From assembly GCA_002238485.1 (NCBI GenBank), contig MPMG01000001.1:62001-126000 (forward strand): a stretch of 64,000 nucleotides of DNA, in the 5' to 3' direction. Both the position numbers and the translations under genes were made by a program. This DNA comes from Chloroflexi bacterium bin20 (lineage in GTDB: Bacteria > Chloroflexota > Anaerolineae > Aggregatilineales > Phototrophicaceae). Below the pieces are notes generated by a model, which saw nothing but the letters and a program-made list of their open reading frames with translations, was not told the origin of the DNA and did not search any database. Positions 1-64,000 of this stretch are shown here, one piece after another. The first letter of the stretch is position 1. Every line of letters starts with the position of its first letter.

Positions 1-173
1 ACCAGCCAGGGATACTGAGCCAGCGTGTTTTGGACGCGCGCGGCGATTTCGTCCGCGGTCGGGACAACTTGCTCAAAAGAGATGTGCGTATTCTGCACGA
101 TCGGCGCATAGATGTCGCGGATGGCGGCGGCATCTGTCTGCGTGGCGAGGCGAATCGCTGGTATTTGCGGCAT
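1..173 (-). CDS. GNAT acetyltransferase, phosphinothricin-type (partial, 3' end outside window)
   Basis: The reverse strand from an ATG at 173 reads through the window edge without a stop. The first 57 residues have the N-terminal pattern of the phosphinothricin/methionine sulfoximine acetyltransferase branch of GNAT: an IRLATQTDAAAIRDIYAPIV start, then a TxISFE element and a D-E-x-A-A-R helix ending in YPWL. The family transfers an acetyl group from acetyl-CoA to the amine of small substrates. The acetyl-CoA binding loop lies beyond the window, so the substrate cannot be judged. Confidence 0.75.
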   Translation of the reverse strand, partial: MPQIPAIRLATQTDAAAIRDIYAPIVQNTHISFEQVVPTADEIAARVQNTLAQYPWL

Positions 174-263
174 AGAAGACGGCTCGACTAGGCATTTTCA
201 CCCGCGACATTGTAGCCGAGACAGCTCAGAATGACCATGCCACCACAAGCAGCGGGAGGCATC

Positions 264-297
264 CCCTCGGTCCCCCCGAAGTGTCGGGGAAGGCAAA
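264..297. repeat. Dispersed GC-rich hairpin element, copy 1
   Basis: The core CCTCGGTCCCCCCGAA is followed by a short linker and CGGGG..AGGCAAA. The reverse complement of 17713-17750 carries the same core and the same AGGCAAA tail. The C-run and G-run pair as a hairpin. This copy has mismatches on its right arm; the copy at 17.7 kb is a perfect hairpin. Confidence 0.6.
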
Positions 298-397
298 ATA
301 CATGCGAGGATTCTGTAGACAGGTCTGGGGCATCACACAGAATTCAACACATTCCTAGCGGCACATTGCGTATAATGTGTTGCATGGTGTTGCTGTG

Positions 398-425
398 TTT
401 ACACACCGTTTACATTTGCCTTACA
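398..425 (+). promoter_or_regulatory. Three TTTACA-type direct repeats with 11-bp phasing
   Basis: TTTACA (398-403), TTTACA (409-414) and CTTACA (420-425) are spaced exactly 11 bp apart, one helical turn. Tandem hexamers of this type with about 5-bp spacers are the usual target architecture of OmpR/PhoB/PhoP-family regulators. The array lies about 100 bp upstream of an OmpR-family response regulator, so autoregulation is a natural inference. A CATAGT at 446-451 is a possible -10 downstream of the array. Confidence 0.6.
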
Positions 426-522
426 TGCTGGTGATGTCCCCGTGTCATAGTTGGCGCAGAAGGTCAGGGCGCTGTCCGAAGGCTGTAGCGCAGAGAGATG
501 CAAGCGTGGGATTGACAAGATT

Positions 523-1212
523 ATGAGCGCCTCCGACACGATTCTGGTCGTTGATGACGAGCAGCGCATCATCGATTTGGCGCGCATGTACCTGGAGCAA
601 GACGGTTTCCAGGTGCGCAGCGTGACCAACGGCGCCAGCGCCCGCCGCATGATCTTGCAAGACAAACCCAGTTTGGTCGTGCTGGACCTGATGCTGCCCG
701 GCATGGACGGCCTGGAAGTGTGTCGCCGCGTGCGCGAGCAATCCGATGTCCCCATCATCATGCTGACCGCGCGCAGCGACGACATCGACAAAATCGTCGG
801 CCTGGAGCTGGGCGCGGACGATTATCTGACCAAGCCATTTAATCCTCGCGAGCTGGTGGCGCGCATCAAAGCCATCCTGCGGCGCACCGATCGTGCTGGC
901 GCGCAAGCAGAAGCTGTTCCTGCCATAGCCATCGGCAACCTGCGCATCGACCCACAACGCCGGCGCATAGAAGTCGCGGACAAGGTTGTCGAGTTACGCA
1001 TGAAAGAATTCGACCTGCTGCAGCATCTGGCGCAGAATAAAGGACTTGTTTTCAGCCGCGACCGTCTGCTACATGTCGTCTGGGGCTACGACTTTGTGGG
1101 CGAGACGCGCACGGTCGATGTGCATATCGCGCATCTGCGCCACAAACTGCGCGGCATGACACCCAAGATCGAAACCGTCTGGGGCGTGGGGTACAAGCTT
1201 GAAGAAGGCTAG
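523..1212 (+). CDS. OmpR/PhoB-family response regulator
   Basis: A 229-residue two-domain regulator. The receiver domain (about 5-120) has the acidic pair D11-D12, phosphoacceptor D55 in VVLDLMLPG, the TAR switch motif near residue 85 and the KPF lysine. The C-terminal winged helix (about 130-227) has the usual RDRLL..VWGYDF and VDVHIAHLRHKL recognition elements. The ATG at 523 is chosen because the receiver fold begins at once; an upstream frame to 451 adds 24 residues unlike the family. It overlaps the kinase gene by 14 bases, so the two are co-translated. The phased boxes at 398-425 suggest self-regulation. The signal is unknown; PhoP/PhoB-like is only an analogy. Confidence 0.95.
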   Translation: MSASDTILVVDDEQRIIDLARMYLEQDGFQVRSVTNGASARRMILQDKPSLVVLDLMLPGMDGLEVCRRVREQSDVPIIMLTARSDDIDKIVGLELGADDYLTKPFNPRELVARIKAILRRTDRAGAQAEAVPAIAIGNLRIDPQRRRIEVADKVVELRMKEFDLLQHLAQNKGLVFSRDRLLHVVWGYDFVGETRTVDVHIAHLRHKLRGMTPKIETVWGVGYKLEEG

Positions 1213-2707
1213 GAAACACGCTTTCAGCCTGCGCTTGCGGCTGCTGACATCCTATCTGGCGCTGCTGCTGATTACATTGAGCGTCGGCGCGATGGCGCTG
1301 ATGTTCTTGATCGGCGGCCGGCGCGCCCCCCATGCACCAACGTTTGCGCGCTTGGCTGCCCTGACACAGGGATTGAATTATCTGGATTTTATCGCCGATT
1401 TCCCATTTGACCGTGGCCGCGATCTGTTGCAAGCGCAAGTGCACGAGCTGCTGGATGTATTTGCAGAAAGGCGCGCCGTGCGCACCTTGCACATCAGCGT
1501 GAGGACAGAAGGACCGATTGTGCTGCATGACAGCGCGGGCAAATACACACCGGGCGCGTTGATACAGCTGCGCGGCGAAGGCTATCACAACAAACAGCTG
1601 GCCAAGGTGCTGGGGCGCGGCAGCGAACAATTCTTTGGCAGCTTCGTCGATCCCGACAGTGGCGAATGGCTGTATGCCGGCGTCATGTTTGGGCAGCAGC
1701 GCGGTTTTAGCGCACGCGTCGCCAGCAAAGATTTGTGGCTCTTGGCAGAGCCACAGCCAACCGTAAGCCTGCAGGAAACTTTGTCTGTTTTTAGCAATGC
1801 CCTGGCGCCACCGCTGTTGCAAGCGGGTATCGTCGGCATCCTCTTCGCCCTGCTGCTGGCGGCGCTGATCAGCCGCACAATTGCCCAGCCGCTGCAGCGC
1901 GTTGCCAAGGCAGCCACCGGCGTGGCGCGCGGCGATGACAGCGTAAATGTGCCAGTCAGCGGTCCGCCCGAATTGCGCTCGCTGGCCGAGTCCTTCAACC
2001 ACATGACGGCTGAGGTGCAGGCGGCGAATGCAGCGCAGCGTGACTTCCTCAGCAATGTTTCACATGACCTGAAGACGCCGCTGACCTCCATCCAGGGCTA
2101 TGCGCAAGCCATAGTCGATGGCGCGGCAGACGACCCTCAGGCGGCGGCGCAGATCATTTACGAAGAAGCCAGCCGACTCAACCGCATGGTTGTCGAGCTA
2201 ACCCATCTGGAACAATTGCAAGCTGGCAAGCTATCTATGCAACGCGAACGCATCGACATGGCGCTGCTCTGCGACGGCGTCGTCAACAGCCTGCAAGTCG
2301 TGGCCGAGCAAAGGCATATCCAGCTGGAAACCGACTTGCGGCCTGTGCCAGACATCATCGGCGATGGCGATCGGCTGGCGCAAGTGCTGACGAATCTGGT
2401 GAGCAACGCGCTGAAGTTCACGCCGGCTGGCGGGATCGTGCAGGTGGCGTTGGCGCGTTCTGGCGGAGGCGCAAAGGTGACGGTGCGCGACACTGGCGTC
2501 GGCATCGCGTGGGACGACCTGCCGCGCATATTCGAGCGCTTTTATCAAGCCGACAAAGTGCGCGGACCGCGGCGGGGCAATGGCTTGGGGCTGGCCATCG
2601 CGCAAGAAATTGTCGAGGCGCACCAGGGCCGTATCAGCGCCGAGAGCGGTGGCGAAGGCTGTGGCGCGGAGTTTGTCGTCTGGTTGCCGGGGGCGAGTGG
2701 TGTCTAG
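1199..2707 (+). CDS. Membrane sensor histidine kinase (HAMP-HisKA-HATPase)
   Basis: A 502-residue partner of the preceding regulator, starting at a TTG inside its last codons. One membrane helix (about 13-38) is followed by an extracytoplasmic sensor region of about 165 residues and a second helix near 205-225. A HAMP linker comes next. The HisKA dimerisation helix carries the phosphorylated His289 in NVSHDLKTPL. The ATPase domain shows the N box (LTNLVSNALKFTP), the G1 box (DTGVGIAWDDLPRIFERFYQ) and the G2 box GNGLGLAI. All catalytic elements are intact. The sensor region is not recognised. Confidence 0.95.
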   Translation: MKKARKHAFSLRLRLLTSYLALLLITLSVGAMALMFLIGGRRAPHAPTFARLAALTQGLNYLDFIADFPFDRGRDLLQAQVHELLDVFAERRAVRTLHISVRTEGPIVLHDSAGKYTPGALIQLRGEGYHNKQLAKVLGRGSEQFFGSFVDPDSGEWLYAGVMFGQQRGFSARVASKDLWLLAEPQPTVSLQETLSVFSNALAPPLLQAGIVGILFALLLAALISRTIAQPLQRVAKAATGVARGDDSVNVPVSGPPELRSLAESFNHMTAEVQAANAAQRDFLSNVSHDLKTPLTSIQGYAQAIVDGAADDPQAAAQIIYEEASRLNRMVVELTHLEQLQAGKLSMQRERIDMALLCDGVVNSLQVVAEQRHIQLETDLRPVPDIIGDGDRLAQVLTNLVSNALKFTPAGGIVQVALARSGGGAKVTVRDTGVGIAWDDLPRIFERFYQADKVRGPRRGNGLGLAIAQEIVEAHQGRISAESGGEGCGAEFVVWLPGASGV

Positions 2708-2726
2708 TCGATCCAGCGGCGAATCG

Positions 2727-3764
2727 TCACTCCCCTAAATCATAAGCCAGCACAGGCATGCCCAGCGACACATGCACTTGGTCGCCGCGCCGAATATAAC
2801 GCTCCACGCCCGTCCAGGCCACCAGCTCTGTGCCATCGCCCAGCGCCAAGCCGACGCGCTGATTGTGCCCGAAGAATTCGCGCCATTGCACTTTGGCGGG
2901 CACGCCAATCTCATCAAGGTGGTCGATATGCAGCGCTTCCGGGCGGATCATGAGACTTACTTCGCCGTTACGCGGGTGATACAGCTTGACTTCTCCCAGA
3001 CGGCTGCGGGCGGTCAAACCCTGCGCCCTCGCCGGCAGCACATTCGCCTTGCCGATGAGCTTCGCCACCTGGATGCTGCTGGGTCGGTTGTAGATGATAT
3101 GCGGGGCTGCCAGTTGCAGCAGACTGCCTTCGTAGATGACGGCAATTTCGTCCGACAAGCTGAGCGCCTCTTCCTGGTCGTGGGTGACAAATATCGCGGT
3201 CGTCTCGGTTTCGCGCAAGATTTGGCGCACATCGTTGCGAATGTGCACGCGCAGATCGCTGTCCAGGTTGGAGAAGGGTTCGTCCAGCAGCAGGACATCG
3301 GGATTGGGCGCCAAGGCCCTGGCCAGCGCCACCCGCTGCTGCTGTCCGCCAGACAATTCATGCGGCATGCGCTCGGCGAATTTTGGCAAGCCGACCATGT
3401 CCAGCATGCGCCGCACTTGCTTGTCGCGCTGCGCCGGGTCTGCTCGCAAGCCAAAGCCGATATTGCCCGCCACATCGACATGCGGGAACAGGGCATAATC
3501 CTGGAATACCATGCCCACCTTGCGCTGTTCTGGGGATACAAAGCGTGAGCTGTCTGCGACCAACTTCGCACCGATCCACACGCTGCCGCTGGTGGGTTTT
3601 TCAAAGCCGGCCAAAAGGCGCAGCATGGTTGTCTTGCCACTGCCGCTGGGTCCCAACAAGGTCAGAAACTCGCCAGCGCGCGCCTGCAAAGAGACCTCGC
3701 GCAGCGCTATGGAGCCATCATCAAAGACTTTGCCCAATTTGTCGGTTTCCAGCGCGAATGCCAT
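2727..3764 (-). CDS. fbpC: Ferric-iron type ABC transporter ATP-binding protein
   Basis: A 345-residue importer ATPase. Walker A is GPSGSGKTT (38-46), followed by the Q-loop Q88, signature LSGGQ (137-141), Walker B LLLDEP and H-loop FVTHD. A C-terminal TOBE/MOI-type domain of about 110 residues is typical of the CUT1/FbpC/PotA group. It is the last gene of a three-gene reverse-strand operon with a fused permease and an FbpA-like binding protein. That context is the main reason for choosing iron over spermidine or sugar. Its stop lies 20 bases from the kinase stop on the other strand. Confidence 0.85.
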   Translation of the reverse strand: MAFALETDKLGKVFDDGSIALREVSLQARAGEFLTLLGPSGSGKTTMLRLLAGFEKPTSGSVWIGAKLVADSSRFVSPEQRKVGMVFQDYALFPHVDVAGNIGFGLRADPAQRDKQVRRMLDMVGLPKFAERMPHELSGGQQQRVALARALAPNPDVLLLDEPFSNLDSDLRVHIRNDVRQILRETETTAIFVTHDQEEALSLSDEIAVIYEGSLLQLAAPHIIYNRPSSIQVAKLIGKANVLPARAQGLTARSRLGEVKLYHPRNGEVSLMIRPEALHIDHLDEIGVPAKVQWREFFGHNQRVGLALGDGTELVAWTGVERYIRRGDQVHVSLGMPVLAYDLGE

Positions 3765-3838
3765 GTGCTCACTCTCTGCCCTGTCGCGCCAAGAGCATAG
3801 ACGATATCGCGCTTGCAGACATGGGCAGACTGCGCCTT

Positions 3839-5473
3839 TCAGTCCAGGATGTCTTCTTGACGGAGCACGATCAAGAGCACGAAGGCTGATGCCACAATCA
3901 GCGCCAAGCCTGGCAGCGCTATCGTGGACAAGAACGCTTCGTCATAGGCGCTCCAGATGCGCGTGGCAAAGGTGCGAAAACCGATTGGACGCAAGATCAA
4001 CGTGGTAGGCAGCTCTTTCATCACATTCAGGAAGACCAGCGCCATGCCCGCCAGGATGCCGCCCCGCGCCAGGGGCACAGTGATGCGCGCCAGGACAGCC
4101 AGACGCCCCAAGCCCAGGCTGCGCCCGGCTTCCTCGAAGCGCGGATTGATCTGGGCAAAGGCGCTTTCGGTCGCGCCGATGCTCAAGGGCAGATAGCGCA
4201 CGGCATAGCCCAGAATCAGCAAAGGCAAGGTCTGATACAGCGACAGCAGATTCTGCGAGGCAAAAGACACCAGCGCCAGGGCGACAACGATGCCGGGCAG
4301 CACATTGCCAGCATAAGCGATATTGACAAGCCAGCGATTTGCGGGCTTGGCTCGCCGCATCGCCAGCAGCGCCAGGGGCAAAGCCGCCACCGTCACCACA
4401 ATCGCCGCCACCGCACTGACGCCGATGGTGTTGCCTGCCAATAGCGTAAGCGGGATGTGCACAGGGTTGGTCATCTGCCGACCAACCAGCCAGCTGAAGA
4501 GAACGACTATCGGGATGACGACGCCAGCGAGAACCACCCCGCCGCAAAATGCCAGCGCCAGATAGCGCCACTTGCCCAGCCGCACCACTTCCAGCCGGCG
4601 TGATGCGCCGCTGCCTATGCGGAAGTGCAGTCCACGGCCCGCCATGCGAGATTGCATAACCAGCAGCGCCAGCGCCATGACGATCAGCACCAGCGCCAGC
4701 AGCGAGGCTTTGTCCATGCGGAAAGACTCGGTCTGCAAGAAGATGGCGCGTGTGAATGCGTTGTATTGCATCACGGCCACTGCGCCGAAGTCGCTGAGAA
4801 TGTACAGCGCCGCCAAAAGTATGCCAGCCGAAAGCGCCGGGCGCAGCTGGGGCGCCGTGATCTGGCGGAAGACGCCCCAAGGACCTAAACCCAGGCTGTA
4901 GCCCGCTTCTTCCAGGCTGCGGTCGCATTGCAAGATCGCCGAACGCAGCGGCAGAGCGATGTAGGGAAAGGACACCACGCCCAGCGTGAGCGTCGCGCCC
5001 ACGAAGCCCTTGATGCCCGGCAGCCGCTGCACGCCAAATGGCTCGAGCAAGCCCTGCACAATGCCGCGCGGTCCAAATGCTTCGCTGTAGGTGACGGCCA
5101 CCAGGTAGGATGGAATCACCATGGCGGCAAGACCCAGCGCCAGCCACAGTCGCCGTCCGGGCAAATCGCAGCGGGCTGTCAGCCAGGCGAAGGGCACTGC
5201 GATCGCTGTCGCCATGCCAGTCGCCGCCAACATCAGACTTATGCTATTGCCGACGATCAGCAGAGTCCGCGGACGCAGCAGGTAGTCGATGCCCTCCTGG
5301 CCTGCGCCCGCAGCTCGCAACACCAGCAAGCTGATGGGGATCATCACCACCGCGACCACCGCCAAGCCCACCAGCTGTGTGGCTTGCGCAGCGCCAAAAT
5401 GCCAGCGCGACAAGCCCTGTGGGTAGTGCCACTGCGGTCGCAATCGCGGCGGGATGACTTCCGAAAGCTGCAT
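3839..5473 (-). CDS. fbpB: Ferric-iron ABC transporter permease (two fused domains)
   Basis: A 544-residue, highly hydrophobic protein of about 12 membrane segments. It contains two copies of the binding-protein-dependent permease domain, each with an EAA loop: EEAGYSLGLGPWGVFRQITAPQ in the first half and EEAGRSLGLGRLAVLARITVP in the second. The fused two-domain form is characteristic of FbpB/SfuB-type iron permeases. It begins 3 bases after the binding-protein gene and is followed after 74 bases by the ATPase, so the three form one operon. It should form the whole membrane channel without a second permease gene. Confidence 0.88.
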   Translation of the reverse strand: MQLSEVIPPRLRPQWHYPQGLSRWHFGAAQATQLVGLAVVAVVMIPISLLVLRAAGAGQEGIDYLLRPRTLLIVGNSISLMLAATGMATAIAVPFAWLTARCDLPGRRLWLALGLAAMVIPSYLVAVTYSEAFGPRGIVQGLLEPFGVQRLPGIKGFVGATLTLGVVSFPYIALPLRSAILQCDRSLEEAGYSLGLGPWGVFRQITAPQLRPALSAGILLAALYILSDFGAVAVMQYNAFTRAIFLQTESFRMDKASLLALVLIVMALALLVMQSRMAGRGLHFRIGSGASRRLEVVRLGKWRYLALAFCGGVVLAGVVIPIVVLFSWLVGRQMTNPVHIPLTLLAGNTIGVSAVAAIVVTVAALPLALLAMRRAKPANRWLVNIAYAGNVLPGIVVALALVSFASQNLLSLYQTLPLLILGYAVRYLPLSIGATESAFAQINPRFEEAGRSLGLGRLAVLARITVPLARGGILAGMALVFLNVMKELPTTLILRPIGFRTFATRIWSAYDEAFLSTIALPGLALIVASAFVLLIVLRQEDILD

Positions 5474-5476
5474 GGC

Positions 5477-6496
5477 TTAGTCCAGCGCTCCGCTGTTTTC
5501 GATCATCTCCAACGTGCCCTGCAAGTCGGCGAGATCGGACAAGTCGATCTCGGGCACTTCCAGCTCTGCCAGCGACGGCAGGTCAACCGACGGCTCAACT
5601 GACGCAACCAGCGGATACTCGAAAGTGGTTTCGGCAAAATACGATTGCGCCGCGTCGCTCAGCAGGTAGTCGACGAACTGCTGCGCGACTTCCGGCTGGT
5701 CGCTCGTTTGCAGGATGCCTGCGCCAGCCACATTGATCAGCGAGCCGACATCGCCGCCAGGGAAGTAATGCAAAGAAGCTGTGATGTCTGGGTCTTCCGC
5801 CAGGAAGCGGAACAGATAGTAGTGATTGACCAGCCCGACAACCACTTCGCCGTCGATTGTCGCTTGCACAATAGGCGTGTTTTTGGGATAGGCTTGTACA
5901 TCGTTCGCCAGCATGTCCGCCAGCCAAGCCGCTGTCTCGTCTTCGCCCAGCAATTGGCGCATGGCGGTTACATTGGAAACGAAGGACGCATTGGTCGGCG
6001 CCCAGCCCACCAGCCTACTCCAGGCTTCGTCAGTCAAATCGAAGATAGACTCGGGCAATTCCAGTTCGAGCTCCGCCAGCATCTCTGGGTTGTAGACGAG
6101 CACCCTGGCGCGTCCGCTCAGTCCCACCCAGACGCTATCGGGCGAGATGAAAGCCGGGTTTAGGACCAACTCGAGCGTTTCGGCGGGCAATTCAGCCAGC
6201 ATGTCTGCGGCCGCGAGCGCGCCCAGGGCGCCGCCATCCTGCGCGATAAAGACATCGGCGGGGCTGTTTTCGCCCTCGGTGAGGATCTGGTTGGCGACAG
6301 CGTTTGTGCCGCCATACAAGACTTCGACTTCTATGCCCGTGTCTTCGGTGAATTGCGCCATGAGCGGACCGATCAGGCTTTCGTTGCGACCCGAATAAAT
6401 CGTGAGCGGGTCGTGGCTGTCTGCCAGGGCGGGCGCTGTGCCTATGCAGACCAGCGCGACAACCAGGCAAATGACGATACTGCGAACCTTCAACAT
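5477..6496 (-). CDS. fbpA: Iron(III) ABC transporter substrate-binding protein
   Basis: A 339-residue exported protein with a signal peptide (basic MLKVR, a hydrophobic core, then APALA near residue 25). The mature part begins LTIYSGRNE, the typical FbpA opening, and contains the adjacent tyrosines Y226-Y227 in NHYYLFR that coordinate ferric iron in this family. An AAGGAG ribosome site precedes the ATG. It is the first gene of the fbpABC-like operon, and its leader carries two inverted repeats (6520-6541 and 6553-6607). The C-terminal 40 residues are acidic and leucine-rich, longer than usual. Confidence 0.88.
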   Translation of the reverse strand: MLKVRSIVICLVVALVCIGTAPALADSHDPLTIYSGRNESLIGPLMAQFTEDTGIEVEVLYGGTNAVANQILTEGENSPADVFIAQDGGALGALAAADMLAELPAETLELVLNPAFISPDSVWVGLSGRARVLVYNPEMLAELELELPESIFDLTDEAWSRLVGWAPTNASFVSNVTAMRQLLGEDETAAWLADMLANDVQAYPKNTPIVQATIDGEVVVGLVNHYYLFRFLAEDPDITASLHYFPGGDVGSLINVAGAGILQTSDQPEVAQQFVDYLLSDAAQSYFAETTFEYPLVASVEPSVDLPSLAELEVPEIDLSDLADLQGTLEMIENSGALD

Positions 6497-6519
6497 GATG
6501 CAGACTCCTTGCGATAGTT

Positions 6520-6541
6520 GCGAATCTGGGTTAGGATTCGC
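6520..6541 (-). promoter_or_regulatory. Perfect 7-bp inverted repeat in fbpA leader
   Basis: GCGAATC and GATTCGC are separated by 8 bases, 24 bases upstream of the iron-binding-protein ATG. It could be an RNA hairpin next to the ribosome site or an operator for an iron regulator. It does not match the classical Fur box. Confidence 0.5.
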
Positions 6542-6552
6542 GTTGATAGACG

Positions 6553-6607
6553 GAAGTCAGTTCTGGCTGGAATTCGGATGCATAGCCGTGCCAGCCGAGC
6601 TGACTTC
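6553..6607 (-). promoter_or_regulatory. Long imperfect stem-loop in fbpA leader
   Basis: GAAGTCAG..CTGGCTGG (6553-6570) pairs with CCAGCCGAGCTGACTTC (6591-6607) around a 20-base loop. The stem has about 16 paired positions and one small asymmetry. It sits 57 bases upstream of the fbpA start and continues the smaller hairpin at 6520-6541, so the transcript leader can fold into two successive stems. Confidence 0.5.
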
Positions 6608-6770
6608 TGTGTTTTAGCAGGTGTATATGCTGCCTGTCTACGCAACTGGTTAATGCCAATCCTGCTGCTGCTGCCACCGAAAGTTGCGGTCGGTTAATTC
6701 CAGCGGCGATTGCCTGTGCCGCCGCCTCGACTCTGGACAATCGCGCGTGCAGCCAATAGAGTTAGCCTGC

Positions 6771-6776
6771 TACAAT
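6771..6776 (+). promoter_or_regulatory. Putative -10 element of the E2/JAB/E1 operon
   Basis: TACAAT preceded by CTGC lies 30 bases upstream of the E2 start. A clear -35 hexamer is not visible. The same CTACAAT-type -10 recurs before several other genes in the window (31546, 38772, 48993, 59954). Confidence 0.4.
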
Positions 6777-6805
6777 ACCCGTGCAGGTCGTGGGGAGCGC
6801 AGGCA

Positions 6806-7279
6806 ATGTCCAACTGGTGGGGCTCGCGGAAGAATGTCTCGTCGCGGCTGGTGTGGGAAGTCGAGGCGATGAAAGCTGCGTTTGGCTCGACATTTCGGCT
6901 GGTTGTGCCACCATTTGGCGGTCTGCTCTATTGGCAGGGCTCGGTCGAGATCAACATGAGCATCCTGGACTCGCCTTTTCACAACCTAAAAATTGTCTAT
7001 CCCAAGGAATATCCCAACCGTCCTGCCGAAGCCTACTGCGTCAAACCGCGCATTTACAGCGAAAAGCACCAATACGAAGACGGGCAGCTTTGCCTGTTTA
7101 ATCCCAAAGATGGCGAGCAGTACGGCTGGAATCCCAGCAAGTCGACCGCGGTGACCGTGGGTGGCTGGGCGATACAATGGCTTTATGCCTATTACACTTG
7201 GCGCTCCACCGGCAAGTGGCCCGGCATTGAAGAGCGCATCAAAGCCAGCACACCCCTGCCGCGCCGCCGGAGACGCTAA
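6806..7279 (+). CDS. Prokaryotic E2-like ubiquitin-conjugating enzyme
   Basis: A 157-residue protein with the hallmarks of stand-alone bacterial E2 (UBC-fold) proteins. A proline-rich strand YPKEYPNRPAEAYC (65-78) corresponds to the E2 YPxxPP region. Then comes H88 and the active-site segment EDGQLCLF with C96 as presumed thioester cysteine, and the C-terminal helix YTWRSTGKWPG (130-140). It ends in five arginines. The ATG at 6806 follows AGG and GGGGAG. The JAB gene follows after 2 bases and then an E1 gene, so conjugation chemistry is strongly implied. The modifier and targets are unknown. Confidence 0.85.
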   Translation: MSNWWGSRKNVSSRLVWEVEAMKAAFGSTFRLVVPPFGGLLYWQGSVEINMSILDSPFHNLKIVYPKEYPNRPAEAYCVKPRIYSEKHQYEDGQLCLFNPKDGEQYGWNPSKSTAVTVGGWAIQWLYAYYTWRSTGKWPGIEERIKASTPLPRRRRR

Positions 7280-7281
7280 CC

Positions 7282-8511
7282 ATGCGAGCCGCTGATGAGC
7301 CCGAGTTGCTTGGCATTCTGCGAGGCGAGTATGACCATATCCGCAAGCGGCTGCGAGGCATGGCGATGATCTCGCGCGGCATCGTGCCCAATTTGGTGCT
7401 GTCTCGGCGCGCAGTCGAACGCATGCTGCTGGCTGCCAGTCAATATGTCGCCGACGAAACGGGCGAGGCTATGGTCGGCTTCGTCGTCGACGATGCCACG
7501 CCCGAAGGCAAACCGACGATCTATGTGCTGGATACCATCTCGCCAGACGAAACAGCTGTGCGCCGCTCGCACACGTTTCAGCAGGGCGACGCGCTGCAAG
7601 ACGAAGTCATCTGGTGGCTGCAAGAAAACTGGCACTATCACCGACATCAGCACCGCGGCACAGCCTTGCTGCCAGAGCGCTTTGATGTGCCGCTGCGTTA
7701 TCTGGGCGATTGGCACAAACAGCCTGGCTCCATGATCCAGCCCAGCCACGGCGATCTGATGACAGCGCTTGCCTGGCTGGACGACGATGAATCGGGCTTG
7801 GACTTTTTGCTGGTGCCTATCGTCACAACCGGGCACACAGCGGTCGTCGGCGCATCCGATGTCGATGTCAATTATTTTCACCAGCCAATGACAGACGGCA
7901 CAGATATGCGCGTCGACTGGTGGTACATTCACCGCGATGTGCGCGTTTTCCAGCCGGTGAGCCCGGAGATCGTCGCGCCTGAAACCCTGCCGCAGATGAT
8001 GAAATACGGCTGGCATGTGGTGCTGGCTGATCGACTGACCAGCGAGCACTATGCGCTGGAAGACGATGGCTTGCTTGTGCGAACCCTTTTCTATGAGTGC
8101 GATGGCGAGGTGCCGCTGGAGTTCTGCTTCATCGCCATTCGGCAGGGCGCGTCGTCTTTTATGCTGCTGGTTACGCAGCACGATTATCCGCAAAGCCCGC
8201 CACGCGCCTACCATGCGCCCTTCGTTGCCGGCATCGACCTCATGGACCCGGTCGCGACATTCGAGACTCTGTGGGCGATTGCCGAGCCGATCGTCGAGCC
8301 AGCGGATTGGTCTTGGTCACCAGAGAAATATTTGCTGGATTTTGTCGTTGCGATCGAGATTGAAGCGGGCCTTCGTGAGCCAGAACGCATCAGCATTCCC
8401 GTCATTGACGACATACCGGGGGGCAGGCCCACAGACGGCGCATCGGCGGCGAGCGCAGGGAGACAACCGAAGAAGCCAGCCAATGAAGCCGAGGCAATCG
8501 AACATGAGTAA
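7282..8511 (+). CDS. JAB/MPN-domain protein with degenerate metal site and C-terminal E2/RWD-like domain
   Basis: A 409-residue protein. Residues about 35-190 form a JAB/MPN (JAMM) domain: E62 in GEAMVG, then GDWHKQPGSMIQPSHGD with H145 and D158 in exact H-x-H-x10-D spacing. The second histidine is Q147 (codon CAG). JAB proteins in bacterial ubiquitin-like operons act as peptidases that trim or remove modifiers; loss of one zinc ligand makes activity doubtful. Residues about 225-375 include HDYPQSPPRAYH, resembling the proline-rich strand of E2/RWD folds, without an evident catalytic cysteine. The last 35 residues are disordered. It overlaps the E1 gene by 8 bases. Confidence 0.75.
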   Translation: MRAADEPELLGILRGEYDHIRKRLRGMAMISRGIVPNLVLSRRAVERMLLAASQYVADETGEAMVGFVVDDATPEGKPTIYVLDTISPDETAVRRSHTFQQGDALQDEVIWWLQENWHYHRHQHRGTALLPERFDVPLRYLGDWHKQPGSMIQPSHGDLMTALAWLDDDESGLDFLLVPIVTTGHTAVVGASDVDVNYFHQPMTDGTDMRVDWWYIHRDVRVFQPVSPEIVAPETLPQMMKYGWHVVLADRLTSEHYALEDDGLLVRTLFYECDGEVPLEFCFIAIRQGASSFMLLVTQHDYPQSPPRAYHAPFVAGIDLMDPVATFETLWAIAEPIVEPADWSWSPEKYLLDFVVAIEIEAGLREPERISIPVIDDIPGGRPTDGASAASAGRQPKKPANEAEAIEHE

Positions 8512-9430
8512 CATGTGGGAACGGGTGGGGCGTTTGATCGGCGCAGACAACCTCGATCGCCTGGCAGAAAAACAGGTTGGCGTGGTTGGCTTGGGCTCGG
8601 GCGGCGGATTCGTCGCGCTCAGCCTGGCGATGTGTGGCGTGGGCGGCTTCGTGTTGGTGGACGACGATGTGCTGGAGCGCGGTAATGTCACGCGACATGT
8701 GGCCGACCTGCGCAGCCTGGGGCAAAACAAAGCGGCGGCGGTGGCGGATTTGATCTGGCAGCGCAATCCCGATGCGCGGATCGATGTGCGCGCCGGCGCT
8801 ATCGAAGACCACTGGGATTGCCTGGACGCGATCGACTTGCTGGTTGTGGCAGTCGACAACGAACAAGTCAAGTACACGATCAACGAGAAATGCCTGGAGA
8901 AGCGCTTGATCGCCTCGTATGCTGGCGTGTACGAACGCGGCGAAGGCGGCGACCATGTCATCATCAAGCCCTATGCCGGTCCCTGCTATGCCTGCTGGGC
9001 AGAAGCCACCCGCGAAGGCGTCAAAATCGCCATGAACTCCGTGGGCGATCTGGATTATGGCATGATCGGCGCAGAAGGCACTTTGGCGTCCGAACCGGGG
9101 CTGTGGGTCAATGTCACCAAAGTGGCCGGCATTCAGACCGATCTCATTCTGAATGAATTGCTGCGCGGCACAGCTGCCTATGCCGAAATGCCCGCCAACA
9201 CGTTGATCGTCAGCAATACCTACCTGGATATCATTGAAGGCGCAGAAAGCGACCCGCACAGCGGTCTGTGGATCGAAATCGAGCGCGATCCGGATTGCCT
9301 GGTCTGTGGCGAACGATTGCAAACAGGCGTCAGTCTGCTGGCGCGTGACGAAAATGCCAGCATCTCATTGGAAGACTTGGCAGCTTCGCGATTGACCACC
9401 GATATCGTTATAGAAGAAGCCGAAGATTAA
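8504..9430 (+). CDS. E1-like (ThiF/MoeB family) ATP-dependent activating enzyme
   Basis: A 308-residue E1-like adenylating enzyme. The nucleotide loop GLGSGGG (29-35), the DDDVLERGNVTRH segment with N61 and R64, and VVAVDN with D118 match ThiF/MoeB. Two zinc pairs are present: C161/C164 and C265/C268. The remaining cysteines (C44, C106, C130) all precede the first pair, so the usual crossover-loop catalytic cysteine is not visible. The ATG at 8504 overlaps the JAB stop, showing tight coupling. The downstream opposite-strand gene overlaps the stop by 4 bases. Expected role: C-terminal adenylation of a modifier encoded elsewhere. Confidence 0.9.
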   Translation: MSNMWERVGRLIGADNLDRLAEKQVGVVGLGSGGGFVALSLAMCGVGGFVLVDDDVLERGNVTRHVADLRSLGQNKAAAVADLIWQRNPDARIDVRAGAIEDHWDCLDAIDLLVVAVDNEQVKYTINEKCLEKRLIASYAGVYERGEGGDHVIIKPYAGPCYACWAEATREGVKIAMNSVGDLDYGMIGAEGTLASEPGLWVNVTKVAGIQTDLILNELLRGTAAYAEMPANTLIVSNTYLDIIEGAESDPHSGLWIEIERDPDCLVCGERLQTGVSLLARDENASISLEDLAASRLTTDIVIEEAED

Positions 9431-9978
9431 CCGCGCTCTTGCTGCCGACGCCATTGGTCGGCGATTTCTTGCAGTTTCTCGCGCAGCTTCAGCCGCTCTC
9501 TCACTGTGAAAATCGCCTGAAAGAGCAGCTGGTCGCATTCGCCCGGCGGTTGTCCCATGTCTTCGTAATACAGCTGGAATCCGTCGGTGATATTGTGGCG
9601 GAAGGCGCCCGGGTCAAAGACCGGCGCGCGGTAGGGCAATACGCGGATGCCTACGCTCAGTACGATGTCGTCGCCGGCATGATGCGTCCAAAGGCCCAGG
9701 ATGCGCAGCTGCTGATAGCCGTGATAACCCTTGTTGTGATACCAAATGACGACCCCCGACCAGGCCGCGCCACGCATCGTTTTTGGTCCGTGGCAGAGAA
9801 TGCGCTTGTATTCTCGCAGGACCAGGTCGGACCATGTGTCAAAGGCATTGAGCAGATTCAGCGCTTGATCGTGGGGGCGCGCTGGCTTCTTCTGCGGGCG
9901 GGGGCTGCCAAAAGGACGCCGCGCGGCGATGCGGGCAAGGATATCCTGGTAGCGATCATCGGCGGGCTGGTTTGGCAA
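9427..9978 (-). CDS. Hypothetical protein convergent with the E1 gene
   Basis: A 183-residue protein that I do not recognise. The TTG start at 9978 follows GGAG and TGAGG, 4 bases after the stop of the acetyltransferase gene, so it is probably co-transcribed with that gene. The N-terminal 35 residues are basic and proline-rich. The middle is rich in aromatic residues (WYHNKGYHGYQQL), and a charged coiled helix closes the protein (about 150-183). There is no signal peptide or membrane segment. It ends in RG, not the GG of ubiquitin-like modifiers. Confidence 0.7.
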   Translation of the reverse strand: MPNQPADDRYQDILARIAARRPFGSPRPQKKPARPHDQALNLLNAFDTWSDLVLREYKRILCHGPKTMRGAAWSGVVIWYHNKGYHGYQQLRILGLWTHHAGDDIVLSVGIRVLPYRAPVFDPGAFRHNITDGFQLYYEDMGQPPGECDQLLFQAIFTVRERLKLREKLQEIADQWRRQQERG

Positions 9979-9982
9979 TGCC

Positions 9983-10990
9983 TCACTCCATCGTCATCTT
10001 CGCCAGCTCGATGCCATCGCGAACGATCTTTTCGTATTCGACATAACTGCGATGCCGAACCATGCCGACACGCTCGTACAGCGCCACCGCATTGGTCAGG
10101 CTTTCGCCATCGACGCTCAGACCGACGGTGTTCGTGCTGCGATCCCAATACTGCCCGAAGCTGCGCGTGAGCAATGCCTGCGCCAGTCCGCGCCGCCGAT
10201 AGCCGCGCCGGACGCCCACGATGTCGATGTAGCCAATATCTGGATGTCGATGATCTTGCGTCAAACCCAGCAGGCAGCCGATAGCCGCGTCCGTAGCTTC
10301 GTCATAGGCCAGCAGCACAAGCTCCTCGGCAAAGTTTTTGTCGTTGTCCAGCCAGTGCCGAAACTCCGCCAGCTCTTTTTCAAAGCTCTGTTCGACATAG
10401 CCGAAATGATCAGAAAAGGCATCGCGCACGACATCCACCATCAGCCGCAAATCGCGCTCGTGCCGATAGCGGCGCAAGACGATCCCAGCTGGCAGCGGGG
10501 CGGGCTGTGGGCGCTCGGTCATGGCTATGCGCATCTCGAAGCCGACTCGGTTGGGCGCAAAGCCGGCGCGTTGCAAATCTTTTTCGCGCCAGGTATTGCC
10601 TTGCCGAATGCCCGTGATGATGGTCACGCGCGCATCGGGCGGGCAGCGCTGCAGCACTGCTTGCATTTTCTCGTCTGCCCAGGCAAAGAGCTCGGCGCTC
10701 AGGTCGCTCGCATAGTGGTCTGGATGCACGCCCCAGTCCAGCCAGGGATGCACGGGCACTTCGCTGTTCGCCCACAATACGGCGTAGGCAGCCAGCCTGC
10801 CCGCGCTGTCAACGAAGCCCAGCGACATCTCGGCCAGGTCGAAGCCAGGTTCTTGCCAGCTATTTTGGAATGTCTCGGCTTTGTGCTGCGCACCCGAGCC
10901 GAAATGCGCGGCTATGGCGCTAGAAACGCTGGCGACTTGCTCGGCATCGGACAAAACAAGGGGACGGCAGGTAAAAACAGGTTCGGACAT
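9983..10990 (-). CDS. Tandem GNAT acetyltransferase (mycothiol-synthase-like layout)
   Basis: A 335-residue protein with two GNAT-like halves. The C-terminal half (about 160-330) has a full acetyl-CoA site: DIVGVRRGYRRRGLAQALL fits the Q/RxxGxG/A signature, followed by TNAVALYERVGM. The N-terminal half, with AYAVLWANSEVP and INTGIRQGNT-like strands, is degenerate. Double-GNAT proteins of this length include mycothiol synthase and many uncharacterised Chloroflexota enzymes. The substrate is not inferable. The downstream hypothetical gene begins 4 bases later. Confidence 0.82.
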   Translation of the reverse strand: MSEPVFTCRPLVLSDAEQVASVSSAIAAHFGSGAQHKAETFQNSWQEPGFDLAEMSLGFVDSAGRLAAYAVLWANSEVPVHPWLDWGVHPDHYASDLSAELFAWADEKMQAVLQRCPPDARVTIITGIRQGNTWREKDLQRAGFAPNRVGFEMRIAMTERPQPAPLPAGIVLRRYRHERDLRLMVDVVRDAFSDHFGYVEQSFEKELAEFRHWLDNDKNFAEELVLLAYDEATDAAIGCLLGLTQDHRHPDIGYIDIVGVRRGYRRRGLAQALLTRSFGQYWDRSTNTVGLSVDGESLTNAVALYERVGMVRHRSYVEYEKIVRDGIELAKMTME

Positions 10991-11135
10991 TGCTTAGGTA
11001 CGCCTTTCACGAGTTGCGCAGACGCAATATTATGGACGCGCGCAGATTATAAAGGCGAAAAGTCTTGCTTAACAGCCTCGCCAAGTTGCGCTATGATTGC
11101 CGCGAGTTCGACAGCAGCCGCGGAGCGCCACCTGC

Positions 11136-12263
11136 ATGAACCAAACGACCAAGACATTTACCTACATCATCGGCATCGTAATGACGGTCGCCATGGTAGG
11201 CAGCCTGATCTTGCCAATGCTTTCCAGTCAGGTGGGCGTAACCGACCCTTATTCGCTTACTCCAGACCCGACTGCGCTGCCCGAACCGACCATGCCGCCG
11301 CCGCCCGATATCGCCGCGATCGACTTTGACAGCCGTTATCTGCATCGCTCGGGCTTGTTTACGATCGGCGCGCCCAGCGGCTGGAGCCCGCAATCCGACA
11401 GCAGCAACGAAGTCGAATTGCGCGCTTCTCTGAACAACACCGATGTCCAAAGCGTGGTCGAGGTGCGCATAAACAAAAATACCGATAGCATCAGCGACGC
11501 GGCCGGACTTAGTGATTACCTGGACAATTCTTGGCTGAGCTATACCTGGGGCGGCTATACGCGCTGGGACGAAACCAGCCGCACACTCACCGACGATGGC
11601 ATCGTGCGCATCGACTTCAACCTGGAGCGCGGACGCACGCATTTGATCGCTCGGCAAGAATCCTGGCTCGAGGGCAGCGATATTTTCAGCGTGCGCGTCG
11701 TCGCCTCAGAAAATGCTGCGCAAGAGCTCAAGTTTGTGCTGCGTGGCGTGGCCGAGACGATCGAGTGGCTGCCGCAATATGTCGGCGCGCCCTTTGCATG
11801 GGATGTCTATTATGACGAGTTGGACAAGCACATGCTGCGCTTTCCATCCAGCTGGGAAGTTACCGATGCGGTGCCTGGATTGCCGGCAACTGTGCTGGGC
11901 GAAGGCCTTACGCTGGCGGTCGCCACCTTTGATGTGCTGCTGGCCAGCGAGGACGAAGCGCGGGCCTGGATGCAAGGCTGGCGCTATGGCGTGGAGGCGC
12001 AATCGGTGGAAGCCGTCGAAGTGGATGGCGCGGACGGTTATCGCATTTCCTATCGTCTGCGCAGCCTGGATGGCAGCCTGGAAAGCGGCGCAGTCATCGC
12101 GCTGAATGGCACTGACAATCGCCTGCATGTCGCCAACCTGCGCGCCGCCGATCTGGATGATGACCTGCTTGAGTCGACTGCCGACGAATATCCCTGGCTG
12201 GCGGTATTGGACAGCTTCCGCTTGGCGCCCGACTTTGAAGTGGCGCATCCGCCGAAAGTCTAG
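11136..12263 (+). CDS. Membrane-anchored protein with two PsbP/Mog1-like domains
   Basis: A 375-residue protein with one N-terminal membrane helix (FTYIIGIVMTVAMVGSLILP, about 7-26). A threonine/proline-rich linker comes next. Two similar domains of about 150 residues then start at LHRSGLFTIGAPSGW and LDKHMLRFPSSWEV. The phrase 'F.I..PSGW' followed by antiparallel strands is reminiscent of PsbP/Mog1-fold proteins; this is weak evidence. Function is unknown and it likely faces the cell exterior. The ATG at 11136 places the helix at the N-terminus. Confidence 0.65.
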   Translation: MNQTTKTFTYIIGIVMTVAMVGSLILPMLSSQVGVTDPYSLTPDPTALPEPTMPPPPDIAAIDFDSRYLHRSGLFTIGAPSGWSPQSDSSNEVELRASLNNTDVQSVVEVRINKNTDSISDAAGLSDYLDNSWLSYTWGGYTRWDETSRTLTDDGIVRIDFNLERGRTHLIARQESWLEGSDIFSVRVVASENAAQELKFVLRGVAETIEWLPQYVGAPFAWDVYYDELDKHMLRFPSSWEVTDAVPGLPATVLGEGLTLAVATFDVLLASEDEARAWMQGWRYGVEAQSVEAVEVDGADGYRISYRLRSLDGSLESGAVIALNGTDNRLHVANLRAADLDDDLLESTADEYPWLAVLDSFRLAPDFEVAHPPKV

Positions 12264-12281
12264 GATAACATCAGCCCGACT

Positions 12282-12803
12282 ATGATCTTGCCGGATGTGC
12301 TGGCGCGGGATCTGCTGCTGGTCTTCTGTGGCACAGCAGCCAGCGCTGCATCAGCGCGAGCGACAGCCTATTATGCCAATCCTGGCAATACCTTCTGGCG
12401 CGCGCTCCATCAAGCCGGTTTCACGCCACGCCAGTTCGCGCCGGGCGACTTCCGCAATTTGCTGAAGCTAGGCATTGGCTTGACCGACCTGTGCAAGCAC
12501 AGCGCGGGAAACGACAGCGATATCGCCTTCACCGAGCAGGATGTCGTGGCGCTGCGCGACAAGCTCCTCTGCTATCAGCCAAAGATCGCGGCTTTCACCA
12601 GCAAGACAGCCTGGCGCATGTTTTCGGGCCAGTCCGCGAGCAAACCGACATCCTATGGTTGGCAATCTGCGCAGGTTGGTCAGACGCGCTGCTTCGTCCT
12701 GCCATCGCCGTCGGGCTCCGCGCGCCGCTACTGGGATATCGCCCCCTGGCAGATCTTGGCGGATGCATACAAGCGACTGCAAGGCGCAGCGACTTCTTGC
12801 TGA
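12282..12803 (+). CDS. mug: G:T/U mismatch-specific uracil-DNA glycosylase (Mug/TDG branch)
   Basis: A 173-residue protein with the UDG-fold pattern of the Mug/TDG branch: a strand ending in VFCGTAASAASA (motif 1, where Mug has GINPG), then YYANPGNTFWRALHQAGFTP and GIGLTDL. Motif 2 corresponds to VLPSPSGSARRYW near residues 143-155. These enzymes excise uracil or thymine mispaired with guanine. The enzyme lies 18 bases after the PsbP-like gene and ends 16 bases from a convergent SDR gene. The GTAAS motif instead of GINPG marks the non-E. coli subgroup. Confidence 0.85.
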   Translation: MILPDVLARDLLLVFCGTAASAASARATAYYANPGNTFWRALHQAGFTPRQFAPGDFRNLLKLGIGLTDLCKHSAGNDSDIAFTEQDVVALRDKLLCYQPKIAAFTSKTAWRMFSGQSASKPTSYGWQSAQVGQTRCFVLPSPSGSARRYWDIAPWQILADAYKRLQGAATSC

Positions 12804-12819
12804 AGCGCCAATGCAAGCG

Positions 12820-13500
12820 CTAAGTCCAACGCGCATCCGGCCTGTCGCTGGTCAGGACTTGCCCGCTGATGCCGTCCGCAGCATCCGAAGCCAGGAACAG
12901 CGCCAAGTTGGCGACAGAATCGACACGGTCGCCGGCAACGATGGCATTGACAGCAATATGGCGCTCTTTCAGCTCGCGCGCCGCCTGCCGAGTTATGCCG
13001 ATGACGCCCGACGCGCCCGCCACCGTGCCGATCCCCTCGGGCAGGCTCGCAAGCGCTTTTGATGGCAGCACATTGATGATCGTGCCGCCGCCCTCGTCCG
13101 CCAGCACACGCGCAGCCAACTGCATGCAAAAGAAAACACCGCCCAGATTCACCTCCAGTTGCCGCCGCCAATCCCATTCGTCCACCTGCAGCATGGGCTG
13201 GGCGCGCTGGATGCTGACGGCATTGACCAGCAGGTGCAACTGCCCGAAGGCATCGCGCGTTTGTTCGATCATGTTGGCGACTTGAAAGCGGTTGGAGATA
13301 TCGGCGCGCAGAGCGATGGCTGTACCGCCGCGCTTGTGGATTAGCTGGCTGGTGGCGTCGGCGCGCTCGATGTTGAGGTCGGCTGCCGCCACCGCAGCGC
13401 CACAATCCGCCAGCGTCAGCGATATCGCCCGCCCACTGCCAGCGCCCGCGCCGGCTACCAACGCGACTCGGCCAGACAGGTCAACTTGAAAAGATGCCAC
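12820..13500 (-). CDS. Degenerate short-chain dehydrogenase/reductase
   Basis: A 226-residue Rossmann protein. The NAD(P) loop reads AGAGAGSGRA (SDR TGxxxGxG), and D42 in AADLN suggests an NAD preference. The NNAG motif is NAVS. At the position of the catalytic YxxxK the sequence is GTVAGASGV, so the active-site tyrosine and lysine are both absent, although the surrounding helix (GVIGITRQAARELKERHIAVNAI) is conserved. The C-terminus is short, without the usual substrate loop. It is probably not an active oxidoreductase. It lies 3 bases downstream of ssb. Confidence 0.8.
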   Translation of the reverse strand: MASFQVDLSGRVALVAGAGAGSGRAISLTLADCGAAVAAADLNIERADATSQLIHKRGGTAIALRADISNRFQVANMIEQTRDAFGQLHLLVNAVSIQRAQPMLQVDEWDWRRQLEVNLGGVFFCMQLAARVLADEGGGTIINVLPSKALASLPEGIGTVAGASGVIGITRQAARELKERHIAVNAIVAGDRVDSVANLALFLASDAADGISGQVLTSDRPDARWT

Positions 13501-13503
13501 GCG

Positions 13504-14055
13504 CTAAAAGGGGATGTCATCCGAGGTCTGGGGACGTGATTCTGGATAATTCGAAGCGCGGTCGTCTTGCTGATAGCCGCCTGGCGCTTGATTGCCCTGG
13601 TCCCGTTGAGCCCCCCCACGCTGGTAGCCGCCACCCTGACCGCCTTGATAGCCGCCGCGCTGCTGCTGCTGCTGACCACCACGTTGCTGTCCGCCGCCAT
13701 AATCGCCACCGCCCTGGTCGCCGCCACGTCCGCCCAGGAAACGAACATCTCGCGCTGTCAAATCCAGCGACGCCGCAGCCTCGCCATTGTTATTCAAATA
13801 GCCGCGCGCGCTCACATTGCCAGTCACCATGACCTGCTTGCCTTTGGACAAATAGGTGTTGCAGGGTTCAGCTTGCGCGCCCCAGACAGCCACGCGATAC
13901 CAGGTCGTTTTCTCACGCTGCTCGCCCGAATTGCGGTCGCGCCACCGTTCGCTGACAGCGACGTTGAGGTTGCAAACCGCTTGTCCGCTCTGCAAATAAC
14001 GAAGTTCTGGATCCCTGCCCAGGTAGCCTACAATAATTGTCTGATGCCAGGTCAT
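13504..14055 (-). CDS. ssb: Single-stranded DNA-binding protein
   Basis: A 183-residue SSB. The N-terminal OB-fold (about 1-108) starts MTWHQTIIVGYLGRDPELRY, with the conserved NLNVAVSERW strand and ETTWYRVAVWG-like segment. A glycine/glutamine-rich linker (about 115-165) follows, and the acidic tip DDIPF recruits repair and replication proteins. The linker is encoded by low-complexity CTG/GCC-rich DNA. The gene follows gatB on the same strand after 25 bases, and the SDR follows after 3 bases. Role: binds single-stranded DNA in replication and repair. Confidence 0.97.
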   Translation of the reverse strand: MTWHQTIIVGYLGRDPELRYLQSGQAVCNLNVAVSERWRDRNSGEQREKTTWYRVAVWGAQAEPCNTYLSKGKQVMVTGNVSARGYLNNNGEAAASLDLTARDVRFLGGRGGDQGGGDYGGGQQRGGQQQQQRGGYQGGQGGGYQRGGAQRDQGNQAPGGYQQDDRASNYPESRPQTSDDIPF

Positions 14056-14080
14056 CGCGACTGTCTCCGTTTCATTCGCT

Positions 14081-15544
<1,464 letters not shown>

Positions 15545-15715
15545 CCTGTGGCGAATATCAACCTGCCTACCATAGCGGATTTGGCTGAGAATGCAAAGAC
15601 GCGCTGACACAGCGGGCAGAGCAATCGAAACATATTCAGCGCAGAGGCGCGGAGGCTGATGCAGGGGCGATACTTGCGTCGCCCAAGAGTCGCCAATCCC
15701 TTCCTGGCGAATTGC

Positions 15716-15743
15716 TTGACAATCTACGAAATGGCATTACAGT
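15716..15743 (+). promoter_or_regulatory. Promoter candidate upstream of the poly-C gene
   Basis: A perfect TTGACA (15716-15721) and TACAGT (15738-15743) are separated by 16 bases. They lie 35 bases upstream of the small hydrophobic frame at 15778. Confidence 0.4.
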
Positions 15744-15777
15744 GGATGAAATATGACATTAGACAGGATTTTCAACT

Positions 15778-15900
15778 ATGCATGCTGAAACAATCGCTTT
15801 GCTCAGAATCACGCTGGCGGTTGCGCTGCTGCTGGCGACCGCGGCCGGCGGCACTGGCGAAAGGCAAGAGCTTGTTCACATAAGGAGAGCTTCACCGTGA
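15778..15900 (+). CDS. Small hydrophobic peptide overlapping the start of the phase-variable gene
   Basis: A 40-residue frame from ATG 15778 with a central hydrophobic stretch (ITLAVALLLATAAGG). Its stop TGA overlaps the downstream GTG start as GTGA, a classical translational-coupling overlap. A TTGACA promoter candidate lies just upstream. Its own ribosome site is weak. It could be a leader peptide that carries ribosomes into the next gene, or chance. I do not recognise a family. Confidence 0.35.
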   Translation: MHAETIALLRITLAVALLLATAAGGTGERQELVHIRRASP

Positions 15901-17707
15901 CAGTACATGACGCGCCCAAGCCAAACCGTCAATTCAGAAGCCTTGCGGGAGCTTGCAGTAATGATAACTCTACCCCCCCCCCCCCGTAATATCGCGTAAT
16001 AATAGTAAGTTACTTGATTTTCGTTCCGCCTTTGCGTCCAAGTTAATTCTTATCGCGCTGGTCTTGCTTCTGCTGTCGGCCGCGCCGGTCCGCGCCGCGA
16101 CATTCAGCGCCAACAGCACAACTACCCTGACCAATGCCATCAACTCGGCCAATGGCAACAGCGAAGCCGACACCATCAACATCACCGGCAACTTCACCCT
16201 GACCACCAACGCCCTTCCGCAAATCACCAGCGCGATCACCATCAACGGCAACGGCTTTACGATCAACGGCAGGGCCATTATCTTCGCCAACAACCAAGAA
16301 TTCCCTCAATCCAGAGCTGTTGTAGTCGGATCCGGCGGCAATTTGACCCTAAACAATGTAACCCTTACCGATTTCTACAATTCGGGAGGTGGCGGGGCAA
16401 TTAATGTGGAGGCCGGCAGTCTGACTTTGAATCAAGTCACTGTGCGCGATTCAAGATCAAACAGTAGCGGTGGCGGCATAACCGCCGACGGCAGCGCCAG
16501 CGTGACCATCAATCGCAGCGCTATTCACGGTAATTCAAGCAATGTGAACGGCGGCGGCATCTTCTTTTCAACCGGCGTCACCGCCACCATCAACAACAGC
16601 AGCATATTTAACAACCAAGCGCTTAGAGCCGGCGGCATCCTCGTTAATAGTACCTCAGCCACCCTCTCGCTCAATCATGTGACCGTCACCGGCAATACCG
16701 CATCAGGCACTTTCAGTGAGGTAGGCGACGGCATCTTTGTCAATGAGGGCACGCTGAATCTGCGCAACAGCATCATCTACGGCAACAGCAACCAGAATTG
16801 CCAAATCGGTTCCAGCGGCGCCGTCTCCGTCAACAGCAGCAACATCATCGGCGGCGGCTCCAGCGCGAGTTGTTCGGCGAGCCAGTCCAGCGCCAACCCG
16901 CTGCTGTCCGCCAACCCGACCGGCAGCCCGCCCTATTACACCTTCCGCGAGGACAGCCCAGCCAGAAATGCAGCCACCTGCATCAGCAGTATCACGACCG
17001 ATCAGCGCGGCAGAGCCCGTCCGCAGGACAGCCTCTGCGATATCGGCGCTTATGAATGGTATCCCCCGCCGCCAGCACCGCCGCCACAAGAACCGAGCGA
17101 CAGCGGCGCAATCTACATCCCGCCCGCAGAAATCAAGGCAACCGCCACGCCCGGCATCTCGTCCTGCTTGACCCTGCCCGGCATCGTCACCTACAACCTC
17201 ACGGAATCCACGCAATGCCAGCGCCTCGACGCGGTGGGCATCGGCAACGCCGAGATTGCTGTAAGCGGCTTCGCAGACGCGGTGAATGTTTGGAGTTGGG
17301 TCCTGCCTGGCACGAAAATCTGCTTCGAAGCGGAAGGCAGCGCCTTCAAATTCATCGACACCGAGCCCATCCCCCGCGTCGTCTATGATTTGCCTGCGAC
17401 GAACGAAAATGGCTTGACCTGCGGCATAATTGACCGCCCCGGCAATTTGATCCTGCTGCCCGGCGCCCGTCCGCCCGCTGCGCCCACGCCCACGCTCGAA
17501 GCGCTAAGCCTGCAAAACTGCATGGCGCGCACAACGAACATCCTGAACTTCCGCGCCAGTCCCGGTGGCGCTGTCATCCAAGCCATCCCCTACAACGCGA
17601 TATTGACGGCGGTCGCGCGTACGGCAGATTGGTTCAAGGTGGATTTTCACGGCGTCAAGGGCTGGATCAGCGCCGACTTCGTCGAGCCGATCGGGACTTG
17701 CGGCTGA
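15897..17707 (+). CDS. Beta-helix surface protein with choice-of-anchor and SH3b domains; frame interrupted by a 13-C run
   Basis: The GTG at 15897 follows AAGGAGAG and overlaps the preceding stop. As sequenced, 13 C at 15973-15985 lead to TAA at 15987 after 30 codons; with 14 (or 11) C the frame continues unbroken to 17707, giving about 603 residues. After the run come basic residues, a hydrophobic segment LILIALVLLLLSAAP and a VRA cleavage site. The mature part has right-handed beta-helix repeats rich in Asn/Gly/Ser/Thr, a choice-of-anchor ending in CDIGAYE, a proline linker and a C-terminal SH3b domain. The downstream frame alone has only a TTG at 16064, which would cut off the signal peptide's basic end. 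Confidence 0.7.
15973..15985 (+). repeat. Homopolymer of 13 C within the 5' coding region
   Basis: Thirteen consecutive C between TA and GTAAT. It lies 26 codons after the GTG start of the beta-helix gene. Both off-frames stop just after it: TAA at 15987 with 13 C, and GCG TAA TAA with 12 C. Only one frame in three is productive, which is the design of slipped-strand phase-variable genes. Confidence 0.85.
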
Positions 17708-17751
17708 GGGGGGTTTGCCTCCCCCCGACTTTTCGGGGGGACCGAGGGGGG
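17708..17751. terminator. GC hairpin between convergent genes (dispersed element, copy 2)
   Basis: CCCCCCGA (17721-17728) and TCGGGGGG (17733-17740) form a perfect 8-bp stem with a CTTT loop, flanked by further G- and C-runs. It lies between two convergent stops (17707 and 17752), so it may end transcription from both sides, although there is no long T-run. The reverse complement matches the element at 264-297. Confidence 0.55.
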
Positions 17752-18948
17752 TCAAGCGACCAGCGCCGGTGCTTTTCGCTGCTGCGTGATGCCGCGCGCC
17801 GACAGGAATCGCTCCAGCCGCGCCAGCGCCTCGAGGATATTCGCCTCGCTGGTGGCATAACTGGCGCGCACGAAGCCAGCGCCGCTTTTGCCAAATGCGC
17901 TGCCCGGGATGAGCGCCAGCCGCTCTTCTTTCAGCAGGGCTTCGCAGAAAGTCTCGTCATCCAGCCCGGTGATGTCGATGCTGGGGAAGGCATAAAATGC
18001 GCCGCGCGGTTCAAAGCAGCGCAGGCCCAAGCCATTGAAGCCATCGACCAGCAGACGCCGCCGCTGGTCATAGCGCCGCCGCATCTGTTCAATGTCGTCT
18101 TCGCCATGACGGATTGCTTGCAGCGCAGCCGCTTGTCCCATGGTCGGCGCAGACATGATCAGATACTGGTGCAGCTTGTACATCGCCTGCACAAAGGGGC
18201 GCGCAGCCGTCACATAGCCGATTCGCCAGCCAGTCATGGCATAGGACTTGCTCATGCCGCTGAGCACGATGCTGCGTTCGCGCATGCCCGGCAGCGTCGC
18301 GAAGTTGATGTGCTGGCTTCCATAGACTAGGCGCTCGTAAATCTCGTCGGAGATGACCACCAGATCATGTTTGCGCGCCACTTCGGCGACTTGCAGCATG
18401 TGCTCGCGGGTCAAGACAGCGCCGGTGGGATTGCTGGGATAGCTGATTAAGATCGCTTTGCTGCGCGGAGTGATGCGCGCCTCCAGCGCAGCGCCAGTAA
18501 CCTGGAAGTCGTCCTCAGCCGAGGTCGGCACAGGAACAGGCAGGCCGCTCGTCATCTCGACCAGGGCTGGATTGGCAACGAAGCAAGGTTCCGTGACCAA
18601 GACTTCGTCGCCGGCATCAAGCAGCACTTTCAAAGCCAGGAAGAGCGCTTCGCTGACGCCGACGGTGACCAGCACTTCGTCATCGGGCGCATACCGCAAT
18701 CCATAACGCCGCTCAATGTGAGTCGCGATTGCCGCGCGCAATTCTGCTGTGCCCGCATTGGATGTGTAGCCTGTTTCGCCCGCGCGCAGACTTTGCAGTC
18801 CCGCTTCCAATATGTGCGCCGGGGTGACGAAGTTGGGCTCGCCGATGCCCAGCGTTACGACATCGTCCATGCTGGCGGCAATGTCAAAATAGCGCCGAAT
18901 GCCAGATGGTCGCAGATTCTGCACGGTCTTCGAAAGATGGCGGTTCAT
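17752..18948 (-). CDS. Class I/II PLP-dependent aminotransferase
   Basis: A 398-residue fold-type I aminotransferase. It has the GYTSNAGTAELRAAIA helix, SYPSNPTGAVL, SDEIYERLVYG with the PLP-binding Asp and Tyr, the Schiff-base lysine in LSGMSKSYAMTGWRIGY, and the C-terminal arginine in FVRASYATS. The overall pattern resembles aspartate/aromatic aminotransferases of the AspC/PatA type. The ATG at 18948 has AGGAGA at good spacing; an upstream frame to 18981 lacks one. The substrate cannot be fixed from sequence. Confidence 0.92.
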   Translation of the reverse strand: MNRHLSKTVQNLRPSGIRRYFDIAASMDDVVTLGIGEPNFVTPAHILEAGLQSLRAGETGYTSNAGTAELRAAIATHIERRYGLRYAPDDEVLVTVGVSEALFLALKVLLDAGDEVLVTEPCFVANPALVEMTSGLPVPVPTSAEDDFQVTGAALEARITPRSKAILISYPSNPTGAVLTREHMLQVAEVARKHDLVVISDEIYERLVYGSQHINFATLPGMRERSIVLSGMSKSYAMTGWRIGYVTAARPFVQAMYKLHQYLIMSAPTMGQAAALQAIRHGEDDIEQMRRRYDQRRRLLVDGFNGLGLRCFEPRGAFYAFPSIDITGLDDETFCEALLKEERLALIPGSAFGKSGAGFVRASYATSEANILEALARLERFLSARGITQQRKAPALVA

Positions 18949-19216
18949 GTACGGGGTCTCCTGTCGGGTCATGCCACGCATTTTGTATCACAGCCCCTGC
19001 GGCGAAGCTTCGCACAGCTGCTTTCAATTCGCAAGGCAATTTTCATACAGTCTGTAGGATACTCCTGCCGATATGCCAGAGGTTTCGCGAGTTCATCGTT
19101 CAGTTTGTAGGATTGGACGCGTACAGAAATGGCAGCCAGGCGGACCGGATCGCTCCACGACGATTTGCGCTTTTGCCACGCAAGGAACTAGAATTGTGCA
19201 AAAGGAAAGGCTGCCC

Positions 19217-20008
19217 ATGCTCACGATGCCCTTGCCAGCGCTGCTTGACTGGGACGATACGCGCGATGCCCTGCACCAGGTGGCGCTCGTGCTCAGCGCG
19301 ATCCGTGTTGCCGCCAGCGACAAACTGCCCAACGACTTGCAGTTCAGCCTGCGCGTGACAAGTTCCGGATTCAGCACTGGCGAACTGCCAACCGGCGCCA
19401 CGCTGTCATTTGAAACTTCGGCTTTGCAGTTGCTTTATGTGCGCGACTGGCTGCGAGTATTCACGCTGGGCCTGCCTGAGCATACGCCGCAAACCTTGCT
19501 GCGCGCGCTGACCAGGGGATTCCGCCGAAGTGGCTTCGAAATCGAACCCGCAAGCAAACACAGCAATGCCGGGCTTGCGCTGGCCATCGATCCGCAGCAG
19601 GCCAATGCGTATGCGCGCGCCTTGCACAGCCTGGCAGCGGTCTTGGCGACCGTGCGAGAAAAACTAGGCGGCAGCGCAACGCCAGTCGTCTTGTGGGCGC
19701 ATCATTTCGATCTGGGATTTTTATGGTTTCCTGGCGGCGGGTCGGACGAGCGCCGAGATGCCCAGATCGCTTTTGGATTCGCGCCCAGCAGTCCGGGTTT
19801 GCCGCGCCCTTACATCTATGCTTATGCCTGGTCGCAGCCGACTGGATACTTGCAGCTGCCACTGGTCCCGCCCGCCATCGCCAATACGCAGGGATACACA
19901 GGCTTGTACGCGGCTTATGACGACCTGCGCAAGCTGGAAGAGCCGCGCCAGGCGATCGAAGCCATGCTGCTGGATTATGCGCGAGAAGCAGCGCCTTTGC
20001 TGAAATAG
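19217..20008 (+). CDS. DUF5996 family protein
   Basis: A 263-residue protein matching the DUF5996 layout. It opens LDWDDTRDALHQVALVLSAIRVAASDK with a predicted helical start and ends with VVLWAHHFDLGFLWFPGGG followed by PYIYAYAWSQPTGY, the segment that is most conserved in the family. The function is unknown. The ATG at 19217 follows AGGAAAGG. No signal peptide or membrane segment is seen. The gene is transcribed alone. Confidence 0.8.
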   Translation: MLTMPLPALLDWDDTRDALHQVALVLSAIRVAASDKLPNDLQFSLRVTSSGFSTGELPTGATLSFETSALQLLYVRDWLRVFTLGLPEHTPQTLLRALTRGFRRSGFEIEPASKHSNAGLALAIDPQQANAYARALHSLAAVLATVREKLGGSATPVVLWAHHFDLGFLWFPGGGSDERRDAQIAFGFAPSSPGLPRPYIYAYAWSQPTGYLQLPLVPPAIANTQGYTGLYAAYDDLRKLEEPRQAIEAMLLDYAREAAPLLK

Positions 20009-20098
20009 ATTCGATCTTGCGCAGAGAGGCGCAACGTATCGCCAGTTCCTTCGTTACACGCTGTATACAGGCCATTTGCCGCGCCAGGCGAGTCATGC

Positions 20099-20128
20099 TT
20101 GGCAAAGTCCGCGACTTTTGGCTATACT
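20099..20128 (+). promoter_or_regulatory. Promoter for the 81-residue protein gene
   Basis: TTGGCA (20099-20104), an 18-base spacer and TATACT (20123-20128), about 70 bases upstream of the ATG at 20200. Confidence 0.5.
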
Positions 20129-20199
20129 TGTGCTATGCTTGCCGCGAACACCTTGCGGATGATGCCAGTAAAAACGTTGCACTGCTGTAGAGGGGATGC

Positions 20200-20445
20200 A
20201 TGAGCGACGAAAACATCAACCGAAACGACGATATTGAAAACGGTGACGGTGATAACCTGGATGACCGCCTGGAGCGCTTGGGTGGAGAACCAGCGCCTGC
20301 TATAACGCCAGAGGAATTCGAACGACTGCAAAAGGCGGGCCAAGTCCACATCGACTCGCGTGGACGCGTGCGCACAGCAAGGCGCAGCGGGGCAGAAGCG
20401 GGTGTGTCATTGCGCAAACGCCGTGCATGGTATGGCGAGGCTTGA
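20200..20445 (+). CDS. Small acidic/basic hypothetical protein
   Basis: An 81-residue soluble protein preceded by GAGGGG and a good promoter. The first 25 residues are acidic and Asn/Asp-rich. A helix follows (ITPEEFERLQKAGQVHIDSRGRVRTA), and the C-terminus is basic (RRSGAEAGVSLRKRRAW). The helix-turn segment superficially resembles antitoxin or small DNA-binding proteins, but no toxin gene is adjacent. I do not recognise a family. Confidence 0.65.
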   Translation: MSDENINRNDDIENGDGDNLDDRLERLGGEPAPAITPEEFERLQKAGQVHIDSRGRVRTARRSGAEAGVSLRKRRAWYGEA

Positions 20446-20575
20446 CTGTCGTCCGAAGCAATTTCTGACTGCTTGTCGCGCCTTCACATGACGCGAGTGG
20501 CTGGTATTGTGCTTGCCAAACGGCATTTTACTGTGACGCCTCGCGAACGAAGCACAGCAACCACAAGTAATCCCA

Positions 20576-21226
20576 GTGTCTAAGAGCATAAATTTCTATG
20601 ACTTGCGCCGGGCGCTGCAGCTGGACAGCATGGATGCACAGGCAGCGCAGCGGCGGATGGCGCCGGCGCCGCGCGGCTGGGAAGAGCGCGCTGGACCTCC
20701 AAAGCAGGCGGCGGTCATGATCCTCGTCTTTGAAGATGCAGCTGGTCGCTTGCATTCGGTACTAACCCTGCGCAATGCTGAATTGCGCGGTCACAGCGGA
20801 CAAGTCAGCTTCCCTGGTGGAGGCGCGGAGCCTGGCGACAAGGACGCGCTGCACACTGCCCTGCGCGAAACTGTCGAAGAGATCGGCGTCTGTGCGGCGC
20901 GCGTGCAGCCCCTGGGTCTGCTCTCGAAGCTCTACATCCCCGCCTCGCATTACGATGTAGCGCCGGTGGTGGCGCGCTACGATGGCGTGCCTTCCTTCTC
21001 GCCAAACGCTCAGGAAGTCGCGGAATTATTCACTTTCGCGCTAGACGACCTGCTGCGCCCCGAGCTCAAGGCGGAAGAGCGGCGGCTCATTCGTGGCGTG
21101 GATGTGCACGTCCCATACTACGCCATAAACCGCCACAAAGTCTGGGGAGCGACCGCCATCATGCTCAGCGAGCTGGAAGGGCGCCTCTTGCAAGCCAGAC
21201 AAATCGTCACTCGCGAGGCGGGCTAA
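20576..21226 (+). CDS. NUDIX hydrolase, CoA pyrophosphatase-like (NudL type)
   Basis: A 216-residue protein from a GTG start. VLTLRNAELRGHSGQVSFPGGG matches the coenzyme-A NUDIX signature (LLTxRS..LR.H.GQV.FPGG). The NUDIX box ends RETVEEIGV with the metal-binding glutamates. This subgroup hydrolyses CoA or oxidised CoA to 4'-phosphopantetheine and adenosine 3',5'-bisphosphate. The EamA transporter gene begins 6 bases later, so they form an operon. Confidence 0.9.
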   Translation: MSKSINFYDLRRALQLDSMDAQAAQRRMAPAPRGWEERAGPPKQAAVMILVFEDAAGRLHSVLTLRNAELRGHSGQVSFPGGGAEPGDKDALHTALRETVEEIGVCAARVQPLGLLSKLYIPASHYDVAPVVARYDGVPSFSPNAQEVAELFTFALDDLLRPELKAEERRLIRGVDVHVPYYAINRHKVWGATAIMLSELEGRLLQARQIVTREAG

Positions 21227-21232
21227 GGGCAG

Positions 21233-22078
21233 ATGGACTGGTTTACTGCCGCGGTCATCTCGGCTGTGGGTTTGTCGGCGCAGGCGCTGGTATTCCAACG
21301 GCTGCAGCGACATTACGCCATCAACACCTTCATGGCCTATGCCTGGCTGGGCGCGACGCTGACGCTGGGCTTGCTATTTCTGCGGCCCGCCGAAATGGAC
21401 GCCATCTCGCGCAACATCCTGCCGCTGGCGCTATCGGGTTTGACCAGCATGATGGGCAACTACGCCTACAACCGCGCTATCCGCCTGCAAGGCAATATCG
21501 GCTATATCGAAGCAGTGATGTCGTGGCGGCTCATCGTCACTTTTGCGTATTCGCTGCTGCTGCTGGGCGCGCCATTCGAGGCGCTGCGGCTGGGCGGCAT
21601 CGTCTTGATCGTTTCGGGCGTGCTGGCGGTTTCTGGCGCTTGGAAGATGCGCGGCAAAGACGTCTCACTCGCCTGGTTGAGCTGGGCGCTAGTGGGCGGT
21701 TTGTCATTCGCGCTGGTCTCGATATTTGTTCGCTTCGCCAACGATGATGGCGTCAGTGGCGAAGTGTCGTTGATCATCGTCTTGCTGGTGGCCGGCTTGG
21801 GCTTTTTGGGCGCTGCCATCGCCGAAGGGTCGAGCTTGCGCATATCGTTGCGGCACAGTCCCCTGGTCTTCGCGGTGATCGTCTGCGCGACTCTGGGCAA
21901 TGCCGCGCTATTTGTCGCTTATGCCAAAGCGCCCAATCTCGCTTATGCCATCGCCATCGACAACTCGCGCATCATCATTTTGTACCTGGTCGGCCTGGCG
22001 ATGTTCAGCGCATCCTGGGGTCGCGCCCAGGCTGTGGGCATCGCGCTGACATTTGTCGGCATCTTGCTGCTGGCATGA
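21233..22078 (+). CDS. EamA/DMT-superfamily transporter
   Basis: A 281-residue integral membrane protein with about ten hydrophobic segments in two EamA-type halves. The first half has NYAYNRAIRLQGNIGYIEAVMSWRL and the second NAALFVAYAKAPNLAYAIAIDNSRI, both at the place of the conserved substrate-path helices. The family exports or imports small metabolites; the substrate is unknown. It follows the NUDIX gene after 6 bases. Confidence 0.85.
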   Translation: MDWFTAAVISAVGLSAQALVFQRLQRHYAINTFMAYAWLGATLTLGLLFLRPAEMDAISRNILPLALSGLTSMMGNYAYNRAIRLQGNIGYIEAVMSWRLIVTFAYSLLLLGAPFEALRLGGIVLIVSGVLAVSGAWKMRGKDVSLAWLSWALVGGLSFALVSIFVRFANDDGVSGEVSLIIVLLVAGLGFLGAAIAEGSSLRISLRHSPLVFAVIVCATLGNAALFVAYAKAPNLAYAIAIDNSRIIILYLVGLAMFSASWGRAQAVGIALTFVGILLLA

Positions 22079-22084
22079 GCGCAG

Positions 22085-22113
22085 TTGTGCAGCCTTGTCT
22101 CTGCTGATATAGT
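22085..22113 (+). promoter_or_regulatory. Promoter for the CorC-like gene
   Basis: TTGTGC (22085-22090), a 17-base spacer and TATAGT (22108-22113), 25 bases before the ATG at 22138. Confidence 0.45.
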
Positions 22114-22137
22114 CGCTGCAATTGGAATCCGATATTC

Positions 22138-23265
22138 ATGGACAGCTTAATTCACAGCAGCATCCCCATTTTGGCGGCGGGCAGCGGCACAGGCGGCGCG
22201 GGCGAGTGGAGCGCGCTGATTTTCTATGTCGTCATCGCGCTGGGCGTCTCGTTCCTGTGTTCAATATGGGAAGCAGCCATGCTGTCTACCCCTGTTTCGC
22301 ACATTGAGCTGCTGGTGGAGCAGGGCAGCAAGGCGGGCGTAATCATGCAGGGGCTGCGCCAGAATGTCGAACATCCTATCTCGGCCATATTGACATTGAA
22401 CACGATCGCGCACACGGTCGGTGCGGCCGGCGCTGGCGCAGAAGCCACCGCCATCTTCGGCAGCGAGTTCTTTGGCATTATTTCTGCCGTGCTGACGTTG
22501 CTGATTCTGGTCTTCTCTGAGATTATCCCCAAGACCCTGGGCGCGGTCTATGCCAAGCCGCTAACGCCTTTTACGGCCTGGTCGCTGCGCGCGCTGTTGG
22601 TTCTTTTCAAACCAGCGGTCTTCGCTTTTGAATTTGTTACGCGCGCAATGCGACCCGACGAAGACGCGCCGACAGTAACCCGCTCCGAGCTGCAAGTCAT
22701 GGCGCGCATCAGCGCCGAAGAAGGTGGCATCCGCGAGCGAGAAAACCGTATCGTCGCCAACTTGCTGGAACTGGCCGAAGTCCAGGTGGAGACGATCATG
22801 ACGCCGCGCACCGTCATGCTGACATTCCGGACCGACGCGACCATAGGCGAGATCATGCGGGAGCACACGGTCTTGCCATTTTCGCGCATTCCGGTTTATG
22901 GCGAATCGGCCGACGACATCCGCGGTTATGTGCTGCGGCACGAGATTTACAAGCGCGCCGCCGCGAACGAACACGATGTGCCCTTGCGAGAGATTGCGCG
23001 GCAGCTGCAAGTTGTGCCAGAGACGAACTCCGTGGCGCAAGTGCTGGACGAATTTATCGCCAAGCAAGACCATATCTTCCTGGTCATCGACGAATATGGT
23101 GGCACGGCAGGCTTGATCACGCTGGAAGATGCTGTCGAGACCTTGCTGGGCATCGAGATCTTGGACGAATCGGATCGCGTGGCAGACCTGCGAGACTTGG
23201 CGCGTCGCCGCTATGAAAGCCAGCAAGAAGCGCCACCGCCCCGCGAGCCTGCCGGCGCAGAATGA
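22138..23265 (+). CDS. CNNM/CorC-family transporter-like protein (DUF21 plus CBS pair)
   Basis: A 375-residue protein. The N-terminal DUF21/CNNM domain (about 20-190) has four hydrophobic segments. The linker TVTRSELQVMARISAEEGGIRERENRIVANLLELAEVQVETIMTPR leads into two CBS domains (about 210-330), ending LVIDEYGGTAGLITLEDAVETLLG. Such proteins are linked to magnesium or cobalt efflux. The usual C-terminal CorC domain is missing or very short. It overlaps the next gene by 4 bases (ATGA). Confidence 0.9.
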   Translation: MDSLIHSSIPILAAGSGTGGAGEWSALIFYVVIALGVSFLCSIWEAAMLSTPVSHIELLVEQGSKAGVIMQGLRQNVEHPISAILTLNTIAHTVGAAGAGAEATAIFGSEFFGIISAVLTLLILVFSEIIPKTLGAVYAKPLTPFTAWSLRALLVLFKPAVFAFEFVTRAMRPDEDAPTVTRSELQVMARISAEEGGIRERENRIVANLLELAEVQVETIMTPRTVMLTFRTDATIGEIMREHTVLPFSRIPVYGESADDIRGYVLRHEIYKRAAANEHDVPLREIARQLQVVPETNSVAQVLDEFIAKQDHIFLVIDEYGGTAGLITLEDAVETLLGIEILDESDRVADLRDLARRRYESQQEAPPPREPAGAE

Positions 23266-24173
23266 GCGAAATTCGCCTGCCCCTGCCTGGATACGCCTAC
23301 AACTTTGACTTGTTGCTCGAGATCGTCAGGCGCTTCGCCTATCCAGCGCGTATGTTGGTCGAGGGCGCTGTGCTGTGGCGCTTCACCTGCGGACGCCTGC
23401 TGGCTTATCAGAGAGTGGGCGCCTCGCTTGTCGTTCGTGGCGACGAGCTTGCCAATGCCGAGCAGGCCGCTATCGCCCGAAAATCCCTGCAGATACTGGG
23501 GCTGAACCGCGATCTCTCGGCGTTTTATGACCATGCGGCGAAAGACGAGCGGCTTTGGCATGGGGTCGAGCCGCTGCTGGGCTTGCCGCTATTCTGCACA
23601 GAAACTGTCTTTGAGGCGCTGGTCACGTTGGTGATCGAGCAGCACATCAGCTGGAAAGCTGCCTTGCGGGCACAGTGCGCGTTGATGCGGTTATTTGGTC
23701 CAGGCGAGCTGGTGGCGGATGACCGATGCGTTTATGACTTCCCCAGCCCGGCACAACTGGCGGCTGCCAGTCCCAGCCAACTGAAGCCGCTGAAGATCAC
23801 CGACCGGCGCTGCGCCTTGATCATTGAACTCGCTCGCCGAGTCGATTCCGGCGCGCTCGACCTGGAGGCGATTGCCGACTTGGATGACAGCGCTGCCTGC
23901 GCAAGCCTCATGCAGATCAAAGGCGTGGGCACATGGACGGCCGGCAATGTCATTGGGCGGGCATTCGGTCGCTATCCTCTGCTCGCCGAAAACGATGTCG
24001 CGCTGCAAGCGGCTGTGCGGGCTTATTTCCATGATGGGGATGACAAGAAAAGCGCTGACATGGTCAGGCAGGCATTGGGCGCGCATGGACCCTACGCCGG
24101 TATGGCCGGGCACTTTGTGCTGCTGCGCTGGGTGCTCGACCGCTATCCGCCTCAGATGCCCAACTCGTCATAG
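23262..24173 (+). CDS. DNA-3-methyladenine glycosylase (AlkA-like, HhH-GPD)
   Basis: A 303-residue protein of the HhH-GPD superfamily. The N-terminal alpha/beta domain resembles AlkA. The glycosylase domain begins near TVFEALVTLVIEQHISWKAA, and the helix-hairpin-helix is LMQIKGVGTWTAGNV with the catalytic Asp in the following ENDVALQ segment. The enzyme excises alkylated purines in base-excision repair. The first codon overlaps the preceding stop, so it is translationally coupled to the CorC-like gene. The stop overlaps the convergent PfkB gene by 22 bases. Confidence 0.88.
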   Translation: MSEIRLPLPGYAYNFDLLLEIVRRFAYPARMLVEGAVLWRFTCGRLLAYQRVGASLVVRGDELANAEQAAIARKSLQILGLNRDLSAFYDHAAKDERLWHGVEPLLGLPLFCTETVFEALVTLVIEQHISWKAALRAQCALMRLFGPGELVADDRCVYDFPSPAQLAAASPSQLKPLKITDRRCALIIELARRVDSGALDLEAIADLDDSAACASLMQIKGVGTWTAGNVIGRAFGRYPLLAENDVALQAAVRAYFHDGDDKKSADMVRQALGAHGPYAGMAGHFVLLRWVLDRYPPQMPNSS

Positions 24174-25081
24174 AGCAGGTCTGGATTGAGCGAGCGCAAG
24201 ACCGTGTCTTCGCTTTGCAGGGTCAACGAAGCGGCTGCCACCCCCAGGCGCATGGCTTCATCAATCGGTACGCCGTTGAGAATGCCGAAGATCGCCGCGC
24301 CAGAGAAGGCATCGCCCGCGCCAGAAGTATCAACAACCTCCGTGTGAAGAGCGCGGATGTAGCCGCCACCGCTGCGATCTGCATAGGCCAAGCCCCGCTC
24401 GCCCAAGGTAACCACAGCGATCGTAGCGCCCATATTGACCAGTCGCTGCGCTGTTCCGATGGCTGATTCGCGCTCGGTGGACGGCTCGTCCAGCGAACAC
24501 AGAGCTGCCGTTTCACTGGCGTTGGGCACGATCAGGAACAGGTTTGGGATGTATTTTCGCAAGCGGCGAGCCAGGCCAGGTGATGTGGGGTCGGCACAGA
24601 CTCGCGCTTTGTGTCGCTGCGCCAGCTCGAACAAGGTGTCCAGCGCGTCTTCGCTCAACGTAGCATCGATGACGACCAGCGCGGCATCTTGAAAGAGCCA
24701 TTCATGCTCCAGCAGATAATCCGAATCCAGCGCAGCCGTGATGCTGAGGTCATCCAGGCGTGTAACGTTCTCGGCGGATTGGTAGAGCAGCAGCGAAGCG
24801 GCAGTGCGCTCGCCAGTTACGCGCATTACATGGCTGCAGTCGATGCCCGCCAGCCGGGAATGACTTACCAGATACTCGCTGAGTTCGTCATCGGCAACTG
24901 CGGACAGCAAAATGGTGTCGATATCGAGGCGCGCCAGGTTCTCGGCGATATTGCGCGCGACGCCGCTTGCCGAGGCGTGGATATGCCCCTGTTGGCGCGT
25001 GCCCGGCTGCGGTACTTCGATTGAGCGCCCGGCCATCTCCAGGACCGACGAGCCAACTACCAGGACATAATCGCCTTCCAT
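24152..25081 (-). CDS. PfkB-family carbohydrate kinase
   Basis: A 309-residue ribokinase-like protein. The N-terminal GSSVLEMAGRSI strand, the HASASGVARNIAENLARLD motif and the C-terminal anion hole DTSGAGDAFSGAAIFG, with catalytic Asp, identify the PfkB family. The N-terminal NG-GG pattern is SGVARN. Pseudouridine kinase and ribokinase are the closest styles; I cannot choose. No nucleosidase or phosphorylase gene is next to it. Confidence 0.9.
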   Translation of the reverse strand: MEGDYVLVVGSSVLEMAGRSIEVPQPGTRQQGHIHASASGVARNIAENLARLDIDTILLSAVADDELSEYLVSHSRLAGIDCSHVMRVTGERTAASLLLYQSAENVTRLDDLSITAALDSDYLLEHEWLFQDAALVVIDATLSEDALDTLFELAQRHKARVCADPTSPGLARRLRKYIPNLFLIVPNASETAALCSLDEPSTERESAIGTAQRLVNMGATIAVVTLGERGLAYADRSGGGYIRALHTEVVDTSGAGDAFSGAAIFGILNGVPIDEAMRLGVAAASLTLQSEDTVLRSLNPDLLYDELGI

Positions 25082-25102
25082 AGACTCGCTCCTGTAAACA
25101 CG

Positions 25103-26476
25103 CTAGCCGGTCGTGCCGGCGGATTCGGGCGGTGGTGGCAGCGTCGGCTGGGCATTGCCCGGCGCTGTGTCGTCTGCTGGCGCAGCGGGCACATCCACGC
25201 CCAGGGTGGCCGGATTCAGATCGGCGCTGCCAGTGGCCTCTGGATTGGGCGCGTCTTCTGCACAGCGAAAGCCCACCCAGCGGTGAAACTCTGCTTCACC
25301 AGAAGATTGCCTGTGCACGGCGCGGCTGAAGAAAGGCACACTATTCCATGATCCGCCACGCAGCACCTTTTGCAAGCCGTTTAAGGGACCTGTCGGGTCT
25401 ACAGACAAACCCAACTGCGCTTGCTGCTGATAATACGTTTCGCTGTAGTAGTCGCTCACCCATTCGGCGACATTGCCCGCCAGGTGATACAAGCCATACA
25501 AACTTCTGCCAAAATCGTATTCCGGGCTGGCAACGGGAAAATGGCTGGGTGTTTCGCGGGACCATTTCGTGTTGGCCAGCGCATTGTCCCAGATATTGCC
25601 CCAGGGATAGATGCGTCCGTCGTCTGCGCGCGCAGCCCGCTCCCATTCTGCTTCGGTCGGCAGGCGTCTGCCCACTGCTTCGCAATAAGCCCGCGCACCA
25701 TGCCAGTTTACGCCATAGACGGGATGCTGCGCCAAGCCTGTATTGATGCTGTAGCTGCTGCCATTAAAAACAATGGGCGCGTCTTCGCTGTCATTGCGCG
25801 TCTGGATGCACCAAAAGCCCGGGCAGGCTGATTGATGCGAATTCGCACCGAGCAGGTTGAGGAAGGCGACATACTGCGTAAAGCTGACTTCGGTGGTTTC
25901 CATCAGGAATGGCTCGACGCGCACCTCGTGTTCCGGGTAGGAATCTTGTGCATATTGCGCCAGGCAAGTTCCGCCGCTGTTTTGGCATTCTCGCACAGCT
26001 TCGGCGACTTCGGCGGGATTCGTCCCCATGGTGAAGCTGCCACCGGGGATGGTTGCTGTCTCACTTCGCAAGCGCATCAGCACATCGGGTACGGCGCTGG
26101 CGGTCGTGACTGTGGGCTGCGGGATGGCTGTTGGCAGGCTGGTCGAAACAGCGGTCGGCTGCACTTGCACCGATATGGGCACATTGGTCGGCTGGATTTG
26201 CACGGCGGGGATGGGCGTTGCGGTAATGATGACCACTTGCGAGGCCGGCTCTGCAAGCTGCTGGTTGGGGTCGGGTGTTGCAGTCATGACCACATGCACG
26301 ACCTGCTGCACGATCTGTGGCTGCGGCGTGGGCAAGAAGTAGGCGGGAAGCGTGCCTTCTGCCATGATAGCCAGCATGACGGTCAAGCCGCAGACCAAGC
26401 CGGGGATGAATCCCAAAATACCCCATTGCCAAGCCGCTCCACGATTTCGCCGGCCGCCCAGTCTTCTGTAGCCCAT
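25103..26476 (-). CDS. Membrane-anchored SUMF1/FGE-like (EgtB/PvdO) domain protein
   Basis: A 457-residue protein. One membrane helix at about 18-40 (WGILGFIPGLVCGLTVMLAIMA) follows a basic start. A threonine/proline/valine-rich linker (about 45-140) leads to an SUMF1-type domain (about 142-420) with PGGSFTMGTNPAE, CPGFWC, VYGVNWHGARAYCEAVGRRLPTEAEWERAAR, GNVAEWVSDYY, LRGGSWNS and WVGFRCAED. The cysteine pair of true formylglycine-generating enzymes is not evident at the C-terminal site, so sulfatase activation is unlikely. The domain occurs in many non-enzymatic or oxygenase contexts. Confidence 0.82.
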   Translation of the reverse strand: MGYRRLGGRRNRGAAWQWGILGFIPGLVCGLTVMLAIMAEGTLPAYFLPTPQPQIVQQVVHVVMTATPDPNQQLAEPASQVVIITATPIPAVQIQPTNVPISVQVQPTAVSTSLPTAIPQPTVTTASAVPDVLMRLRSETATIPGGSFTMGTNPAEVAEAVRECQNSGGTCLAQYAQDSYPEHEVRVEPFLMETTEVSFTQYVAFLNLLGANSHQSACPGFWCIQTRNDSEDAPIVFNGSSYSINTGLAQHPVYGVNWHGARAYCEAVGRRLPTEAEWERAARADDGRIYPWGNIWDNALANTKWSRETPSHFPVASPEYDFGRSLYGLYHLAGNVAEWVSDYYSETYYQQQAQLGLSVDPTGPLNGLQKVLRGGSWNSVPFFSRAVHRQSSGEAEFHRWVGFRCAEDAPNPEATGSADLNPATLGVDVPAAPADDTAPGNAQPTLPPPPESAGTTG

Positions 26477-26690
26477 GTACGCTCCCTTGCGCGCGGCTGC
26501 CCAACTGCCCAGCTTGTTGTAATCAATAATAGCGCATAGGACAAGATAAGGTAAGCCAGTCGCAAGCTAGACCAGCTTGACAGCGCATCCGACTACGACT
26601 AGGCTTTCAGTAACCCGACGCCCAGGATGCGACATTGTGACAAGACTCAGCCTAGGTGCGTTCACGGCAGCCACGGCGGAAGCGGATGGT

Positions 26691-27653
26691 GTGCGCCCCG
26701 TAAACCTGCACAGCGATTTGCGGCCTCTGGCAGACCTCATCGAGCTGGCTTTTGCCAACAGCATGGACAGCGCGGGCCGTTCAGCCATTCGTGAGATGCG
26801 TTATCTGAGCCATATGGGCGCGGCGCTGCGGCTGATCACGCGCATCAACTCACTGGCAGAAGGCATCAGCCTTGGCTTTGTCTACATGGATGCGGGCGAG
26901 TTGGTCGGCAATGTGTCGATTTATCCCGCCAACTTCCCGCGCGAATTAGGCGAAACTTGGCTGTTGGCCAATGTGGCGGTGCATCCCCGGCAGCGGCGGC
27001 GTGGCATCGCCCATCAGCTGGTGGCGAGCAGCCTCGAGGCATTGCGATCACGCGGCGCGGCCCGTGTCATCCTGCAAGTCGACTGCGCCAACGAAGCCGC
27101 ACTTAAATTGTACGAAGCGCAAGGCTTCATCTATGAGCGCGCCTGGAGACACTGGCGTCGCAGCAGCCGCGTGCGAGCTCCTGTACCACCTGGGCACGAC
27201 TTCCACATCACGCGCTTGCGGCGCAATGAAAGAGCGGCGGAGTTTGCGCTGGCACAAGCTGCGCGCCCCAACAGCCGCGGCGGGCTGGGCTGGCTGAAAC
27301 CCCTGCGCAAAGCCGACTTCTACCTTTCGCCCTGGCGGCAAGTGCGCAAATGGCTGTCTATGAACAGCATCGAAAAGCTGATCATCCGCAACGCCGACGC
27401 GCGTGAGATCCTGGCGTCTTGCTGGCTGGAGAACGCTATGAGCTTCGGTCGGGTGCAGGCGCGCCTGTTCACTTCGCCACAGATCGACCACCGCGCCTAT
27501 GCCGAGGCTTTGATCAGCAACTTGGTATCTCGTTACGAGCGCACGACAATTCTGGTCGAACACCCGCGCGATGACGATGTCGTCAGCGAGCTATTGCGGC
27601 GCCAGCAATTCAAAGTGCGGCGAGAGCTGTGGCATATGCGGCTGGAATTCTGA
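26691..27653 (+). CDS. GNAT acetyltransferase with extended C-terminus
   Basis: A 320-residue protein. The GTG at 26691 is chosen because the acetyltransferase fold (VRPVNLHSDLRPLADLIELAF) begins there and GGAAG lies just before it; 38 residues could be added upstream. The GNAT core (about 1-155) has NVAVHPRQRRRGIAHQLV and ANEAALKLYEAQGFIYER. The remaining 165 residues contain a second domain (about 200-315), possibly a degenerate second GNAT. Substrate unknown. It is not close to any partner gene. Confidence 0.8.
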   Translation: MRPVNLHSDLRPLADLIELAFANSMDSAGRSAIREMRYLSHMGAALRLITRINSLAEGISLGFVYMDAGELVGNVSIYPANFPRELGETWLLANVAVHPRQRRRGIAHQLVASSLEALRSRGAARVILQVDCANEAALKLYEAQGFIYERAWRHWRRSSRVRAPVPPGHDFHITRLRRNERAAEFALAQAARPNSRGGLGWLKPLRKADFYLSPWRQVRKWLSMNSIEKLIIRNADAREILASCWLENAMSFGRVQARLFTSPQIDHRAYAEALISNLVSRYERTTILVEHPRDDDVVSELLRRQQFKVRRELWHMRLEF

Positions 27654-27696
27654 TGCTTGGGCGGCTGCGAAGCTGCGCGTGGGGCGCAGAAGGCGC

Positions 27697-29109
27697 TCAA
27701 CTGGCGCGGAATCGAGGCGGACGCGGCTTGTCTGGGCTGGTCAAGCTGCTGTCCACTTTGGGCGCGGCCGGTCGCGTCGCCAATTTGCGAGGCAGGCGCG
27801 GCGGACGATTGCGATCGCTGTTGCTGACGGCGCTAGACCGCAAAGCACGCTGGGCGGTCGCTGCTGGATTGGCGGGATTCGCAGCGCCATTTGCGACAGC
27901 CAGATATTCGCCGAGGATCTGCCGCTGCTGCATGGCATCATAACGAGCGCGGCGGCGTGCCTTGTTGTGCTGGCGGCGCGAAATCTCTTGCTGGATCTGC
28001 GCTGGCTTGTGTACGCGCGTGAACAGCTTGGGCTCGTCCGCGCCCACCAGCGACATGCGCACATCCCCGATCTGCAACAGCGCCGAGACGAACCCGCTCG
28101 TGCTGGACTCGACATTGTCAATGCGCTCGACCAGGATCTGGTCGCGCAGATTCTGCAAGAAGAAGGGGCGCTTGTGCACCAGCGTGATGGTATCGTCCGA
28201 TATGATGTAGATGTCGTTGCGCCAATCCCAATCCAGCCAATAATAAGCCAGGCTGCCGACCAGCAACGCGACCATGGCAATGCTGAAAGTTACCACGCGT
28301 ATTTCTGGCGCGACGGCCGCAAATGTCAGAATCAGCGCCGCCAGCGAGACAACTATCACCGCCAGCGGGATGGTCGTGTGGCGCAGCCAGACGCTGATGT
28401 GCTTGCGATATACGATGTCGCCGTTGCTCATCTCAATGCGGGCGCTCAGGTAGCCGTTGCTGCCGCGGACAGGGCGGGGCGGCTGGTCGGTCGTCTCTTG
28501 CGCGCGCAATTCGTCGTCAGTAGCTTCGCCCGCCATCCAGCGCTGCATTTCCGCCCGCACCATCTTTCCGTGCCGCTGCGCCTGCTGTTCGTCGTAGCCT
28601 TTGCGCGTCGCCAGCACAAGCTGCTGCATGCGCGCTGGCTTGGGCATCAGGTCCAGTTCCAAATTGCCCTGCGCGCCAGCTGTCTTGACGACCACGGTGC
28701 CATATCGCAGCAGACGCGCGAAAATATCGCCAGACGGAATCTCGATATTGATCTCGTGCACGCTCTCCATGCCGACTTGCGCGATCTGCCGCTGCATGGT
28801 CACTATCGTGCGGTTGATGCGAATGATGCGCTGGTCGGTCACGATGACCGAGTCGTTGCGCCATTCCAGATAGAAGTAGACCAGGGCAGCGCTAGGCAGC
28901 AGCAACGATAGCCCCAGCAATCCCAACTGAAGCGCCTGCGCCTGGACCTGTGTTGCCGCCAGCCACATTACGGGCAGAAGCAGGATAGGCAGCCAGGCTG
29001 TCCGCAAAAACGCCCAGCTATGCCGGCGACTGTCGATGAGCACGGTTTCGTCTTCGCGCTGTTCGGCAAAACGCGGATTGATTTTCTTCTGATCAGCGCT
29101 GTCGGACAT
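27697..29109 (-). CDS. Membrane protein with two bacterial PH (bPH2/DUF304) domains
   Basis: A 470-residue protein. A pair of membrane helices (about 32-82) precedes a bPH2 domain starting LEWRNDSVIVTDQRIIRINRTI. A second helix pair (about 240-295) is followed by another bPH2 domain starting WDWRNDIYIISDDTITLVHKRP. The motif 'W.ND.iiitd.rii' occurs twice, showing an internal duplication. The C-terminal 80 residues are basic, Pro/Ala-rich and probably disordered. ATG 29109 is preferred over TTG 29112. Function unknown; such proteins are membrane scaffolds. Confidence 0.85.
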   Translation of the reverse strand: MSDSADQKKINPRFAEQREDETVLIDSRRHSWAFLRTAWLPILLLPVMWLAATQVQAQALQLGLLGLSLLLPSAALVYFYLEWRNDSVIVTDQRIIRINRTIVTMQRQIAQVGMESVHEINIEIPSGDIFARLLRYGTVVVKTAGAQGNLELDLMPKPARMQQLVLATRKGYDEQQAQRHGKMVRAEMQRWMAGEATDDELRAQETTDQPPRPVRGSNGYLSARIEMSNGDIVYRKHISVWLRHTTIPLAVIVVSLAALILTFAAVAPEIRVVTFSIAMVALLVGSLAYYWLDWDWRNDIYIISDDTITLVHKRPFFLQNLRDQILVERIDNVESSTSGFVSALLQIGDVRMSLVGADEPKLFTRVHKPAQIQQEISRRQHNKARRRARYDAMQQRQILGEYLAVANGAANPANPAATAQRALRSSAVSNSDRNRPPRLPRKLATRPAAPKVDSSLTSPDKPRPPRFRAS

Positions 29110-29348
29110 CAATGTCGCGCCTCAAGGTCCGGCTTTTCGTCTGGAAATGCGCTTGCATTGTAGCATAAGGCGGAATCTGAATCGGCTCGACTGCCAATCG
29201 GGAGTATCTGCAGAATTGGACACTCCGCAGAGCAAAAGACACCGCGCAAATTATACTTGCCAGGAGCGGCTTCCCACGCAATTTGGAAACTCTTCAAATC
29301 TGCGTTAGAATTCAATGAAGGTCAGGAGCGGGCAAGTAGGAGGGTGGT

Positions 29349-29735
29349 ATGAATTTCGACACGAACCTTTCTTTGGATCTCGTCATCACAATCCTGGCGA
29401 TCTTGGGTGCAGTGTGGCGCATACAACATGTACTAGAGAATCGGCAAGCCGAGTTGCGCAGGGAACTCAAAGCTGACAATATGGAATTGCGCAGGGAACT
29501 CAAAGCGGATAACGAAGTGCTTCGAGCGGAATACAAAGCCGACAACGAGGCGCTTCGCCAAGAACTCAAAGCCGAAATTGCCAAGTCGAATATGGAACGC
29601 AAAGCTGAGAACGCAGAACTACGCGAAGACATCCGCCGAGTCGAGGACAAAGTGGACGAAAGCAACCAACGTATAGCGCGGCTCGAAGGCATTATCCTCG
29701 CCCGTGAAGGCATGGTCGACACCATAGTTGAATAA
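29349..29735 (+). CDS. Single-pass membrane protein with a hendecad coiled coil
   Basis: A 128-residue protein: one membrane helix (9-26), then a long charged coiled coil. Residues 35-111 fall into seven 11-residue units of the pattern ELRRELKADNx. The first two are near-identical in DNA (29451-29483 and 29484-29516), so the array grew by recent duplication. Hendecads favour straight or right-handed coils rather than heptad coils. The ATG follows AGGAGGG. Function unknown; it may be a membrane-tethered spacer or scaffold. Confidence 0.75.
   Translation: MNFDTNLSLDLVITILAILGAVWRIQHVLENRQAELRRELKADNMELRRELKADNEVLRAEYKADNEALRQELKAEIAKSNMERKAENAELREDIRRVEDKVDESNQRIARLEGIILAREGMVDTIVE
29451..29516 (+). 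repeat. Two tandem 33-bp repeats encoding coiled-coil hendecads
   Basis: The two 33-base units share about 27 of 33 positions, including GAxTTGCGCAGGGAACTCAA. Each encodes one 11-residue unit. Further units downstream are diverged at DNA level. Confidence 0.75.
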
Positions 29736-29842
29736 ATACACAGCGTCCCTGTCTTCCTTCTGCCGGTTTAATAGGCTAGCCGCATGTCGTGTTTTCGTGC
29801 TATACTCCTGCCAATGCGAAGAAACAGAGACAGGGTGCGATT

Positions 29843-30025
29843 ATGGCTAGTCTGGGACCTACTGAACTGATCATCATACTGGTTATCGTAGTGCTGCTCT
29901 TCGGTGTCGGGCGAGTATCGCGCATCGGTGGCGAGCTTGGCTCCGCTGTTGCCAACTTCCGCAAGGGCTTGCAAGAAGGCGCAAAGGGCAAGCCAGAAGA
30001 AGCCGAACAGAAAGAAACCGCTTAG
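29843..30025 (+). CDS. tatA: Sec-independent protein translocase TatA/E
   Basis: A 60-residue TatA: N-terminal membrane helix (LGPTELIIILVIVVLLFGVGRV), the FG hinge, then the amphipathic helix IGGELGSAVANFRKGLQEGAK and a charged tail. The ATG at 29843 is preferred over an upstream ATG at 29789, because TatA begins immediately before its helix. TatA multimers form the Tat export pore. A Tat-dependent binding protein is present at 63375. The stop overlaps the convergent DUF1992 gene by 4 bases. No tatC is in the window. Confidence 0.93.
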   Translation: MASLGPTELIIILVIVVLLFGVGRVSRIGGELGSAVANFRKGLQEGAKGKPEEAEQKETA

Positions 30026-30501
30026 TCGCCAGCGTCTTTCAGGGCGCGCTTTAGCAGCTTGTCGGCGCGCAGATGCCCACGTTTTGGCAGGCTGGGCGGC
30101 AGCTTCAGGTTGTAAACTAGCGCCTCGCGGTTAAAGCGCTCAATTTCCTGTAGGAATTCGGCTGCGAATCGTTGCCAGTTGGCTTCTATTTCGGTTTGGC
30201 GCTGGTTCTCGTCGCGTGATTGTGCCGCTTCAATTTCTTGGCGGAAGCGGCGCGCACGCGCATTCAGTCGATCCCGCAGCTTTCGCTCTTGTTTTGCCAG
30301 CGCCTTGCCCGCAGCGATCCAGTCGGGCATGACTTCGTTGTCAGCCATGATCTTATAGGCGGCGCGCAATTCTCGCGGCACATGTTCATTATCCAATGAC
30401 AAGCGTTTGCCTGCACCGGGCAAGTGCGACACATCGCCATCGCCGATAAGGTCTTTGGCGCCTTGATCGGCGATGCGATCCCATTTGGATAGCTTATTCA
30501 T
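30022..30501 (-). CDS. DUF1992 (DnaJC28-like conserved region) protein
   Basis: A 159-residue helical, charged protein. The DUF1992 core is LPGAGKRLSLDNEHVPRELRAAYKIMADNEVMPDWI near residues 27-62, followed by a long coiled helix and the C-terminal VYNLKLPPSLPKRG motif. The function is unknown; the domain also occurs in DnaJ-homolog subfamily C28. The first codons overlap the upstream LysM gene by 8 bases, so the two are co-translated. Confidence 0.9.
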   Translation of the reverse strand: MNKLSKWDRIADQGAKDLIGDGDVSHLPGAGKRLSLDNEHVPRELRAAYKIMADNEVMPDWIAAGKALAKQERKLRDRLNARARRFRQEIEAAQSRDENQRQTEIEANWQRFAAEFLQEIERFNREALVYNLKLPPSLPKRGHLRADKLLKRALKDAGD

Positions 30502-31444
30502 TCCTTGCCACCTCAGGGATTTGCAACGTTTGCAGCTGGCGTCCGAGCGAGTCGCTGATGGTTATCGTCTCTCCCGCTTCCCACACGCTTTCGTCGCGTC
30601 CCCAGAACCAGGCGCTGCCCGTGCTGATGCCGCTGCGTGTGTAGACAGCCACTTCCGCATCTGCAAAGAGCAGCTTCTGCCCAAATCGAAATGTGTTGCC
30701 GTCGCTGTCGCTCAGCTGCCAATTGCTGATATTGAGCTGTTCGCCAGGATTTCGCAGGTGGATGCCTTCTGCCGTGATATCACCCAAGCCTTCGACAGCC
30801 GCGATTTCCAGCTGCGCCGGCACGGATGTGGGCATCGGCGAGGGCGCTTGCGTGGCGACGATCAATACAGGCTCTTCACTGCCCGCGACTGCCACGCCGT
30901 CTACGATGCAGCCCGGCAGCGGCACGATGAGTTGGTCGCCTACTTTCAAAGCTCGGGCGGATTGTTCTGTCAGTTTGTTGACTTCCATCAGCATGTCGAG
31001 CTCGACGAAATAATCAAAGGCAACCGAATAAGGCGAATCTCCGCTGCGGATGGTGTGGATGAGGCAATTGCGCTGGTTGCGCAATGGTCCACCGGCGATG
31101 AAGACAGTCGGCGTGCTGACAACCGCATCGCGCGCACCAAGCTGCTGGGGATCCAACGTTGCCTCGCTTTCGGGCGCTGCTTCGGCCGCAATGTCGGCGG
31201 GCACTGTCACTTGCTGGCGCGAGGCTGCAGCGGGCACTGCCGTTACCAGTTTGGCTGGCAAGGGCGTTGCGGTGATGATGACTTCCACTGTGATGACATC
31301 GGGGATAGCGCTTCGTTCGCTGTCTTCACCAAACAGGCGCAGGCCCACAAAAGTGCCGAAGACCGCCGCCAGGAAGGTCAAACACAGGAAGATGAATTGC
31401 GGGATTATTTTCGTCGATCGAGGATCGCGCTGGGGTTGGATCAT
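30494..31444 (-). CDS. Membrane-anchored LysM plus lamin-tail domain protein
   Basis: A 316-residue protein with an N-terminal membrane helix (about 15-37), then a low-complexity linker. A LysM domain (about 130-185) is CLIHTIRSGDSPYSVAFDYFVELDMLMEVNKL. A C-terminal lamin-tail domain (about 210-310) has GIHLRNPGEQLNISNWQLSDSDG and AVYTRSG...WFWGRDESVW. LysM binds peptidoglycan or chitin-like glycans, so the protein is likely a cell-surface anchor. It overlaps the DUF1992 gene by 8 bases. The combination with a lamin-tail domain is typical of Chloroflexota. Confidence 0.82.
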   Translation of the reverse strand: MIQPQRDPRSTKIIPQFIFLCLTFLAAVFGTFVGLRLFGEDSERSAIPDVITVEVIITATPLPAKLVTAVPAAASRQQVTVPADIAAEAAPESEATLDPQQLGARDAVVSTPTVFIAGGPLRNQRNCLIHTIRSGDSPYSVAFDYFVELDMLMEVNKLTEQSARALKVGDQLIVPLPGCIVDGVAVAGSEEPVLIVATQAPSPMPTSVPAQLEIAAVEGLGDITAEGIHLRNPGEQLNISNWQLSDSDGNTFRFGQKLLFADAEVAVYTRSGISTGSAWFWGRDESVWEAGETITISDSLGRQLQTLQIPEVARNE

Positions 31445-31523
31445 TCAACTGTTCCGTGCTGCGCTGCATCAAATCGGCAGTATAGCACGGCGCAATAGCC
31501 GCGACAACGGGCATAGCCCCAGC

Positions 31524-31551
31524 TTGAATCGGGGCGGTCTTCGGCTACAAT
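31524..31551 (+). promoter_or_regulatory. Promoter of the glgA-glgC operon
   Basis: TTGAAT (31524-31529), a 16-base spacer and TACAAT (31546-31551), 37 bases before the glgA ATG. Confidence 0.5.
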
Positions 31552-31587
31552 AGCGCAACTTATGGTATTCCTGTCTGAAACCGCGCA

Positions 31588-33063
31588 ATGAGAGTCCTGC
31601 TGGCAAGCGCCGAGGCCGCGCCTTTTGCTAAGGTTGGCGGTTTGGCTGATGTTGTGGGCTCGCTGCCGCAGGCATTGCAGACTTTGGGCGTGGATGCGCG
31701 CGTGATCTTGCCGGGCTATGGCTTCATCGATCACCTCGCCTACGACATCCAGCTGCTGGCCGAATTCAGCATGTCGCATCGTCTGGGTTCAAATGTCATC
31801 CGGCTCTATACCTGCCAGCATGACCGCATACCCGTCTACTTTCTGCAAGTGTCGCCCTATTTTGGCGGCGAGGGACAAGTCTACAGCACCTGGGACTGGG
31901 ATATGGAACGTTTCATATTCTTCAATCAGGCGCTGATGGCTGCCATGAGCCAACTGGCAGAGCAGCTGCATTGGCGGCCCGATGCGCTGCATGTCAACGA
32001 CTGGCACACGAGTCTGCTGCCTTTCATGCTGCAATCGCACGCCGATGCAGACCAATCGGCGCAAGCTAGTGTGCTGAGCATTCACAATATCGCCTATCAG
32101 GGACAAGGAGCAGGCGGGTTCTTGTGGCAAGCGGGCATCCACGGCCGCCATCATGCGGACCTGTACGAACTCGGACTTGCGGACAACCTGCTGGGCATCG
32201 GCATCGCCTACAGCGACATGATCGCCACAGTAAGCCCGCGTTATGCTGATGAAATCAAGTACGGCTACGCTGGTTATGAGCTTGCGCCTTTGATCGAAAG
32301 ACGTTCGGGCGACTTGCGCGGCATCTTGAACGGCTTGGATTGCGATGTCTGGAATCCGGCCACCGATCTTGCCCTCGCGGCGAACTACGACAGCGACAAC
32401 TTCCTAAGCGAACGTCCCCTCAACAAGCGCCATTTGCAGTCATTTGCGCGGCTGCCTGTCAATGATAAATTCCCGCTGGTCGGCATAGTCAGTCGGCTGG
32501 CGGCGCAAAAAGGCTTTGATCTGGCGCTGCCGGCTTTGCGCAGCCTGCTGGCAAAACGCGAGCTGCAGTTGGTCGTGCTGGGCACAGGCGAGCCCGAGCT
32601 GGAGCAGGCTTTCTGGCAGGTGGAGCAAGACTTCGACGACAGAGCGACTGTCTTCTTGCAATTCGATAGCCTGCTGGCACAGCAGATATATGCGGGCTGT
32701 GATATCTTTTTGATGCCGAGTCACTTTGAGCCTTGCGGCATGGGGCAGATGATGGCGATGCGTTATGGCGCCTTGCCGCTGGTGCGCGAGACTGGCGGAT
32801 TGGCCGATACTGTCATCAATTATGACAATGGCGATGCGGACAGCGGCACGGGCTTTGTCTTCCAGTGGCAAGAGGCGCAGGCGGTTGAAGGCACGTTGAA
32901 TTGGGCGCTAGACACATTTCGTGATCGTCGCTCCGCATGGCAGCGCATGCAAAAGCGCGCTATGCAAAGCGACTTCAGCTGGCAAAAGAGCGCCAGCCAA
33001 TACATTGACCTTTATGAAATAGCGGTATCACGAGCCATTGCCAGACGATCGGGCGCAGAATGA
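31588..33063 (+). CDS. glgA: Glycogen synthase (ADP-glucose, GT5)
   Basis: A 491-residue GT5 synthase. It has the N-terminal [13 protein letters not shown] (ADP-glucose site, residues 15-27), [32 protein letters not shown], the C-terminal [13 protein letters not shown], and [30 protein letters not shown] with the E-x7-E pair. Role: transfers glucosyl units from ADP-glucose to growing alpha-1,4-glucan. It ends 10 bases before glgC, so the two are one operon. The length is normal. Confidence 0.96.
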
Positions 33064-33073
33064 GGAGGCGGCA

Positions 33074-34342
33074 GTGAAAATAAAAGCAGTGATCTTGGCG
33101 GGCGGCAAAGGCACACGTCTGAGTGTCTTGACGATCAAGCGCGCCAAACCAGCCGTTCCCTTTGGCGGCAAGTACCGCATCATCGACTTTGCGCTTAGCA
33201 ACTGCGTCAATTCCAATATCTTCGATGTCATGGTGCTGACGCAGTATCGTCCGCACAGCCTCAACGACCACATCGGCAAGGGGCGTCCATGGGATCTTGA
33301 CCGCTCGTTCACTGGCGGCGTGCGCCTGCTGCAGCCCTATCAAGGCAGCTTCGACACCGACTGGTACGCTGGCACTGCCGATGCGGTAACGCAAAACCTC
33401 AACTTTATCCGGCAGGGCAGACCAGAATATGTGCTGATTTTGTCGGGCGACCACATCTACCAGATGGATTATGACATGCTCGTGCAGTATCACCGCGACA
33501 AGGGCGCAGATGCCACGGTCTGCACAATCCGTGTGCCGCTTGACGAAGCCAGCCGCTTTGGCATCGTCGATACCGACCATGATTATCGCGTTACCGACTT
33601 CGTAGAAAAACCCGTATCGCCACCTGGCAATCTGGCGAATATGGGCGTGTATGTTTTCGACTATGCGGTTCTTGAACGGGTCTTGCAAGAAGATCAATTC
33701 GACTCGGCATCCGAGCATGATTTTGGCAAAAATATCCTTCCCAAGATGGTCGCCGACCGCATGGATATCTACGCCTACCCGTATGGCGGCTACTGGATTG
33801 ATGTCGGCACGGTCGATGCGTATTGGGAAGCGCACATGGATTTGCTTTCCAGCCCGCCCTCGCTCAATCTGAACGACCGCACCTGGGTCATCCACACGCG
33901 CAGCGAAGAACGTCCGCCGGTGCGAATCGGCGCAAATGCCCGCATCGTTGATAGCATGATCTCCGATGGCGCAATGATCGGCGCGGGAGCAGTCATTGAG
34001 CGCTCGATTCTCTCGCCAGGCGTGTTCGTGGGTCCAGACGCAGTCATCCGCGAGTCGGTTGTTTTGAATGACGCCTATATTGAACGCGGCGCACTGGTGG
34101 AACGGGCGCTGGTTGACAAAATCGCCGTCATTGGCAAAGACGCGCGAGTGGGCGCCTGGCAAGACATGGGCGATTTGCGCATCACCAGCATCGGCAAGAA
34201 TACTCGCATCCCGCCCGAATTCACCATTGGCGCTGGCTCGGTGGTTGGCTCGGATGTCGATCACGACGCCTTCGCGCAGTACAAGAATAGGAATGTGCCC
34301 GCCGACAGCGATGTCAAATTCAGCGCGCGCGTCCAACGATGA
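33074..34342 (+). CDS. glgC: Glucose-1-phosphate adenylyltransferase
   Basis: A 422-residue nucleotidyltransferase. It has the N-terminal [13 protein letters not shown] loop, [21 protein letters not shown], the ADP-Glc motif [26 protein letters not shown] and the C-terminal left-handed beta-helix. It makes ADP-glucose from ATP and glucose-1-phosphate, the substrate of GlgA. The GTG at 33074 has a strong TGAGGAGGCG site. It is the second gene of the glgA-glgC operon. Confidence 0.96.
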
Positions 34343-34610
34343 TCACAGCGGCAACATTTCCAGGTTGAGAAGATGCACACAAGGACTCCAAAAGCAGAAC
34401 AAAGCAAGTCATGCGAAAGATAATCGCAGAGAAAATAGCGCTCGATGCAGGGGCGAAACTTGGTCACCCGTCTCAATATGGAATTCGAGACAGGGGAACT
34501 TGGTTATAGCCTAGGCTTGGTCGCAGGCGAGGCCTCGCTTGTTGGCGAATACCTCGCAGCCCGTGTATGATTCACCCTAAGCAGGCATATCACAATGAAG
34601 AGGGTTCGGC

Positions 34611-35396
34611 ATGACACAATTCAAAGTCGGCGTGCAATTACACCCACAGCATGTCAGTTACAAGACCTACGCGGCAGCCGTTAAAAAGACCGAAGCGCTG
34701 GGTGTGGATACGATCTGGAATTGGGATCATTTCTTCCCGCTCTATGCCGGGGACGAAGATGATAACAGCCATTTTGAGGGTTGGACGTTGCTAACCGCCA
34801 TCGCCGCGTTGACCTCGCGCGCAGAGATCGGCACGTTGGTTACTTGCAACAGCTATCGCAATCCGGCGCTGCTGACACACATGGCGAACACAGTCGATCA
34901 CATCAGCGGCGGACGCCTGATCCTGGGCATCGGCGCGGGCTGGTTCGAGAAAGATTATGTTGACTTTGGCTATGAGTTTGGCACAGCGGGCAGCCGTCTG
35001 CGCGATTTGGGAGAAGCGCTACCCATCATCAAAAAGCGCATGCAACTGGAGTTGCCCCCACCACAGCGCAACCCTATCCCCATCTTGATCGGTGGCGGCG
35101 GCGAGAAAGTCACCCTGAAATTGACGGCTCAATACGCGGACTTGTGGAACGGCTTTGGTCCCCCAGACATGTATGCGCACAAATGCCGCGTGCTGGACAA
35201 CTGGTGCGCCGAGGTCGGGCGTAATCCCGCTGAAATCGAGCGGACCGTCTCAATCACGCAAGCCGACGACATTCCGCAGCAACTCGATGAATATGCCGAG
35301 GCCGGCGCGACTCATGCGATCCTCATGACGACTGTGCCGCCCGATTACAGCAAGGTCGAAGCCATGCTGGCTTGGCGTGAACGCATGAACAGCTAG
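34611..35396 (+). CDS. LLM-class F420-dependent oxidoreductase
   Basis: A 261-residue luciferase-like TIM-barrel protein. It has WNWDHFFPLYAGD, TLVTCNSYRNPALLTHMANTVDHISGGRLILGIGAGW, and IPILIGGGGEKVTLKLTAQYADLWN. The conserved GRLILGIGAGW and GGGGEK segments identify the F420 subgroup of LLM enzymes. Substrate unknown. It lies between glgC and the CBM48 gene, 268 bases after glgC, so co-transcription with glgC is uncertain. Confidence 0.88.
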   Translation: MTQFKVGVQLHPQHVSYKTYAAAVKKTEALGVDTIWNWDHFFPLYAGDEDDNSHFEGWTLLTAIAALTSRAEIGTLVTCNSYRNPALLTHMANTVDHISGGRLILGIGAGWFEKDYVDFGYEFGTAGSRLRDLGEALPIIKKRMQLELPPPQRNPIPILIGGGGEKVTLKLTAQYADLWNGFGPPDMYAHKCRVLDNWCAEVGRNPAEIERTVSITQADDIPQQLDEYAEAGATHAILMTTVPPDYSKVEAMLAWRERMNS

Positions 35397-35431
35397 GCGA
35401 AACATGACCGTTGGTATAGAGACAGCCAGGT

Positions 35432-35728
35432 CTACGTCGTCACCACGCAATTGTCGCTGCCGTGCGGGTTGGGCAAATAGCCATCGGCTTCCCAGTCGTT
35501 GTGCCACTCGTCGCCATTGACCAGGTAGCGGAATTCATACTGCGAGTCGGCTTTTAGATGCAGCCAGGCGCTAAAGCGACCATCTTTGCGCGCTTTCATT
35601 GGCGTGGCCGCCTCGTCCCAATTGTTGAAATCGCCGACCAATGCGACCGTCTCCGCGCTCAGTTTTTTGGGCGTGTAGAAAGTAACTTTGCAGACCGTTC
35701 CACGCTTCAAATACCGTTTCTTCAGCAT
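35432..35728 (-). CDS. Free-standing CBM48/AMPK-type glycogen-binding domain
   Basis: A 98-residue protein consisting only of one early-set carbohydrate-binding domain. VALVGDFNNWDEAATPMKAR...FSAWLHLKADSQYEFRYLVNG is the pattern of AMPK-beta and CBM48 modules, with the conserved tryptophan W in FNNWD. The ATG at 35728 has GGAGAGG. It is convergent to the LLM gene and divergent from glgP. Nearby glgA, glgC and glgP support a glycogen-binding role. It lacks any catalytic domain. Confidence 0.88.
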   Translation of the reverse strand: MLKKRYLKRGTVCKVTFYTPKKLSAETVALVGDFNNWDEAATPMKARKDGRFSAWLHLKADSQYEFRYLVNGDEWHNDWEADGYLPNPHGSDNCVVTT

Positions 35729-36063
35729 GTTGCCTCTCCGTTGCCATGCAGACACCATATTTCGTTTCGCATTGAGTCCAGTCTAGCACAATTTGGACGC
35801 GTTTGTATAGGAATCGAATAGGAAATAATGTCGACTTTTCTAGCAATTCGATGCAAGTTACCCAAACTGGCAAGACATTTCTTGCCTATTTTCACACGTT
35901 GTCAGCAGTCCTAGCTCGCACAGCGCAAGAATCTGCACAGTTTTCCGGCTTTTTTCATTATTTGTGGCTTTGCGAAGTTTACGCTGGCATTCTTGCAGCA
36001 ATTCCGTAGAATAGGAAATCTGTGCAGAAATGCCCTGTTTCCGCCGACAAAGGAGCCTGGCCA
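35729..36063. other. Divergent control region between the CBM48 gene and glgP
   Basis: About 335 bases with no gene. It contains a 13/14 inverted repeat CTGCACAGTTTTCC (35933-35946) / GGAAATCTGTGCAG (36014-36027), a 6-bp palindrome GGCAAG-ACATTT-CTTGCC (35869-35886) and a direct repeat GAATAGGAAAT at 35815 and 36009. They could be operators shared by the two divergent glycogen genes. Confidence 0.45.
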
Positions 36064-38631
36064 ATGGTACACCCGGTCGCGCGAGTGACTGTCGCGCCCA
36101 AATTACCGCCACAGCTCAGCCGCCTGCACGACCTGACATACAATCTTCGCTGGGCTTGGGACCACGAAGCGATCTCGCTCTTTCGTCGCCTCGACCCCGT
36201 GCTTTGGAAAGAAACCGGACACAATCCGGAATGGATGCTGGGCAGGCTGAGCCAAGCCCGTTTGAGCGCCTTGGTGAGCGACAGTTCATTTATGGCGCAT
36301 TACGCGCGCGTCTGCCGTTCGGTCGATGAATATATGCGCGCCGATGAGAGCTGGTTCGCGGCAAAATTCGGCGCAGAAGAGCGCCCGCCGACCATCGCCT
36401 ACTTCTCCATGGAATTCGGCTTGACCGAGTGTTTGCAGAATTATTCAGGTGGCTTGGGCGTGTTGAGTGGCGACCATCTCAAGAGCGCCAGCGATTTGGG
36501 CGTCCCGCTGATCGGCGTGGGTATCCTGTATCAGGAAGGCTACTTCCAGCAGGTTCTCAATGCCGATGGCTACCAGCAAGAATCGTATCCAATCAACGAT
36601 TATGTCAATTTGCCCCTGCGCTTGCAGTTGGACGAGCAGGGCGATCCAATCAAGATTGCCGTACCGCTGCCGGGACGCGAACTCTACGCGCAGATATGGA
36701 AGGTGCAGGTCGGGCGCGTCGCGCTTTATTTGCTGGATTCGAATATAGAAGACAACGCCTGGGAAGAAGACCGCAATCTGACCGACCGTCTGTATGGTGG
36801 CGACCGGCGCACACGGATTCGCCAGGAGATCTTGATGGGCATCGGTGGCGTGCGCGCTTTGCGTGCCCTGGGCATCAGCGCCGATGTATTTCACATGAAC
36901 GAAGGCCATTCGGCTTTTCTGCTGCTGGAGCGCATCCGCGACTTCATGCAAGACGACAGCCAGACATTCGAACAGGCGCGCGCCTTGACCGCAGCCAGCA
37001 GCATCTTCACCGTGCACACCCCGGTGCCGGCAGGCTTGGAACGTTTCGACTTTGACCTGATAGACGAGCATTTCAACGATATGATGCGCGAGCTGGGCTT
37101 GTCGCGCGAGCAGTTCCTCGATCTGGGCCGCGAAAATTTGGGGAATTACGAACTCTTTTCTATGTCAGTAATGGCCTTGAATCTGTCGTCGGGGACGAAT
37201 GGCGTGGCGCAGTTGCATGGCGCCGTCTCCCGAGAGATGTGGCGCTGGGTCTACCCCAATGTACCTGTGCACGAAGTGCCTATTGGCGCAATCACCAACG
37301 GCATTCATGTGCAGACCTGGGTCAGCCAAGAAATGGCGCAGCTTTTCGACCGTTATCTCGACCCCGCCTGGCGGCAGGAAGAAGCGCGGCACGAAGTTTG
37401 GGAGGGCGTCAGCAGCATCCCGGACGCAGAATTGTGGCGTACGCATGTCCGTCGGCGTGAGCGGCTGGTGGCTTTTGCCCGCGATCGTCTGCGCGCCCAA
37501 CTGCTGCGGCGGGGCGTATCACAGACCGAGCTGGAAACGGCTGATGAAGTGTTGAATCCCGATGCCTTGACCATTGGCTTTGCGAGGCGCTTTGCCACCT
37601 ACAAGCGCGCAACGTTGATCTTCTATGACCTGGAACGTCTGCGCAGGCTGATTGCCGACAGCGACCGCCCAGTGCAGTTCATATTCGCTGGCAAGGCGCA
37701 TCCGCACGACCACCTCGGCAAAGAGTTGATCCGCAGCATCATCAATGTGGCACGCGACCCCGACTTTCGCGAAAGCATCGTATTCCTCGAGAATTACGAT
37801 ATGAATGTGGCGCGCTATATGGTCCAGGGCGTGGATGTCTGGCTGAATACGCCGCGCCGCCCCAAAGAAGCCAGCGGCACCAGCGGCATGAAAGTTATCT
37901 ACAACGGCGGCTTGAATTGCAGCATTCCCGATGGCTGGTGGGCAGAAGCCTATCGCCGCGACATCGGCTGGTCGATTGGCAACGGCGAAGAATATCGCGA
38001 GGACGAATGGGCGCACCAGGATTATGTAGAAAGCCTGGCGCTCTACAACTTGCTGGAACAAGACATCGTCCCGCTCTTCTATCGGCAGTCGCGTGATGGT
38101 TTGCCGCGTGAATGGATCCGCCGCGTCAAACGCAGCATCCAGCGGCTGGGCGCAGAGTTCAATACGCAGCGCATGGTGCAGCAGTACACAGACGACCTCT
38201 ACATGCCTCGCTACCGAGTCAGCCAGCAGATGCACGGCGCCGGCTTCAACCAGACGGCGGTATTCGTAGACTGGCAGCGGCGCCTCAAGCAGGTTTGGCA
38301 CGAAGTGTCTGTGCTGGATGTCGCTGTCGATACGGGCGATGTCGAGATCGGCAGTTGCGCGCAGATTCAGGCGCATGTCGCGCTGGGGCAGTTGTGTCCG
38401 CAGGATGTCAAAGTGCAGCTCTATTACGGCATGTTGGACTCGTCAGGGCAGATTCACAACGGACAGTCGGTGGATATGCGCGTGCTGGGGCAGAATGGCA
38501 GCGGCGCATACACCTATGAAATCGACTATACCTACAGCCGGACAGGTCATGTCGGTTTTTCGGTGCGCGTCTTGCCCCACCATGCCTTTTTGCATTCGTC
38601 CTTCCTGCCGCACAAGATCGTGTGGGCCTAA
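36064..38631 (+). CDS. glgP: Alpha-glucan (glycogen) phosphorylase, GT35
   Basis: An 855-residue phosphorylase of the short alpha-glucan subtype. It has AYFSMEFGLTECLQNYSGGLGVLSGDHLKSASDLGVPLIGVG, FHMNEGHSAFLLLERI, NMDVARYM-like NYDMNVARYM, and the PLP loop with the Schiff-base lysine in ASGTSGMKVIYNGGLN. It releases glucose-1-phosphate from alpha-1,4-glucan. The ATG at 36064 follows AAAGGAG by 8 bases; a frame to 36022 is possible. The preceding region has inverted repeats. Confidence 0.95.
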   Translation: MVHPVARVTVAPKLPPQLSRLHDLTYNLRWAWDHEAISLFRRLDPVLWKETGHNPEWMLGRLSQARLSALVSDSSFMAHYARVCRSVDEYMRADESWFAAKFGAEERPPTIAYFSMEFGLTECLQNYSGGLGVLSGDHLKSASDLGVPLIGVGILYQEGYFQQVLNADGYQQESYPINDYVNLPLRLQLDEQGDPIKIAVPLPGRELYAQIWKVQVGRVALYLLDSNIEDNAWEEDRNLTDRLYGGDRRTRIRQEILMGIGGVRALRALGISADVFHMNEGHSAFLLLERIRDFMQDDSQTFEQARALTAASSIFTVHTPVPAGLERFDFDLIDEHFNDMMRELGLSREQFLDLGRENLGNYELFSMSVMALNLSSGTNGVAQLHGAVSREMWRWVYPNVPVHEVPIGAITNGIHVQTWVSQEMAQLFDRYLDPAWRQEEARHEVWEGVSSIPDAELWRTHVRRRERLVAFARDRLRAQLLRRGVSQTELETADEVLNPDALTIGFARRFATYKRATLIFYDLERLRRLIADSDRPVQFIFAGKAHPHDHLGKELIRSIINVARDPDFRESIVFLENYDMNVARYMVQGVDVWLNTPRRPKEASGTSGMKVIYNGGLNCSIPDGWWAEAYRRDIGWSIGNGEEYREDEWAHQDYVESLALYNLLEQDIVPLFYRQSRDGLPREWIRRVKRSIQRLGAEFNTQRMVQQYTDDLYMPRYRVSQQMHGAGFNQTAVFVDWQRRLKQVWHEVSVLDVAVDTGDVEIGSCAQIQAHVALGQLCPQDVKVQLYYGMLDSSGQIHNGQSVDMRVLGQNGSGAYTYEIDYTYSRTGHVGFSVRVLPHHAFLHSSFLPHKIVWA

Positions 38632-38667
38632 GCCTTACAATCCCCCAACGATTCCGTTGCATGAAGT

Positions 38668-38730
38668 CCCTCCCTCACTATGCGCCGCGTAGACACTGGC
38701 GGTCGGGGAGGGGTTCGGGGTGGGGGCAAT
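38668..38730. repeat. GC-rich hairpin repeat downstream of glgP
   Basis: CCCTCCC (38668-38674) pairs with GGGAGGG (38706-38712), followed by GGTTCGGGGTGGGGGC. Comparable CCCTCCC..GGGAGGG..GGGTGGGG elements are commonly dispersed in Chloroflexota genomes. It may terminate glgP transcription. It is different from the element at 264 and 17.7 kb. Confidence 0.4.
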
Positions 38731-38810
38731 ACACCGAAACCAGGGCACTAGACCGATTTGCCCGCCTCCGCTACAATTGACGCATTCGTGTACGAACAAC
38801 ATTGAAGATC

Positions 38811-40193
38811 ATGAGCATGCAATATCACATTTGGACTCTTGGCTGCCAGATGAATGTCGCCGACTCGCAGTTGCTAGCATCCGAGCTGGAGAAGCTGGGG
38901 CATCGCGCCGCGCCAAATGGCGATGAAGCCGACATTATGGTTGTCAATACCTGCGTGGTGCGGCAAAGCGCCGAAGACAAGGGCTTGGGTCGGCTGGGCA
39001 TGCTGGGCAAGCTGAAGCGCCAGCAGCCTGGCAAGATCATCGGCGTGATGGGCTGCATGGTCGGTGTGCGCGATCCGCTGTGGATGCGCAAACGGCTGCC
39101 CTATGTCGATGTCTTTATGCCGCCCTCCGATCCCGCGCCCATGGTGGACTTCCTGGGCGAGCGCAGTCACGAATCCGAAGCGCTGCAGATGGAAAATGCC
39201 GCCCGTCAAGAACGCGATGCCTTGCAAGATGGCGAGTTGGTCTTGCCCCTGCACGAGCGCGGACAGCTGGTCTGCGCGCATGTGCCAGTCGTTTATGGCT
39301 GCTCGCACGCCTGCACCTTTTGCATCATCCCATTCCGGCGCGGCATTGAACGCAGCCGGCGCATTGGCGAAATTGTCGCGCATGTGCGCAGCCTGGCGGG
39401 GCAGGGCGTCAAGGAAGTCACGCTGCTGGGGCAGATTGTCGACCGCTATGGCAAGGACATCGCCGATGGCCCCGACTTGTCCGATCTGCTGCGGATTGTG
39501 CACGAAACCGCCGAGCAGACGGGCCTGGAGCGCATTCGCTTCTTGACCAGCCACCCCAACTGGATGAGCGACAAGCTCCTGCGCACTGTTGCCGAGCTGC
39601 CGCGCATCATGCCGCATATCGAAGTGCCGGTGCAGTCGGGCGCAGACGAAGTGCTCTCGCAGATGCGGCGCGGTTACACGGCGGATCAGTATCGCAAGCT
39701 GGTGGACAAGATCCGCAAAATCATCCCGCAGGTCGCTATCCATACCGATATCATCGTCGGTTTCCCGGGTGAAACGCGAGGGCACTTCATGCAGACCTAT
39801 GCGCTGCTGGAAGAGTTGCAGCTGGATAAGGCGCACTTGGCGCGCTACAGCCCTCGTCCGCAAACCGTCAGCGCTCGCCGCATGGACGATGATGTGCCCG
39901 AAGAAGAAAAGCGCGAACGGCACAAGATGCTGGAAGACCTGCAAGCCCGCGTGGTGGCGAAGATCAATGCGCAATATCTGGGCGAACGAGTCGAAGCGCT
40001 GGTCGAAAGTCAACATAAAGGGCGGTGGCGCGCTCGTACGCCGCAAAACAAGCTGGTTTTCTTCGAAGCCCCCGGCGACTGGCAAGGCAAGCTGGTGGAA
40101 CTGGAAGTGACCTGGACGGGTCCCTGGAGCATGCAGGCGCGTCTGCCAAATGCGCAGCCCTATTCCGAACTGCCGCTCGTCATCGCTGGTTGA
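38811..40193 (+). CDS. miaB: tRNA-2-methylthio-N6-dimethylallyladenosine synthase
   Basis: A 460-residue radical-SAM methylthiotransferase. The N-terminal MTTase domain has LGCQMNVADSQ and NTCVVRQSAED, followed by MGCMVGV, and supplies three cluster cysteines. The radical-SAM cluster is in GCSHACTFCIIPFRRG. The C-terminal TRAM domain ends before 458. Role: adds the methylthio group to i6A37 of tRNA. The ATG at 38811 or 38817 both fit. A lipoprotein gene begins at its stop (TGATG overlap), so they form an operon. Confidence 0.93.
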   Translation: MSMQYHIWTLGCQMNVADSQLLASELEKLGHRAAPNGDEADIMVVNTCVVRQSAEDKGLGRLGMLGKLKRQQPGKIIGVMGCMVGVRDPLWMRKRLPYVDVFMPPSDPAPMVDFLGERSHESEALQMENAARQERDALQDGELVLPLHERGQLVCAHVPVVYGCSHACTFCIIPFRRGIERSRRIGEIVAHVRSLAGQGVKEVTLLGQIVDRYGKDIADGPDLSDLLRIVHETAEQTGLERIRFLTSHPNWMSDKLLRTVAELPRIMPHIEVPVQSGADEVLSQMRRGYTADQYRKLVDKIRKIIPQVAIHTDIIVGFPGETRGHFMQTYALLEELQLDKAHLARYSPRPQTVSARRMDDDVPEEEKRERHKMLEDLQARVVAKINAQYLGERVEALVESQHKGRWRARTPQNKLVFFEAPGDWQGKLVELEVTWTGPWSMQARLPNAQPYSELPLVIAG

Positions 40194-40900
40194 TGCCCGG
40201 CGCGCGCTGCCGTCTCGTTCTTTGCTTCGCCTGTTTTCTGCTGGCAGCCTGCAATCTGCGCTCCCGCAGCCCCGCAACCGACGCCGCCAATGCCACAGAC
40301 AGTACGCGCGTGCCGCCTTCCATCGAGATCGGCTCGCCCAGCGATGGCGACGAATTCGTGCTCGGCGACGAGATTCTGGTCTCTGTGCTAGCTGCGGACA
40401 GCGTGGGCATCAACCAGGTGAAGCTTTTCGTCGATGACCAGATTGTGCGCACGGTCTCGTCCGAGTCGCTGAAGGGCGACCTGGCGATGAAAGCCATCCT
40501 GGACTTTGTGCCACAGCGCGCCAACCTGGGCCGCATCACCTTGCGCGTCCTGGCCTACCGCGGCGCAGTGGTCAGTCCGCCCGACGAAGTCACGGTCATC
40601 GTGCGCGAATCGCCAGCGCAGATCGTGGCAACGCCCGCCCAGCCATCTGGCGTCCCCTACATCCCCAACGATGGCATCTGCCGCGCGCTGGTCAATGTCG
40701 ACTTGAACTTTCGCACTGGTCCCGGCACCAACTACCGCATCTTGTCTGTGTTGCCCAGCGGCACACTCGCGCCCATCCGCGGACGCAACAGCCAACACAG
40801 CTGGTGGCAGCTTTCGGCAGAGGGGCGCGATGGCTGGGTCAGCGGCGATTACACGACCGAATATGGCGATTGCAGCACTGTGCCTGTGGTTGCGGGTTGA
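40193..40900 (+). CDS. Lipoprotein with Ig-like and SH3b domains
   Basis: A 235-residue protein starting on the miaB stop codon (TGATG). A signal peptide ends with lipobox LAAC at residue 20. Residues about 35-140 form an Ig-like domain (IEIGSPSDGDEFVLGDEILVSV...IRVLAYRG). The SH3b domain (about 165-230) has VNVDLNFRTGPGTNYRILSVLPSGT. It is likely a surface lipoprotein. Function unknown. Overlap with miaB indicates co-translation although no functional link is apparent. Confidence 0.8.
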   Translation: MPGARCRLVLCFACFLLAACNLRSRSPATDAANATDSTRVPPSIEIGSPSDGDEFVLGDEILVSVLAADSVGINQVKLFVDDQIVRTVSSESLKGDLAMKAILDFVPQRANLGRITLRVLAYRGAVVSPPDEVTVIVRESPAQIVATPAQPSGVPYIPNDGICRALVNVDLNFRTGPGTNYRILSVLPSGTLAPIRGRNSQHSWWQLSAEGRDGWVSGDYTTEYGDCSTVPVVAG

Positions 40901-40912
40901 GCCCTATCCGAG

Positions 40913-40940
40913 TTGCTGCTCTGCCTGCCTGTGCTAGAAT
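40913..40940 (+). promoter_or_regulatory. Promoter of the pseudo-receiver gene
   Basis: TTGCTG (40913-40918), a 16-base spacer and TAGAAT (40935-40940), 30 bases upstream of the ATG at 40971. Confidence 0.4.
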
Positions 40941-40970
40941 CCCCCGCAAATGCTTGTGGGAGATTGTGCC

Positions 40971-42854
40971 ATGGCGATCGCTGTAAAGCGAATGATTCTG
41001 GTTACGCAGAATGTGCAATTTGCTATTGATGTCAAGCGCGCTCTGGAGGCGCTGGGCGAATACAGCGTGACCACCGCTGCCAATGCGCGCAACGCCATCG
41101 AATTCCTGCGTGAGCATCATGCCGATCTGCTGCTGCTGGATACGGTCGGATTGCCGATATCGCCTGGCATCCTGATTGAGTTGGTGCGCGCGCGCTCCGC
41201 TGATATCGCCATCGTGCTCGCGCCCGACCAGCCCGCTGTGCACCAACTGGCAGAAGATTATGAGGCCAAGAATGTGGTCGATATTCCCGTTTTGGCGCGT
41301 GAGCTGCTGCCGGTGCTGGAATCTGCGCTGGCAATGCGCCCCGAATCGCTGCCGTCGCTGCCAACCGATTCGCGTCAGGCAAGCCAAGACACACTGGCTA
41401 TCGAAGCGCTGGTGGATGAGCTTGTGGCAGAAGACAGCGCGCTGAATTATACGCGCCGCCGCTTGCAAGCTTCGTATGAACTGCTGCATCCTCCCGCCGA
41501 AGCTGATTCCAGCACCGTTCAGGCTGTGGTCGAGCTGCAAATCGCCCCACCAGACGACAGCGACACCATCCGCTTCTATACAACCAGCATCGCCGACGAC
41601 TTTGATGAATCCACGTTGGTCCCTGGCGATGGTGATACCGTCCGAGACCTGGCGCAGCGCCTGGCAGCCGACCCCAAAACCGAAGCAGAGCTGCCCCCCA
41701 GGCCACAATCAGAAACAGAAATCGACGAAAGCGCCGCTTTCCAGCAGATGCTCAATACCATGCTGGACGAAAGCACGCAGCTTGACGACTTACAGTTGGA
41801 ATCGCTTTTTGATACCACAGCCGAGCTGCCTGGCGCGCTGGGGACGGGTGTTGTGCCTCGCTGGCTGCGCGAAACCGAGCAGCTGATCAGCGAGCCGGAC
41901 TTCCTGGATGTGCTGCTGCCGCGCCTGGACGGAGAATCCGCCGACAAGACAGAGCCGGCCGCGCCAAATCCAACTACCAGCCACGACATTGCGCCGATCC
42001 CAGCGCCAGATGACGAAACAGTGCCCAGCGCCGACAGGCAAAGCGACAGGCAAGCAGCCACAGACGCTGATTGGCTGCCACTATCCAGTCATGACAAAGA
42101 CCCGCTCCTCGCGCAGCTGGCGCTAACCATGACGCAGAGTATGACGGAATTGACCGCCGATGCCAGCGTCCTCACCCAGGGCGAGCGCATTCATGCCTTC
42201 TCTGGCGAGATGCCGCTGGACAGATTCCGCTCGCTGCGACATGTCATTGCCGATGACTGGACGGCGCAGGGAGACCAATCGCGACTGCGATTCATCCGCT
42301 TGCCCGATGGCAGCGCCGACTACATGCTCTATTCGCGCGGCACCATCGCCGGCTTCTGCCTGACGTTGATTTTCTCTGGCGGGCGACAACTGCGCGAGAT
42401 CCGCCAGCAAGGCGAATCGCTCTTGCATGCGCTGGCTGCTGCGCCCGCGACATCGTCTGATAACAAGGCCATAGCCGATATAGCGCCCGCGCCAGAAGCC
42501 GATGCTCAGCCTTTCGCCTTTGTTTGGCTGATGGCGGATCCCGACTTGCCCTTGCCCAAACCAGTCGCTCAACAGTTGCTCTTTTGGCTGGAATTGCAGT
42601 TGAATAGTCTCGGCTGGACGATCCATCGTTTGGATGTGCATGGCGATTTCATCTACCTGTACGCCGATGTGCCTGGCGCCTCCGCTCCAGATTCCTTGAT
42701 TCGCGATGTAATGGAACGCTCGCGGCAGATCGCCTGTGCCGAAGACCAGGCGCTGCCCCATGAGCTTTGGGCAGACGCCTACCTGGTTCTGCAGCCGGGC
42801 CGCGCCATCAGCGACCGCGAGTTGGGGCGCTTTCTTCAATTTGCCCGTGCCTGA
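40971..42854 (+). CDS. Pseudo-receiver protein with C-terminal IS200/Y1-transposase-like domain
   Basis: A 627-residue protein. Residues about 8-125 resemble a response-regulator receiver that retains the strand LLLLDT but lacks the acidic pair and the conserved lysine. A long acidic, low-complexity middle (about 140-385) follows. A profilin/roadblock-like segment (about 385-500) has IHAFSGEMPLDRFRSLRHVIADDW. Residues about 514-627 align without gaps to the Y1 transposase core (LGWTIHRLDVHGDFIYLYADVPG against LGWEI.ELEV.PDHVHLLVSVPP), but the HUH motif is F560-I561-Y562 and the catalytic tyrosine region is absent. Probably a domesticated, inactive fold. Confidence 0.72.
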   Translation: MAIAVKRMILVTQNVQFAIDVKRALEALGEYSVTTAANARNAIEFLREHHADLLLLDTVGLPISPGILIELVRARSADIAIVLAPDQPAVHQLAEDYEAKNVVDIPVLARELLPVLESALAMRPESLPSLPTDSRQASQDTLAIEALVDELVAEDSALNYTRRRLQASYELLHPPAEADSSTVQAVVELQIAPPDDSDTIRFYTTSIADDFDESTLVPGDGDTVRDLAQRLAADPKTEAELPPRPQSETEIDESAAFQQMLNTMLDESTQLDDLQLESLFDTTAELPGALGTGVVPRWLRETEQLISEPDFLDVLLPRLDGESADKTEPAAPNPTTSHDIAPIPAPDDETVPSADRQSDRQAATDADWLPLSSHDKDPLLAQLALTMTQSMTELTADASVLTQGERIHAFSGEMPLDRFRSLRHVIADDWTAQGDQSRLRFIRLPDGSADYMLYSRGTIAGFCLTLIFSGGRQLREIRQQGESLLHALAAAPATSSDNKAIADIAPAPEADAQPFAFVWLMADPDLPLPKPVAQQLLFWLELQLNSLGWTIHRLDVHGDFIYLYADVPGASAPDSLIRDVMERSRQIACAEDQALPHELWADAYLVLQPGRAISDRELGRFLQFARA

Positions 42855-42862
42855 GCGCGCGC

Positions 42863-42892
42863 TTGCCACTAGCACGGCAAGTCGGCTATACT
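42863..42892 (+). promoter_or_regulatory. Promoter of polA
   Basis: TTGCCA (42863-42868), an 18-base spacer and TATACT (42887-42892), 38 bases before the start at 42930. Confidence 0.5.
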
Positions 42893-42929
42893 TTGCGCCA
42901 CGATTTGTGCAGTTGTATAGGCAGATGTC

Positions 42930-45722
42930 TTGGACGAGCGCCCGGTTCTGTATCTCATTGATGGGCATGCGCTGGCTTATCGCAGCTTCTTTGCGCTGCA
43001 GCGGGCTGGCTTTGTAACCTCGGCCGGCGAAAGCACCAGCGCCGTCTACGGCTTCAGCGCGACACTCTTGACTATCTATGAGAAGTTCCAGCCCAAATAC
43101 CTGGCGGTAACTTTTGACAAAGGACTTAGCGGACGCGAGGAGTTCTACCCCGGCTACAAATCGTCTCGGCCGCCCATGCCGCCCGACCTAAAAGCTCAGT
43201 TTGAGCGCATCTTTGAACTGGTGGCTGCTTTCAACATCCCGCAGTTGACCATGGATAATATGGAAGCGGACGACATTCTGGGCACGATCAGCCGCCAGGC
43301 AGTCGAGCAGGGCTTGGATGTGCATATTGCCACGGGCGACCGCGACATCTTGCAGTTGCTGGGACCGCATGTGCGTGTGCAGCTGCCCCAACGCCGCGGC
43401 GAGGACATTGTCTACGATGAAGCCGCCTTCCGCGACCGATACGCAATTGAACCGAGCCAGCTGATCGAGCTGAAAGCGCTCATGGGCGACAACTCCGACG
43501 ACATCCCAGGCGTGCCGGGCATCGGCGAAAAGTCGGCGACCAAGCTCTTGCAGCAGTATCGGGATCTGGAAGATATCTACGAGCACCTCGACGACCACAG
43601 CACTCGCGTGCGCAACTGCCTCATCAAAGGCAAGGACATGGCTTTCCTCAGTCGCCGGCTGGCCACCATCATGCGCGATCTGAATATCCCGCTGGATTTG
43701 GATGCCTGCGTCTTGCACGACTTCGAGCTGAAGGCAGTCGATGAAGTATTTTCCAGGCTGGAATTTCGATCGCATCGCGAGCGAGTGCACAAGCTGCACG
43801 GCGCCTTGCATGGTGATGAGGCGATTGGCATCGTCAAAGCCGAGGATGTGGTCAAAACAGTCATCGTGCGCGACCAAGCTGCGCTGGCTGACCTGGTCAG
43901 TACGCTCAACAGAGCCGAGATGATCGCCTTCGACACCGAGACGACCGGCATCGACCAAATGACTGCCGAACTGGTGGGCATCGCGCTGGCAGTGGATGGC
44001 GAGCAAGGCTATTACATCCCCGTCAATCACCGCGCTAGCAACGGGCAAGGGCAGTCCAGCATGTTTAGCGAGCCAGTAGGCGACCAGCTGCCCCTGGACG
44101 AAGTGATCGCAGCGCTGCGCCCGCCGCTGGAAAACCCGGCAATCCCCAAGGTCGCGCACAATGCCATATATGACCTGATCATCTTGCAGCGTTATGGCAT
44201 TGATGTCGCGCCTATCGCCTTTGATACGTTGTTGGCGGAATGGCTCAGCAATCCCATCAGCAAATTCCTCAAGCTCAAGTCCTTGGTTGCGCATTCGCTG
44301 GATGTGCAGATGACCGAGATTGATGAGCTGCTGGGCAAAGGCAAAGATCAGAAAACGATGGACCAGATCGACATTGAAGTGGCCGCTCCCTATGCCGCCG
44401 CCGATGCCAGCATGACCTGGCGGCTCGTGCTGCCCCTGCGCGAGAAGCTGAATGACGAAGGCGTGGCCACGCTGTATCACAAGCTGGAACTGCCACTCAT
44501 CCCCATCATCAGCCAGATGCAGCGCAAGGGCGTATCGCTGGATGTCGACTTTCTGCGCGCTATGAGCGACCAGCAGCGCGACAGCCTCTCCGAGTTGCAA
44601 GCACAAATCTTTGAGCTGGGCGGCGGCAAATTCAACATCAACAGCCCCAAACAGTTGAACGAAGTGCTCTTTGGCAGACTCGGCTTGCCAACCGAAGGCC
44701 TAAACCGAACCAAGCTGGGTTTTTCCACCGACACCAACACCCTGCAGAAACTGCGGAACGAGCACGAAATCATCGAATTGATCGAAGGATTTCGCGAGCT
44801 ATCCAAGTTAAAGAGCACCTATGTAGATGCGCTGCCCAGCCTGGTCAATCCGCGCACGGGTCGCCTGCACACCAGTTATAACCAGACTGGCGCCGCCACT
44901 GGCAGATTCAGCAGCAGCAATCCCAACCTACAAAACATCCCCAACCGCACAGAAATGGGGCGGCAGGTGCGCCGAGCTTTTGTCGCGCCGCCCGGCTATG
45001 GATTCCTGGCTGTCGACTACAACCAGATCGAGCTGCGGGTCATGGCGCATATCAGCGAAGACGAAACATTGATCGATGCCTTTCAGAAGGACCTGGATAT
45101 TCATCGAGCCACAGCTGCAGCAGTTTTTGGCATCGGGCTGGATGAGGTCAGCAACGAGCAGCGCGACTTCGCCAAGCGCGTCAACTTTGGACTGTGTTAT
45201 GGGCAGGGCGCATATGGACTGGCCAGCCAAACGGGCTTGACGCGAGCCGAAGCGCAAACCTTCATCGATGCCTACTTCGCCGAGATGCCCGGCGTCAAAC
45301 GTTATATCGACGAGACTCGCGCGCGCGTCTGGGAGCACGGCTATACCGAAACGCTCTATGGACGGCGGCGCAGCTATCCGCAGATCAAAGCGGGCCGGCG
45401 CAGTCGTGGCGCAGGCAATGAAGAACGGGCCGCCATCAATATGCCTATCCAGGGCACAGCCGCCGATATCTTGAAGCAGTCCATGATCGATCTGGATTCA
45501 GGCCTGCGCGATGCAGGCTGCGATGCGGCGATGATCTTGCAAGTGCATGACGAACTGGTTCTGGAAGTGCGCGAAGACGAATTGGCAGCGGTCGGCCCCC
45601 TGGTGGTGCAGACCATGGAAGCCGCCTTGCCCGATGGCAAAGCCCTGCGCGTCCCGTTAAAAGCCAAAGCCAGCTGGGGCGGCAACTGGCGCGACATGCA
45701 CGAGTTGGCAACAGCACCATGA
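42930..45722 (+). CDS. polA: DNA polymerase I
   Basis: A 930-residue family A polymerase with three intact domains. The 5' exonuclease (about 1-290) has LIDGHALAYRSFFAL, ADDILGTISRQA and the GDNSDDIPGVPGIG hairpin. The 3' exonuclease begins FDTETTGIDQM. The polymerase has motif A VDYNQIELR, O-helix RDFAKRVNFGLCYG (phenylalanine as in most bacterial Pol I) and motif C QVHDELVLEV. Proofreading residues look intact. The start is TTG at 42930. Role: Okazaki fragment maturation and repair. Confidence 0.97.
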   Translation: MDERPVLYLIDGHALAYRSFFALQRAGFVTSAGESTSAVYGFSATLLTIYEKFQPKYLAVTFDKGLSGREEFYPGYKSSRPPMPPDLKAQFERIFELVAAFNIPQLTMDNMEADDILGTISRQAVEQGLDVHIATGDRDILQLLGPHVRVQLPQRRGEDIVYDEAAFRDRYAIEPSQLIELKALMGDNSDDIPGVPGIGEKSATKLLQQYRDLEDIYEHLDDHSTRVRNCLIKGKDMAFLSRRLATIMRDLNIPLDLDACVLHDFELKAVDEVFSRLEFRSHRERVHKLHGALHGDEAIGIVKAEDVVKTVIVRDQAALADLVSTLNRAEMIAFDTETTGIDQMTAELVGIALAVDGEQGYYIPVNHRASNGQGQSSMFSEPVGDQLPLDEVIAALRPPLENPAIPKVAHNAIYDLIILQRYGIDVAPIAFDTLLAEWLSNPISKFLKLKSLVAHSLDVQMTEIDELLGKGKDQKTMDQIDIEVAAPYAAADASMTWRLVLPLREKLNDEGVATLYHKLELPLIPIISQMQRKGVSLDVDFLRAMSDQQRDSLSELQAQIFELGGGKFNINSPKQLNEVLFGRLGLPTEGLNRTKLGFSTDTNTLQKLRNEHEIIELIEGFRELSKLKSTYVDALPSLVNPRTGRLHTSYNQTGAATGRFSSSNPNLQNIPNRTEMGRQVRRAFVAPPGYGFLAVDYNQIELRVMAHISEDETLIDAFQKDLDIHRATAAAVFGIGLDEVSNEQRDFAKRVNFGLCYGQGAYGLASQTGLTRAEAQTFIDAYFAEMPGVKRYIDETRARVWEHGYTETLYGRRRSYPQIKAGRRSRGAGNEERAAINMPIQGTAADILKQSMIDLDSGLRDAGCDAAMILQVHDELVLEVREDELAAVGPLVVQTMEAALPDGKALRVPLKAKASWGGNWRDMHELATAP

Positions 45723-45756
45723 TTAGCGACCTGGCAGGAAATGGCAAAAGCGACCG

Positions 45757-46674
45757 ATGAAGCACTTTCTTGATTTGGCAGCTTGCGGCGGCGAAGAACT
45801 GCAAGACTATCTGGAACTGGCGCTGCAATTGAAGGCGGAGTGGCGCGCCGGCGGCAACCAGCCCATTCTGCGCGGCAAGACTCTGGGCATGATCTTCCAA
45901 AAACCATCGCTGCGCACGCGGGTATCCTTTGAGATGGGTATGAAGCACTTGGGTGGCGATGCTATCATGCTCGGTCCGCACGAGATCGGCTTGGGCGTCC
46001 GCGAAAGCGTGCCCGATGTGGCGCGGGTGCTTTCCAGCTATGTGCAAGGGATCATGGCGCGCGTTTATGATCACAGCGATGTCTTGCAGTTGGCGCAGTA
46101 TTCGCGCGTGCCCGTCATCAACGGCTTGAGCGATGACTACCATCCCTGCCAGGCGCTGGCGGATATATTGACCATCCACGAGCATTTTGGGACCTTGCAG
46201 GGCATCAAGCTAGCTTTCGTTGGCGATGGCAACAATGTGGCGGCCTCTGTCGCGCTGGCTTGCGCCCAATTCGGGCTGGATTTTCGTATCGCCACCCCCG
46301 AAGGCTACGAAATGAAAGCGCCCATCCGCGAACAAGCGCAGGAAATCGCCGCGCGCAACGGCACTTCGCTGCTCATGTGCACGCGCCCCGAGATGGCGCT
46401 GGCCGATGCCGATGTCGTCTATACCGATACTTGGATAAGTATGGGCCAAGAATCAGAATCAGCCGAGCGCATGGACGAGTTTTTAGCCTTTCAGGTCAAT
46501 AGGGGTATGCTGCGGCATGCCAGATCAGACGCCATTGTAATGCATTGCCTGCCAGCCCACCGCGGGCAGGAAATCACCGACGAAGTCATGGACGGTTCGC
46601 GGTCACGAATCTTCGAACAAGCGGAAAATCGTCTGCACGTGCAGAAAGCCATTCTGGCGCGCCTGCTGGGTTAA
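45757..46674 (+). CDS. argF: Ornithine carbamoyltransferase
   Basis: A 305-residue enzyme. The carbamoyl-phosphate loop is SLRTRVSFE (51-59), followed by HPCQALADI, and the ornithine-side motif HCLPAHRG is near the C-terminus. The reaction is carbamoyl phosphate plus ornithine to citrulline in arginine synthesis. It lies 34 bases after polA. No other arginine genes are in the window. A 7-bp inverted repeat follows the stop. Confidence 0.95.
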   Translation: MKHFLDLAACGGEELQDYLELALQLKAEWRAGGNQPILRGKTLGMIFQKPSLRTRVSFEMGMKHLGGDAIMLGPHEIGLGVRESVPDVARVLSSYVQGIMARVYDHSDVLQLAQYSRVPVINGLSDDYHPCQALADILTIHEHFGTLQGIKLAFVGDGNNVAASVALACAQFGLDFRIATPEGYEMKAPIREQAQEIAARNGTSLLMCTRPEMALADADVVYTDTWISMGQESESAERMDEFLAFQVNRGMLRHARSDAIVMHCLPAHRGQEITDEVMDGSRSRIFEQAENRLHVQKAILARLLG

Positions 46675-46681
46675 GGCCGCT

Positions 46682-46698
46682 GTAGTCGACGCGACTAC
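46682..46698 (+). terminator. Perfect inverted repeat after argF
   Basis: GTAGTCG-ACG-CGACTAC, 8 bases after the argF stop, followed by a weakly T-rich CTACTTTATGTT. It could be a short terminator for argF, or an operator for cdaA, whose -10 candidate TACAAT lies at 46715-46720. Confidence 0.4.
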
Positions 46699-46731
46699 CT
46701 ACTTTATGTTAGAATACAATAACTTGCGCTG

Positions 46732-46753
46732 TACAAGCGGGTTTTCGCTTGTA
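46732..46753 (+). promoter_or_regulatory. Perfect 8-bp hairpin in the cdaA leader
   Basis: TACAAGCG and CGCTTGTA flank the 6-base loop GGTTTT. It lies about 12 bases downstream of TACAAT (46715-46720) and 38 bases upstream of the cdaA start, so it should be the first structure in the transcript. It could control translation of the c-di-AMP synthase. It does not resemble the ydaO riboswitch. Confidence 0.5.
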
Positions 46754-46791
46754 GATAATACTGCGCCGCCCAGTTAGTCGGAAGCTGCCTC

Positions 46792-47667
46792 GTGGAACAA
46801 TTATTGATCATCCTGGAGAGTCTCGCCCTGACCGATATCATTGATATCGCAATTGTGACTTTGCTTTTCTACAGCATCAGTTTACTATTTCGCGGCACGC
46901 AGGCGGTAACGCTCTTTCGGGGCATCGCGCTGCTGGTGATCGGTTTGATCAGTGTGGCGGCGCTGCTGCGGCTGCAAGCGCTCAGTTGGTTGCTGGCGAA
47001 CAGCTTGACCGCCTTGGTCATTGCTATTCCGGTCATTTTTCAGCCTGAGATCCGCCGCGTGTTAGAGAGGCTTGGGCGCAGCGCATTCTTTGGCACTCGT
47101 CTGGCGCCAGAAGCCACGCGCGTCTCGGTGATAGACGAGATCTATAATGCCGTGACCAAGCTGAGCAGTCGCCGTCATGGCGCACTCATCGTGCTGCAGC
47201 GCAACAGCAGCGTGCAAGAATATATCCGCACGGGCATTGGCTTGGACGCGATCGTTACGGCTGACTTGTTGGCTACGCTCTTTTGGCCCCTCACCGAGCT
47301 GCACGATGGCGCTGTCATCATTGATGACACAGGGCGGATCGCGGCGGCTTCCTGCGTCTTGCCCATCACGGCCAGCCGCAACCTGCCCGATCCCAACCTG
47401 GGCACACGCCACCGGGCGGCAGTTGGCATCAGCGAAGTTGGCGATGCGCTATGTGTGGTCGTTTCCGAAGAGACTGGCAAGATTTCGCTCACCAATGGCG
47501 GCCGCATGATCCTCGACCTGGATGCGCAGCGCTTGCAGCTGATCCTGGGTGGCGTCTATGGACCCGACCAAGCCGACCAGCCGTCTCTTGCCAAGCGAGT
47601 TCGTGAACTGCGCGACGAATTCCTGCTGCGTTTGCAGACGCGCCGCCGACAAGGGGCACAAACATGA
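46792..47667 (+). CDS. cdaA: Diadenylate cyclase CdaA
   Basis: A 291-residue membrane-associated DisA_N enzyme: three hydrophobic helices (about 12-80), then the cyclase domain with catalytic DGA (172-174) and RHR (206-208, in LGTRHRAA). It condenses two ATP to c-di-AMP. The start is GTG. The YbbR-domain regulator follows with a 4-base overlap, the usual cdaA-cdaR arrangement. No glmM is adjacent. Confidence 0.96.
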   Translation: MEQLLIILESLALTDIIDIAIVTLLFYSISLLFRGTQAVTLFRGIALLVIGLISVAALLRLQALSWLLANSLTALVIAIPVIFQPEIRRVLERLGRSAFFGTRLAPEATRVSVIDEIYNAVTKLSSRRHGALIVLQRNSSVQEYIRTGIGLDAIVTADLLATLFWPLTELHDGAVIIDDTGRIAAASCVLPITASRNLPDPNLGTRHRAAVGISEVGDALCVVVSEETGKISLTNGGRMILDLDAQRLQLILGGVYGPDQADQPSLAKRVRELRDEFLLRLQTRRRQGAQT

Positions 47668-48923
47668 TCCGTCGCTGGGCACAGACAAACGCCGCTGGCA
47701 ACTTTCTCTGGCTGACGGTTTCGCTGTTGCTGGCGACCGGCGTCTGGTATATCGCAGTTACCTCTGCCGACCCCATCCAGCAGCGGCGATTCTCCAGCGT
47801 GCCCATCCTGTTTGTAGAAAGCGACTCGGCTGTCATGACCAGCAGCTCGGCCCGCACGGCGATTGTCACTGTGCAAGGCTCGCAAGCCTCCATACCACGC
47901 CTGGTTGAAGAAATCGAAGTCCGTGCCGAATTGTCTCGACTGGGACCAGGCACCCATACTGTGCCGCTGCATGTCAGCGTTGCGCCCAATACCTCAGACA
48001 GCATCCGCAGACCCGTGCTGCGTATCCAGCCGGCGCAGATCCTTGTCGAGCTGGAGCCGATCGAATCGCGCGATATGGCAATCGAGATTGCCATCACGGA
48101 TCCGCCGCCCACCGGCTATCGCCACGATGAACCGCAGCTGGATATCGACGATGTGGTGGTTAGGGGCGCCGCTAGCCGCATGTCGCAAGTGGCGGCTATC
48201 CGCGGCGAGCTAGACTTGTCTGCCAGTCGCAGCCCACTCGAACAGGAAGTCCGTCTGCACGCAGAAGATGCCGAAGGCGACCGGGTGAACGGCGTGGAAC
48301 TGAGCCCACAATCGGCTCGGGTTGCCGTGCGCGTATCGCGGCGCGATGACATCCGCCAATTTCCAGTGCGACCCAACATCCTTTTACACACGCTGACAGA
48401 GGGCTTCTTGTTCAAAGATTACAGCTATGACCCCGCTTCTCTCTTCATTAGCGGCGCGCCCGAACAGCTGGCACAGCTTTCTGATACCCTGCTTACTGAG
48501 CGAATTAGCCTGGAGGGTCATCAAGAGAAATTCGAGGCGACTGTGCCCATCTTGCTGCCCGACGACGACCTGTTCGTCATGGGCGGCAATAACAACATCA
48601 CGGTCACTGTTGACATCATCCCCATCATCGTTTCACGCCAGATTGACAGCATTGAAGTCGACCACTTTGGCTTGGACGGGGGATTCGCGGTGACGATCGC
48701 GCCCAGAACTGTGTCCGCCATAGTCAATGGTCCGGTTGTGTTGGTCGAGCCCTTGTCTGCCGCCGATGTCCAGGTCAACGTTGATCTGGATGGGCTTGTG
48801 CCCGGCGTATACGACCTTGCGCCGTCTATCGCTATCAACCGGGGTGAACTTAGCGAGGCAAATGTATCGCTTTCGCCGTCTGTCCTGAATGTTGAGATCA
48901 CCCCGCTCGCAAGCCAGCGATGA
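47664..48923 (+). CDS. YbbR-domain regulator (CdaR-like)
   Basis: A 419-residue protein with one N-terminal membrane helix (about 14-32: NFLWLTVSLLLATGVWYIAV) and four YbbR-like repeats (about 40-410). The repeats show the recurrent pattern of VTVQGSQASIPRLVEEIEVRAELS and PGTHTVPLHVSV. CdaR binds CdaA outside the membrane and modulates c-di-AMP synthesis. Its start overlaps the cdaA stop by 4 bases. Confidence 0.92.
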   Translation: MIRRWAQTNAAGNFLWLTVSLLLATGVWYIAVTSADPIQQRRFSSVPILFVESDSAVMTSSSARTAIVTVQGSQASIPRLVEEIEVRAELSRLGPGTHTVPLHVSVAPNTSDSIRRPVLRIQPAQILVELEPIESRDMAIEIAITDPPPTGYRHDEPQLDIDDVVVRGAASRMSQVAAIRGELDLSASRSPLEQEVRLHAEDAEGDRVNGVELSPQSARVAVRVSRRDDIRQFPVRPNILLHTLTEGFLFKDYSYDPASLFISGAPEQLAQLSDTLLTERISLEGHQEKFEATVPILLPDDDLFVMGGNNNITVTVDIIPIIVSRQIDSIEVDHFGLDGGFAVTIAPRTVSAIVNGPVVLVEPLSAADVQVNVDLDGLVPGVYDLAPSIAINRGELSEANVSLSPSVLNVEITPLASQR

Positions 48924-49035
48924 CGAGCTCAAAGCTGAGTCGCTCACAGAAGGCTAGTTCGGCTGTGTCTGCCAATTGTGCCGCGCCGCGACTACAATTC
49001 GCAGCAGACGAGCTTTTGCGGAGCGCCCAACGCTG

Positions 49036-50421
49036 ATGGCACGGAAACCGATTGTCGCCCTGGTGGGCAGACCCAATGTGGGCAAGAGTACGCTTTTCAA
49101 TCGGCTGGTCGGCGAGCGACTGGCAGTCACGCACGAGATGCCCGGCACGACGCGAGATCGCCTGCATGGCGAGTCCTTCTGGACTGGCGCCGCTTTTCAG
49201 GTAATCGACACGGGCGGCATCGAAGTCTATCAGCCGACCGGGGCGCGCGATGAATCGCCACTGGCAGAGGGCAGCGCAGCTTTTGTGGCTGAAATCATTG
49301 AACAGGCGCTGATCGCCATTGCCGATGCCGATGTCATCATTCTGCTGGTCGATGCGCAAGTCGGCGTAACGGCAGCCGATGAAGCCATCGCCGAGATCTT
49401 GCGCCGCAGCGATAAACCCGTGCTGGTGGCCGCCAACAAAATCGATGATCGCCGCTTTCTGGACGAGGCATACGACTTCTATAGCCTGGGTTTAGACGCC
49501 GTCATTGGCATCAGCGCCATTCACGGGCTGGGCGTTGGTGACTTGTTGGACGAGCTAGTGAGCCGCCTGGGCGCGCTGGTGGACGACAGCGAAGACGAAG
49601 ACGACGAGCACCTCAAGATTGCCATTGTGGGCAGACCCAACGCCGGCAAGAGCACCTTGCTCAACAATCTCATCGGCGCCGAACGCGCCATTGTCAGCGA
49701 AGTCGCCGGCACCACCCGCGATGCCATCGATACCGACATCAACTGGTATGGCGAACGAGTTACGTTGATCGACACAGCGGGCATCCGCCGGCGGGGCCGC
49801 ATTGAAGCGGGGGTCGAACGATACAGCGTTATCCGCGCCATGAGAGCGATCGCGCGCAGTGATGTGGCGCTCTTGGTTATCGATGCGCAGCTGGGCGTTA
49901 CGGAACAGGATGAGCATATCGCCGGGTATATCATCGAGGAATACAAGAGCCTGGTCATCGTCATCAACAAGTGGGACGCGCTGGAAAAAGACGCGCATAC
50001 CATGCACGGTTTTGTCGAAACGATCCGCGACCGGCTGCATTTTGTGCGTTACGCGCCGATTGTCTTCATCAGCGCGCTGGAAGGCCAGCGTATTCACCAG
50101 GTTCTGGAAGTGGCGAATCGGGTCTGGGAAGCCCGTTTCTTGCGGATGCCAACCGCCGATGTCAACAAGCTGCTGCGCGAGGCGGTCGAAAAACACCCTC
50201 CGCACGCCAAAGGCAACAAGCGGCTGAAGTTTCTCTATGCCTCGCAGGTGCGCACCAACCCGCCGCTGATCCTCTTCCATGTCAACGATCCGCGGCAAGT
50301 ACATTTCAGCTACAAACGCTATTTGGAAAACCAGTTTCGCGAGGCATTCGAATTTGAAGGAACGCCCATCCGCATGAGCTTTCGTTCGCGCGACAACAAG
50401 CGGGCTTTTGAACCGGCCTAG
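49036..50421 (+). CDS. der: Ribosome biogenesis GTPase Der (EngA)
   Basis: A 461-residue protein with two tandem GTPase domains: GRPNVGKST, DTGG and NKID in the first, and GRPNAGKST, DTAGI and NKWD in the second. The C-terminal KH-like domain (about 370-440) is present. Role: assembly of the 50S subunit. The ATG at 49036 begins MARKPIVALVGRPN as in the family; the frame extends upstream to 48976 without conserved sequence. A TACAAT lies at 48993. Confidence 0.96.
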   Translation: MARKPIVALVGRPNVGKSTLFNRLVGERLAVTHEMPGTTRDRLHGESFWTGAAFQVIDTGGIEVYQPTGARDESPLAEGSAAFVAEIIEQALIAIADADVIILLVDAQVGVTAADEAIAEILRRSDKPVLVAANKIDDRRFLDEAYDFYSLGLDAVIGISAIHGLGVGDLLDELVSRLGALVDDSEDEDDEHLKIAIVGRPNAGKSTLLNNLIGAERAIVSEVAGTTRDAIDTDINWYGERVTLIDTAGIRRRGRIEAGVERYSVIRAMRAIARSDVALLVIDAQLGVTEQDEHIAGYIIEEYKSLVIVINKWDALEKDAHTMHGFVETIRDRLHFVRYAPIVFISALEGQRIHQVLEVANRVWEARFLRMPTADVNKLLREAVEKHPPHAKGNKRLKFLYASQVRTNPPLILFHVNDPRQVHFSYKRYLENQFREAFEFEGTPIRMSFRSRDNKRAFEPA

Positions 50422-50447
50422 CGCAGCAGTTTTGGTCGGGCTTTGCA

Positions 50448-50476
50448 TTGCGATAGCTGGCGGGCAAACCTATAAT
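50448..50476 (+). promoter_or_regulatory. Promoter of lepB
   Basis: TTGCGA (50448-50453), a 17-base spacer and TATAAT (50471-50476), 39 bases upstream of the TTG start at 50516. Confidence 0.6.
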
Positions 50477-50515
50477 CGGCGCGTGTATCCATCCTGCGCG
50501 TGAAGGGAAGTTCAT

Positions 50516-51082
50516 TTGGGCAGCCATACAGGCGATCTGCCGCGACCGCGCTTGAAGACGCCGGGCTTGCTGATGGAGCTGGTCGGCACTGTCGTCTTCG
50601 TGCTGGCGGTCACCGTGCTTTTTGACCTGGCGATACCTCGCTCGCTGGTCGATGGGCACAGCATGGAGCCGACCTTCTTCGGCGATGACCGGCTGGTTGT
50701 CAGTCGCGTGCACTACCTGCTGAGCCAACCTGCGCGCGGTGATATCGTGGTCTTCAACTCGCTGCGACCCAGCGAGGCGGCGCGTGGCGTCATGCTGATC
50801 AAGCGCATCATTGGCTTGCCTGGCGATTCAGTTGTGATCCGCGATCGTCTGGTGCATATCAATGGGGTGGCGCTTGACGAGCCCTATATCAAAGAGCCCT
50901 GCGAGCGACGCTGCCGCGATGCCGAATGGACTCTGGGCGTGGGCGAATACTTCGTCATGGGCGACAACCGCAACAACAGCAACGATTCGCGCGCCTTTGG
51001 ACCCGTGCCTTTGCGCCACATCGTTGGCGAGGTCATCTTCCGCTATTTTCCGCTACATGCCATCGGGCTGATCGCCCAGTAA
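50516..51082 (+). CDS. lepB: Signal peptidase I
   Basis: A 188-residue S26 peptidase with one membrane helix (about 19-40). The catalytic Ser49 is in GHSMEPT, Lys96 in LIKRIIGLPGD, and the conserved GDNRNNSNDSRAFGPV box lies near the C-terminus. It releases signal peptides from exported proteins. The TTG start follows GAAGGGAAG. The YgiT-type zinc-finger protein begins 10 bases later, so they are probably co-transcribed. Confidence 0.95.
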   Translation: MGSHTGDLPRPRLKTPGLLMELVGTVVFVLAVTVLFDLAIPRSLVDGHSMEPTFFGDDRLVVSRVHYLLSQPARGDIVVFNSLRPSEAARGVMLIKRIIGLPGDSVVIRDRLVHINGVALDEPYIKEPCERRCRDAEWTLGVGEYFVMGDNRNNSNDSRAFGPVPLRHIVGEVIFRYFPLHAIGLIAQ

Positions 51083-51092
51083 GGCGGCGTTA

Positions 51093-51359
51093 ATGACTGC
51101 CAAATCCCCCGGTTTCGCTTGTCCGCGCTGTACAGTTGGACGTTGCACAGCCCAGCGCACGACTTTCTGCGACATGGTGCACGATCAGCTGCTGAGCATT
51201 CCCAATGTGCTTGCCAATATCTGCGATGTCTGCAACTTTGTCGAATTTGATCAAGAATTGCTTGACTTGCTGTGGGAACGTCTTTACAACGGCGCGCCCC
51301 GCGAAGAGCTTGTGCCAGCCGTCTCGTCAAAACGCAGCCCGACATTCGGCGAAGGGTAG
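51093..51359 (+). CDS. YgiT/MqsA-type zinc-finger domain protein
   Basis: An 88-residue protein with two Cys pairs, C10-x2-C13 (ACPRC) and C44-x2-C47 (ICDVC), around a conserved NVLANICDVCNFVEFD segment, as in YgiT-type zinc fingers. No toxin or HTH domain is present, unlike MqsA. The C-terminal 25 residues are variable. It lies between lepB and the aldolase gene (5 bases before it). Confidence 0.7.
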   Translation: MTAKSPGFACPRCTVGRCTAQRTTFCDMVHDQLLSIPNVLANICDVCNFVEFDQELLDLLWERLYNGAPREELVPAVSSKRSPTFGEG

Positions 51360-51364
51360 CGCAT

Positions 51365-52075
51365 ATGCCAACAGAAGCAGACCTGCGGACGCTGGTATGT
51401 CGCATCGGCGCATTGATGTATCAGAAAGGCACTATTGATGGAACGGCCGGCAATATCAGCGCAAGACTGGACAACGGGGACATACTGCTTACGCCCAGCG
51501 GCTTGGCCACTGGCTTCTTGCAGCCCGAGCAACTGATCATCGTCGACCTTGATGGCAAACGAGTCGATGAGACTAGCGCTGCCAATGCAGACCTGCGCCC
51601 GACCTCAGAAAGCGCCATGCACCTGGAATGTTATCGCCAGCGAGACGATGTCCATGGTGTCGTTCATGCGCATCCACCTACAGCTATCGCGCTGACATTG
51701 GCTGGAGTCGATCTGGGGCAATGTCTGATTCCCGAGATGGTGGTGCTGCTGGGTCTCGTGCCGACAGCGCCCTATTCCACGCCATCCAGCGAAGAAAATC
51801 GCCTCGCCATCACCGCGCTCATCCGCGAGCACGATGCCATCATGCTGTCCAACCATGGCTCGCTAACGGTGGCAAATTCGCTTTGGGATGCCTACCTGCT
51901 GTTGGAATCGCTGGAGCACGGCGCGACCATAATCCACCGCGCGCTGCAGATAAGCAAGGAATTAAATGCTATTCCACCAGAGCAGATCGGCAAACTGGTC
52001 GCCTATCGCGAGCAATTTGGCTTGCTGCGTCCTGGCGACCGCGAACGATTTGCCCGCTTTACACAGTCGGATTGA
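51365..52075 (+). CDS. Class II aldolase/adducin-family protein (FucA/AraD-like)
   Basis: A 236-residue protein. It has GTAGNISAR (28-34), the zinc-binding HAHPP pair H101/H103 and third histidine H164 in LSNHGSLTV, with the presumed catalytic Glu82 in the PTSESAMH segment. FucA, MtnB and AraD all share this pattern. Likely a zinc-dependent aldolase or epimerase of sugar phosphates. The ATG at 51365 lies 5 bases after the zinc-finger gene. Confidence 0.88.
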   Translation: MPTEADLRTLVCRIGALMYQKGTIDGTAGNISARLDNGDILLTPSGLATGFLQPEQLIIVDLDGKRVDETSAANADLRPTSESAMHLECYRQRDDVHGVVHAHPPTAIALTLAGVDLGQCLIPEMVVLLGLVPTAPYSTPSSEENRLAITALIREHDAIMLSNHGSLTVANSLWDAYLLLESLEHGATIIHRALQISKELNAIPPEQIGKLVAYREQFGLLRPGDRERFARFTQSD

Positions 52076-52124
52076 CCGCCTGCCGACCGTACAATCTGCT
52101 AAGCACTTGTGGGCTATTCCACTA

Positions 52125-52153
52125 TTGACTCGCAGCGCATTGGCGTATATTGT
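52125..52153 (+). promoter_or_regulatory. Promoter of tRNA-Glu
   Basis: TTGACT (52125-52130), a 17-base spacer and TATTGT (52148-52153), 34 bases before the tRNA. Confidence 0.5.
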
Positions 52154-52187
52154 TTGCGCTGTCGCTGCCGGCCAGCAGTGCGGCGGA

Positions 52188-52260
52188 GGCCCCTTCGTCT
52201 AGCGGCCTAGGATGCCACCCTTTCAAGGTGGAGACACGGGTTCGAGTCCCGTAGGGGCTA
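52188..52260 (+). tRNA. tRNA-Glu (UUC)
   Basis: A cloverleaf forms. The acceptor stem GGCCCCT pairs with AGGGGCT including one G-U. The D-arm begins GTCTAG, the anticodon stem CCACC/GGTGG carries loop CTTTCAA with anticodon TTC, and the T-arm has GGGTTCGAGTCCC. CCA is not encoded. Its last three bases are also the stop codon of the opposite-strand GH172 gene. Confidence 0.95.
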
Positions 52261-53625
52261 CAGAAAACTCTCGCGGATGCGCCGCGCCTGCTCAATGTTG
52301 CCTTTCGCTCGTTCGCGCGTTTGCTGCATCTTCTTCTCCGCCTCGACCGCTCTTTCTCGCACATAACGTTCGCCGCGTTCGTCCGCAGCATCCAGCATCG
52401 CCCGCATTTCATCATTCAGTTTGACTGTTGAGCTCGGCGCGCCCGGGCGGTCAGACGGGTTCAGCGAGCTTTCCAGGCGTGTCGGCCGGCGCTCTTCCAG
52501 CGGAGCGATAGGCAAGGGCTGCGAGGGCAACGTCTGATACCAATAGGCGGTTGAAGCCCAGTCGTCGGACAAGTGGTTGCCATGTCCATGCTCGATCGTA
52601 ACTTTGATGCGGCGCGAGAAATGCACAGGATCGGTCAGGTGAAAACGATAACTGACCTGATAGCCAGGCATTTGGCTTTCGTGCAAGATCGTGCCGCACA
52701 TTGGGAAGGCATTCGTCTGCATGCCCCAGGCATGGCTGAAATAATCTTCTGTGCCAGTGCCATGCAGGCTGGGGGGCCACGTATCGTCATCGATGAAGAT
52801 CATATCGTCGCCTTCGCCCCACCAGGTGCCTTGAAAATGAGCCACCGACAGGTTGCAGCCGATATAATGCCCGCTGCCTTCCGTTTCCAGCACGACATAA
52901 TTGCCATCGCCGCTCAGGTTGACAATATTGGTTTCTGGGCTGTTGGTCTGCAAGTTGGCTCCCCAGCCAGCACAGGGATTGTCGCGTTTCCAATGCGCAT
53001 GGAAGTAGGCGGTCTCGGCGGCGCTGTCTTTGCGATGCAGCTCATAATCAATGTAGAAGTATTGCCCATAGGGCACATCGTTCTGGTTCTCGATCTCGAT
53101 GCGCGCGCGTTTTTGGAAGGGCATGGGCAAATAGCAGTTCAAGCCGGCATTGCCACCAAAGAGGAACTGCTCTTCTGGTTTGACCGTCACGGCGAAAGGC
53201 AGCGACTGATAATTGGCGGCGATGCTGTGTCCGATGCCGAAGAAGTCGCCCAGCGGCACGAGGACACTGGGATTCTCCTGGTCGTCCCAATATACTTTGA
53301 GCAGGATCTTGCGGTAATAATAGGGGTCGCTGACCTCCCAATTCAGTCCCAGCGCGTTGTGAATCTCGAATATGGGCGCGACATAATGCCCCATATACGG
53401 GTCGATGATGCCCGGACCGAGGACCCGCCGGCAGAACTGGGTCATCCAGATGTGCGTGATGCAGCCAGGTCCTTCTATGTCGGCGAGGACGATGGACTCC
53501 TGCGGCGGGATCAGCCAATAATCCTGGTTGCGCCCGGCCTGGTCCCAGCTTGATGCGCGCGCCGATCGCACATCACGGAAGTGTGTCAAGTTGTCGAAGA
53601 TGCCGCCCAGCGGTCTTATGGTCAT
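52258..53625 (-). CDS. GH172 (DUF2961) glycosidase-like protein
   Basis: A 455-residue protein of the DUF2961 family, now CAZy GH172, in which D-fructofuranosidase/difructose-dianhydride and D-arabinofuranosidase activities have been shown. The jelly-roll motifs are GPGCITHIWMT, HFQGTWWGEGDDMIFIDDD (E271) and SLHGTGTEDYFSHAWG (E293), which carry the conserved glutamates. A charged helix of about 75 residues extends the C-terminus. No signal peptide is visible. The ATG at 53625 has AAAGGAG. Its stop overlaps the tRNA-Glu end. Confidence 0.88.
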   Translation of the reverse strand: MTIRPLGGIFDNLTHFRDVRSARASSWDQAGRNQDYWLIPPQESIVLADIEGPGCITHIWMTQFCRRVLGPGIIDPYMGHYVAPIFEIHNALGLNWEVSDPYYYRKILLKVYWDDQENPSVLVPLGDFFGIGHSIAANYQSLPFAVTVKPEEQFLFGGNAGLNCYLPMPFQKRARIEIENQNDVPYGQYFYIDYELHRKDSAAETAYFHAHWKRDNPCAGWGANLQTNSPETNIVNLSGDGNYVVLETEGSGHYIGCNLSVAHFQGTWWGEGDDMIFIDDDTWPPSLHGTGTEDYFSHAWGMQTNAFPMCGTILHESQMPGYQVSYRFHLTDPVHFSRRIKVTIEHGHGNHLSDDWASTAYWYQTLPSQPLPIAPLEERRPTRLESSLNPSDRPGAPSSTVKLNDEMRAMLDAADERGERYVRERAVEAEKKMQQTRERAKGNIEQARRIRESFL

Positions 53626-53839
53626 TTTCGATCTCCTTTTCGCGCGTCGGGACTGTTTCTGTGGCGAGGCAATCCCAAAATGAGCAATATTTGACAACAC
53701 TAGCATAGCGCGATACACTCTCGATAACTTGCAACTGGTGGTAAAGACCGAAGAAAACCGATGGTCGACAGAGTCACTTTCAAGTCATTCCGGCCGCACC
53801 AACGGCACATGGCGTTTTCTATTGCGCATTATCCCTCGA

Positions 53840-53855
53840 TGAAGCTGCTGCTTCA
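53840..53855. promoter_or_regulatory. Palindrome, operator candidate
   Basis: TGAAGC-TGCT-GCTTCA, a perfect 6-bp inverted repeat with a 4-base spacer. The size and symmetry are those of LacI- or GntR-type operators. It is 216 bases from the GH172 start and 201 bases from the binding-protein start. Confidence 0.4.
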
Positions 53856-53966
53856 CATCTGCATGGAGACCAAACGTCTCGGCGATATCCCCCGCACATA
53901 GTCCATCGGCGCGCAGTCCGCTGCCCCCGATTTCCATATTTCTGCGCGCCCCGCACTTGGGATAGC

Positions 53967-53983
53967 CACTGACTCGGTCAGTG
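53967..53983. promoter_or_regulatory. Perfect palindrome upstream of the sugar-binding protein
   Basis: CACTGAC-TCG-GTCAGTG, a perfect 7-bp inverted repeat with a 3-base spacer, ending 73 bases before the ATG at 54057. It fits a dimeric repressor site in the promoter of the importer operon. Confidence 0.5.
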
Positions 53984-54056
53984 TTGTCCGCTGTGGAATC
54001 TGTTGCGGATTCCCAGCATTTCTATACGACGCCTAGTTCAAAAGAAAGGCAGGATC

Positions 54057-55334
54057 ATGAAACGCATTTGTCTAGTTCTGGCAATACTCGTTTTGCTCGC
54101 GCCGGTGCTGGTGGCGGGCGCGCAAGAGCCAGTTACCCTAACGGTGCTGGTTGAGCAAGGAGGACTGTGGCTGCAAGAAGCCGCCGCTGCCCAATTCGAA
54201 GCGGAGACGGGCCACACCGTCGAGTTCGTCAATGTGCCTTATGGCAGCGTCTTCGACCGTTTGTCAGCCGAGATGGCGACTGGCGGCAGCGCCTTTGATG
54301 TCGCCACCATTGATGTCGTCTGGATGTCGCACTTCGCCCCCTTTGCCGAGTCGCTGGATGATCTCTTCACCGACGAGGTCATGGACGATTTGTTCGCCTC
54401 GCTGGTGGCTGACGCGCAGATAGACGGCGTATTCATCGGCATGCCCACCTGGGCGAACACCGAGATCATCTTCTACCGCAAAGACATGTGGGAAAACGCG
54501 GACGAAATGGCGGCTTTCGAAGCTGAATATGGCTATCCGCTTGCGCCGCCGGCCACCTGGCAAGAGTTCACCGACATGGCGCAATTCTTCACGCGGGACA
54601 ACGATGGCGATGGCGAGATCGACATGTATGGCACCGATGTCAAAGGTGGCGTGGCCGACTTTGAATGGATGATCGCCGTGCTGCAGGCTGGCTCGCCCGG
54701 CGTGGTGCTGGATGCCGAAAACAACATCATCATCGACAACGATGAGCATGTGGCGGGCTTGGAATATTACATCAGCCACCACTGCGACATGAATGTAGCG
54801 CCGCCCAATGTCAACGAGATCGACTGGGGTGTGGCCGAGAATCTCTTCTACCAGAGCCAGACCGCCATGTTCCGCTTTTGGGGACACGCCTATCGCCTGA
54901 CTCGCGGCGACTCGCCAATTGCCGATCTGGTTGGCGCTGCGCCCATGATCGCTGGTCCGGGCGGCATCGGCGCGATACCCGGTCCCTGGTTCAATATCGT
55001 GCCCAAGACCTCGCAGAACAAAGAGGTGGCTTTGCAGTTGGTTCAGTATTTGTATGACCACAACGCCATGGGCATCGAAGCGCCGCTGGGCTTGGCTGCG
55101 CGAAAGTCGGCTTATGCGCAGTATGCCGATGTCGAAGGCTTCGAGAACCTGAATCCGCTGCTTGAGACGCTGGACAGCCCGCAGACCATCGGCCGTCCCG
55201 CCGTCGCCGACTGGCAGCAGATCGCCGATGAGATCTTGGGGCCGATCGGCTCAGACGCCTTGACCTGCGAGCACGATGTCGCCGAGCTGCTGGCTTGGGG
55301 ACGCGCCGAGTTGGAAGCGATGGGCTACGAGTAG
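54057..55334 (+). CDS. Sugar ABC transporter substrate-binding protein
   Basis: A 425-residue exported binding protein. The signal peptide is MKRICLVLAILVLLAPVLVAGA, followed by mature QEPVTLTVLVEQGG. The family-1 solute-binding fold shows FDVATIDVVWMSHFAPFAESLDDLF, GMPTWANTEIIFYRKD and GAIPGPWFNIVPKTSQNKEVALQLVQYLY. Two permease genes follow. Ligand unknown; GH172 genes flank the operon. The ATG follows AAAGGCAGG. Confidence 0.92.
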   Translation: MKRICLVLAILVLLAPVLVAGAQEPVTLTVLVEQGGLWLQEAAAAQFEAETGHTVEFVNVPYGSVFDRLSAEMATGGSAFDVATIDVVWMSHFAPFAESLDDLFTDEVMDDLFASLVADAQIDGVFIGMPTWANTEIIFYRKDMWENADEMAAFEAEYGYPLAPPATWQEFTDMAQFFTRDNDGDGEIDMYGTDVKGGVADFEWMIAVLQAGSPGVVLDAENNIIIDNDEHVAGLEYYISHHCDMNVAPPNVNEIDWGVAENLFYQSQTAMFRFWGHAYRLTRGDSPIADLVGAAPMIAGPGGIGAIPGPWFNIVPKTSQNKEVALQLVQYLYDHNAMGIEAPLGLAARKSAYAQYADVEGFENLNPLLETLDSPQTIGRPAVADWQQIADEILGPIGSDALTCEHDVAELLAWGRAELEAMGYE

Positions 55335-55369
55335 ACGCGCTTGGGCGCAAACAATGAGTGGGTCTGCCC

Positions 55370-56263
55370 ATGATCAAGCTGACAGACAGACGTTTTGTGC
55401 TGCTGCTGCTGGCGCCGGCCGGCTGCTTTCTCGTCATCTTTGTGGCATACCCGCTCCTTTTGCTGCTGCGCAACAGCTTTTACGAGGTCAGCCTCTACGC
55501 CTTGAATGATGGCGTCTATGTCGGCTGGGACAATTTTGTCAAGGCGCTTAGCTCGCCCCGCGTGCGCGAGTCGGCTGGGCGGACGTTGAATTACACATTG
55601 ATCGCCTTGAGCGCCGAGTTTGTGCTGGGCTTTGGCGCGGCGCTGCTTTTCAACGCGCTGGGCAAACGTTCCGAGATTCTGCGCACCATTTTCGCGTTTC
55701 CGCTGATGATCCCGCCCATCGTAGCCGGCTTGCTGTGGCGCTTTATGTTGATCGACAATATCGGCATCGTCAATCACATCCTGGAGACGCTGGGCATCAT
55801 CGGCGACGCCAGTGACATCAGTTGGCTGGGTGACCGCGATCTGGTGCTTTTTTCTGTGGCCTTGCCCAATATCTGGCTGACGACTTCTTTTGTGGCGCTG
55901 GTGCTTTATACTGGTTTGCAGAATATCCCCGCCGAATTGATCGAGGCCGCAAAGATTGATGGCGCAAATAACTGGCAGCGCTTCCACCGCGTGACTGTGC
56001 CCCTGCTGCGTCCGGTAATCGCTGTCGTGCTGATTCTGCGGGGCATTGATGCCGCCCGCGCTTTTGACATGATCTGGATTCAAACCGAAGGCGGTCCGCG
56101 CTTTGCTTCCGAGATCCTCAGCATTCATATTTACCGCGCTATGATTCGTTATGGCAATGTGGGCGAGGCTTCTGCGATCGCCACACTTTTCATGCTGGGC
56201 ATGGTCTTGGCGAGCGCCTTGGCATTCTATGTCATCTGGGGCAGGGGGAGTTCACAATCATGA
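55370..56263 (+). CDS. Sugar ABC transporter permease (MalF-like)
   Basis: A 297-residue permease with six membrane segments. The start MIKLTDRRFVLLLLAPAGCFLVIFVAYPL is typical of CUT1 permeases. The EAA loop is LIEAAKIDGANNWQRFHRVTVPLLRPV. The ATG at 55370 is chosen over GTG at 55358. It ends with a 4-base overlap onto the second permease, and the ATPase is not encoded here; CUT1 systems commonly share a MsmX-like ATPase. Confidence 0.92.
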   Translation: MIKLTDRRFVLLLLAPAGCFLVIFVAYPLLLLLRNSFYEVSLYALNDGVYVGWDNFVKALSSPRVRESAGRTLNYTLIALSAEFVLGFGAALLFNALGKRSEILRTIFAFPLMIPPIVAGLLWRFMLIDNIGIVNHILETLGIIGDASDISWLGDRDLVLFSVALPNIWLTTSFVALVLYTGLQNIPAELIEAAKIDGANNWQRFHRVTVPLLRPVIAVVLILRGIDAARAFDMIWIQTEGGPRFASEILSIHIYRAMIRYGNVGEASAIATLFMLGMVLASALAFYVIWGRGSSQS

Positions 56264-57087
56264 AAAGCTCCCTTGCCTCGCGGACGCTGCTGACGCTGCT
56301 GGTGGCGCTGATTGTGCTGGTCTATGGCTTTCCCTATGCTTTCCTGGTTTCGACCTCGTTGAAGTCGCCGCAGGATGCGCTGGCTATCCCGCCGACCTTG
56401 CTGCCGCAGCAGCTTAGCCTGGAGAATTATGCCAACATCGGCGAGCACCCGACTGTGCAGCGATCATTCGGCAACAGCGCCATCATTGCGCTGCTGAGCA
56501 CGGTGATTACCATTGCGCTGGCTGTGCCGGCCGCCTATGCCGTGGCCCGTTATGGCGCCTGGGCGGGCAAAGCCTTCCTGTTCGTCGTGCTGATAACGCG
56601 TTTGATCCCGCCAGTCGCCGTGGGCATTCCCCTCTTCGTCATCATGCGCGCGCTGGGCCTGATCGACACGCATCTGGGTGTGGCGCTGGCGCATTCCACC
56701 ATTAGCGTGCCCTTGGGCATCTGGCTGCTGGCCAGCTTTATGGAAAGCATCCCGCGCGAATTGGAAGAGGCGGCGCGCGTCGATGGCTGTTCGCGTTTTG
56801 GCGCGCTCTTGCGCATCATCATTCCGGTGGCCTCCGGTGGCATCGCAGTTACGGCTATCTTCGTCTTTCTGGCCTCTTGGAACGAGTTTCTGTTTTCGCT
56901 GCTGCTGTCGTCAACCGGCGTCAAGACTGCGCCTATCGCCATTGCCGAATTCAAAACACAGTACAGCATCCAATGGGGCACGATGACCTCGCTGGCGGTA
57001 TTATTCTCGTTTCCTGTTATCATCTTTTCGCTGTTGATGCAAAAGCGCATCATCGCTGGCTTGACCGTGGGCGCTGTCAAGGGATAG
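56260..57087 (+). CDS. Sugar ABC transporter permease (MalG-like)
   Basis: A 275-residue permease with about six membrane segments. The EAA loop is LEEAARVDGCSRFGALLRIIIPVASGG. The start overlaps the preceding gene by 4 bases. It ends 37 bases before the second GH172 gene, which may be co-transcribed with it. Together with the preceding permease it forms the membrane channel. Confidence 0.92.
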   Translation: MKSSLASRTLLTLLVALIVLVYGFPYAFLVSTSLKSPQDALAIPPTLLPQQLSLENYANIGEHPTVQRSFGNSAIIALLSTVITIALAVPAAYAVARYGAWAGKAFLFVVLITRLIPPVAVGIPLFVIMRALGLIDTHLGVALAHSTISVPLGIWLLASFMESIPRELEEAARVDGCSRFGALLRIIIPVASGGIAVTAIFVFLASWNEFLFSLLLSSTGVKTAPIAIAEFKTQYSIQWGTMTSLAVLFSFPVIIFSLLMQKRIIAGLTVGAVKG

Positions 57088-57123
57088 GCGCGTGAGTTTA
57101 TTCTGCGAAGGAGAAGTTGGCAC

Positions 57124-58245
57124 ATGAATGTCTGGCAACCCAATAGTCCGCTGGGCGGCTTGCCCTTTATCAAGCGCGCCAGGTCGCTGCGTTCGTCCAG
57201 TTATGACACCAGCGGCGCCAACCGCGACTTCAAGGTGGTGCCACCCGGCGCAAGTCATGTCATGGCGGATATTGAAGGCTGCGGCGCCATCAAGCATATC
57301 TGGATGACCACGCGCTGCTATGCACCGCAATACATGCGCAAGCTGGTCATCGAGATGTACTGGGATGGCGAAGACAACCCCAGCGTGCGTGCGCCTTATG
57401 GAGACTTCTTCGGCATCGGGCACGCCACCGGCAAGCACTATGTCTCCTTGCCCGTCAGCATGACTTTCGGCGATAGGCGCGGACCAAAGGGACCCTTCTC
57501 TCCCGCTATGAATTGGTACTTCCCCATGCCCTTTGGGCAGCATGCACGCATACAAATCATCAACGAGAGCGAAGAGCCTATCCAAAATCTCTTCTATTAT
57601 GTCGACTACGAACTCTACGACGATGCACCGCCGGACGACCTGGGCTACTTTCACGCTTCTTACAACCAGGAGAATCCCACCCAAGCGGTGGCGCATCTTG
57701 GTGACGAGCCCAATCCCGCGCCCTGGGACCTGCCCGGCATCAACCTCGATGGCGCAGAGAATTATGTCATCCTCGACGCGGTCGGCACCGGGCATTTTGT
57801 GGGCTGCCTGTTGAATATCGACAATTTCAACGCCAGCAACCAGGTCTTCACTTGGCCCGGCGAAGGCGATGATATGTTCTTTGTCGATGGCGAGGCTTGG
57901 CCCCCCTCCTTGCATGGCACAGGCACAGAAGACTACTTCGGTTGCGCCTGGGGCTTCCCCAGTGGCGAATATGCTGGTCCCTATCACGGCATTTCGCTGG
58001 GCAGCGATGCGCAAGAGCACTTCGGCAAGTGGAGTCTGTATCGCTGGCATATCGAAGACCCTGTGCGCTTCACAAAGTCGCTGCGTTTCTCAATAGAGCA
58101 CGGGCACGCCAACGATCAGAGCAACGAGTATTCCAGCGTGGCTTATTGGTATCAACTGGAACCGCACAAGCCGCTGTCGCCTTTGCCGCCGGTCGAAGCG
58201 CGCCTGCCACGCCGCTGGCCCGAACACGGTCTGTGGGATCGCTAG
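57124..58245 (+). CDS. GH172 (DUF2961) glycosidase-like protein, short form
   Basis: A 373-residue paralogue of the GH172 protein at 52.3 kb. It keeps the motifs GCGAIKHIWMT, GEGDDMFFVDGE (E247) and SLHGTGTEDYFGCAWG (E269), but lacks the charged C-terminal helix of the other copy. No signal peptide is seen, so it is likely cytoplasmic and acts on imported oligosaccharides. It follows the permease genes on the same strand. The substrate is a furanoside by family analogy. Confidence 0.88.
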   Translation: MNVWQPNSPLGGLPFIKRARSLRSSSYDTSGANRDFKVVPPGASHVMADIEGCGAIKHIWMTTRCYAPQYMRKLVIEMYWDGEDNPSVRAPYGDFFGIGHATGKHYVSLPVSMTFGDRRGPKGPFSPAMNWYFPMPFGQHARIQIINESEEPIQNLFYYVDYELYDDAPPDDLGYFHASYNQENPTQAVAHLGDEPNPAPWDLPGINLDGAENYVILDAVGTGHFVGCLLNIDNFNASNQVFTWPGEGDDMFFVDGEAWPPSLHGTGTEDYFGCAWGFPSGEYAGPYHGISLGSDAQEHFGKWSLYRWHIEDPVRFTKSLRFSIEHGHANDQSNEYSSVAYWYQLEPHKPLSPLPPVEARLPRRWPEHGLWDR

Positions 58246-58275
58246 CTGCGTGCGCGCTGCGGGATTCGCGCGCTT

Positions 58276-59871
58276 TCAGGCGATGTCGTCCAGATCGATA
58301 GTGACGCCCACCAGATGCGCGGTATCTGGCGAGTCGCCGGCGTTGCTGTAATCGACCAAGAAGATGCCGCCGTCATCGCGCTGAATCCACGAAGAATAGC
58401 CGTGGTCGGGCCAAGGCTGCTGCGCAGGATGGTTGGCGTGAATCTGAATCATGCGCTCGCGCTGGTATTGATCGGGGAATGCCCCGCTGTCGGCTCGCCA
58501 TGACCAGGCATAGTCGTCCAGCGTGGCATTGCGCAGCCGGTAGGACACAGTCCGCCAATAGCTGCGGCCACTGGCGCTGAATTGCCCAAATTGCGTGCGC
58601 CGCAGCGGGTCGCCGCCGTGAAAGTCATTGGCAGGCAGGGACTCCCGAAAGACGCAGGCGTGCAGCGCAGTTTCGCCGTCGACTTCGATGCGCAGCCAGC
58701 CACGCTCGTGAACCAGGCGAATGGTTCTATATTGCGTCATATCGACGGCACGATAGTCAAAGTGCCGATTGCGGCGCAGGGCTATGTGGTCGGGCGCAAC
58801 CTGCAACAACTGCCCAAAGCGCGAAAGCGACATGAATGCGACTGGTTCGTCCCCCGCAGAGGCTTCTACGCGCAGCTCTGCTTCAAAGTCGACCAGGCTG
58901 AAAGTCGACTCGGGCGGCAGCAAGGTGTACCGGCATTCGTGTTCCAGGCGGTTGTGGATGACCAATGTGCCATGTTCCAGCGCCGCGGCATACTTGCGCC
59001 GTGGTCCGCCGATGGCGACAGCGCCAGCCTCAGCTTCCATATCGCCGACCCAGGCGTATGTGCCCAAGCCGCCGTTGACATGGCGACCGGTCACCAGCGT
59101 TCTGCCGTCTGCCAGCTCTTTGGCATAGGGGCGATGTAGGGCAAAGGGCAGCATCTGCGGCGTCGACCAGCTGTGTCCCTGATCATCGGAAAAGGCGACA
59201 AACGAGGGCAGCCCGCCGCTGTGATTCTCGCGCATGATGCAAGCCAGACGCCTGCCGCCATGCAGCCAGACGACCGCGCCTTCGCAAAAGCGATGATAGC
59301 CATCGTGAGCGATTGTCCCGCGCTTCGACCAGTTGCGTCCGCCATCGGCAGAAACCCACAAATCCTGCGCGAATTCCTGGCTGCTGCCGCGTAAGACATG
59401 CGCGGTTACACCGAGCGTCCCATCGGGCAAGTCGACTATGCGGTCGGGTTCGAAGCCGATGATCTGGCTATCGTGCGCATTCGACCAATTGTCTCCGTTG
59501 TCATGGCTCCAATAAAGCCAATTGCCCGGCGGCTGGTCTTCATGGAAGTGGCTGTGATCGTTGTGATCGATAATGACCACCAGTCGCCCGTCTTTCAATC
59601 GGCTCAGGCGCGGCGTCACCATGCGTTCCTGTCCCTTGCGGATGTCGGCTCGGTCGATTTCGCGATGCTTGAACCAGGTTTTGCCGCCATCATCGCTGGC
59701 CAAAATGACCAATATCTGATCTTCAAGCGACCAGTGCGCATCGACATCGCTGTACACAAGCAGATAGCGTCCGCTGGGCAAGGCGACGATGTCCGGATTC
59801 TTGGTGAAGCGGCCGGGACTGCGCCAGATATCGTAGACTTTGTGCGCTACAGAGCGCGTGTGCTTGAGCAT
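58276..59871 (-). CDS. Sialidase-like BNR-repeat protein
   Basis: A 531-residue protein with four Asp-box (BNR) motifs: SDDGGKTW, SHDNGDNW, SADGGRNW and SDDQGHSW, the six-bladed propeller pattern of exo-sialidases. The first half (about 1-260) carries these boxes. The second half (about 300-480) is a jelly-roll-like carbohydrate-binding region. No signal peptide is seen. The arginine triad of sialidases cannot be assigned by eye, so the substrate is not certain. The ATG at 59871 follows AAAGGA. It is divergent from the dehydrogenase gene. Confidence 0.78.
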   Translation of the reverse strand: MLKHTRSVAHKVYDIWRSPGRFTKNPDIVALPSGRYLLVYSDVDAHWSLEDQILVILASDDGGKTWFKHREIDRADIRKGQERMVTPRLSRLKDGRLVVIIDHNDHSHFHEDQPPGNWLYWSHDNGDNWSNAHDSQIIGFEPDRIVDLPDGTLGVTAHVLRGSSQEFAQDLWVSADGGRNWSKRGTIAHDGYHRFCEGAVVWLHGGRRLACIMRENHSGGLPSFVAFSDDQGHSWSTPQMLPFALHRPYAKELADGRTLVTGRHVNGGLGTYAWVGDMEAEAGAVAIGGPRRKYAAALEHGTLVIHNRLEHECRYTLLPPESTFSLVDFEAELRVEASAGDEPVAFMSLSRFGQLLQVAPDHIALRRNRHFDYRAVDMTQYRTIRLVHERGWLRIEVDGETALHACVFRESLPANDFHGGDPLRRTQFGQFSASGRSYWRTVSYRLRNATLDDYAWSWRADSGAFPDQYQRERMIQIHANHPAQQPWPDHGYSSWIQRDDGGIFLVDYSNAGDSPDTAHLVGVTIDLDDIA

Positions 59872-59930
59872 GGATGATCCTTTCACAGTCGCCGATACGC
59901 GACGGCTGGCACGCCACCGTCTCGCCTATT

Positions 59931-59959
59931 TTGACACAGGCTCCGTTGCCGTCTACAAT
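59931..59959 (+). promoter_or_regulatory. Near-consensus promoter of the dehydrogenase gene
   Basis: TTGACA (59931-59936), exactly 17 bases, then TACAAT (59954-59959). This is the closest match to consensus in the window. It lies 86 bases before the start at 60045, leaving a structured leader. Confidence 0.65.
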
Positions 59960-59966
59960 TCTGCTC

Positions 59967-60020
59967 ATGAAGAGCGAGACAAAGGACCCGCATAGCACGG
60001 GTCTTGGCAGCATCGCATAG
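59967..60020 (+). promoter_or_regulatory. Leader uORF with internal hairpin
   Basis: Directly after the promoter a 17-codon frame begins at ATG 59967 and ends TAG 60018-60020. Inside it, GACCCG (59985-59990) and CGGGTC (59998-60003) form a 6-bp stem with a 7-base loop. The dehydrogenase ribosome site GGAGG follows 12 bases later. An attenuation-like leader is possible. Confidence 0.4.
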
Positions 60021-60044
60021 TAGCATAATCGTGGAGGAAATCAC

Positions 60045-61013
60045 TTGAAGGCGCTGAGCGACTGCACGATTCTGGTGACACCAAGTTCCTTTGGCAGGCA
60101 CGACCCGCGCCTCCTCAGCTTGCTGGCGGAATCGGCCGGCGAGGTTATCAGCAACGAGCGTGGCAGACCGTTGACCTCGGACGAATTGCGCGACATCTTG
60201 CCGGGCTGTGATGGTTACATCGCGGGACAGGATCACATTGATGCGCGCGCATTGGAGCAAGCCGATCGACTGCGAGTCATCGCGCGATATGGCGTAGGCG
60301 TCGATCGCGTGGATCTGGGGGCGGCACAATCGCGCGGGATCATCGTCACCAATACGCCGGGCGCAAATGCAGACGCGGTTGCCGAGCTGTCGATCGGGCT
60401 GATGTTGGCTCTGGCGCGGCAGATCCCCCATGCCAACCAGCGCACGCGGAGCGGAGAGTGGCCACGGCTTTCTGGCCTGTCGCTGGCCGGCAGTGTCGTC
60501 GGCTTGCTGGGCATGGGCGCGATCGGGCAGTCGGTTGCGCGGCGTCTGCGCGGTTTTACTTGCATTTTGCAGGCGCACGATCCATTTGTATCCAGCGACC
60601 AGGCAGAACAGTTGGGCGTGCAGATGGTCGAGCTGGATACCCTAGTCGCGAATTCAGATTTTTTGTCGCTGCACTTGCCGACGACGCCAGAAACGCTTGG
60701 GCTGGTGGACGCGGACTTCCTGGCGCGCATGAAGCGAGGCGCCTACTTGATCAACACGGCGCGAGGCGAATTGGTCGACGAGACTGCTTTGCACCAGGCG
60801 CTGCAGAGCGGACAACTGCGTGGCGCGGCGCTGGATGCCTTCCGCCAAGAGCCGCCAGATGCCGATAATCCGCTCTTCGGCTTGCCGCAGGTGATCGTCA
60901 CGCCGCACATGGGCGCGCATACGGCGGGCGCGGTCAACGCCATGGGCTGGGGCGCGCTGAGTGATTGCTTGGCTGTACTGAGCGGAAAACCCCCTAAACA
61001 CCGGGTTGTATAA
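60045..61013 (+). CDS. D-isomer-specific 2-hydroxyacid dehydrogenase (SerA-like)
   Basis: A 322-residue NAD-dependent dehydrogenase. It has the Rossmann loop GLLGMGAIGQSVARRL, the active-site arginine in NTARGELVDE, the glutamate in RQEPPDADNPLF, and the histidine in TPHMGAHTAGAV. It resembles phosphoglycerate or hydroxyacid dehydrogenases without the ACT domain. The TTG start follows GGAGG. Neighbours suggest a sugar-acid substrate. Possible route: oxidation of a sugar-derived acid released by the glycosidases. Confidence 0.92.
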   Translation: MKALSDCTILVTPSSFGRHDPRLLSLLAESAGEVISNERGRPLTSDELRDILPGCDGYIAGQDHIDARALEQADRLRVIARYGVGVDRVDLGAAQSRGIIVTNTPGANADAVAELSIGLMLALARQIPHANQRTRSGEWPRLSGLSLAGSVVGLLGMGAIGQSVARRLRGFTCILQAHDPFVSSDQAEQLGVQMVELDTLVANSDFLSLHLPTTPETLGLVDADFLARMKRGAYLINTARGELVDETALHQALQSGQLRGAALDAFRQEPPDADNPLFGLPQVIVTPHMGAHTAGAVNAMGWGALSDCLAVLSGKPPKHRVV

Positions 61014-61358
61014 GTAAGTCCCTATAAGCACCGCGCAACTTTTCCTTATAGACACAAAAGATCGTCGCCACATAGGTTGATGTAGGCGCGCGCCATTGAC
61101 TCAGCCATTGCGACAGATCGCAGGAAATGCGGGACTGTAACCGCGTCGCCTCTACATCCGCATCCGCTTATGGCTGTTTGTGCCTTGCGGTCGGAAAGCT
61201 AGCGACTGAATTTGTGTTACTGCCATTATCTCATCTGGCGAATGCAATTATTTACGCTGCCCATAGCAGTCGTTCTTTTTGCGCAAATTTGTTGCGCTGC
61301 GACAATCCGCAAGTTACTATTCCCCGAAACCCAACCAAGGTTCCTAAAGGGAGCGCTA
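61014..61358. other. Intergenic region upstream of the GH127 gene
   Basis: About 345 bases. The frame continuing upstream of the GH127 start to 61212 shows no conserved sequence. It contains the palindrome at 61281-61297 and CTATAAG..CTTATAG at about 61022-61051. No clear gene is present. Confidence 0.5.
61281..61297. promoter_or_regulatory. Palindrome upstream of the GH127 gene, operator candidate
   Basis: GCGCAA-ATTTG-TTGCGC, a perfect 6-bp inverted repeat, 62 bases before the GTG start at 61359. The size suits a LacI/ROK-type repressor site. Confidence 0.45.
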
Positions 61359-63296
61359 GTGAACGAGAAACCTGCGCCGCTATCCGTGAGACAAGTGCGC
61401 ATCAGCCGTGGCTTTTGGGCAGAGCGGCAAACCGTCAACCGCGAGCGCACCATCCCAGCTATCTACAAACAATTGGAAGAGACGGGCCGGCTGAAAGCAT
61501 GGTCGCTGCAGCGCACGCACCCGATCCCGAAAGATCGGGGCACAGTCTACATGTTCTGGGACTCGGACACCGGCAAGTGGCTGGAGTCGGCCGCATACAG
61601 CCTGGCGACTCATCCCGATGGCGAGCTGCAGGGCCTGGCGGATGACTTGATCGATGCTGTGGCAGGCGCGCAGCAAGCCGATGGCTATCTCAATACCTAC
61701 TTTCCCGTCCTGGCTGCCGAAGCCAAATGGACGAACCTGCGCGATTGGCACGAGATGTACAATGCGGGCCACCTCATAGAAGCCGCGGTCGCCTATTCGC
61801 AGGCCACGGGCAAAGACAAGCTGCTGGGCGTATTGTCGCGCTTCGCCGATCATATCGACGCGACTTTTGGGCCTGAAGAAGGCAAGGCGAGCGGCTATCC
61901 TGGACACCCCGAGCTGGAGTTGGCGCTGGTCAAGCTGTATCGGCATTCCGGCGAGCGGCGTTACCTCGATCTGGCGAACTACTTCGTCAATGAGCGCGGA
62001 CAGTCACCGCATTATTTCGATGTTGAAGCGGCGGCGCGCGGTGAAAAACGCGAAGACTTTTGGGCGCAGACTTACCGCTATTGCCAGGCACACGCACCCG
62101 TGCGCGAACACACAGAAGCCACCGGACATGCTGTGCGCGCCTGCTATCTGTATGCGGGCATCGCCGATGTTGCGCTGGAGACGGGCGATGCCGAGTTGCT
62201 GGATGTTTCGCGGCGGCTATGGGACGACCTGACGCAGCACCAGATGTATGTGACCGGCGGGCTGGGGCCGGCACATTCCAACGAGGGCTTCACTTTCGCC
62301 TATGACATGCCCACCGAAACAGCTTACGCTGAGACATGCGCATCAATCGCGCTGGCATTTTGGGCGCAGCGCATGTTCCACCTCGATCCCGACAGCCGCT
62401 ACATTGATGTGATGGAGCGCGCTATCTACAACGGCAGTCTGGCCGGGCTGTCTCACGATGGCCTGTCCTTTTTCTATGCCAATCCGCTGGCATCCTATCC
62501 TCGCGTCAACCCTTACAGTCGCTGGAGCGGCATCACCACCGACGAGCACTATCGCCGCCAGCCCTGGTTTTTCTGCCCTTGCTGCCCGCCCAATATCTCC
62601 CGGCTCATCGCGGGCATTGGCGAGTATCTGTATTCGCAAATGGGAGACCGCGTCTATGCGCATGTGTATCAGGACAGCACAGCCAGCTTGCAAGTGGCGG
62701 GCGGAGCAGTGCAGTTGGAGCAGCGAACGGACTATCCCTGGTGCGGCGATATCGACTTCACAATCCGCTGCGATCAGCCGCAGGACTTTGAGCTGGCGCT
62801 GCGATTGCCCGATTGGTGCGCCGATTACAGCTTGTCGCTCAACGGCGCAGGTATAGGTGCGGACAGGCAGCAGGGCTATCTCGTGCTGGGGCGCAGTTGG
62901 TCGGATGGCGATCGCCTTTCGCTGCGCTTGTCCATGTCAGTAGAGCGCGTCTTGCCGCATCCGGCTATTCGCCAGGCGGCCGGACAGGTGGCATTGCAAC
63001 GCGGACCGCTGGTCTATTGTCTGGAAGAAGCCGACAATGGCGGGCGCCTCGCCAATGTATCTATTCCGTCCGATGCCGCGTTTAGCGCTAGTTTCGATGA
63101 CGACCTGCTGGGTGGCGCGACCGTCATTCAGGGCGGGGCGCTGCGCAGCGAAGCAAACGGAGACAGCCCGGCGCTGTATCGGTATCAGCGCGATGCAGAA
63201 CAGACGCCTGCCGAGTTTGCTTTCAAAGCCTTGCCCTATTATCTGTGGGCGAATCGCGAGCCGGGCGAAATGCGCGTGTGGATGCGCAGCAGCTGA
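61359..63296 (+). CDS. GH127-family glycosidase (beta-L-arabinofuranosidase-like)
   Basis: A 645-residue alpha/alpha-toroid enzyme. It has NAGHLIEAAVAYSQATGKDKLL, PTETAYAETCASIALAFW with E325 and C327, and FCPCCPPNISRLIAGIG with C408/C409, corresponding to the zinc-binding glutamate, cysteine and cysteine nucleophile of GH127. The start at GTG 61359 has AAAGGGAG; no signal peptide follows, so the enzyme is cytoplasmic. It lies next to GH172 and ABC importer genes. GH127 also includes other furanosidases, so the sugar is inferred. Confidence 0.92.
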   Translation: MNEKPAPLSVRQVRISRGFWAERQTVNRERTIPAIYKQLEETGRLKAWSLQRTHPIPKDRGTVYMFWDSDTGKWLESAAYSLATHPDGELQGLADDLIDAVAGAQQADGYLNTYFPVLAAEAKWTNLRDWHEMYNAGHLIEAAVAYSQATGKDKLLGVLSRFADHIDATFGPEEGKASGYPGHPELELALVKLYRHSGERRYLDLANYFVNERGQSPHYFDVEAAARGEKREDFWAQTYRYCQAHAPVREHTEATGHAVRACYLYAGIADVALETGDAELLDVSRRLWDDLTQHQMYVTGGLGPAHSNEGFTFAYDMPTETAYAETCASIALAFWAQRMFHLDPDSRYIDVMERAIYNGSLAGLSHDGLSFFYANPLASYPRVNPYSRWSGITTDEHYRRQPWFFCPCCPPNISRLIAGIGEYLYSQMGDRVYAHVYQDSTASLQVAGGAVQLEQRTDYPWCGDIDFTIRCDQPQDFELALRLPDWCADYSLSLNGAGIGADRQQGYLVLGRSWSDGDRLSLRLSMSVERVLPHPAIRQAAGQVALQRGPLVYCLEEADNGGRLANVSIPSDAAFSASFDDDLLGGATVIQGGALRSEANGDSPALYRYQRDAEQTPAEFAFKALPYYLWANREPGEMRVWMRSS

Positions 63297-63374
63297 ATGG
63301 CAATGCCCGAGCGACTGCAATAGCGACGTTCGGTTTCTTTTGTTGGCGAGAAGGACGATCGAAGGAGTAGCATA

Positions 63375-64000
63375 ATGAGTGTATCGAGAAGAGAGTTTCT
63401 GAAGCTGGCCGGTTCTTCGGCCGGGGCCATGGCGATGCTGTCGCGTATGGGCGCGCTGCCACCGGTGCTTGCTCAAGATGCCACCACCGTGACCTTTGGC
63501 GGCTGGGGCGGCGTGGCAGAAGACGAAGGCGTCAAGGCAGCCATAGAAGTCTTCCAAGCCGAGAATCCCGGTATCAAGGTTGTCTGGCAGCATACGCCCA
63601 GCGCCAGCGAGTATTCGCGGGTTACGCTGACCAATATCGCGGCTGGCACGGCGCCCGATACCTCCTTCATCCGTTCGGATGATTACACCACGCTGGCGGC
63701 CGGCGGCGTCTTAAAAGATATCACCGACCTGGTGAAAAACGACTCGCTGCTGGGGCAAGAGAATTACTTCATCGAGCCGCAAGAATCGAACCGCTGCGAA
63801 GTCAATGGGCGCTGGTATGGCATCGGTTCGACCTGGGTTGCCCATCACATCTATTACAACGCCGAGCTCTTTGCTGAGGCTGGCATCACGCCGCCCGGCT
63901 TCCAGGACGATGAAATCTGGGAATGGGAAGAATTTCTGGCGATCTGCAACCAGTTGACCAAAGACAGCAATGGTCGTCATCCCGATGATGCTGGCTTTGA
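63375..64000 (+). CDS. Tat-exported sugar ABC transporter substrate-binding protein (partial)
   Basis: The frame from ATG 63375 is open to the window edge, 208 residues. SRREFLKLAGSSAGAMAM is a twin-arginine signal, ending near VLAQD at residue 36. The mature part shows the family-1 binding-protein start TVTFGGWGGVAEDEGVKAAIEVFQAENPGIKV and ENYF..INGRWYGIGSTWVAHHIYYNAELF. GAAGGAG precedes the ATG. It likely leads a second sugar importer. It needs the Tat pathway; a tatA gene is at 29843. Confidence 0.92.
   Translation, partial: MSVSRREFLKLAGSSAGAMAMLSRMGALPPVLAQDATTVTFGGWGGVAEDEGVKAAIEVFQAENPGIKVVWQHTPSASEYSRVTLTNIAAGTAPDTSFIRSDDYTTLAAGGVLKDITDLVKNDSLLGQENYFIEPQESNRCEVNGRWYGIGSTWVAHHIYYNAELFAEAGITPPGFQDDEIWEWEEFLAICNQLTKDSNGRHPDDAGF

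Follow-up and report, generated by a model that had tools for sequence, protein, structure and literature searches.

A predicted E2, a JAB-type protein and an E1-type adenylating enzyme encoded side by side in a Chloroflexota genome have a fourth component, A1, a small protein that co-occurs with them, lies in their operon in relatives, is under strong coding selection and has a conserved core that ends sharply at a tyrosine. We tentatively propose that these four genes, all present in the 64,000-nucleotide stretch of DNA analysed here (hereafter referred to as the window), form a vertically inherited chromosomal conjugation pathway in which A1 is the activated partner, probably trimmed and activated at this tyrosine; this is the reading that we favour, although it falls a little short of probable. 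Most ubiquitin-like systems known from bacteria are operons of patchy distribution, often linked to defence, whereas this cassette is near-universal in one order and its partner A1 resembles neither ubiquitin nor a defence enzyme. A search of titles and abstracts in the open-licence literature, a scope outside which most subscription papers lie, returned nothing on the cassette or on A1.

Organization and inheritance of the triad

In the window, the genes encoding a 157-residue stand-alone E2 (6806..7279), a 409-residue JAB/MPN metalloprotease-like protein (7282..8511) and a 308-residue E1/ThiF-type adenylating enzyme (8504..9430) follow one another on the plus strand, and their coordinates, with the 2-base gap and the 8-base overlap between them, are exactly those of the original prediction. 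The immediate neighbours of the cassette are an ABC importer, a 183-residue gene without a name and a GNAT. The solute-binding protein of the importer (5477..6496, minus strand) is divergent from the cassette and is accompanied by a permease (3839-5473) and an ATPase assigned by eye (2727-3764). The 183-residue gene (9427..9978, minus strand) is convergent with the E1 gene, occupies the place that A1 holds in relatives and is kept in close relatives. Reading these flanking genes bore out the claim that neither a ubiquitin nor a defence effector adjoins the triad.

A synteny check across relatives showed that the order of the triad is kept. In a set of 66 loci, in which L001 is the window and some organisms were fetched twice, 64 have the single gene order with E1 and E2 as separate genes, unlike the fused Cap2, and the remaining two are cut by contig ends. 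Of 61 genomes (that of the window and 60 relatives), the same 53 carry JAB and E2, among them all 34 of the genus, and E2 is almost always single-copy in the order. The identity of E2 is 90–100% within the genus and mostly 61–87% in the rest of the order, falling to 50% in the full-length match that diverges most. Of 400 genomes drawn evenly from the phylum, seven give an E2 match: the window's own genome, another of its family and five distant genomes (1e-6 to 1e-15). A1, for which up to 12 candidates were scored in each genome, has a match in two of the 400, its own genome and another of the same family. Near-universal in the order and rare in the phylum draw, the cassette is thus a core trait, apparently passed on vertically, of a single order of Anaerolineae, and not a mobile island. 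The order is probably the Aggregatilineales, judging by the names of A1 homologues and by taxonomy.

The E2, JAB and E1 proteins

Judged from its sequence, the first gene encodes a UBC-family E2 with a predicted active-site cysteine. Cys96 (codon 7091-7093) and His88, at position C-8, are invariant in 25 of 25 aligned sequences, and the C-terminal tail is rich in arginine. The score against Pfam UQ_con is 0.033, below the family cut-off; the match in PADLOC is clear (3.3e-15), and solved E2 structures are matched at 1e-6 ('L3A2-1') and 9.5e-6 (UBE2L3). The PADLOC and structure matches place the protein inside rather than outside the UBC fold, and profile searches and structure together uphold the assignment of the three genes as E2, JAB and ThiF-type E1.

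The second protein has no Pfam match and no sequence match in the PDB. An MPN fold is predicted from a PADLOC match (5.5e-7) and an AlphaFold model (mean pLDDT 82, pTM 0.75) that matches BRCC36 and Rpn11 chains. Residues E59, H145, S155 and D158 are invariant in 26 and in 37 aligned sequences. The full E...HxH...SxxD motif is absent, HxH being replaced by HxQ (Q147 in the window) in 24 of the 26 sequences and present in two distant members (L053 and L056). The HxQ could impair the enzyme, and the structure entries listed for the JAB include a 'QSQ mutant' of a BRCC36 complex, a type of mutant that we take to be inactive. The C-terminal domain (residues ~244-365; 8011..8376, plus strand), with a predicted helix, four strands, two helices and a YP...P motif, may be RWD-like or inactive-E2-like, an unconfirmed assignment by the order of its predicted elements only; when its sequence profile was compared with the E2 family, no match emerged. 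The JAB drifts faster than the E2, with 29–53% best-segment identity in L044–L066, and a fifth or more of the JAB VIA rows span residues 24–237 only.

The third protein contains a ThiF adenylation domain (PF00899, 1e-27), is also matched by PADLOC and has MccB among its PDB matches. It carries two zinc-type CxxC pairs (C161/C164 and C265/C268), and no other conserved cysteine was found across 28 E1 sequences; at the position of the catalytic cysteine of the genome's own MoeZ, six aligned family members have Ala, Glu, Lys, Arg, Leu or Val. In these alignments, the enzyme lacks a catalytic cysteine, unlike canonical thioester-forming E1 enzymes.

PADLOC, a defence-only library, matches E2, JAB and E1 alike, as might be expected if the cassette had served in phage defence, in the manner of CBASS, Bil or Bub, and had lost its effector. 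This is nevertheless the least probable of the readings weighed here: the cassette is near-universal and almost always single-copy (135 of the order's 154 genomes have E2), unlike patchy defence islands, the flanking genes read include neither a nucleotidyltransferase nor an effector, and the best NCBIfam matches of the E1 are ThiF/UbaA/MoeB types.

A1, a small protein that accompanies the triad

The original prediction called the triad modifier-less, a description that is misleading. A small frame lies just 3′ of the E1 gene in 23 of 23 distant loci (L044–L066; truncated at a contig end in L051) and in none of the 43 others, 30 of which are only ~4 kb long. In the window, this component, A1 (81 residues; 20200..20445, plus strand), is located 10.8 kb downstream on the strand of the triad; the match of the A1 profile in the genome, at contig C15:82221-82436, corresponds to positions 20221-20436 within the frame.

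The profile finds one copy of A1 in 50 of 61 relatives. Order-wide, A1 is present in 135 of 154 genomes, as is E2: 130 have both genes, 14 have neither, five have E2 only (G013, G028, G036, G478 and G506) and five have A1 only (G474, G479, G502, G518 and G523). Eight of these ten mismatches fit operons cut by contigs. Contig ends fall within the operon in G036, G474, G478, G502 and G506, and the A1 match starts at base 968, 131 and 1093 of the contig in G479, G518 and G523, respectively, leaving no room for an E2 gene. For the other two, G013 and G028, the genus-typical distance puts A1 at or past the contig edge, and a real absence is possible. Fisher's test for the co-occurrence gives 4e-12, a value computed on genomes that are not independent events; as 12 of the 14 double absences sit in three families, the co-occurrence does not amount to many independent events.

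Outside the genus, 80 of the 98 genomes with both E2 and A1 have the genes at operon spacing, called from coordinates alone (same strand, 1.2–2.7 kb from the end of E2 to the start of A1); two more have them within 3.4 kb, one at 152 kb and 15 on different contigs. Within the genus, the genes are adjacent in none of 32 genomes: they lie on the same contig and strand in 25, 10.9–36 kb apart (typically with A1 10.9–14.9 kb after E2, and in one case 36 kb), and on different contigs in seven. The usual downstream neighbour of A1 is a NUDIX hydrolase (20576..21226, plus strand, in the window), which is encoded on the same strand no more than 3 kb away in all 66 A1 loci that have a NUDIX match. The match is missing in 21 of the 87 A1 loci, a set that includes repeats and many short loci, and four of the 21 are long (L058, L059, L062 and L064). 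Because the window retains the A1–NUDIX pair, the break in the operon lies between E1 and A1; in the window's genus, A1 was separated from the triad, not lost.

The codons of A1 were compared in 22 of the 32 A1-bearing members of the genus, the window included. Of the 57 codons of the conserved core, 56 vary, at nine first, one second and 55 third positions, with change at two amino-acid positions, and 21 of the 22 sequences share one and the same 57-residue core. As the codons vary almost only at third positions and the protein is near-identical, A1 is a real gene under strong selection.

The conserved core ends abruptly. A1 has 1622 database homologues at E up to 0.01, and the C-terminal statistics describe the best-scoring 120 of them only: the core ends in K-R-R-A-W-Y in 120 of 120, the entropy, 0 at the tyrosine (Tyr78 in the window, codon 20431-20433, with the tail GEA), reaches 3.15 bits one residue later, and the tails have 0–9 residues, with 1–3 in 108. 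Among 47 distinct forms in the fetched loci, 46 have KRRAWY and one RRRAWY (L066); 31 of the 46 distinct tails with a stop have 1–3 residues, and seven have 10–29 (four of 10, and 16, 22 and 29). The residues that follow the tyrosine are thus unconserved and mostly one to three in number, with an overall range of 0–29. Conservation thus ends sharply at the tyrosine, but the long tails speak against a tail that is always very short, and tail length is not strictly bounded. Conservation ends less sharply at the C-termini of E2 and E1, a rough control on smaller alignments. No C-terminal diglycine occurs in A1, either in the 120 best homologues or in the 47 distinct forms of the fetched loci, and a GGE or GGQ terminus is likewise absent from homologues and fetched loci.

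At its start, A1 abounds in Asp and Glu and has little Lys; this stretch, which is Pro-rich in most homologues but not in the window, is apparently disordered. The core is basic. The AlphaFold model, of low confidence (pLDDT 66.7, pTM 0.33), has short helices and a hairpin and no beta-grasp. Searches found no Pfam family for A1 and only chance-level matches in the PDB. A ubiquitin-fold gene in the operon of most relatives would have spoken against the original prediction; a small gene is indeed there, but because A1 has no predicted ubiquitin fold, on a low-confidence model, it is not literally such a gene. The part of that prediction that now looks best supported is that the modifier may be a different kind of protein, A1 being a small protein other than ubiquitin.

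These features also bear on the chief rival reading, in which A1 is a dedicated substrate, adaptor or regulator, such as an E3-like or E2-binding peptide, and the modifier is an unlinked protein. The acidic start, basic core and short predicted helix-hairpin are typical of a binding peptide, the conserved end is a tyrosine rather than a glycine, and, as some tails have 10–29 residues, the end of conservation may mark only the end of a binding motif. We regard this reading as somewhat unlikely, since the constraint on A1 stops exactly at one residue and neither a PF00240 search, which is weak, nor a search for ThiS-like proteins revealed a further free ubiquitin-like protein whose distribution follows that of the triad. 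The PF00240 search of the genome found no ubiquitin at E up to 1; its weakness is apparent from 14 control genomes, which gave five weak signals and none over the cut-off.

Searched with ThiS, the genome has four matches with E up to 1. Three of these pass the cut-off and were read by eye as a fusion of MoaD with MoaE, part of a RelA-like protein, and a ThiS-like protein that sits in a JAB/MoeZ set of its own. This ThiS/MoaD-like protein (G000, contig C15:860868-861152) ends in IAGGLD; the search showed no other free protein of the beta-grasp type with a GG-type end in the genome, and the cassette might borrow this one as a modifier. We consider this highly improbable, as the protein adjoins its own E1, a rhodanese-fused MoeZ type that is the genome's one other over-threshold ThiF protein, and its own canonical JAB; moreover, it is found in 57 of the 61 genomes, including five of the eight without the triad, and gives only weak matches (3e-4 to 2e-7) in four triad-bearing genomes of family f3. 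It was rejected as the modifier for its lack of co-occurrence with the triad. The genome also has two proteasome (PF00227) matches, one over the cut-off.

The resemblance of the Cys-less E1 to MccB-type adenylation, together with the NUDIX hydrolase found downstream of A1 wherever a NUDIX match exists, would also suit genes that convert A1 into a small molecule or a modified peptide, much as MccB acts on a short peptide, with the NUDIX hydrolase in that route. Such a route is improbable: it would not need a highly conserved E2 with an invariant cysteine or an isopeptidase-type JAB, the four long A1 loci named above lack a NUDIX match, and the end of A1 is near-invariant, which sets it apart from most precursor cores.

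A proposed conjugation pathway and its relation to known systems

In the conjugation pathway that we favour, the tail of A1 after the invariant tyrosine (Tyr78 in the window) would be removed, with the JAB protein as the candidate trimmer, and the Cys-less E1 would adenylate the C-terminus of the trimmed A1. The activated A1 would then pass straight from E1 to Cys96 of the E2, which would transfer it to a target, and the JAB, with its putative inactive-E2-like domain, may trim or reverse the product. We infer the activation of A1, the trimming after the tyrosine, the direct adenylate-to-E2 transfer and any target from the features described above. An E2 thioester on A1 would be unusual, because the core ends in Tyr and not in Gly or Ala. 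The long tails leave our confidence as it was, since they suit trimming as well as the plain end of a motif. It is possible, though rather doubtful, that the modifier is a disordered, non-beta-grasp peptide, matured behind KRRAWY and activated at its tyrosine by a Cys-less E1 in a near-universal housekeeping system, and A1 may then be a categorically new kind of modifier. If A1 is conjugated, E1/E2 chemistry accepts a wider range of proteins, extending to a disordered peptide with a Tyr end, and the pathway is a housekeeping one that could be studied in cultured members of the order, such as Aggregatilinea lenta and Phototrophicus methaneseepsis; if A1 is a target or adaptor instead, a conserved substrate of a bacterial E1/E2/JAB set is in hand.

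E2–JAB–E1 loci are also present in another Chloroflexota family (L135 and L136), with related E1 (~32% identity), E2 and JAB proteins. They differ in that the JAMM motif reads HxH by eye, whereas the window JAB has HxQ, the surrounding membrane proteins look RWD-like by eye, and A1 was not found in those genomes or stretches. Pup, the tag of actinobacterial pupylation, resembles A1 as a small, intrinsically disordered protein that could serve as a tag; Pup ends in GGE or GGQ and its ligase is glutamine-synthetase-like, whereas the system described here has a linked E1/E2 pair and A1 ends in KRRAWY plus a tail. Bil and Bub operons have separate E1, E2 and JAB genes, as here, and carry a ubiquitin-like modifier; here the small gene after E1 is A1, whose model, without a beta-grasp, is of low confidence.

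PMC13373217 groups Bil and Bub with operons of known or putative immune function. The bacterial operons with E1, E2, JAB and ubiquitin-like genes of Iyer et al. 2006 (types 6a–6e; PMC1779556) are reported as sporadic, and share with the present cassette the linkage of E1, E2 and JAB genes and the occurrence of inactive E2/RWD-like domains. Type 6d, as set out there (PMC1779556), has a beta-grasp protein that ends in Gly, and its JAB bears an additional domain at the N-terminus, whereas the extra JAB domain here is C-terminal and the partner is A1. Type II CBASS, as described in PMC10097602, combines E1 and E2 activities and a JAB in Cap2/Cap3, and Cap2 conjugates a cGAS partner that has neither a beta-grasp fold nor a GG end and terminates in Gly or Ala. 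The present cassette differs from it in that E1 and E2 are separate genes, the E1 lacks a catalytic cysteine, the genes are core rather than sporadic, and no CD-NTase or effector is found among the immediate neighbours in the window. The Cap2/Cap3 precedent nonetheless shows that enzymes of this kind can accept a partner lacking both the beta-grasp fold and the GG end.

An internal stretch of A1 and the genes around it

A1, the 81-residue candidate partner of the E2–JAB–E1 triad, contains the internal stretch RLERLGGE (window 20266–20289), which resembles the ubiquitin tail, RLRGG. Putative cleavage of A1 at this stretch may represent an alternative. A protein-isoaspartate methyltransferase gene lies downstream of A1 in three loci, and was assigned by Pfam in L044 (9336–10664) and by clustering in L059 and L062.

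In many distant loci, one to three proteins that by eye look membrane-anchored and β-rich are encoded upstream of E2 (for example, L066 at 3136–5739), and Pfam gave no convincing match for the three tested. The E2 gene of the window is not preceded by such genes. The E1 gene is convergent with an unnamed gene encoding a 183-residue protein (window 9427–9978). Among the 13 closest loci (L031–L043), all but one had a homologue called at the same position (12 loci); a family search with the 183-residue protein returned no match.

Other gene sets in the same genome

Contig C15 also encodes a ThiS/MoaD-like protein ending in IAGGLD, a MoeZ-type E1 with a rhodanese domain and a JAB protein with the canonical HSHP motif (L160, C15:859602–861642). 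This trio is a sulfur-carrier-like set, apart from the E2–JAB–E1 triad.

The genome further encodes two proteasome β subunit-like proteins, one above the Pfam cut-off (L161, C4:369551–370036) and one below it (L162, C15:412117–412314). A gene that appears DUF4065-like by eye lies close to each, and these genes could possibly form a paired system.

E2 loci elsewhere

In another Chloroflexota family, the E2–JAB–E1 loci L135 and L136 are surrounded by membrane proteins that by eye appear RWD-like, and an apparent SPFH/band-7-like protein is also encoded near the L135 triad. Nucleotidyltransferase-like genes adjoin the distant E2 genes of L137, L138, L139, L140 and L141, which by eye resemble CBASS.
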